Shown here: one piece after another, positions 1-21,942 of the stretch
Layout: each line of letters opens with the position of its first letter
Position numbering within the stretch: the first letter of the stretch is position 1
From: a virus
DNA: 21,942 nt
IMG/VR virus record: IMGVR_UViG_3300011128_000189
Span: 1 to 21,942 of that record
Reading direction: 5' to 3' (one strand)
Made by a program: the position numbers and the translations under genes
The notes under the pieces: model-generated
Told to the model about the DNA's origin: nothing
Database searches by the model: none
What the model saw: only the letters and a program-made list of their open reading frames with translations

Positions 1-918
1 AGCGGTCAATCAGCAAAAAGACGCAAACTTGGTTCTATGCGAATGAAAAACTATGGTAAAGTTCGTGGTGGTAAAGGTAGAGCTGAAGCTATGGCTAAAC
101 CACCAACTACAGGTGGCTCTAAGCCAGCCCCAGTTAATAATCCTGCTGCAGCAGCCAAGCCAGCACCAGCTAAAGCAAATCAACAACCCCGTCTTAGCTC
201 AGGAAGCACAAGCAAAACTGTTGTTAGGATTAAACCTAAACCCAAAACATCTAGTGGTAGCAAAATTGTAAGTGCTACTCCAACCATTGCAGGTTTAGTT
301 GCAGCAGGTGCAATAGGTAAGGTAGCTTATGATGCCTACATAGAAAAATATAACCCAACTGTTACTCAGATAAAAGCTGCAGAGAAAAAAATAAAAGCAG
401 CAACTAAAGATAATCGCAGCCAACCTTCTAAAGAAGGCAGTCTTGTTGGTGATGCTGGTACTGAAAGTAAAAGGCAAAAAGCTAAACGAATACTAGAGTT
501 TACTGAAGCAAAAAAATTAGAAAATAAAAAACGTAAAGCTGCAGAACTAGATGCTGCAAAAGCTGAAGCAGTAAAACGAGATACACCTAACCGTAAAATG
601 CGTATTGACCGGGCAGTAAGACTAGCAGCAGTGGGCGGTGGTGCAGGGCTTAGAAAAATTCGTGAGGACGCAGAGAAAAAAGCTCTTACTGAAGTTTTAA
701 ATAAAAAAATTGCAAGTAGAAAATCTACAGCAGCAAAAGAAAAAGCAAAAGCTAGGGCTGGTGAATACAAAAGTCTTGCTTCTGCAAAAAAAGCAGGTAG
801 TTTATACTACATGCATAAAGGTAAAGAACTCCGTGCTGCTATTACCAGAGAAGAACTAGGAACAGCATCTAAAAGAATCCGTGGTGAGGCCATGAAAAAA
901 ATAGCAGAGGGTAAATAA
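1..918 (+). CDS. Basic Lys/Ala-rich phage protein, 5'-truncated by window edge
   Basis: I do not recognise a named family. The reading frame is open to base 1; the first in-window ATG is at 37 (293 residues from there), but it has no clear Shine-Dalgarno sequence and the codons before it read like coding sequence, so the true start is probably outside the window. Numbering from that ATG, the N-terminal 70 residues are Pro/Ala/Ser-rich and disordered-looking. A small hydrophobic Ala/Gly segment follows at about 80-100, and then long Lys/Ala/Glu-rich helical or coiled-coil stretches run at about 110-245. Near the C-terminus (about 256-275) is a compact motif, GSLYYMHKGKELRAAITREE, which resembles a short ending I recall from marine phage proteins. 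The high positive charge suggests nucleic-acid contact or an internal virion role, but this is inference. It is followed after 1 base by the next gene. Confidence 0.7.
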   Translation, partial: SGQSAKRRKLGSMRMKNYGKVRGGKGRAEAMAKPPTTGGSKPAPVNNPAAAAKPAPAKANQQPRLSSGSTSKTVVRIKPKPKTSSGSKIVSATPTIAGLVAAGAIGKVAYDAYIEKYNPTVTQIKAAEKKIKAATKDNRSQPSKEGSLVGDAGTESKRQKAKRILEFTEAKKLENKKRKAAELDAAKAEAVKRDTPNRKMRIDRAVRLAAVGGGAGLRKIREDAEKKALTEVLNKKIASRKSTAAKEKAKARAGEYKSLASAKKAGSLYYMHKGKELRAAITREELGTASKRIRGEAMKKIAEGK

Positions 919-919
919 A

Positions 920-1132
920 ATGTACGGAACCAAAAAGAAAGTTAAAGGTTACTCTATCGGTGGTAGGGTTAATGGCATGAATGAAGAAACAAAATACGGT
1001 AATACCTCTGTGAATCGTTCAACCCAAGGCATGATGAGTGCAAGGGGTGCAGGTGCAGGTATGGGTATGAATAAAGGCGGTATGGCTAACTGTGGCGCAT
1101 CAATGAAACCGAATGGTAAAAGCAGAACCTAA
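920..1132 (+). CDS. Small Gly/Met-rich basic protein
   Basis: A 70-residue protein of unknown function. It begins one base after the preceding stop and has AGAGGG (905-910) as a plausible ribosome binding site before the ATG. The N-terminus is Lys-rich and contains KGYSIGG (residues 9-15). The middle is Gly/Ala/Met-rich and the C-terminus carries a GGMANCGASMKP motif, with one Cys, that I recall from many short marine-phage proteins. The KGYxxGG motif also occurs in the gene at 1702. Its stop overlaps the ATG of the next gene by one base, so the two are probably translationally coupled. A folded globular domain looks unlikely. Confidence 0.72.
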   Translation: MYGTKKKVKGYSIGGRVNGMNEETKYGNTSVNRSTQGMMSARGAGAGMGMNKGGMANCGASMKPNGKSRT

Positions 1133-1518
1133 TGGCTAATATACAGTTTAGAACAGAGTCAAAGTTTGCAGCAGTCACTGGCAACTCAGCTAGTACTACT
1201 TCTAGTCCTGACAATGCTACTCTGCTCTTTACTTGTCCAAGTAGCTATGAGGCAGAGGTAGTATTCCTTAATGTCTCTAATGATCAAAGCTCTAACTCTA
1301 ATATAGGTATTCAGATATATCATACTGATAGTACAACTTATCATACCTATGTATTGGAGCAAACAATAACAGGTAATGCTTCCCAGCAATTTATAACTAG
1401 TGGGCCTTTGTACTTACATGAAGGTGACAAGGTGCTTATTTATCGGCACACTTCTAGTCACAACTTTAGCGCAACCCTTTCCTGTCGTCTCTACTTTAAC
1501 CCTGCAAAGAGGTTATAA
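1132..1518 (+). CDS. Beta-rich probable virion protein
   Basis: A 128-residue protein with alternating hydrophobic and polar residues, many Ser/Thr/Asn, few Lys and no Cys-rich or catalytic motif except one Cys in the 'TCPSSYEAEVVFLNVSN' region (about 34-50). The pattern fits an all-beta sandwich, as seen in phage head or tail decoration proteins, and a late segment (LYLHEGDKVLIYRH, about 93-106) looks like two adjacent strands. The ATG overlaps the previous stop by one base (TAATG). Its stop is followed by a gap of 74 bases before the DUF1127 gene. The function is inferred only from fold-like appearance and from location among structural genes. Confidence 0.72.
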   Translation: MANIQFRTESKFAAVTGNSASTTSSPDNATLLFTCPSSYEAEVVFLNVSNDQSSNSNIGIQIYHTDSTTYHTYVLEQTITGNASQQFITSGPLYLHEGDKVLIYRHTSSHNFSATLSCRLYFNPAKRL

Positions 1519-1523
1519 CGGGG

Positions 1524-1552
1524 TTGCAATCTTGTATGTAGTATGATAGAGT
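1524..1552 (+). promoter_or_regulatory. Possible sigma70-like promoter before the DUF1127 gene
   Basis: TTGCAA (1524-1529) and TAGAGT (1547-1552) are separated by 17 bases and match sigma70 boxes moderately. A second, better -10-like box, TATAAC (1562-1567), lies further down but lacks a good -35. This short gap is one of few between genes in the first 8 kb and would let the DUF1127 gene be expressed separately. Evidence is weak because AT-rich DNA gives such matches by chance. Confidence 0.3.
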
Positions 1553-1592
1553 AACCTGTGGTATAACTGTCTCTGGTAAAAAGGAGATAACC

Positions 1593-1745
1593 ATGTTTAA
1601 ACGATTTATTAAAGCACTGCAGGAAAGCCAACAACGAAGAGTATCATACTGGCAACTTAACAATATGTCAGACTCATCTCTAAAAGACATAGGGATCACA
1701 CGTGGTGAAATTAAACAAAAGTTCTACGGTAAAGAAAGCACCTAA
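1593..1745 (+). CDS. DUF1127 (YjiS-like) small protein
   Basis: A 50-residue protein. A strong ribosome binding site AAGGAG (1581-1586) lies 6 bases before the ATG. The C-terminal half reads YWQLNNMSDSSLKDIGITRG followed by EIKQKFYG, the hallmark of DUF1127: an aromatic, 'L..MSD..LKDIG', then '[ST]RG[ED]I'. The N-terminus is a short basic amphipathic helix (MFKRFIKALQ). DUF1127 proteins are abundant in alphaproteobacteria; the best-studied example, CcaF1 of Rhodobacter, is an RNA-binding protein acting in sRNA maturation and RNA turnover, and others affect phosphate and carbon metabolism. In a phage the likely role is to alter host RNA metabolism or gene regulation, which is inference. It stands apart from the structural proteins on both sides and has its own short upstream gap, like a 'moron' gene. 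Its last 44 bases overlap the next gene. Confidence 0.82.
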   Translation: MFKRFIKALQESQQRRVSYWQLNNMSDSSLKDIGITRGEIKQKFYGKEST

Positions 1746-1944
1746 AGCAAAGCCAAAGGGGTATGCTAAAGGCGGTTCAACTGTAAATGCGGCGGGTAAT
1801 TATACTAAGCCTACTATGCGTAAGTCTCTTGTCGCCTCCATTAAGGCTGGCAGCTCAGGTGGAAAGCCCGGACAGTGGTCGGCTCGTAAAGCTCAAATGG
1901 TTGCCAAGCAATACAAAGCTAAGGGCGGGGGGTACACCTCATGA
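1702..1944 (+). CDS. Small basic 'GQWSARKAQ' protein
   Basis: An 80-residue protein. The only early in-frame starts are GTG codons at 1702 and 1705, inside the end of the DUF1127 gene; AGGGAT (1690-1695) is a fitting ribosome binding site for either. The N-terminal 30 residues are Lys/Pro/Gly-rich with KGYAKGG. The C-terminal half contains SSGGKPGQWSARKAQMVAKQ and ends in KGGGYTS, a strongly patterned motif that I recall from short proteins in marine phages and some plasmids, of unknown function. Its stop overlaps the next ATG (ATGA, 1941-1944). The charge suggests DNA or RNA contact, but that is inference. Confidence 0.7.
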   Translation: MVKLNKSSTVKKAPKAKPKGYAKGGSTVNAAGNYTKPTMRKSLVASIKAGSSGGKPGQWSARKAQMVAKQYKAKGGGYTS

Positions 1945-2111
1945 AGGTAGAAGCACCTAAAGGCTATCATTGGATGAAACAATCTGATGGTAGCTTTAAA
2001 GTTATGAAACATAGTGGTAAGTTTGTCGCCCATAAAGGAGCAAGTCTTACTGCTAATTTTGCAGTACAGAAGGCACACGATGACCCTAGCAAAAAGTCAA
2101 AAAAGTCTTAA
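1941..2111 (+). CDS. Small basic protein (56 residues)
   Basis: A short frame begins at the ATGA overlap with the preceding gene and runs 56 residues to TAA (2109-2111). The sequence has a regular beta-hairpin-like start (KGYHWMKQSDGSFKVMKH, about 7-24), then HKGASLTANFAVQKAH, and ends in a Lys/Ser tail. The 'GYHWM...G.F.VMKH' pattern looks like a genuine small domain with alternating aromatic residues, and the tight overlaps on both sides support coding: its last 32 bases overlap the gene at 2080. I do not recognise a family. Confidence 0.66.
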   Translation: MKVEAPKGYHWMKQSDGSFKVMKHSGKFVAHKGASLTANFAVQKAHDDPSKKSKKS

Positions 2112-2340
2112 ATCTTGGACTAAACAGAAATGGACTACTAAGAGTGGAAAGCCCTCAACACAAGGGCCAAAGGCCACCGGCGAAAGGTATCTACCTAAAG
2201 CGGCTATTAAGTCTCTTAGTGATTCTCAGTATGCCTCTACAACTAGAGCCAAACGAAAAGGCACTGCTGCGGGTAAGCAGTTTGTGGCTCAACCTAAAAA
2301 AGTTGCAGCCAAAGTAAAACCCCACAGGGAAATTAAATGA
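2080..2340 (+). CDS. Conserved small basic phage protein ('WTKQKW...TGERYLP')
   Basis: The best start is ATG 2080, with AGAAGG (2068-2073) 6 bases upstream, giving 86 residues; the frame is open further upstream but that part reads as a shadow of the previous gene. Motifs in order are LKSWTKQKWTTKSGKPS (about 9-25), TGERYLPKAAIKSLSDSQYA (about 31-50), then TTRAKRKG and GKQFVAQPKK. I recall this arrangement as a conserved protein of unknown function in marine phages and large viruses (possibly the family Pfam calls DUF5872, not verified). It lies directly before the terminase genes and its stop overlaps the next ATG (ATGA, 2337-2340). A packaging-linked role is inference from position and charge only. 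Confidence 0.75.
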   Translation: MTLAKSQKSLKSWTKQKWTTKSGKPSTQGPKATGERYLPKAAIKSLSDSQYASTTRAKRKGTAAGKQFVAQPKKVAAKVKPHREIK

Positions 2341-2696
2341 GAAAACTTACAGAAAAACAACAGCTATTTCTTGACGTACTCTTTGAGCAAGCACAAGGAG
2401 ACCCTGTGCAAGCTAAACGTCTTGCTGGGTATGCTGATACTATATCCTCTACAACTATTACTGCTGTATTGCAGGATGAGATTGCTGAACTTACTAAGAA
2501 GTTTATTGCTACTGCTGGTAGTAAAGCTGCATACTCTATGATGCAGGTTATGACTAACCCTACTGATCTTGGCAATAAGGAAAAGATGGCAGCAGCTAAA
2601 GATTTCCTAGACCGTGCTGGCTTTGTAAAGACAGACAAGGTAGAAATCAAAGCTGAAAACCCTGTATTTATACTACCGCCTAAAAATGAAAGTTAA
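2337..2696 (+). CDS. Terminase small subunit candidate
   Basis: A 119-residue protein starting at an ATGA overlap. The N-terminus has the typical small-terminase layout: 'LTEKQQLFLDVLFEQAQGD' (about 4-22), then 'QAKRLAGYADT', a predicted helix-turn-helix of the kind that binds the packaging site on phage DNA. Helical middle segments (about 45-95) could form the oligomerisation core, ending with KMAAAKDFLDRAGFVKTDKV (about 82-101), a pattern frequent in small terminases, and a short acidic then hydrophobic tail (PVFILPPKNES). It sits two genes upstream of TerL. The C-terminal 11 bases overlap the next gene. The assignment rests on layout and position, so a related packaging accessory protein is the main alternative. 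Confidence 0.72.
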   Translation: MRKLTEKQQLFLDVLFEQAQGDPVQAKRLAGYADTISSTTITAVLQDEIAELTKKFIATAGSKAAYSMMQVMTNPTDLGNKEKMAAAKDFLDRAGFVKTDKVEIKAENPVFILPPKNES

Positions 2697-3114
2697 TAAA
2701 ACTTGGAAGCTCCCTGAACCAGAGCTAGTTGATGGTGAGTATGAGTGGTTGTCTGTCGTTAGAGTAGGCAGAGTTGTGCCATTTGGCTATAGACAAGACC
2801 CTGAAGATGATGATATACTGCTACCAATCCCAGAAGAACTAGAAGCTTTAGAAGAAGCTAAGAAGTATCTAAAGCAATATAGTTACAGAGATGTAGCCAA
2901 CTGGATAAGTGAGAAGTCAGGTAGATATATCTCTCACGTGGGTCTAATGAAGAGAGTTAAACTTGAACGAAAACGTAAAGCAGAAGCTTCAACGCAACGC
3001 TATTACGCTGAACGCTACAAAGAAGCGGCGGCCAAAGCGGAAACCCTCGAAAGAAATCGTATCGGAGCCAGAGCTTCAACCAGTTCCAGCGAGAGTGAAG
3101 CCAGAGCCGATTGA
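2686..3114 (+). CDS. Helix-turn-helix packaging-associated protein
   Basis: A 142-residue protein overlapping the previous gene by 11 bases. Residues 10-50 form a probable beta domain (EYEWLSVVRVGRVVPFGYRQ) followed by an acidic loop. Residues 64-90 carry QYSYRDVANWISEKSGRYIS then HVGLMKR, which reads as a resolvase/terminase-type helix-turn-helix. Residues 91-125 are a Lys/Arg/Ala-rich helix. The last 20 residues are Ser/Ala/Glu low complexity. I recall this domain arrangement directly upstream of, or joined to, TerL in marine phages, so a DNA-recognition role in packaging is likely. The final 152 bases overlap the open TerL frame in the +1 frame; a frameshift product joining the two is possible (see findings). 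Confidence 0.7.
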   Translation: MKVNKTWKLPEPELVDGEYEWLSVVRVGRVVPFGYRQDPEDDDILLPIPEELEALEEAKKYLKQYSYRDVANWISEKSGRYISHVGLMKRVKLERKRKAEASTQRYYAERYKEAAAKAETLERNRIGARASTSSSESEARAD

Positions 3115-4519
3115 GGTAGAAAAAGCTCAAGACGTTATCTTTGAGCCTAATCCCGGCCCTCAAACAGACTTTCTCTCAGCGTCAGAACAAGAGGTACTAT
3201 ATGGTGGAGCGGCTGGTGGTGGTAAGTCTTTTGCTATGTTGGCCGATCCTGTTAGGTATTTTAATAATCCATTATCTTCTATGCTGTTGGTACGGAGAAG
3301 CACAGAAGAACTCAGAGAACTTATCTCAGTCTCCAAACAGCTCTACCCAAGAGCAATCCCCGGGATTAAGTTTATGGAACGTGATAAGACGTGGGTAGCT
3401 CCAAGCGGTGCAACTCTCTGGCTTTCATACCTAGATAGGGACGATGATGTACAAAGATACCAAGGACAAGCTTTTAACTGGATTGGTTTTGACGAACTTA
3501 CACAATGGCCTAGCCCTTATCCTTGGAACTATATGAGATCACGCCTACGTACTACTAAGAATAGTGGTCTAGGTTTATATCAAAGGGGTACTACTAACCC
3601 CGGTGGAGCAGGTCATCAGTGGGTTAAGAAGACTTTTGTAGACCCAGCCCCACATAATACTAGCTTTAATGCTACTGATATGGAAACGGGAGAGGTCATT
3701 GCTTGGCCTAAAGGTCACACAAAAGAGGGTCAGCCGTTGTTTAAACGCAGGTTTATTCCTGCTACTCTATTTGATAACCCGTACCTAGCTGATGATGGAT
3801 TATATGAAGCTAACCTACTATCACTACCAGAGCATCAACGTAAGCAACTACTTGAAGGTAACTGGGATGTAAATGAAGGTGCTGCTTTCCCTGAGTGGAA
3901 TAGACAAGTACACGTCATAGAACCCTTTGAAATACCTAGTGGCTGGGCAAGGTTTAGAGCATGTGACTACGGGTACGGTTCTTACTCAGGGGTTGTTTGG
4001 TTTGCTGTAGCTCCTGATGAACAACTAATTATTTACAGAGAGATGTACTGCTCAAAGGTTATAGCTACTGACCTAGCTGATATGATACTAGAAGCAGAGG
4101 ATGGAGAGAAAATACGCTACGGAGTCCTTGACTCATCTCTCTGGCATAAGCGTGGGGATACTGGTCCAAGCCTAGCTGAACAAATGATTATGCGAGGCTG
4201 TAGGTGGAGACCTGCTGACAGGTCCAGAGGTTCAAGGGTTGCAGGTAAGAATGAGATACACAGACGATTACAAGTAGATGAGTTTACAGAAGAACCAAGG
4301 CTAGTCTTTTTTAATACTTGTAGCAATACTATCTCACAGATACCAGCACTACCTTTGGATAAGAATAACCCTGAAGACGTAGACACACACTCAGAAGATC
4401 ACCTATACGATGCACTCAGGTATGGGGTTATGACAAGACCACGAAGCAGTCTGTTTGATTTTGACCCTGCAACACAACGATCAGGGTTTCAAGCAAGTGA
4501 CCCAACCTTCGGTTATTAA
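2963..4519 (+). CDS. terL: Terminase large subunit (ATPase/nuclease)
   Basis: The packaging motor: it hydrolyses ATP to drive DNA into the prohead and cuts the concatemer. With the longest start (518 residues) the Walker A is GGAAGGGKS (81-89), Walker B is IGFDEL (174-179), and the coupling motif is RGTTNPGGAG (208-217). The C-terminal nuclease has acidic positions in ACDYGYGS (D335), GVLDSS (D390) and DHLYDALRYG (D479, D483). All motifs are present, so the enzyme looks intact. The start is unclear: there is no ATG before the Walker A. TTG 2963 has AAGAGAG (2950-2956) upstream. GTG 3095 gives a more typical short N-terminus but has a poor ribosome binding site. The first 44 residues from the TTG are very basic. 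The frame overlaps the previous gene by 152 bases. Confidence 0.93.
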   Translation: MNENVKQKLQRNAITLNATKKRRPKRKPSKEIVSEPELQPVPARVKPEPIEVEKAQDVIFEPNPGPQTDFLSASEQEVLYGGAAGGGKSFAMLADPVRYFNNPLSSMLLVRRSTEELRELISVSKQLYPRAIPGIKFMERDKTWVAPSGATLWLSYLDRDDDVQRYQGQAFNWIGFDELTQWPSPYPWNYMRSRLRTTKNSGLGLYQRGTTNPGGAGHQWVKKTFVDPAPHNTSFNATDMETGEVIAWPKGHTKEGQPLFKRRFIPATLFDNPYLADDGLYEANLLSLPEHQRKQLLEGNWDVNEGAAFPEWNRQVHVIEPFEIPSGWARFRACDYGYGSYSGVVWFAVAPDEQLIIYREMYCSKVIATDLADMILEAEDGEKIRYGVLDSSLWHKRGDTGPSLAEQMIMRGCRWRPADRSRGSRVAGKNEIHRRLQVDEFTEEPRLVFFNTCSNTISQIPALPLDKNNPEDVDTHSEDHLYDALRYGVMTRPRSSLFDFDPATQRSGFQASDPTFGY

Positions 4520-4528
4520 GGATACACT

Positions 4529-6637
4529 ATGGACGAATTTGAAGAAAGCATGGGCATGGATGTTGAAGAGGCTACCTCTTTAGATGACATGAAAGAAGAT
4601 ACTTATAGTGATCCTCTTGCAGGTAGTATTGTAGGCCTTGTACAGAAACACTATAAGAAAGCATCTGACGCTAGAGAAACAGAAGAAACACGTTGGATAC
4701 AAGCTTACCGTAACTACCGTGGCCTCTATGGTCCTGATGTACAGTTTACTTCTACAGAAAAATCCCAAGTCTTTGTCAAAGTAACTAAGACTAAAGTCCT
4801 TGCAGCCTATGGTCAAATCATTGAGGTACTCTTTGGCAACAATAAGTTTCCAATCACTGTGGACCCTACTATACTGCCTGAAGGTGTAGCTGAGTCTGTA
4901 CACTTTGAATCTAATGATGAGATAAAGAAAGCACAAGGTCCAAGCCCAGAAGATACTAAGCTACTTCCCGGCGAGACTATGACTGATCTTAAAGAACGTC
5001 TAGCTGGTTTAAAGAATAGCCTAGCCCCTGTAGAGGACCAACTTAAAGAAGGTGTAGGTAGTACATCTACCCAGATTACATTTCATCCAGCAATGGTATC
5101 AGCTAAAAAGATGGAGAAGAAAATCCACGATCAGCTTGATGAATCTAATGCAAACAAACAGTTACGTGTAGCTGCCTTTGAATGCGCCTTGTTTGGTACA
5201 GGCGTAATGAAAGGTCCGTTTGCTATAGACAAAGAGTACCCTAGTTGGAATGAAGAGGGTGAGTATAGCCCTACTATTAAAACTATCCCACAAACTTCTA
5301 GTGTATCTCTTTGGAACTTCTACCCTGACCCTGATGCAGCTAACATGGATGAGGCTGAGTACGTTGTAGAACGTCACAAAATGTCACGTACACAAATACG
5401 TAATCTTAAAAGACGTCCCTTCTTTAGAAGCAATGCTATAGACCTTGCTATAGCTGACGGTGAGTCTTACACCAAAGAATGGTGGGAGCAAGCTATGGAA
5501 GATGATGCTCAGGAATCTAAAGCTGAACGCTTTGAAGTCCTTGAGTTTTGGGGTAACGTAGACACTGAGGTTCTTGAAGGACATGATATAGATATCCCTT
5601 CTGAGCTATCTGACATGGATCAAGTCAGTGTAAACATCTGGGTATGCAATGGTAAGGTATTGCGTTTAGTTATGAACCCATTCACTCCTGCTATCATTCC
5701 ATATTATGCAGTACCATATGAAGTAAGCCCATACAGCTTGTTTGGTGTAGGCATTGCTGAAAACATGGATGATACACAGACACTAATGAATGGCTTTATG
5801 CGAATGGCTGTTGACAATGCTGCACTGTCTGGCAATATGTTGATTGAAGTAGATGAGACTAACCTAGTTCCCGGCCAAGACCTTTCAGTATATCCCGGCA
5901 AAGTCTTTCGTCGCCAAGGCGGGGCGCCGGGACAAGCTATCTTTGGCACCAAGTTTCCCAACGTATCCAATGAGAACATGCAGATGTTTGATAAGGCACG
6001 TGTATTAGCAGACGAGAGTACAGGCTTTCCTAGCTTTGCTCACGGTCAGACAGGAGTACAAGGTGTCGGACGTACAGCTTCTGGCATTAGCATGCTCATG
6101 TCTGCTGCTAATGGTTCTATACGGAATGTAGTAAAGAACGTAGACGATTACCTACTAGCACCACTAGCTAAAGCATTCTTTAACTTCAACATGCAGTTTG
6201 ATTACGATGATGCAATCAAAGGCGATCTTGAAGTCAAAGCACGTGGTACTGAAAGTCTTATGGCTAATGAAGTACGTAGTCAACGCCTAATGCAATTTCT
6301 TGGTGTGGTACAAAACCCTGTACTAGCTCCCTTTGCTAAGATGGATTACATCGTGCGTGAGATTGCTAAGTCTATGGATCTTGACCCTGACAAATTGGTC
6401 AACTCAATGGGTGATGCTGCAGTACAAGCAGAGATACTTAAAAAGTTTCGTGCGGAGAATCCACCACCACCTCAACCACAAGCAGGTCCACCACAAGGAG
6501 GCCCACAGAAGCCACCAGCAGGCGCACAGGTACAGGATACCCAAGGCAGCGGTGGAGGTACTATAGGTACAGGCACAGCACCTCAGCCGGGGGAACAGGG
6601 CTTCTCAGCTAACACTGGACAAGGACCAATGCAGTGA
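4529..6637 (+). CDS. Portal protein
   Basis: A 702-residue protein, the size usual for podovirus-type portals, which form the dodecameric ring at the capsid vertex through which DNA passes and to which the terminase and tail attach. It directly follows TerL, with AAGGA 5 to 10 bases upstream of the ATG. The N-terminus is acidic; then come a helical region with 'WIQAYRNYRGLYG' (about 57-69) and 'VKVTKTKVLAAYGQIIEVLF' (about 83-102), a large mixed middle, and a long helical part containing 'ENMDDTQTLMNGFMRMAVDN' (about 414-433), which resembles the portal stem/wing helices. The last 60 residues are Pro/Gln/Gly-rich and disordered. No catalytic motifs are expected. Confidence comes from length, gene order and overall pattern. 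Confidence 0.9.
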   Translation: MDEFEESMGMDVEEATSLDDMKEDTYSDPLAGSIVGLVQKHYKKASDARETEETRWIQAYRNYRGLYGPDVQFTSTEKSQVFVKVTKTKVLAAYGQIIEVLFGNNKFPITVDPTILPEGVAESVHFESNDEIKKAQGPSPEDTKLLPGETMTDLKERLAGLKNSLAPVEDQLKEGVGSTSTQITFHPAMVSAKKMEKKIHDQLDESNANKQLRVAAFECALFGTGVMKGPFAIDKEYPSWNEEGEYSPTIKTIPQTSSVSLWNFYPDPDAANMDEAEYVVERHKMSRTQIRNLKRRPFFRSNAIDLAIADGESYTKEWWEQAMEDDAQESKAERFEVLEFWGNVDTEVLEGHDIDIPSELSDMDQVSVNIWVCNGKVLRLVMNPFTPAIIPYYAVPYEVSPYSLFGVGIAENMDDTQTLMNGFMRMAVDNAALSGNMLIEVDETNLVPGQDLSVYPGKVFRRQGGAPGQAIFGTKFPNVSNENMQMFDKARVLADESTGFPSFAHGQTGVQGVGRTASGISMLMSAANGSIRNVVKNVDDYLLAPLAKAFFNFNMQFDYDDAIKGDLEVKARGTESLMANEVRSQRLMQFLGVVQNPVLAPFAKMDYIVREIAKSMDLDPDKLVNSMGDAAVQAEILKKFRAENPPPPQPQAGPPQGGPQKPPAGAQVQDTQGSGGGTIGTGTAPQPGEQGFSANTGQGPMQ

Positions 6638-6828
6638 GTTTAAAACTATTAGTAAATAACCCAGAAGCATGGAATGCATTTGAAGCTGAACTAGATGAAC
6701 GCATTCAAGCTAGTTACAAACAGTTTGCCCAATCAGATGAGCAGCATGTAATGTATAGGGTGCAAGGACAGATCTACGCCTTGCAAGCTTTAAAGCAGCT
6801 TAGATTAAAGGTTAATGCTAATGGCTGA
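6634..6828 (+). CDS. Short helical protein (64 residues)
   Basis: It begins with GTG overlapping the portal stop (GTGA, 6634-6637), with AAGGA (6621-6625) 8 bases upstream. The protein is almost wholly helical: 'NPEAWNAFEAELDERIQASY' (about 9-28), then a Gln-rich helix ending 'VQGQIYALQALKQLRLKVNA'. I recall similar short helical proteins between portal and scaffold genes of marine podovirus-like phages; their role is unknown. Its end overlaps the next gene by 8 bases if that gene starts at 6821. Confidence 0.7.
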   Translation: MSLKLLVNNPEAWNAFEAELDERIQASYKQFAQSDEQHVMYRVQGQIYALQALKQLRLKVNANG

Positions 6829-8476
6829 TTATAAAGTAGAACAACCAAGACAGTTTGCCCAAGGAGGGGTAGCAATGAAAGACCAAATGGAAATGAACTT
6901 TGGGAAAGCAGAAGCAGTAGACCCAGTATCAGGTAATGATGTACCCCCCGGCTCTCTACCTATAGAAGTACGTGATGATATTCCTGCACGTTTATCCGAA
7001 GGTGAATACGTTGTACCTGCTGATGTTGTTCGTTACTTTGGTGTAAGAGTTTTTGAACAAATGCGAGCAGAAGCAAAAATGGGCTTGCAACAGATGGATG
7101 CTGATGGTAGAATAGGCGGTGAGCCTATAGAGCCACAACAAGCACAACTTAGTGATGAGGACTTAAATAGTATTATTGAACAAGCAATGCAACAAGAACA
7201 GCCTATGATGGCTAATGAAGGTGGTGTTGTGGGTTATAAACACGGTGGGTATCATGCTCCTGATTACATTACAGATTTTTTAGGTGGCAGTTTATTTGGT
7301 GGTGATACTTCAGCAAATGAGTTTTATAATGCAGATGATTATAAGCCAACAACAGGTGAATACGGTACACCAGCAGCAGCAGCACCTGCAGTAACAGTAA
7401 ATGTTCCAGACCCTGTGTGTCCTCCCGGTCAAGTATACAACAGGGCAAACCAAATGTGTGTACCTAAAGAAGAGAGTGGTGGCGACGGTGGTGGCGGGGG
7501 TGGCGGGACCAAGACCACTGCTTCAACATCTTTTGGTCTAGATAAAGAGGGAAACTTTATAGACTTTACTGATCCAGAAGCCGTTTTAGAATATGCAAAA
7601 TCTTTTGACACGCCTGTATTAGGTGGCGCACTTGGTGACTCAGATACATTGAAACAAGTTAGTTTAGCAGGATCATTAGCGGGTATACCAGCAATAGGTG
7701 CTGTTGCAGGTCTAGCTTCTTTAGGTAATAAAATAGGTAGCACTGTTGATATTGCTGGACTAAGAGCAGCAAGAATGACTGCTGCTATTTATGGGCATGA
7801 TGATGTTGTTAAACAAATTGAGGGTGTGATTTCCGGCTATGAAGGAGGAACTGGATTTACTAAAGGTGGTAAGTTTGGTGATTCTATTACAACTAATGAT
7901 GGGGCTACGGGTCTCTTTGGAACAGGTTATGGTTATGGCTCAACAGCTAACGGTGTAACTAAAAAAGATATTAAGACTTTTATGAAGATGTATGATGACC
8001 CTAAAGCTGATAAAGCAAAACTAGAAAAATTGCGTGAAGAACTAGAGGCAACTTCTAGGGCGTCTAGGAAAGAAAGACTAGAAATTCTTTCAACACAATC
8101 AAGTAAGTCTGCAAAAGCAGAAGAGAAAAAACGTGAAGTTGCTGCTGAAAAAGCAGAACAAGCAGTAGCACAGGCAGCAGCAAACAAGGCTGCTCTAGAG
8201 AGAGTACAGCAAGTTCAAAAATACGTATATAATCAGGGGGATGGCGGCGGTAATGTTGGCGGGGGAGGTTCAGCAGGAAAATCATCTAAACCCGGCCAAG
8301 TTGGAGTTCCTTCTATGCCCACTCCTGAACCTTCCGTACAACCTAGTAAAAATGAAGAAACAGATTCTGATAGCTATGGAGGTACAAAAGACGATAGTGA
8401 CTATGGCGGCTATACAGGTTCTCCCGGCGGTAGAAACACCGGCGGCTTAGTACAGAAACGAAAAAAGAAGAAGTAA
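6821..8476 (+). CDS. Long low-complexity virion-associated protein
   Basis: ATG codons occur at 6815 and 6821. AAAGG (6807-6811) is better spaced for 6821 (551 residues). Layout by residue: N-terminal tail with QFAQGGVAMKD; a conserved block, EVRDDIPARLSEGEYVVPAD then VVRYFGVRVFEQ (49-80), that I recall from many marine phage proteins; a second GG motif NEGGVVGYKHGGYHAPDY (132-149); an Ala/Pro linker; a two-cysteine knuckle VCPPGQVYNRANQMC (199-213); a poly-Gly run; a hydrophobic Ala/Gly/Leu segment (278-323) that could touch membrane; a Lys/Glu coiled coil (382-468); and a Gly/Ser-rich tail ending GGLVQKRKKKK. Position between portal and scaffold suggests an internal or ejected virion protein. 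That role is inference. Confidence 0.78.
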   Translation: MADYKVEQPRQFAQGGVAMKDQMEMNFGKAEAVDPVSGNDVPPGSLPIEVRDDIPARLSEGEYVVPADVVRYFGVRVFEQMRAEAKMGLQQMDADGRIGGEPIEPQQAQLSDEDLNSIIEQAMQQEQPMMANEGGVVGYKHGGYHAPDYITDFLGGSLFGGDTSANEFYNADDYKPTTGEYGTPAAAAPAVTVNVPDPVCPPGQVYNRANQMCVPKEESGGDGGGGGGGTKTTASTSFGLDKEGNFIDFTDPEAVLEYAKSFDTPVLGGALGDSDTLKQVSLAGSLAGIPAIGAVAGLASLGNKIGSTVDIAGLRAARMTAAIYGHDDVVKQIEGVISGYEGGTGFTKGGKFGDSITTNDGATGLFGTGYGYGSTANGVTKKDIKTFMKMYDDPKADKAKLEKLREELEATSRASRKERLEILSTQSSKSAKAEEKKREVAAEKAEQAVAQAAANKAALERVQQVQKYVYNQGDGGGNVGGGGSAGKSSKPGQVGVPSMPTPEPSVQPSKNEETDSDSYGGTKDDSDYGGYTGSPGGRNTGGLVQKRKKKK

Positions 8477-8488
8477 CAATAAGGCTAC

Positions 8489-8502
8489 CCAGCTACGGCT
8501 GG
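8489..8502 (+). other. Stem-loop with UACG tetraloop in the gap before the scaffold gene
   Basis: In the 46-base gap between two genes, CCAGC and GCTGG form a 5-base-pair stem closing a TACG loop. In RNA, C(UACG)G is an unusually stable tetraloop. No T-run follows (CCCCAATATAAGG), so it is not a normal intrinsic terminator. It may act as an RNA processing or stability element between the portal-side and scaffold genes. The AAGGA ribosome binding site of the scaffold gene lies a little further on. Confidence 0.5.
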
Positions 8503-8522
8503 CCCCAATATAAGGAAACAAT

Positions 8523-9392
8523 ATGCCTGAACTACAAACTATGGAATCACCAAAAACTGCAGGGTTCGTAAACCCTAACCACAATAACCGTAACCGTGGG
8601 CGGATTGAAGAAAACGAAAAGGAAATCCAAGAACTTGAGGGTAAACCCCAAGAGGAAGAAGAAGTAGCAGTAGAAGCTACTGAAGAAGATGCTGAGGATA
8701 AAGACCTTAGCCGTGAAGAAAAATCTTTTAAGAAACGTTACGGTGATGTACGGCGTCACTTACAACAAAAAGAAAAAGAGTGGGATGAAAAGTTTACTGC
8801 ACTAGAAGCCCGTCTAGGTCAGGAAAACATTCGGCCCCCTAAATCAGATGAAGACATTGAGACATGGGCTGCAGAGTACCCTGATGTAGCAAGCATTGTA
8901 GAAACTATTGCTGCTAAGAAAGCTCAAGAAATGTTTAGCAAAGCAGAAGATCGTCTGCAAAAACTAGATGCTAAAGAAGCTGAAATGTCACGATCAACTG
9001 CAGAACAAGATATACGTTCTGCTCACCCTGACTTTGATAAACTGCGTGAGGCTGATAAGTTTCATGACTGGGTTGATGATCAACCTAAGTGGGTACAAGA
9101 TGCCCTTTATGAAAACTCAGACGATGCAGCTTCAGTAATTCGTGTCATTGATCTATACAAAGTAGACAATGGTATGACTAAGAGTGACTATGCAGCAAAA
9201 CGTAAGGCTGCTGCTGGTACCGTTAAGAAAGGCTCTAAAGCCAAGATTGACGCAGAAGATACTGCAGGTTCCTTTACGGAATCTCAGATTGCTAAAATGT
9301 CTGCACAAGAATATGAGAAGCAGGAAGAAGCAATTACTAATGCAATTAGGTCAGGTAAATTTATTTATGATTTATCTGGTAATGCACGTTAA
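8523..9392 (+). CDS. Head scaffolding protein
   Basis: A 289-residue acidic, helical protein lying between the portal region and the major capsid gene, the standard place for a scaffold. Residues 30-60 are almost all Glu/Asp; residues 64-100 form a charged coiled coil (EEKSFKKRYGDVRRHLQQKE); the middle has WAAEYPDVASIVETIAAKKA (about 114-133). The C-terminal part is rich in Lys then acidic and ends with a short helical-looking tail (AITNAIRSGKFIYDLSGN), the region which in other scaffolds contacts the capsid protein. Scaffolds co-assemble with the coat and leave the prohead before packaging. There is no protease motif. AAGGA precedes the ATG. Recognition is by composition and position, with no close family memory. 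Confidence 0.83.
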   Translation: MPELQTMESPKTAGFVNPNHNNRNRGRIEENEKEIQELEGKPQEEEEVAVEATEEDAEDKDLSREEKSFKKRYGDVRRHLQQKEKEWDEKFTALEARLGQENIRPPKSDEDIETWAAEYPDVASIVETIAAKKAQEMFSKAEDRLQKLDAKEAEMSRSTAEQDIRSAHPDFDKLREADKFHDWVDDQPKWVQDALYENSDDAASVIRVIDLYKVDNGMTKSDYAAKRKAAAGTVKKGSKAKIDAEDTAGSFTESQIAKMSAQEYEKQEEAITNAIRSGKFIYDLSGNAR

Positions 9393-9399
9393 TATACAC

Positions 9400-9427
9400 T
9401 TGACAAATATAAATTTGTTAGTATAAC
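9400..9427 (+). promoter_or_regulatory. Sigma70-type promoter for the capsid gene
   Basis: TTGACA (9400-9405) is a perfect -35 box and TATAAC (9422-9427) is a good -10 box, 16 bases apart. It lies in the largest non-coding gap of the window, directly after the scaffold stop, and would start a transcript of about 205 bases before the capsid ATG. It is the best promoter candidate I see. This fits the need for very high capsid expression and suggests that host RNA polymerase is used. A partial palindrome covers the spacer. Confidence 0.7.
9403..9418. promoter_or_regulatory. Palindrome in the promoter spacer, possible operator
   Basis: ACAAAT (9403-9408) and ATTTGT (9413-9418) form a 6-base inverted repeat separated by 4 bases, overlapping the end of the -35 box and most of the spacer. 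A protein dimer bound here would block RNA polymerase. AT-rich sequence makes such palindromes fairly common, so this is only a candidate. Confidence 0.3.
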
Positions 9428-9429
9428 TA

Positions 9430-9623
9430 GGGGTTAGTATTCAGAAGCCACCATTAGGTCTACCTTCTTTACTAACCCCCCCACTAAAGCTTAAACAAAC
9501 TAACTAAGACTACCTGTATTAAGTATAGGCCCGTACTTAGATTGACCGGCCAGTTAATCATAGTATGCACCCTAGAAAACAATCAGCCTCTTCAGATAAT
9601 GTTTAGCTCAACAAAGCCTAAAC
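9430..9623 (+). promoter_or_regulatory. Structured capsid-gene leader with four hairpins
   Basis: Perfect or near-perfect inverted repeats occur in series: GGGGTTAGT (9430-9438) with ACTAACCCC (9471-9479), containing a nested AGAAG/CTTCT; TAAGTA (9520-9525) with TACTTA (9534-9539); GATTGAC (9540-9546) with GTTAATC (9553-9559, one G-U pair); and GTTTAG (9601-9606) with CTAAAC (9618-9623). The last ends just before the AGGAGG ribosome binding site (9629-9634). An alternative hairpin CCTGTA/TATAGG (9513-9529) competes with the second. The first lies at the expected 5' end of the transcript and could protect it from decay. No T-run follows any of them, so they are not clear terminators. Confidence 0.5.
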
Positions 9624-9641
9624 TTTATAGGAGGATTCATT

Positions 9642-10715
9642 ATGGCTTTTACAACCGCATCAGGTCATGGGAATTTACCAAACGGTAACTTTAGTCCCAT
9701 CATCTATTCCAAAAAAGTACAACTTGCTTTCCGCAAGAGTACTGTATGTGGCGATATTACTAACTCTGATTATTTCGGTGAAATTTCAGCTCAAGGTGAT
9801 ACCGTCAAAATTATTAAAGAACCAGAAATTTCGGTATCTGAGTATGCACGTGGCACAACTGTCACAGCACAAGACTTGGATGACGAGGATTTTTCTTTGG
9901 TAGTAGACAAAGCTAACTACTTTGCTTTTAAAATGGATGACATTGAAGAAGCTCATAGCCACGTCAACTTTATGGACCTTGCAACCAACCGTGCTGCATA
10001 CCGTCTTGCTGACCAACATGACCAAGAAGTTCTTGCGTATATGTCTGGTTACAAACAGACTTCTTTGCACACCCAAGGTTCTGCATTAAATACAACTGTT
10101 AATGGTACTAAAGCAGTATCAACTGCTGGTTCTAACGAACTGCTTTCCTCTATGCAACTGCATAAGGATGACTTTGGCAACATCACTACAAGCTCTGCAG
10201 GAACACACTCTATTCCTCTGGCTGCACGTTTGCCCGGTGCTACTGCACTCCCAGATGAAACGGCTTCACCAGCAATGGTTGTTGCTCGTATGGCTCGTTT
10301 GCTTGATCAACAACAAGTTGACAAACAAGGGCGTTGGATTGTAGTTGATCCAGTATTCATGGAAATTCTTGCTGATGAAGATTCACGCTTTATGAATGCA
10401 GACTTCGGTGAATCAGGTGGACTTCGTAATGGGTTGACCATTAACAACTTCCACGGCTTCCGTGTATATTCTTCGTCTAACCTACCAGCGGTAGGTACTG
10501 GACCGGGAACTACTGGTACTGCCAACCAATTGACTAACTTCGGTGTTATCGTAGCTGGTCATGATTCTGCTGTAGCAACTGCAGAGCAAATCAATAAAAC
10601 AGAATCATATCGTGACCCTGACAGCTTTGCTGACATTGTTCGTGGTATGCATCTATACGGTCGTAAGATTCTTCGTCCTGAAGCAATCGTTACCGCCCGT
10701 TATAACGCAGCGTAA
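9642..10715 (+). CDS. Major capsid protein
   Basis: A 357-residue protein, the usual length for an HK97-fold or P22-like coat. It forms the icosahedral shell around the scaffold and DNA. An ideal AGGAGG ribosome binding site (9629-9634) lies 7 bases before the ATG. Residues 18-60 look like the N-arm and first strands. TVTAQDLDDEDFSLVVDKAN (73-92) and DIEEAHSHVNFMDLATNRAA (100-119) followed by YRLADQHDQEVLAYMSGY are the long-helix 'spine' part typical of these coats. The middle (about 195-275) is a peripheral domain with 'WIVVDPVFMEILADED'. The C-terminal part returns to strands (GFRVYSSSNLPAVGTG) and ends ILRPEAIVTARYNAA. The family is known from marine podovirus-like phages. The DNA is less AT-rich at codon third positions than some of its neighbours, which fits high expression. 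Confidence 0.93.
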   Translation: MAFTTASGHGNLPNGNFSPIIYSKKVQLAFRKSTVCGDITNSDYFGEISAQGDTVKIIKEPEISVSEYARGTTVTAQDLDDEDFSLVVDKANYFAFKMDDIEEAHSHVNFMDLATNRAAYRLADQHDQEVLAYMSGYKQTSLHTQGSALNTTVNGTKAVSTAGSNELLSSMQLHKDDFGNITTSSAGTHSIPLAARLPGATALPDETASPAMVVARMARLLDQQQVDKQGRWIVVDPVFMEILADEDSRFMNADFGESGGLRNGLTINNFHGFRVYSSSNLPAVGTGPGTTGTANQLTNFGVIVAGHDSAVATAEQINKTESYRDPDSFADIVRGMHLYGRKILRPEAIVTARYNAA

Positions 10716-10729
10716 GGGAGGCATAAAAC

Positions 10730-11215
10730 ATGGCACTTGGTGATAATACACTTCAATCGGCACGTGGTAACACACAACGTGGACGTAATCCTTACATGGT
10801 ACAGACTGTACTCAATCTGGCAACTGCTTTGTCTGACAAAGGCTCTGCTCTTGCAGCGGCTGATGTTATTCCAGTAATTGCTATCCCTAAAGGGAACATG
10901 GTTCTTAATGCAGGTATTGAAGTAGATACCGCTAGTGATGGTTCTACCTTCACTGTGGACCTTGGTATGGTTGACGCTGATGTATTTGTTGATGGCTTTG
11001 ATGCTACTTCAGCCGCTGCTGTTGTTGCACAAAATCCAGCAGCATACCAGCCCGTAATGGCTGTTGCAAATGACAACATTGACCTAACTATTGCTACACT
11101 TTCTGGTGGTGCAGTAAGTACAGGTAAGTTGCGTATCTGGGCAGTTATGATGGACTGTTCTGATATGGGTCAAGACATGACTGCTAATGAAGTAGGTCGT
11201 GACTACTTAGCTTAA
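10730..11215 (+). CDS. Probable head decoration/structural protein
   Basis: A 161-residue protein located 14 bases after the capsid gene, with GGGAGG as ribosome binding site. It has a basic N-terminal tail (SARGNTQRGRNPYMVQTVLN, 9-28), then a series of short beta strands with a clear jelly-roll-like pattern: VIPVIAIPKGNMVLNAGIEV (46-65), STFTVDLGMVDADVFVDGFD (72-91), and later LRIWAVMMDCSDMG (about 136-149). Proteins of this type regularly follow the coat gene in marine phages and are thought to be capsid decoration or head-fibre proteins. The intrinsic terminator at 11226 follows it, so coat and this gene probably form a transcription unit. The specific role is inferred. Confidence 0.75.
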   Translation: MALGDNTLQSARGNTQRGRNPYMVQTVLNLATALSDKGSALAAADVIPVIAIPKGNMVLNAGIEVDTASDGSTFTVDLGMVDADVFVDGFDATSAAAVVAQNPAAYQPVMAVANDNIDLTIATLSGGAVSTGKLRIWAVMMDCSDMGQDMTANEVGRDYLA

Positions 11216-11225
11216 ATACACATAG

Positions 11226-11256
11226 GGGGCTGGCTTTAGGTTGGCCCCTTGTTTCT
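11226..11256 (+). terminator. Intrinsic terminator after the capsid unit
   Basis: GGGGCTGGC (11226-11234) pairs with GTTGGCCCC (11240-11248) as a 9-base-pair stem (three G-U pairs) with a 5-base loop, followed by TTGTTTCT (11249-11256). It lies in the 57-base gap after the decoration gene and would end or reduce transcription from the capsid promoter. The wobble pairs and the interrupted T-run suggest partial readthrough to the tail genes, which have no clear promoter of their own here. Confidence 0.7.
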
Positions 11257-11272
11257 AAACTAAGGATAGATA

Positions 11273-11995
11273 ATGTCTACTTTTATTAACTTAACCAATG
11301 AACTTTTGCGAAGATTGAACGAGGTTCAAATTGACCAAGCTGACTTTGGTTCGGTTAAGAATGTGCAAGCACTAGCAAAAGATGCTATTAACTCTTCCTT
11401 AAGAGAACTTTTACAAGATGCTCAAGAGTGGCCTTTTACCTTAACTACATATGAACAAACATTAGTTTCAGGAACAAAAGTTTATAATTTTCCTGCAGAC
11501 TATTCTAAAGCTGATTGGGATACTTTTTATATTAAACAGCTTACTTCTAAAAATAACAACCCACAAAAACTAAACCTCATTACCTATGATCAGTATTTAA
11601 CTAGTCATAGAAGTGGAGAGGATACTAGTGGTACAGGTGGGTATACTAACCCTTTAAATGTTTACATGACACAAGACACTAAGTTTGGTGTTACCCCTAT
11701 TCCAGACGACTCCTATGTAGTAGAGTACAGATACTGGAAATACCCAGCAGACTTAGTTGCATATAGTGATACAGCAGTAGTACCTGATAGATTTAAACAC
11801 GTAGTTATTGATGGTGCAATGATGTACATGATGAGCTTTAGATCTAATGATCAATCCTCAGAACTTCACAAAGAGAAATTTCAAGACGGAATAAAAATGA
11901 TGAGAAGACTTTTTGTAGATCAATCTGTAAATGTTATTTCTACCATGCTAATTCCTGCTGGTGGAACTTCTGTTTTTAAATCTAATGTAATATAA
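11273..11995 (+). CDS. Tail tubular / head-tail adaptor-like protein
   Basis: A 240-residue protein with AAGGAT upstream of the ATG. The N-terminal helix region 'LTNELLRRLNEVQID' (7-21) and 'AKDAINSSLRELLQDAQEWP' (35-54) is followed by strands 'TYEQTLVSGTKVYNFPADYS'. The later part has 'VVEYRYWKYPADLVAYSDTA' (about 148-167), 'VPDRFKHVVIDGAMMYMMSF' (about 169-188) and a helical section with 'KFQDGIKMMRRLFVDQ'. This order (helices, strands, Y-rich strands, long helix) fits podovirus tail tubular protein A / connector adaptor proteins that bind below the portal. Gene position, directly upstream of the tail-tube B-like gene, supports this. No catalytic role is expected. Confidence 0.75.
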   Translation: MSTFINLTNELLRRLNEVQIDQADFGSVKNVQALAKDAINSSLRELLQDAQEWPFTLTTYEQTLVSGTKVYNFPADYSKADWDTFYIKQLTSKNNNPQKLNLITYDQYLTSHRSGEDTSGTGGYTNPLNVYMTQDTKFGVTPIPDDSYVVEYRYWKYPADLVAYSDTAVVPDRFKHVVIDGAMMYMMSFRSNDQSSELHKEKFQDGIKMMRRLFVDQSVNVISTMLIPAGGTSVFKSNVI

Positions 11996-11996
11996 T

Positions 11997-14150
11997 ATGG
12001 CAGATCAACTACAAACATTTGCTGCAGTTTGTGCCGGGGGTCTTGTAACTAATGTTGATCCTATCACACAATCTACTCAAATGCCGGGAAGTGCTATAAG
12101 CCTAATTAATATGGAGCCTTCACTAGAAGGTGGGTACAGACGTATTAGTGGATTTTCTAATGGTTACGGCACAGTTTCTGGCACAGGTAAAATACTTGGT
12201 CTTACTGTTAATGGGGAAATAAAACAAGGTATCTTTGCTACACGTGAGCCTTCTTCTGGAAGCAATTACCTACATTGGTACAATCACTATTACACAGTAG
12301 TAGTAACAGACAATCAATCTGCTAGTTTTACTATAGGTGAAACTGTAACTGCTGTAGTAAGTTCTTCTGATAGCTCTAGTACAGGTATTACTGCTACTGT
12401 TATTTCTAAGACAGCTAACGGATCAGGAAACTCTATAGTATTAAACCTTGGCAGACTACCTTCTTCTGTTTATGCCTCTGGTAATGTTTTAACAGGGGGA
12501 ACATCTACTCACTCAAGTACTGTAGTAGGAACACCTACTGTTATTGGGTGGAATGCAGTAGATAGCTCTTTTGTAGCAAATGATCCAGATGGAGTATGTG
12601 CTACACAAACAACAAGTGGAGCAGCTAATCTTAATTTAAATGGTGCGTTAGCAGACAGTGGGACTATTAACTTTTACACTGCTGCTTCATTACAACCAAG
12701 AAAACTAACTATAACTGGGTTAGTAAGTAATGATAACTCTGGTGTGACCTTTACTATAACAGGTACAGATTCATCTGATGTTGCACAGACAGAAGCTATT
12801 GCTGGTCCTAATGGTGCCGTTACTGTAAGTAGTACAAAGTATTTTAAAACTATTACACAAATAGCTGCAGACGGTGCAGTTACAGGAAACATTACAGCAG
12901 GTTCTGGTGCAGGTGAATATAGACCTACTAACCCTAGCTTTACTGGTATAGACATTGTAAGGTTTTCAAAGCACAACTGGTTTGAAGAAATACTAATACT
13001 TACTGATGGTGTAAATCAAGCCGCTAAATATAATGGTACAGACTACGTAAAGTTATACCATGTAAATGCACCTGCTGCTCCAAAGTTTTCTAGTGCTTTT
13101 GCAAACCATTTGTTTTTAGCTGGGGATTCTACTTACCCTTTTAATTTGTATTTTTCTTCCCCTTTAAATGATACAGACTTTGACCCTGCTAATGGTGCTG
13201 GGGTAATTAATGTAGGCTTTTCTATTACCCAAATTATTGGGTTCCGTAATCAACTATATATCTTTGGTCAAAATTCTATTAAAAGGTTGGTAGGAGATAA
13301 CTACTCTAACTTCTTACTTGAAAATGTTACTAATGACTTAGGTTGCATAGCATCAGATAGTGTGGTAGAATTTGGTGGTGATATTATCTTCTTGGGGCCG
13401 GATGGTATCCGTCCAGTATCAGGTACAAACAGAATTGGTGACGTTGAACTTGAAACTGTTTCCAGAGAAATACAGAAAACTTTTGAAAACTACTCAATCA
13501 ACGAAGATGTAACAAAACTTAAAGCTGTTGTTGTAAGAAGAAAATCACAATTTAGACTATTCTTTGAAGCTAACACTTCTCTTTCTCTTATAGGAGCTAT
13601 CCGTAAAAGCCCCACTGCTCAGTCTACTTTTGAATACAGTCAACTTGTAGGTATAGAAGCTACTGCTGTAGCTAGTGGCTACATAGGACAGTTTGAGTTT
13701 GTACTTCATGGTGATAGTGCGGGTGGGGTACATAGACAAGAAACAGGTAATAATTTTAATGGGTCTGATATTTTAAGTGTTTATCAAACCCCCTATTATT
13801 TTATGGGGGATACAGACATAAGAAAAATATTTTATAAGGTTAAAACTTACCTTAAAACAGAAGGTGAAACAGAAATTTCTTTAGGTATTAATTACAACTT
13901 TGGTGATTCAGAGATAGCTACTCCTTCTAGCTTTACCCTTACAACAGCAGGGGCTGCAGTAACTTTTGATGATCTAGGTACAACTTATGACGAAACAGAT
14001 ATCTATGATGGCAACCCTTCGCCAATAAAAAGCACTTCAATTAGTGGGTCAGGAGATTCAATCTCTATGACTTACGTTACAAATAACACAAGTCCTAGCC
14101 ACACTATTCAAGCGGTTACGGTGACTTACGGATTAGGTGATAGGAGATAA
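11997..14150 (+). CDS. Tail tubular B / stabilization-like protein with inserted domains
   Basis: A 717-residue mostly beta protein that starts 2 bases after the previous stop with no clear ribosome binding site, so it is probably translationally coupled. The core resembles tail-tube B or P22 gp10-type tail proteins: 'SLEGGYRRISGFSNGYG' near the start, and in the second half 'FANHLFLAGDS', 'GFRNQLYIFGQNSIKRL' and 'GCIASDSVVEFGGDIIFLGP' then DGIRPVSG, a propeller-like core. Two Thr/Ser/Gly-rich segments interrupt it: residues about 100-185 (FTIGETVTAVVSSSDSSSTG) and about 231-303, with RKLTITG and TKYFKTITQIAADGAVTGNI. I recall the second as a mobile domain found in diverse marine phage structural proteins. 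The protein most likely extends the tail below the adaptor. Confidence 0.78.
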   Translation: MADQLQTFAAVCAGGLVTNVDPITQSTQMPGSAISLINMEPSLEGGYRRISGFSNGYGTVSGTGKILGLTVNGEIKQGIFATREPSSGSNYLHWYNHYYTVVVTDNQSASFTIGETVTAVVSSSDSSSTGITATVISKTANGSGNSIVLNLGRLPSSVYASGNVLTGGTSTHSSTVVGTPTVIGWNAVDSSFVANDPDGVCATQTTSGAANLNLNGALADSGTINFYTAASLQPRKLTITGLVSNDNSGVTFTITGTDSSDVAQTEAIAGPNGAVTVSSTKYFKTITQIAADGAVTGNITAGSGAGEYRPTNPSFTGIDIVRFSKHNWFEEILILTDGVNQAAKYNGTDYVKLYHVNAPAAPKFSSAFANHLFLAGDSTYPFNLYFSSPLNDTDFDPANGAGVINVGFSITQIIGFRNQLYIFGQNSIKRLVGDNYSNFLLENVTNDLGCIASDSVVEFGGDIIFLGPDGIRPVSGTNRIGDVELETVSREIQKTFENYSINEDVTKLKAVVVRRKSQFRLFFEANTSLSLIGAIRKSPTAQSTFEYSQLVGIEATAVASGYIGQFEFVLHGDSAGGVHRQETGNNFNGSDILSVYQTPYYFMGDTDIRKIFYKVKTYLKTEGETEISLGINYNFGDSEIATPSSFTLTTAGAAVTFDDLGTTYDETDIYDGNPSPIKSTSISGSGDSISMTYVTNNTSPSHTIQAVTVTYGLGDRR

Positions 14151-14153
14151 CAC

Positions 14154-17100
14154 ATGGCAGGTTACGCAAGACAGTCATCGGCAGATATTGTTGCAACAGC
14201 CGTTGTACGTGCGAACCCATTGAATGTAGAGTTTAACGCTTTACGTGATACTTTTGCATTAGCTACAGGACATACACATGATGGATCAGCTACAGAGGGC
14301 GGTTATGTACCTCTTATTGCTGACTCGGACGCACTAAATAAAATAGCTATTGACACTAGTAATAATAGAGTTGGGATATTTGTTGAGGTATCTAGTGCTG
14401 CAGTAGAGCAAATACGTATTCAAGATGGTGCTATTGTTCCTGTAACTGATAGTGATATTGACTTAGGTACATCTACTTTAGAATTTAAAGACTTATTTCT
14501 TGATGGTACTGCACACATAGATACACTTGATGTAGATGCAAATGCTGGTATCATAGGTAATTTAACAGTAAGTGGCAACACCACTCTTGGTGATGCAGCA
14601 TCCGATACAGTCACTGTTACTGCTGATGTAGCTTCACCACTTATTCCTTCTACTGATGACACATATGACCTTGGTGCTAGTGGCTCTGAGTGGCGTAACT
14701 TATACATTGACGGTACTGCTAATATTGATGCACTTGTAGCTGATACTGCAGATATTAATGGTGGTACTGCTGATGGTGTAGTTATAGGTGGCTCTAGTGC
14801 TGCTGCTGGTACATTCACTTCTTTAACTGCTACAGGCACATCTACACTTACTACTGTTGATATTGATGGTGGTGCTATTGATGGTGCTATTATTGGTGCT
14901 AACTCTGCTGCTGCTATTACAGGCACTACTATTACAGGTACATCTCTTGTAGGTGCTGTAACAGGTAATGCTGATACTGCAACTGCACTTGAAACAGCAA
15001 GAAATATTGGCGGTGTTAGCTTTGATGGTACAGCTAATATTAACTTACCGGGTGTTAATACTTCGGGTAATCAAGACACATCAGGTACTGCAGCAAATGC
15101 AACGGTACTTGAAACTGCTAGAACAATCGGTGGTGTTTCCTTTGATGGTAGTGCCAATATTAATCTTTCTGGTGTTAATGCTGCGGGTAATCAAGATACC
15201 TCTGGAAATGCAGCTACGGCTACTACACTTGCAACAGCTAGGACTATTGCGGGGCAATCGTTTAACGGTTCTGCTAATATTACTATTGCTGCTACTGATC
15301 TTTCTGATACTGACCAAAGTCTAGCAACAGGTGACAACGTACAGTTTGCCCAAGTAACAACTACAGCCAATGTTATTGTTGGTGGTGATCTAACAGTCAA
15401 TGGAACTACTACCACTGTTGACACGACTAACATGGTTGTGTCTGATGCACTGATTGAGTTAGGCAATGGTACTACAGGTACACCTGCCAATGATGCTGGT
15501 ATTGTAATTGAACGTGGTGATGCAGCTAATGCATTCATTGGTTATGATGAAAGTGCAGATAAGTTCACTGTAGGTACAGGTACATTTACTGGTGCATCCA
15601 CAGGTAATCTGTCTATCACTACAGGTACTCTTGTTGCCAACATCGAAGGTGACGTAACGGGTGATCTTACAGGTAATGCTGTTACAGCTACAGCCTTAGC
15701 AACTTCACGTACAATTGCTGGTCATTCTTTCGATGGTACAGCTAACATCAGCATTGCTCCTACCGATTTAACTGGGGTTAATAGTACCGCTGCTGAATTA
15801 AACATCATGGCGGGGGGTACGTCAGCCACCAGCACAACTCTCGCAGATGCTGACCGTGTAGTGGTCAATGATGCTGGTACTATGAAGCAAGTCGCACTGA
15901 CTGACTTTGAAACGTACATGGAGACTAGCTTAGATACTCTCAGCAATGTGACTGCAGTCGGGGCATTAAACAGCGGTAGTATTACATCAGGCTTTGGTGC
16001 TATTGATGTTGGTTCTTCTGCTATTACTACTACAGGCACGATGACCTTCGGCTCACTAGCTGATGGCTCTATTACTATTACAGGCTTTGTAGATGAAGAT
16101 GATATGTTATCTAATTCTGCTACTCTTATTCCTACTCAACAGTCTGTTGAAGCACGTATTCAAGCAGTTAATAGTTCATCCAACAACGTAACTGGCCTTA
16201 ATGCTACAGGCGCAGAGATTAACACAGTAGCAGACCCTGTTACGTCTATCGGTACAACAGCCGTAGCTGGTGGCGATGGGATCGTTACGCAGGACACATC
16301 TGACAATGTAATGCTACAGACTACTGTCGATACGTTTGATACCTATCTGTCGCAGACCACCAAGACGCTTACCAATAAGACACTGACTAGCCCAATAGTA
16401 ACTGGGCTGCACCTTAATGACTCAGGCTTCACCGTTGAAGGTTCGGCTGAGGATGGCAATGACACTACAGTAGCCTTCACTAACCCGACTGCCGATAGAA
16501 CAATTACTTTGCCTGATGCTACAGGTAATCTGGCTGTATTTACTACGGCTCCCACGGCTGCAATCACTGACGGTTCATCAGGACAGTTTTTAACAACTGA
16601 TGGCTCTGGTGCATTGAGTTTTGCTACTGCTGGTGGTGGTGGTGCTTCTGCTTCAGATGATTTGTATATTGCCAATCCTAGTTCAGCCACAAACCCTAGT
16701 GCGACAGGGGATAATGCTGTGGCGATTGGTAGTGGATCGGTAGCCTCTGGGTTAAAAACATTTGCAATAGGTACCGACACTGATGCTACTGGGCTTTACA
16801 GCTTTGCTATCGGTCAAGGCGCACAAGCCACAGCAAACTACAACTTAGCTATAGGCTTAAATGCAGTTTCTTCTGGGGAACGGGCAGTTGCTATTGGCAA
16901 CAACTCTGTAACAGCTTCTGCCAGTTGGAGTACAGCAATTGGCAATAACTCTGGCAATGGTGGTTCCAAAGCCGTTACAGGTTCAGGCGCAATGGCCCTC
17001 GGCGGCTCCTACGCATCTGGCACAAATTCCTTCGCAGCAGCTATAGCCGACAACGCAGCAACCTACGGGGCTCTTGGCGCTAACTCTGTGGCGATTGGGT

Positions 17101-17834
17101 ATCGGGCGAAGGCATCAGGTTCTTTTAGTTCAATAGCATTTGGATCGGACGCTGTGTCTAGTGGTCGTGCTTCCATTGCCATTGGAGAAGGGGCAACCGC
17201 TTCCGCAGACAGTGCGGTGTGCTTCGGTGAGGACTCAACTGCATCTGGGGCAAATTCTTCTGTACTAGGTGGATTGGATAATACTGCGAGTGCATTAAGG
17301 TCTGTTGTCCTAAACGGTTATCAGAACACAGCAAGTTATGACTACTCAATCGCCTCTGGCGCAAATTCAAAGTCTGATAAGTGGGCAAAGGTTTCCCATG
17401 CTGGCGGTCAGTTTTCTTCGCAAGGGGATGCCCAAACAGGCACGATGGTTCTCCGTAGCGACACCACAGACGCAACACCTGAAGCATTGACTGCCAACAA
17501 TCTTACCGCTGCTACAACTAACCAAGTCATCCTCCCCAACAACTCTGCTTACAGTTTCAGCGGCACCATCGTAGCCCGTCAGCAAGCGTCAGCAGGCACA
17601 GCCTCTGCAGCATGGAAGGTTGAGGGTCTGATCCGCAGAGAAGGTTCCGCCAGCACAACCGTGTTAGTCAACAGCGCCACTACAGTTTTGGACAATACAC
17701 CTTCATGGGGCATGTCTCTTAGTGCAGATACGACCACAAACGGGGGTGGCCTTAAAATTCAGGTCACAGGCGCAGCGTCAACAAATATCCGCTGGGTAGC
17801 AACAATCAACACTTCTGAAGTCACATACGCTTAA
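14154..17834 (+). CDS. Long tail fibre with YadA-like head repeats
   Basis: A 1226-residue protein, probably trimeric and extracellular on the virion, that contacts the host surface. The N-terminal 60 residues (ARQSSADIVATAVVRANPLN; FALATGHTHDGS) look like the part that attaches to the tail. Residues about 60-270 contain shaft segments such as 'YDLGASGSEWRNLYIDGTA'. Four copies of AR(T/N)I(G/A)GxSFDGxANI lie within about 272-540, a motif frequent in phage fibres. The section around 540-840 has EFT/TNKTLTSP-type segments of known fibre type. Residues about 846-1070 are 'AVAIGSGSVASG' repeats like the YadA adhesin head (left-handed beta-roll). Residues 1070-1226 form a C-terminal domain starting KWAKVSHAGGQFSSQGDAQT. 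The DNA of the last third is visibly richer in G and C at codon third positions than the first half, so it may have been exchanged. Confidence 0.88.
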   Translation: MAGYARQSSADIVATAVVRANPLNVEFNALRDTFALATGHTHDGSATEGGYVPLIADSDALNKIAIDTSNNRVGIFVEVSSAAVEQIRIQDGAIVPVTDSDIDLGTSTLEFKDLFLDGTAHIDTLDVDANAGIIGNLTVSGNTTLGDAASDTVTVTADVASPLIPSTDDTYDLGASGSEWRNLYIDGTANIDALVADTADINGGTADGVVIGGSSAAAGTFTSLTATGTSTLTTVDIDGGAIDGAIIGANSAAAITGTTITGTSLVGAVTGNADTATALETARNIGGVSFDGTANINLPGVNTSGNQDTSGTAANATVLETARTIGGVSFDGSANINLSGVNAAGNQDTSGNAATATTLATARTIAGQSFNGSANITIAATDLSDTDQSLATGDNVQFAQVTTTANVIVGGDLTVNGTTTTVDTTNMVVSDALIELGNGTTGTPANDAGIVIERGDAANAFIGYDESADKFTVGTGTFTGASTGNLSITTGTLVANIEGDVTGDLTGNAVTATALATSRTIAGHSFDGTANISIAPTDLTGVNSTAAELNIMAGGTSATSTTLADADRVVVNDAGTMKQVALTDFETYMETSLDTLSNVTAVGALNSGSITSGFGAIDVGSSAITTTGTMTFGSLADGSITITGFVDEDDMLSNSATLIPTQQSVEARIQAVNSSSNNVTGLNATGAEINTVADPVTSIGTTAVAGGDGIVTQDTSDNVMLQTTVDTFDTYLSQTTKTLTNKTLTSPIVTGLHLNDSGFTVEGSAEDGNDTTVAFTNPTADRTITLPDATGNLAVFTTAPTAAITDGSSGQFLTTDGSGALSFATAGGGGASASDDLYIANPSSATNPSATGDNAVAIGSGSVASGLKTFAIGTDTDATGLYSFAIGQGAQATANYNLAIGLNAVSSGERAVAIGNNSVTASASWSTAIGNNSGNGGSKAVTGSGAMALGGSYASGTNSFAAAIADNAATYGALGANSVAIGYRAKASGSFSSIAFGSDAVSSGRASIAIGEGATASADSAVCFGEDSTASGANSSVLGGLDNTASALRSVVLNGYQNTASYDYSIASGANSKSDKWAKVSHAGGQFSSQGDAQTGTMVLRSDTTDATPEALTANNLTAATTNQVILPNNSAYSFSGTIVARQQASAGTASAAWKVEGLIRREGSASTTVLVNSATTVLDNTPSWGMSLSADTTTNGGGLKIQVTGAASTNIRWVATINTSEVTYA

Positions 17835-17849
17835 AAGGAGCAAACTAAG

Positions 17850-18152
17850 ATGGCTATTACGAATAACATCACTACAGAAAATTCACAGTACGGCATCGCT
17901 TTCAACGGGGCTTACTACCGTATTGTTACAGCGGCAGTCTCACGACAACGTGGTACTGATCCAAAGTTTAGCGTCATGATTGACCTGTCTGGTTATGCAG
18001 CAACTCCTGATGATGACACCCGTGAGGTAGACTTTAAACGGTATCACGCACCACTTACTGAAATTGAAGCTGCCGCAGGGAATACGTTTATGGCCCAGTG
18101 TTACGCTTGGGTTATGGCTCAAGCTGATATGTCAGGCTCTACTGCAGTATAA
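17850..18152 (+). CDS. Small tail-associated protein (100 residues)
   Basis: It follows the fibre by 15 bases, with an AAGGAG ribosome binding site in the gap. The sequence is a compact mixed alpha/beta domain with 'YGIAFNGAYYRIVTAAVSRQ' (14-33), 'FSVMIDLSGYAATPDDDTRE' (40-59), and a helical C-terminus 'NTFMAQCYAWVMAQADMSGS'. Proteins of this pattern occur near fibre genes of marine phages; the role is not known to me. It might be a small structural part or fibre assembly factor. The next gene begins after 9 bases. Confidence 0.72.
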   Translation: MAITNNITTENSQYGIAFNGAYYRIVTAAVSRQRGTDPKFSVMIDLSGYAATPDDDTREVDFKRYHAPLTEIEAAAGNTFMAQCYAWVMAQADMSGSTAV

Positions 18153-18161
18153 GGATTACCT

Positions 18162-19322
18162 ATGACTCTTGTAATTGATTACTCAAGTGGTATCTTTGAG
18201 GCAGCACCTTCAGGTGAAACTGTTGGTACTGTTACAGGTAATGCCACTTTAGATTTAACATCCGGTAATCTTTTTAATCATACACCTACTGCTAACACTA
18301 CCTTTGTGTTTAGCAATCCACCTACTACGGGTAGTGCATACGATATGACACTGAAGGTAGTAGGGGCTAACGTTACTGCTGGGTATGGCTTAGCTAATGC
18401 AAGTTACGATAGTGTTAGCTTTAGTGTAAGTGGGCAGGAAAGTATCCCTATTGGGTTGTTTTTTAAGCCTGATGGCACAAAGATGTATGTATCAGGCCCA
18501 AACTCAGACGCCGTTTTTCAATACAGTTTGTCTACAGCTTGGGACCTAAGCACTGCATCTTACGATAGTGTTAGCTTTTCTGTTTCTTCACAGGACTTGA
18601 GTGCTGCAAGCATTTACTTCAAATCAGATGGCACTAAGATGTATTTGGCTGGGTACACTGGTGACAGCGTGTATCAATATACCTTGTCTACTGCATGGGA
18701 CTTGTCAACAGCATCGTATGACAGCGTTAGCTTTTCTGTAGCATCTCAAGCAACCACACCGTTTTCGTTAATATTTAAGCCAGATGGCACTAAAATGTTT
18801 TTAACAGATGGCACAAGTGACGCTGTGAAAGAATATTCATTAAGCACGGCTTGGGACATTTCCACTGCATCATATCAAGCGAGTTTTGGTGTGGCTTCTC
18901 AAGAAACAAACCCTTATGGATTAGAGTTCAATCCAGATGGCACTAAAATGTATATTGTCGGCATTACAACCGATACTGTCTATGAATATGCCCTGTCTAC
19001 CGCTTGGGATATAACGACCGCTTCTTATAGCAGTGTTAGCTTTTCTGTAGCTTCGCAATCTTCGCAACCAGCTCCCGTTAGTATGAGATTCGGCAACGAT
19101 GGTCAAAAACTTTATGTTTCTGACGCTGGCTCAGACACCATTTACCAATACTCCACAAGCACAACAGCATTAGCAACACTCACATACCCTTCCTCAGTAA
19201 AGTGGGCTGGGGGTACTGCACCATCTGCTCCTGCTAACGGTAACAAGGATGTGTACAACTTCTTCACAATTGATGGCGGCACCACGTACTACGGTTTCCA
19301 AGCAGGAGATGCAATGGCATGA
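18162..19322 (+). CDS. Propeller-repeat receptor-binding protein, copy 1
   Basis: A 386-residue protein. Residues 1-77 are the first half of a fibre-end module (IDYSSGIFEA, VGTVTGNATLDLTSGNLFNH, TPTANTTFVFSNPP). Five repeats of about 52 residues start at 80, 132, 184, 236 and 287; each has ASYDSVSFSV, FKPDGTKMYV and a DxVYQYxLSTAWD segment and looks like one beta-propeller blade. Residues 337-386 (YPSSVKWAGG, DGGTTYYGFQAGDAM) are the second half of the module. As I recall it, the module usually occurs without the repeats, so the propeller seems to be inserted into one of its loops. No catalytic motif is visible. Position after the long fibre suggests a surface receptor-binding role. Its stop overlaps the next start as ATGA. 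Confidence 0.85.
   Translation: MTLVIDYSSGIFEAAPSGETVGTVTGNATLDLTSGNLFNHTPTANTTFVFSNPPTTGSAYDMTLKVVGANVTAGYGLANASYDSVSFSVSGQESIPIGLFFKPDGTKMYVSGPNSDAVFQYSLSTAWDLSTASYDSVSFSVSSQDLSAASIYFKSDGTKMYLAGYTGDSVYQYTLSTAWDLSTASYDSVSFSVASQATTPFSLIFKPDGTKMFLTDGTSDAVKEYSLSTAWDISTASYQASFGVASQETNPYGLEFNPDGTKMYIVGITTDTVYEYALSTAWDITTASYSSVSFSVASQSSQPAPVSMRFGNDGQKLYVSDAGSDTIYQYSTSTTALATLTYPSSVKWAGGTAPSAPANGNKDVYNFFTIDGGTTYYGFQAGDAMA
18362..18424 (+). repeat. 63-base direct repeat, copy A (copy B at 19516-19578)
   Basis: Bases 18362-18424 and 19516-19578 agree at 60 of 63 positions by direct reading. The segment codes for the junction between the fibre-end module and the first propeller repeat in copies 1 and 2. 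It includes the 19-mer TTACGATAGTGTTAGCTTT. Its conservation, while the following repeats have diverged, suggests recent copying or gene conversion. Confidence 0.85.
18399..19154 (+). repeat. Five tandem propeller-like repeats, copy 1
   Basis: Five protein-coding repeats of 153 or 156 bases (starts at residues 80, 132, 184, 236, 287 of the gene). Consensus per repeat is ASYDSVSFSVxSQ, then a turn, FKPDGTKMY, a variable four to five residue loop with G and D, then VYQYxLSTAWDxST. The most variable positions are those right after SxSQ and those after KMY, which would be surface loops on one face of a propeller. This is not a CRISPR array; the repeats lie in frame in a protein. Confidence 0.85.
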
Positions 19323-20470
19323 CTGTGCTTATTGATTATACCAAAGGCTTCTTTGAGACAACAGAAGGCGATACTGTTGGTACAGTTACAGGCAATGCTA
19401 CGTTGGACCTATCGACAGGCTCTGTGTTTAGCCATACGCCTACTGCCAATACCACCTTTGCATTCACCAATCCTGCAGCATCAGGTACATCTTCTAGTGC
19501 AACGTTAAAGCTGACAGGGGCTAACGTTACTGCTGGGTATAACTTAGCTAATGTAAGTTACGATAGTGTTAGCTTTAGCGGGGCAACTCAAAGCTCCGGT
19601 ATGAACACTTTTTCACTTGGTTATGAAGGCAGCCGTTTGTATATGGTTGACAGTACTAATGATACCATCTACCAATATAATCTAACAACTCCTTATGATA
19701 TTTCCACGGCGAGCTACTCAACGAAAAGTTTTTCTGTTGCGACACAAGAAGGTTCCCCTTCGGGAATATATTTTAAACCAGATGGGCAGACTGTTTTTGT
19801 TGGTGGTTATAGCTCTGACACAATATACCAATATAGTCTCAGCACAGCTTGGGATATTTCTTCTGCAAGTTATGCTTCAAAGTCGTTTTCCGTTTCTGCT
19901 CAAGAAACTGTACCAAGAAACTTTTGGGTAAACCCTGCTGGCACAAAGCTATTTTCAGTGGGGCAAACTGGAGACGATGTGAACGAGTATACTCTTTCTT
20001 CTGCATGGGATATTAGCACTGCTTCCTACACGCAAAACTTTAGCGTTGCCGCACAAGATACTACTCCAATTGGAATATATTTTTCACCAGCCGGAGATAA
20101 AATGTTCATTGCTGGTTCGGTTGGAGATTCCGTTTACCAATACACCCTTAGCACGGCCCTTGATATATCTACAGCCTCCTACGACAGCATTGCTTTTAGT
20201 ATTTCTGGGCAAGATAATTCGCCCATTGGCGTTGCTTTCAATGGCACCGGCTCCAAGATGTATGTCGTAGGCGCTACTAGCGACACCGTCTACCAATACT
20301 CCATAAACACAACAGCATTAGCAACAATAACTTACCCTTCCTCTGTTATTTGGTCAGGTGGCACAACACCAACAGCACCTGCCAATGGTGAGACTGATGT
20401 GTACTCATTCTATACGGACGATGGCGGTACAACATATTACGGATTTGTATCAGGAGATGCTTTAGCATGA
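19319..20470 (+). CDS. Propeller-repeat receptor-binding protein, copy 2
   Basis: A 383-residue paralogue of the preceding protein, beginning at the ATGA overlap (19319-19322). It has the same order: N-terminal half-module (IDYTKGFFETTEGDTVGTVT, TPTANTTFAFTNPA), five repeats starting at 79, 131, 183, 235 and 286, then the half-module NTTALATITYPSSVIWSGG and DGGTTYYGFVSGDALA. Repeat spacing (52, 52, 52, 51) equals that of copy 1, so the whole gene was probably duplicated. Individual repeats have diverged clearly, and the first and fourth differ most from the consensus (SVSFSGATQSSGMN). The terminal module parts are the most conserved. No ribosome binding site is needed if translation is coupled. 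Its stop overlaps the next start in the same ATGA fashion. Confidence 0.85.
   Translation: MTVLIDYTKGFFETTEGDTVGTVTGNATLDLSTGSVFSHTPTANTTFAFTNPAASGTSSSATLKLTGANVTAGYNLANVSYDSVSFSGATQSSGMNTFSLGYEGSRLYMVDSTNDTIYQYNLTTPYDISTASYSTKSFSVATQEGSPSGIYFKPDGQTVFVGGYSSDTIYQYSLSTAWDISSASYASKSFSVSAQETVPRNFWVNPAGTKLFSVGQTGDDVNEYTLSSAWDISTASYTQNFSVAAQDTTPIGIYFSPAGDKMFIAGSVGDSVYQYTLSTALDISTASYDSIAFSISGQDNSPIGVAFNGTGSKMYVVGATSDTVYQYSINTTALATITYPSSVIWSGGTTPTAPANGETDVYSFYTDDGGTTYYGFVSGDALA
19516..19578 (+). repeat. 63-base direct repeat, copy B
   Basis: Second copy of the 18362-18424 segment, with three substitutions visible (two adjacent in the Tyr-Gly/Asn region, and one in the Ala/Val codon before SYDSVSF). 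It spans the same module-propeller junction in the second paralogue. Confidence 0.85.
19553..20305 (+). repeat. Five tandem propeller-like repeats, copy 2
   Basis: Five in-frame repeats in the second paralogue with the same 52/52/52/51-residue spacing as in copy 1. The DxxYQYxLSTAWDIS part is kept in most repeats, while the segment between SQ and the FKPDGT motif varies. The repeats do not copy copy-1 repeats one by one at the DNA level, so they are older than the junction segments or have been selected to change. Confidence 0.82.
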
Positions 20471-21942
20471 GTGTATCAATAGACTATACTGGCGGTGTAT
20501 TCCAAGCCAACAAAGCCAAGAGTGTTGGTACAATTACGGCTGGCACCGGAACGTACAACCTTGCTGTTGCGAGTTATGATAGTGTTAGTTTTAGTGTGGC
20601 TTCTCAGGAGGCTAATCCGTTTGGTATGTTTTTTAAGCCAGATGGCACTGCTTTATATTTATGTGGCACTAGTGGCGATGATGTAAATGAATATTCTTTG
20701 TCTTCTGCATGGGATATTAGCACAATGAGTTTTGTACAAAACTTTAGTGTTTCATCACAAGAAACCGTGCCAACATGTATTTTCTTTAAGAACGATGGAA
20801 CTAAGATGTTTATAGCAGGGCAAGGGTCAGATGCTATAAATGAATATACTCTTTCTACTGCATGGAATGTTTCAACTGCTTCTTATACGCAAAACTTTAG
20901 TATTTCCTCACAAGAGGCGGCAGTTAGAGGTTTATTCTTTAAAGGTGATGGAACTAAGATATATGTAGCTGGCACTTCTGGTGATGATGTAAACGAATAC
21001 AATCTAAGCACAGCTTGGGATATATCTACTGCATCATTTAATCAGGTTTCTTCATCTATCTCATCTCAAGTAGCAAGTGTAGCGAGTTTGTATTTTTCAC
21101 CAGACGGTGGTTATTTTTATGTGACAGACGATTATAATAATGATGTTTCTGAATATTCTCTATCAACTGCTTGGGACGTAAGCGCTATATCTTATGTACA
21201 AAACTTCAGTGTCTACTCAGAGGGAACTAATGTTACAGGTTTATCTTTTAAATCTGATGGTTCAAAGATGTATGTACTTAATCGCACTAACGACACCATT
21301 TATCAATACAGCACAGGCACAGCTACAAGCCTAGACATCTCCAGCGGCACATACTTCAACTACACGCCATCAGTCAACACCACGTTTACTTTTGGTAATG
21401 CACCAGCATCTGGCACGGCGGCTGGCTTTGCTTTGGCACTTACTGGTGGTAATGCGGCTGCGGTATATGACATTGCTAATGCAAGTTACGATAGTGTTAG
21501 CTTTAGTGTGGCTTCTCAGGATGGTGTACCTGTAGGTATTACCTTCAAACCTGATGGCACATCTATGTTTATTACTGGCAATGGTAATGACAATGTGTAC
21601 CAGTACACACTTAGCACGGCTTGGGATGCCTCAACTGCTTCTTATGCATCCAAAAGTTTCAGTGTGGCTACTCAGGAAACTGCTGTTTCTGGGTCTGCGT
21701 TTAAGCCTGATGGCACTTTGTTATACGTTTGTGGGTCGGGAACAGACAGTGTTTTTCAATACACACTAAGCACAGCTTGGGATATTTCCACTGCCTCTTA
21801 TGCATCTAAAAGTTTTAGCTTCAGTACACAAGATAACGTTGTTACTGGAGTAGCCTTTAATGATGACGGTACTAAAATGTATATTTCAGGAAGTGGTAAC
21901 GACACAATATTTCAATACAGTTTAAGCACAGCTTGGGATATT
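20467..21942 (+). CDS. Propeller-repeat protein, copy 3, runs off the window
   Basis: It begins at the ATGA overlap (20467-20470) and stays open for 492 codons to the right edge, so the 3' end is missing. The start MSVSIDYTGGVFQ and SVGTITAGTG align with the module's beginning in copies 1 and 2. Then five repeats start at 35, 87, 138, 189 and 241. The interrupted module resumes as SLDISSGTYFNYTPSVNTTF and FGNAPASGTAAG (288-320), followed by a second set of repeats at 339, 391 and 443, cut by the edge. Thus a propeller sits at an earlier loop of the module than in copies 1 and 2, and a second one at the usual loop. If the pattern holds, the missing part holds about two more repeats and the YPSSVKW/DGGTTYYGF ending. 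Confidence 0.85.
   Translation, partial: MSVSIDYTGGVFQANKAKSVGTITAGTGTYNLAVASYDSVSFSVASQEANPFGMFFKPDGTALYLCGTSGDDVNEYSLSSAWDISTMSFVQNFSVSSQETVPTCIFFKNDGTKMFIAGQGSDAINEYTLSTAWNVSTASYTQNFSISSQEAAVRGLFFKGDGTKIYVAGTSGDDVNEYNLSTAWDISTASFNQVSSSISSQVASVASLYFSPDGGYFYVTDDYNNDVSEYSLSTAWDVSAISYVQNFSVYSEGTNVTGLSFKSDGSKMYVLNRTNDTIYQYSTGTATSLDISSGTYFNYTPSVNTTFTFGNAPASGTAAGFALALTGGNAAAVYDIANASYDSVSFSVASQDGVPVGITFKPDGTSMFITGNGNDNVYQYTLSTAWDASTASYASKSFSVATQETAVSGSAFKPDGTLLYVCGSGTDSVFQYTLSTAWDISTASYASKSFSFSTQDNVVTGVAFNDDGTKMYISGSGNDTIFQYSLSTAWDI
20569..21942 (+). repeat. Two sets of propeller-like repeats in copy 3
   Basis: Five repeats (residues 35-283) then at least three more (339-492), separated by about 55 residues of the fibre-end module. 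The first set is partly of another subtype, with NEYSLSSAWD/NEYTLSTAWN instead of YQY and FVQNFSVSSQ or YTQNFSISSQ instead of YDSVSFSV. The second set returns to the YDSVSFSVASQ and VYQYTLSTAWD subtype. TTACGATAGTGTTAGCTTT occurs at the start of the second set (21486-21504). Confidence 0.82.

Follow-up and report, generated by a model that had tools for sequence, protein, structure and literature searches.

A conserved promoter-hairpin module that may gate translation of a DUF1127 gene in HMO-2011-type roseophages

Introduction

The question raised by this locus is why a phage should carry, amid the genes for its virion, a homologue of a small bacterial regulator, and how the synthesis of that protein is controlled. 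The window analysed here is a stretch of 21,942 nucleotides from a viral fragment of 22,397 bases, and a DUF1127 gene is found near its 5' end. In A. tumefaciens, proteins of this family bind PhoR and hold back the Pho regulon, and CcaF1 and YjiS can complement there (PMC12501420). CcaF1 is cited in the same paper as an RNA-binding DUF1127 protein; for YjiS from Salmonella, association with the membrane is reported and RNA binding was not found (PMC11707872). Since the family includes an RNA binder, a PhoR binder and a membrane-associated protein, membership alone does not pick the function of a given member.

Results

The DUF1127 gene and the phage that carries it

The genes of the window needed for orientation are the following:

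1593-1745, + strand: DUF1127 gene, ATG start, 50 aa, MFKRFIKALQESQQRRVSYWQLNNMSDSSLKDIGITRGEIKQKFYGKEST, with a PF06568 match and a conserved frame
1702-1944, + strand: small basic gene of PHROG 17747 (unknown), GTG start, with a 44-nt overlap with the DUF1127 3' end in another frame
2337-2696, + strand: terminase small subunit (TerS), PHROG 2538, E=5e-7, four genes 3' of DUF1127
2963-4519, + strand: TerL, in the packaging/structural arm
4529-6637, + strand: portal, in the packaging/structural arm
9642-10715, + strand: major capsid, in the packaging/structural arm

The original prediction, which had assigned the 50-residue product to DUF1127, is borne out by the HMM search that it called for: residues 6-40 of the protein align with positions 2-36 of the 37 in PF06568 (hmmscan, E=2e-8, 34.3 bits against a gathering cut-off of 23.3). 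The best PHROG for this protein is 26566, of unknown function. The frame is conserved as well, with a relative confirmed by tblastn in 267 viral contigs when the window protein is used as a single query, and a median dN/dS of 0.18 (267 pairs of 50-aa homologues, dS 0.1-1.5) indicates that the phage gene is under purifying selection. Near the C-terminus, the D-I-G core of the family (D32, I33 and G34) is invariant in 24 phage sequences, and the invariant residues also include W20, L22, D27, L30, R37, E39 and I40. The window protein has a net charge of +5 and contains 8% R and 12% K, against an average of 14% arginine in PF06568 (PMC12501420). Its predicted fold consists of a long N-terminal helix (2-23) and two shorter ones (27-33 and 37-49), with a mean pLDDT of 80. 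A structure search in BFVD gave a best E of 0.065, which is not significant alone, and the matches include phage proteins named YjiS-like or DUF1127.

The two features by which HMO-2011-type phages are recognized, TerL homology and the gene order terS-terL-portal, are both found in the window. Its TerL is 71-80% identical to those of the nearest HMO-2011-type Roseobacter phages, with 79.5% identity to Roseobacter phage CRP-13, 66.5% to HMO-2011, and a range of 66-80% across HMO-2011, CRP-13, CRP-9, CRP-2, CRP-603 and CRP-207. Because of the identities to CRP-13 and HMO-2011, the window is identified from its sequence as a fragment of an HMO-2011-type podovirus, and its host is probably a roseobacter. 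These phages rank among the most abundant marine viruses (PMC9038755). The placement of the gene within a structural region is confirmed, with TerS, TerL, portal and major capsid all encoded downstream on the same strand.

The overlap between DUF1127 and the PHROG 17747 gene holds only if the GTG start of the latter is right, and a similar one is seen in a relative (15488-15640 and 15585-15830). The second gene shows no obvious Shine-Dalgarno of its own. Given this, together with the overlap in another frame and the GTG start, it may be translationally coupled to DUF1127. The surroundings of DUF1127, at 37-2340, encode several small, lysine-rich and very basic proteins; their net charges run from +8 to +44, and stretches rich in glycine, GYAKGG for example, occur in some of them. 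Further downstream, 14154-17834 encodes a tail-fibre-like protein of 1226 aa with an adhesin-type stalk, as seen from its YadA head repeats (PF05658, E=7e-11). Next, at 18162-21942, come three tail-region genes in a row that are paralogues of one another (56% and ~39-55% identity) and carry repeated S-F-S-V-[AS]-x-Q motifs. Two of them are complete and match beta-propeller lactonase/SGL models, which suggests a tandem expansion of propeller-like proteins.

Distribution among phages and hosts

Hundreds of marine viral contigs carry the phage gene. Among 50,697 phage records searched by tblastn, DUF1127 is present in all 11 HMO-2011-type roseophage isolates found (CRP-235, 212, 3, 207, 13, 738, 345, 1, 9, 2 and 603), of which six are confirmed by whole-record HMM and the other five rest on tblastn. 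By HMM it is absent from nine relatives of other or unknown hosts, namely HMO-2011 on SAR116; HTVC033P, 103P, 104P and 115P on SAR11; the rhizobial phages RHph_N3_19, RHph_N3_13 and phiM6; and ctYwJ313. The comparison of these 11 isolates with the nine relatives is uncorrected for kinship, and its most informative member is HMO-2011, because this phage has been placed with the roseophages in subgroup I (PMC9038755).

A separate DUF1127 is held by the Cobaviruses SIO1, ICBM1, P12053L, CRP-4 and CRP-6 and by the Autographivirid CRP-118, where it adjoins mazG and, in most of them, ribonucleotide reductase. Among viral contigs, 304 code for a protein related to that of ICBM1. In ICBM1 (3690-6186), as in other Cobaviruses, DUF1127 lies exactly between mazG and ribonucleotide reductase, and in the HMO-2011-type phage CRP-207 (14000-16300) these two genes are adjacent with no DUF1127 between them. 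In roseophages, the gene thus seems to reside at either of two places. The Sinorhizobium T4-like phage phiM12 has its DUF1127 (3501-3659) near tRNAs and a homing endonuclease, and this is probably a separate capture. In a tree of 51 columns, which offers little further resolution, HMO-type and Cobavirus sequences are separated by a 99/99 branch and phiM12 falls among host sequences; on these grounds at least two captures by phages, and probably three, took place.

On the host side, DUF1127 occurs in all 61 sampled Rhodobacteraceae genomes, with 1-11 copies each, and in 44 of 115 Alphaproteobacteria, where most genomes under 2 Mb are without it. The gene had been offered as a clue to the host, and both the Rhodobacteraceae count and the TerL identities to Roseobacter phages agree with that. 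The hope of finding the donor group through host versions fared worse: the 17 genome relatives obtained are not close (34-63% over short stretches), and a donor could not be named from any of them.

The upstream box and the predicted promoters

The features upstream of the gene, from 5' to 3', are the following:

1513-1528, + strand: upstream box TTATAACGGGGTTGCA (family consensus GCATAACGGGGTTGCA), its 5' end overlapping the stop codon of the upstream gene
1524-1552, + strand: possible promoter P1, TTGCAA - 17 nt - TAGAGT, with a weak -10 here and TATAAC in many relatives
1558-1594, + strand: hairpin, 5' arm at 1558-1562 and 1568-1574, 3' arm at 1583-1594
1559-1567, + strand: predicted promoter P2, extended -10 TGGTATAAC, predicted +1 at about 1574-1575
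1582-1586, + strand: Shine-Dalgarno AGGAG

A rare gap and a strong ribosome binding site had been pointed out in front of the gene. Both the 74-nt gap (1519-1592) and the Shine-Dalgarno AAGGAG are real; what had been overlooked is that the site is hidden in a hairpin. When the upstream DNA of relatives is compared, the gap proves to be strongly conserved, with the consensus order GCATAACGGGGTTGCA, 32 or 33 nt, TATAAC, hairpin and ATG. Of 185 unique leaders, 182 have a TATAAY hexamer no more than 110 nt upstream of the gene. The box, which was found through this comparison and is counted here from the TATAAY anchor, matches at 10 or more of its 16 positions in 175 of the 182 unique TATAAY leaders, versus 37 of 2660 trials with shuffled upstream DNA. 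Its spacing to TATAAY is 32 or 33 nt in 134 of 135 leaders selected by pattern. It is a probable activator site or -35-like element.

For P1, at least five of the six -10 positions match at a spacing of 17 +/- 1 in 85 of 175 leaders, and for P2 a TG occupies the extended position in 124 of 175; this TG is missing from the 26 leaders in the 32-nt class that have a good P1. Both promoters may be in use. A simple sigma70 scan of the window listed neither of them, because P2 is without a -35 and P1 is weak in this phage.

Association of the module with DUF1127 is close. At least 175 distinct pattern matches were gathered from two viral-contig scans and the loci of the earlier comparison; among them, 162 have DUF1127 within 450 nt downstream, and the remaining 13, among the matches listed, look unrelated to DUF1127 or due to chance. 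In the contigs checked, the module is single copy per genome. It stays with DUF1127 where terS lies apart, as in CRP-235 (eight genes between) and CRP-345 (several). The strict pattern is absent from HMO-2011, the pelagiphages, the rhizobial relatives and the Cobaviruses, an absence that is only suggestive, because the variant boxes of CRP-3, CRP-235 and CRP-603 escape this pattern too. The module is likewise absent from 298 Rhodobacteraceae genomes.

A predicted hairpin over the Shine-Dalgarno

Folding predicts that, in read-through RNA of the window, the Shine-Dalgarno and some of the AUG are paired within the hairpin. This leader has a folding energy of -11.1 kcal/mol (z -2.95; one of 200 shuffles as good), and the probability that its GGAG is unpaired is 0.006. 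Folding energies for the leaders of relatives range from about -9 to -27 kcal/mol, and z reaches -6; most of these hairpins are stronger than that of the window (mean about -18). Of 175 unique leaders, 163 have at least three of the four GGAG bases paired. Averaged over all 175, the probability of GGAG being unpaired is 0.09 in read-through RNA versus 0.84 in RNA starting 7 nt past TATAAY, and values below 0.2 are reached by 140 leaders in the former and by none in the latter. Because the leaders have common ancestry, these counts do not represent independent events. In eight sequences from these phages, 63 GGAG-ATG starts were compared, and DUF1127 accounts for the four that are buried most deeply.

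The 5' arm exists in 77 distinct versions, and pairing is kept despite these changes. Own arms pair at -9.98 kcal/mol versus -6.90 for swapped arms, an average advantage of 3.1, and own arms are better in 77.7% of 5460 swaps. As minimum-energy folds give standard pairs by construction, the argument depends on the tests by swapping and shuffling. Covariation is weak when a MAFFT alignment is analysed with RNAalifold, since the loops differ in length and put the 3' arm out of register. A search of Rfam gave only a sub-threshold chance match, to the snoRNA GlsR6 (13.5 bits against a gathering threshold of 75). A terminator or attenuator was also considered for the hairpin and rejected, since no U-tract follows it.

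In 162 of 163 folded leaders, the 3'-most partner of GGAG lies no further than +8 after the P2 -10 hexamer, with a mode of +7, so that the anti-Shine-Dalgarno strand ends at or before the predicted transcription start. When one leader is taken per distinct 5' arm, pairing and position are both found in 50 of 59, versus 184 of 590 same-base shuffles, with mean energies of -18.5 and -9.7, respectively. In seven leaders, including the CRP-235 type, the whole anti-Shine-Dalgarno strand lies upstream of the -10, and the promoter thus sits between the arms. Because two different layouts share one consequence, the geometry is best explained by selection for a P2 transcript without the anti-Shine-Dalgarno strand.

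Discussion

A proposed gate on DUF1127 translation and its alternatives

The reading preferred here, to which a probability of roughly 0.55 is given, is that DUF1127 is fixed in HMO-2011-type roseophages as a mimic of a host regulator and is made through its own promoter and a translational gate. The gene and its conservation, the module, the pairing and the geometry come from sequence analysis. Read-through RNA from the upstream late-arm genes would hold both arms of the hairpin, bury the Shine-Dalgarno and usually the AUG, and remain untranslated. RNA from the extended -10 TGGTATAAC would start at about 1575, a position that we infer, past the anti-Shine-Dalgarno strand, and would be open and translated. 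A factor that binds the upstream box probably assists initiation there. The protein would in this manner be made at a set time in infection, and a late time is suggested by gene position only. One point against the gate is the good sigma70-like P1 (TTGCA-N17-TATAAC) in about half of the leaders, as the predicted P1 transcript would carry the hairpin. The comparatively weak hairpin of the window, the shared ancestry of the leaders and the low arginine content of the protein speak against the preferred reading as well.

P1 is also an argument for regarding the hairpin as the 5' end of a normal P1 mRNA and as a true riboregulator, opened by temperature, by ribosome availability or by an RNA-binding protein, perhaps DUF1127 itself in an autoregulatory loop. 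The predicted P1 start falls at the foot of the hairpin, CcaF1 provides an RNA-binding member of the family, and a host DUF1127 gene from S. meliloti is under leader attenuation responsive to translation (PMC12218461). However, the P1 -10 has decayed in many leaders, including that of the window, while the P2 TATAAY is kept even where it is unpaired. The sequences of arms and loop vary widely, unlike those of a sequence-specific binding site, Cobavirus DUF1127 genes do without such a leader, the anti-Shine-Dalgarno strand ends no later than the predicted P2 start in 162 of 163 leaders, and in seven the -10 sits between the arms. This alternative is considered rather doubtful.

It is unlikely that the module serves mainly as a late-operon promoter for the packaging and structural genes, which do lie downstream on the same strand, with DUF1127 as a first gene whose function has nothing to do with the host (assembly, say, or handling of phage mRNA). 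In CRP-207, twelve late-arm genes lie upstream of DUF1127, and the late arm must therefore have other promoters. Moreover, the gate would act specifically on DUF1127 translation, and other phage lineages gained the gene in other contexts.

The conserved gap might also be a DNA element for packaging (pac/cos) or an operator beside the terminase genes, with the hairpin incidental to it. Its single copy per genome would suit such an element, as would its location before terS both here and in relatives, but the module travels with DUF1127 and not with terS, relatives with terS and without DUF1127 lack it by the strict pattern, and the arms go on pairing despite sequence change, which a protein site on DNA would not need; this reading is very unlikely. 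Packaging of the protein into the virion, which the original prediction had allowed, followed by its injection, is very unlikely even for a basic protein encoded within the packaging/structural arm, since a search for proteomic evidence found none, small non-virion genes are common there (an endolysin and a spanin lie beside DUF1127), the Cobavirus and CRP-118 homologues sit away from virion genes in a nucleotide-metabolism block, and the gene order of the window needs no virion role.

The role of the protein

The phage protein is most likely a soluble, basic, helical regulator that mimics the small DUF1127 proteins of the host. PhoR-PhoB signalling and RNA are its candidate targets. Host DUF1127 limits the uptake of phosphate, so the phage version might act in either of two ways, by shutting down the Pho response or by displacing its host counterpart. 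A tentative extension of the preferred reading is that the gene was captured repeatedly for a timed takeover of phosphate (PhoR-PhoB) or RNA regulation in the host, and that HMO-2011-type phages put it under lock, its early synthesis being harmful to the phage.

Most genes of HMO-2011-type phages have no known role. A near-universal, selected homologue of a host regulator with a locked promoter would point to a specific step of host control, perhaps in phosphate signalling. Since CRP-3, CRP-207 and CRP-235 and the host FZCC0040 are in culture, the promoter, the hairpin and the protein target are directly testable. The order box-TATAAC-hairpin also provides a DNA marker for finding such phages.

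Comparison with known systems

Database names such as 'DUF1127 domain-containing protein' already exist for phage proteins, and the mere presence of the family in phages is therefore not new, although a literature search found no paper describing a phage DUF1127 gene. Within PF06568, the window protein resembles CcaF1, the Agrobacterium SDPs and YjiS in its HMM match above the cut-off, its size of about 50 aa, its basic charge, its conserved D-I-G core and its predicted helices. Unlike them, it is phage-encoded and has more lysine than arginine, and HMO-type proteins are set apart from other members as a YWQL...LKDIGITRGEI group of their own. The mazG-DUF1127-ribonucleotide reductase block of the Cobaviruses and CRP-118 likewise places DUF1127 in roseophages, but it belongs to another lineage of the protein and another operon and has no box-hairpin module.

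Regarding leader control, the S. meliloti gene duf1127-1 (PMC12218461) is also a DUF1127 gene governed by its mRNA leader. Its mechanism involves an upstream ORF and premature transcription termination, whereas here a hairpin over the ribosome binding site occurs without a terminator-like U-tract. The closest parallel is found in T4, where hairpins hide the ribosome binding sites of e, soc, 49 and I-TevI. In the case of gene e, lysozyme yield from the long RNA is ~100-fold lower, and the late-promoter RNA is without the 5' part of the structure (PMC3014915). Like these leaders, that of phage DUF1127 has its Shine-Dalgarno and AUG buried in read-through RNA, as folding predicts, and a predicted promoter of its own sited, by geometry, so that its RNA lacks the 5' arm. 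The T4 late promoter lies near or between the arms, while here an extended -10, sigma70-like promoter with an upstream box is predicted to set the start. Unlike in T4, the DUF1127 gate would operate in unrelated podoviruses and over a homologue of a host regulator and, if true, it extends the timing device of T4 gene e to an unrelated phage group. What is new is this conserved promoter-hairpin module, by which the translation of DUF1127 appears to be gated.

Follow-up and report, generated by a model that had tools for sequence, protein, structure and literature searches.

The window, by which we mean the whole stretch of 21,942 nucleotides analysed here, ends in three tandem genes that appear to encode tail-fibre tip proteins in which whole domains are exchanged as cassettes at two sockets of one small beta domain, the chassis. 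According to this explanation, to which we give a high probability as a whole, turns A and B of the chassis would act as the sockets, and a self-contained domain with close-set ends would ride in either of them leaving the chassis unbroken. The cassette would be here a five-bladed beta-propeller, and in other phages a LamG/concanavalin-like domain, a DUF7483 domain, tandem propellers or none. The variable top face of the propeller rings would point away from the chassis, and the rings would bind the cell surface; if they do so, swapping a cassette would change or add receptor specificities. The tips would be trimeric, like known phage spike domains, and we assume that exchange proceeds by general recombination. 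The plug-in sockets look like a modular way to alter viral adhesion.

The open reading frames lie at 18162-19322 (386 aa), 19319-20470 (383 aa) and from 20467 to the window end, copies 2 and 3 each overlapping the preceding gene by 4 bases. The genes and their parts are the following:

18162..19322, + strand: copy 1, scaffold gene with a putative five-blade cassette in loop B, 386 aa
18162..18386, + strand: copy 1 scaffold N half (N part and middle segment), from the alignment to the empty orthologue L009:66-425 (87.4% nucleotide identity, 198 bases)
18387..19163, + strand: copy 1 putative propeller cassette in loop B, five repeats, residues 80-334
19164..19319, + strand: copy 1 scaffold C half, 89.3% identical in nucleotides to the empty orthologue L009
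19319..20470, + strand: copy 2, scaffold gene with a putative five-blade cassette in loop B, 383 aa
19553..20311, + strand: copy 2 putative propeller cassette in loop B, five repeats
20467..21942, + strand: copy 3, scaffold gene carrying one cassette in loop A and another in loop B, truncated at the window end
20467..20553, + strand: copy 3 scaffold N part up to loop A, from the alignment to the empty orthologue L018:8300-8653
20554..21318, + strand: copy 3 first putative propeller cassette, loop A, five repeats, model pLDDT 80-98 (10-residue blocks)
21319..21465, + strand: copy 3 scaffold middle segment
21466..21942, + strand: copy 3 second putative propeller cassette, loop B, the first three of its five repeats inside the window

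The window end cuts the third repeat of this last cassette two residues short, and the rest lies beyond it. The source record continues for 455 bases, with two Ns just after the window end, at which the frame is lost. Contig L002, which encodes copy 1 at 100% identity, contains an uninterrupted full copy 3 (L002:8306-10237, 644 aa) with the order N part, five repeats, middle segment, five repeats and C half.

Copies 1 and 2 were matched by the PHROG tail-fibre profiles 7760 and 9017, and no PHROG tail profile matched the part of copy 3 inside the window. Downstream in L002 there is a gene with a tail assembly chaperone domain (PF16778). In addition, 182 chassis-like matches were found in BFVD (E <= 0.001), and 8 of the 50 matches listed have fibre or tail fibre in their names. 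Both the tail gene context and, for copies 1 and 2, the fibre profiles expected of a phage tail fibre were found, and the three copies may be receptor-binding proteins.

Repeats were located with a profile seeded with four repeats from copies 1 and 3. Copy 1 has five (residues 80-334, 48-110 bits) and copy 2 likewise has five (residues 80-331, 38-80 bits), and in the full-length copy 3 there are five at residues 35-287 and another five at 339-590 (37-109 bits). The matches in the three copies are far above chance. The sequence-only reading had proposed that five repeats of 52 residues split copies 1 and 2; the five repeats at site B stand, and the length has to be amended to 51-52 residues, with the final repeat of each block shorter. 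The same reading had placed a five-repeat block of copy 3 between the motifs GTITAGTG and SLDISSG and the start of a second one at the usual position, and both were recovered in the full-length form from L002. By eye, the YxLAN residues directly before the block resemble the missing end of the final repeat.

In 145 unique complete ORFs we counted 183 blocks, 152 of five repeats, 20 of ten and 11 of another number, and 172 are thus multiples of five. In the AlphaFold model of the full copy 3 (pLDDT 80-98 in the first block and mostly 90-98 in the second) each block contains 20 strands, four for each of five repeats, the architecture of a five-bladed beta-propeller. A VIA search with the first cassette of copy 3 gave as top structural match 3qqz, the C-terminal domain of the cellular protein YjiK, which we take to be five-bladed and which is only 12% identical to this cassette (Z 23.7, rmsd 2.7, 229 of its 243 residues aligned, over model residues 31-283; the next match has Z 16.6). 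The phi11 Gp45 protein did not appear among the matches listed in this search, an absence that excludes nothing. Given the five-repeat unit and the match to a compact domain of solved structure, the cassettes look like separate five-bladed propellers, as had been proposed, and they are presumably closed into rings. One continuous solenoid through the protein could also produce tandem repeats of near-constant length, but it was rejected on the repeat counts and on the match to the 243-residue solved domain; an unrelated middle segment separates besides the two blocks of copy 3, and we give this alternative almost no credence.

It also seems improbable that the inserts act as enzymes, such as lactonases or propellers that cleave polysaccharides, instead of as binding heads. 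Propellers are frequent in enzymes, and the Pfam profiles Lactonase (PF10282; 36, 29 and 53.2 bits against a cut-off of 21.7) and SGL were above their cut-offs in all three copies. However, the best SGL stretches cover only about 30 residues, the Lactonase family is seven-bladed, and the same sockets hold domains from unrelated families, LamG and DUF7483. Having five repeats per block, the copies were not filed as lactonases in spite of passing the profile cut-off.

The chassis that would carry these binding heads is small, a beta domain some 100 residues long preceded by a short N-terminal arm; socket A follows GTxTG and socket B follows LxVTG. Its empty form (L009:66-425) was predicted as one domain (mean pLDDT 84.9, pTM 0.76, about 90 over residues 21-120), with each site located in a turn between consecutive strands: site A (26-28) between strands 23-25 and 29-31, and site B (67-73) after strand 60-66. 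The proposal that the half-modules form a single domain agrees with the prediction for the empty form; in the model of the full copy 3 the scaffold parts reach pLDDT of only 32-67 (10-residue blocks), and because of this low confidence we infer the closure of the chassis around the inserts of copy 3 from the empty form and homology.

Only site B might be a true loop insertion, the propeller or LamG domain at site A being an N-terminal domain between a leader peptide and the chassis. We consider this unlikely, even if the chassis core has a single three-residue strand (23-25) before site A, so that the site could be called a domain border, residues 1-20 have pLDDT of 55-60 and the chassis domains that end long fibres differ in sequence before site A. 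Against it, conservation before site A persists in the absence of an insert: in that segment copy 3 is 95.7% identical (70 nucleotide bases) to the empty form in L018, compared with 66.1% in the middle segment (a rough slice) and 87.0% after site B. Furthermore, residues 21-30 have a mean pLDDT of 89, strands 23-25 and 29-31 are only three residues apart, and near-identical cassettes occupy site A or site B of near-identical genes. We prefer to consider both sites as sockets. Judging from the middle segment in this comparison with L018, the chassis is not always constant.

Eight of the nine structural neighbours of the empty chassis with Z of at least 5 were phage spike or baseplate entries, the ninth being 6o38, a chaperone-substrate complex (Z 6.2, rmsd 4.7, 106 aligned residues). 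They include spike or adaptor domains of Solidus gp83 (24qj), the Pa223 capsid spike (9ny6), CBA120 TSP4 (7rej; Z 5.7, rmsd 4.6, 96 aligned) and T4 gp9 (1qex; Z 5.6, rmsd 3.5, 89 aligned), the last two below Z 8 and all four, with Z 5.6-7.0, rmsd 3.0-4.6 and 89-96 aligned residues, below the level of kinship. We know of no exchangeable inserts in any of these four domains.

Insert states were counted in 186 unique complete proteins, once truncated ORFs and 17 loci duplicating another contig had been removed; the locus count without these duplicates is 57. Site A was empty, held a propeller, LamG or DUF7483, or came after a long N part, while site B was empty or held one or two propellers or DUF7483. 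The states (A/B) were empty/empty in 45 proteins, propeller/propeller in 34, empty/propeller in 33, long N part/empty in 21, propeller/empty in 16, LamG/empty in 10, empty/two propellers in 9, long N part/two propellers in 6, long N part/propeller in 5, empty/DUF7483 in 3, LamG/propeller in 2 and DUF7483/empty in 2, frequencies that are biased because the survey was seeded with propeller-bearing queries. The repeat-free module that the sequence-only reading had mentioned for marine phages does exist there, and the search that it suggested for repeats at either loop found proteins with repeats in loop A only, in loop B only and in both. The LamG and DUF7483 states were set by short sequence patterns and checked with Pfam in five proteins, which confirmed LamG in three loop A proteins (Laminin_G_3 inside the chassis gene, at socket A, with 47.8, 58.3 and 76.5 bits against a cut-off of 27.6) and DUF7483 in one protein for each socket. 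These profile matches indicate that two other folds occupy the same sites as the propellers.

On a tree of 180 chassis (86 columns) the 12 insert states required 52 changes, whereas shuffled labels needed a mean of 117.5 and all 200 shuffles were above the observed value. Insert states are therefore partly inherited. The clades starred in this tree mix states; the six rows of the copy 1 clade, for example, comprise two loop B propellers, two empty chassis and two LamG.

Evidence for exchange came from 39 pairs, duplicates and pairs with chassis segments below 80% amino acid identity having been dropped, in which both chassis segments are at least 90% identical in nucleotides (31 proteins in 9 clusters). 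The propellers of these pairs were 48.7-63.3% identical in 34 cases and at least 90% in 5, with none between 70 and 90%. At conserved residues the same codon was used in a median of 46% of positions in the propeller versus 92% and 86% in the chassis segments. As the codons of conserved residues differ too, whole replacement and not mutation in place is indicated. The same can be seen in the window: copy 1 and L018 are 95.3% identical in the first 213 bases and 90% in the last 140, and only 58.7% in the propeller, and for copy 2 the values are 95.3%, 95.0% and 57.7%. Cassettes are thus swapped whole, on a chassis that hardly changes.

Rapid mutation with selection, or a diversity-generating retroelement, might instead diversify the propellers where they are, without any exchange of cassettes. 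The loops of one propeller face and strand a are the most variable parts, as might suit selected binding surfaces: in 276 repeats aligned gap-free over all 52 positions, the top-face loops had a mean entropy of 2.41 bits against 0.99 in the bottom loops (p = 0.0007). Strand a of the blade was as variable (2.40), and variability is therefore not confined to the top face. However, the codons of conserved residues led us to reject hypermutation in place, the gap in propeller identities and the near-identical cassettes on different chassis and in different sockets also count against this alternative, and no reverse transcriptase (PF00078) was found in seven records, all possibly fragments. We regard it as very improbable. 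Concerted evolution of the cassettes within one array was not seen either, with a mean identity of 49.7% within contigs (158 pairs) and 48.4% between them (17608 pairs).

Whole-cassette exchange seems to involve both sockets and different genes. The loop A cassette of L010 matches the loop B cassette of L019 at 92.8% over 760 bases, and a second pair of this kind (L013 and L017) has 75.2% nucleotide identity, in agreement with the suggestion that a cassette can be inserted into different loops of the scaffold. The genes bearing the L010 and L019 cassettes are near relatives. The cassettes of L003 and L088 are 95.0% identical over 807 bases on chassis segments that are only about 60% alike. Altogether 43 pairs of propellers are at least 68% identical in protein, and the context was flagged as different in 30, some of them only by an uncertain label; the clear changes are the two loop A/loop B pairs and seven loop B pairs on chassis less than 80% alike, one of them borderline (79.5%). 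Near-identical cassettes thus occur in different array genes and in both sockets, and array relatives carry many cassette combinations. Of the consequences drawn from the sequence-only reading that were put to a test, most held.

In the tree of 189 propellers (90 of 186 inner branches with support under 80) the loop A and B labels intermix, with 33 changes needed; compared with shuffled labels, clustering was stronger for A (0 of 500 as low) and scarcely so for B (42 of 500). A junction profile covered 42 pairs including duplicate contigs, 36 of them at the 5' side. At its 5' edge the cassette shows slightly higher conservation (56.9%) than the other blade starts do (43-45%), and no raised conservation was seen at the 3' edge; the anchors of later blades may be off. 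Conserved cassette edges are at best weak candidates for recombination sites. We consider it somewhat more probable than its contrary that marine phages share a pool of cassettes unrelated in fold (propeller, LamG and DUF7483) that recombine into either socket, with several chassis genes per genome. If so, host recognition would be diversified in a combinatorial and mutation-independent way, a role comparable to that of diversity-generating retroelements and played by plugging whole domains into two sites of one domain.

Modular receptor-binding proteins are already known in phages. Here one small domain has two insertion points, which between them accept three or more domain families without kinship to each other, and near-identical cassettes were caught in both points. 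If the cassettes bind hosts, a short gene array could reveal the host range of a marine phage through the cassettes that it contains, and perhaps allow its prediction. The chassis would be in addition a natural domain tolerating large nested insertions, useful for protein design, and it may provide a concrete explanation for part of the fibre-gene variability in marine viromes.

A relative is found in a cultured phage, Lentibacter phage vB_LenP_ICBM2 (MF431616), whose protein AYP28110, 50% identical to copy 1, has one five-repeat block, apparently located in socket B of a divergent chassis (joined flanks aligned with hhalign, probability 89%, E 2e-6). Its gene, located between tail assembly chaperone genes, is annotated only as hypothetical, and its chassis is below the profile cut-off used for the survey. 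In the available parts of the openly licensed literature we found no prior description of a chassis with exchangeable inserts, nor is this chassis described in those of PMC10743442, PMC6775973 and PMC8528129. Some metaviromic islands of marine phages barely span one protein domain (PMC3909814); the words propeller, concanavalin and laminin are absent from that text, and neither a socket domain nor any exchange of cassettes is described in the available part. A catalogue of the tail fibres of extracellular contractile injection systems (PMC12923769) reports that domain swapping is frequent among them, that some bear propellers and that in one class a domain is inserted, with no two-socket domain described in the available part of the source. 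A further parallel is Gp45 of Staphylococcus phage phi11, a receptor-binding trimer that, according to the available text (PMC4901313), has in each monomer a five-bladed propeller, as is predicted for the cassettes here, closed by its own N-terminal strand and containing a cavity in which a sugar might fit. In Gp45 the propeller is a single domain between stem and tower, whereas here it would be an exchangeable insert in the turns of a chassis, with one or two sockets filled and the genes arranged in arrays.

Three tandem genes at the 3' end of the window encode repeats of about 52 residues, and blocks of these repeats (cassettes) interrupt a small predicted beta domain (the chassis), splitting it into an N part, a middle segment and a C segment. 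The earlier insertion site, after GTxTG, is here called socket A and the later one, after LxVTG, socket B.

Genes of the array and its surroundings
14154-17834: 1226-residue protein upstream of the array, with tail-fibre PHROG matches and YadA head repeats
18162-19322: copy 1 gene, ORF, first of three tandem genes at the window end
19319-20470: copy 2 gene, ORF, 4-base overlap with the copy 1 gene
20467 onward: copy 3 gene, ORF, 4-base overlap with the copy 2 gene
L002:10237-11070: copy 4, outside the window, 278 residues; leader MSIARLMQMAAARGG and five repeats, no chassis segments

A 100-residue protein upstream of the array had no matches to Pfam or PHROG profiles. Between the tail genes, the sole PHROG match of a 717-residue protein (11997-14150) is phrog_5107, whose label 'amidase' looks doubtful, being out of keeping with this position. 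The source record runs 455 bases beyond the window and contains two Ns there (L001:3944-3945, just past 21942, inside copy 3) at which the frame is lost, probably an assembly join. The array is uninterrupted in a second contig, L002 (IMGVR_UViG_3300011258_000121), which encodes copy 1 at 100% identity, followed by copy 2, copy 3 (644 residues), copy 4 and a gene whose product has a tail assembly chaperone domain. In other arrays too, solo propellers resembling copy 4 come after chassis genes.

A repeat profile seeded with four repeats from copies 1 and 3 detected five repeats in each of copies 1, 2 and 4 and five plus five in copy 3, confirming the five-repeat blocks that the sequence-only reading had described in copies 1 and 2. 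Its description of copy 3 also held in the full-length L002 form: the first block lies at the earlier place of the module, and the second occupies the same position as in copies 1 and 2, with the C half after it as in those copies. Repeat number in related loci is quantised: among 183 blocks (145 unique complete ORFs), five repeats are present in 152, ten in 20 and another number in 11, the last group including two in adjacent L035 ORFs (two and three repeats) and three divergent in sequence (L040, two in L003). In L029:6001-7920 and similar proteins, one socket B holds two five-repeat blocks back to back with a short linker between them. Gp42 of the cultured Roseobacter phage CRP-9 (L162:12891-16613; 1241 residues, annotated hypothetical) has 15 detected repeats, and profiles detected no chassis segments in it.

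The AlphaFold2 model of full copy 3, built with 25 relatives (mean pLDDT 84.4), has twenty strands in each block (pLDDT 80-98 in the first, mostly 90-98 in the second). Repetitive and tandem propellers are among the best Foldseek matches listed for it, and VIA-align ranked first for the first block the 243-residue solved domain 3qqz, which we take to be a five-bladed propeller (Z 23.7, rmsd 2.7, 229 aligned; rank 2 has Z 16.6). Lactonase and SGL Pfam profiles exceed their cut-offs in copies 1, 2 and 3, which fits a propeller fold; a lactonase identity was rejected because the blade number does not fit.

The module also exists without repeats, as the sequence-only reading had stated: the two halves of copy 2, joined and used as a query, matched contiguous insert-free proteins, with a module length of 117-120 residues in most. 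One such empty form, L009:66-425, was modelled with 32 relatives (mean pLDDT 84.9, pTM 0.76, about 90 across residues 21-120). Site A is there a three-residue gap separating two consecutive strands, and site B comes directly after a long strand. From this model and the strand positions, the half-modules are predicted to form one domain in the empty form, with both sites looking like hairpin turns. The proposal that the halves close into one domain is thus supported by prediction for the empty form; in the full copy 3 model the chassis parts are poor (pLDDT 32-67). Nine solved entries match the empty chassis at Z of at least 5, eight of them phage spike or baseplate proteins, with a best Z of 7.0 that is too low for a kinship claim. 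Against solved entries, Foldseek gave a best E of 0.0011 for the empty chassis model. Among predicted viral proteins the empty chassis has 182 matches at E <= 0.001; 8 of the 50 matches listed have fibre or tail fibre names and most others no informative name. The L009 chassis protein matched 0 Pfam families.

Contents of socket A/socket B in unique complete proteins having both chassis segments (186, after removal of 17 loci repeating a contig); the use of copy 1 in the first search skews the sample to propellers
empty/empty: 45
propeller/propeller: 34
empty/propeller: 33
long N-terminal part/empty: 21
propeller/empty: 16
LamG/empty: 10
empty/two propellers: 9
long/two propellers: 6
long/propeller: 5
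empty/DUF7483: 3
LamG/propeller: 2
DUF7483/empty: 2

The proposal that the cassette can be placed in different loops is therefore borne out, with propellers in A, B or both. Pfam confirmed LamG in two socket A proteins and in a third protein with an additional socket B propeller, and DUF7483 in one protein per socket, the remaining LamG and DUF7483 states being assigned from short sequence patterns. L072:5365-7095 has a propeller block in socket B and an insert of about 180 residues in socket A (residues about 30-215) that nothing in Pfam matches. Where a contig carries at least three complete chassis genes (28 contigs), 18 different combinations occur. Four arrays with similar N termini are loaded B, B, A+B (L002), empty, B, A+B (L009), LamG, LamG, A+B (L010) and B, B, empty (L018). 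Differing insert states occur inside clades of close chassis relatives (starred in the chassis tree), and the states are far from random on this tree (52 changes versus a shuffled mean of 117.5).

Sequence comparison shows cassettes moving between sockets and between genes. A loop A cassette (L010:2796-4718) matches a loop B cassette (L019:2985-4913) at 92.8% across 760 bases, in genes whose middle segments are 92.3% and C segments 96.4% identical. Two loop B cassettes, of L003:422-1570 and L088:4496->, match at 95.0% across 807 bases, on chassis segments only about 60% identical. Of 43 propeller pairs with a protein identity of 68% or more, two consist of a loop A and a loop B cassette, and seven are loop B cassettes on chassis less than 80% alike. 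Cassette identity is hardly higher inside one contig than across contigs (49.7 vs 48.4%).

Cassettes are also replaced as whole units. Against its L018 counterpart, copy 1 DNA is 95.3% identical in the first 213 bases, 90% in the last 140 and 58.7% in the propeller; for copy 2 the flanks are 95.3% and 95.0% and the propeller 57.7% identical. Copy 3 and its empty L018 counterpart share 95.7% before site A and 87.0% after site B, while their middle segments are only 66.1% identical; the chassis, too, therefore recombines or diverges. In 39 pairs of socket B proteins, each of the two chassis segments has a DNA identity of 90% or more; propeller identity in these pairs was 48.7-63.3% in 34 (drawn from 31 proteins in nine clusters), 70-90% in none and at least 90% in five. 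The same codon is used at conserved residues in a median of 46% for the propeller versus 92% and 86% for the two chassis segments, a low match showing that the propeller was exchanged rather than mutated in place. With duplicate contigs still included, mean identity at the 5' junction is 84.6% for the five opening codons of repeat 1 and has dropped to 53.1% ten codons in. At the 3' junction it climbs from 42.9% to 75-79% within the ten codons preceding the C segment, and it reaches 94.1% where that segment starts. Homology-driven exchange at the cassette edges is weakly suggested. Seven records, possibly fragments, yielded no reverse transcriptase.

Variability is higher in the top-face loops (blade positions 10-16 and 34-37; mean entropy 2.41 bits) than in the bottom-face loops (23-27 and 45-52; 0.99 bits; Mann-Whitney p = 0.0007), and strand a, at 2.40, equals the top loops in this respect; the loop naming follows what we take to be the usual propeller convention, applied to the model strands. 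The cassette would meet the chassis at the first and last blade edges, beside the conserved bottom loops, and the variable face should for this reason point away from the chassis. Together with the chaperone gene and the tail-fibre context, this is most simply read as an array encoding fibre-tip proteins that present exchangeable putative binding heads; their binding role, trimeric state and position in the virion are inferred.

The cassette repeat was also observed in proteins of about 700 residues at SAR11 (Pelagibacteraceae) loci (L271:3899-5998, L288:3884-6040 and others within L271-L313), near the N terminus and with four or five detected copies in most. Both SAR11 proteins checked have an autotransporter beta-domain (PF03797), so a propeller related to the cassette is probably displayed on SAR11 cells. 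Among ORFs with at least three repeats at 59 genome loci, chassis segments are present only in L263. In phages, phi11 Gp45 has a five-bladed propeller within a receptor-binding trimer (PMC4901313), and metaviromic islands indicate that marine phage recognition genes vary fast, sometimes across little beyond one domain (PMC3909814). The cultured Lentibacter phage ICBM2 has a single propeller protein, its block seemingly in socket B of a divergent chassis; its paper describes a variable tail-fibre region, and the word propeller is absent from the text (PMC6775973). In the part of the literature covered, no account was found of a single domain offering two sockets to unrelated folds, and the arrangement is best placed among the modular receptor-binding proteins already known from phages.
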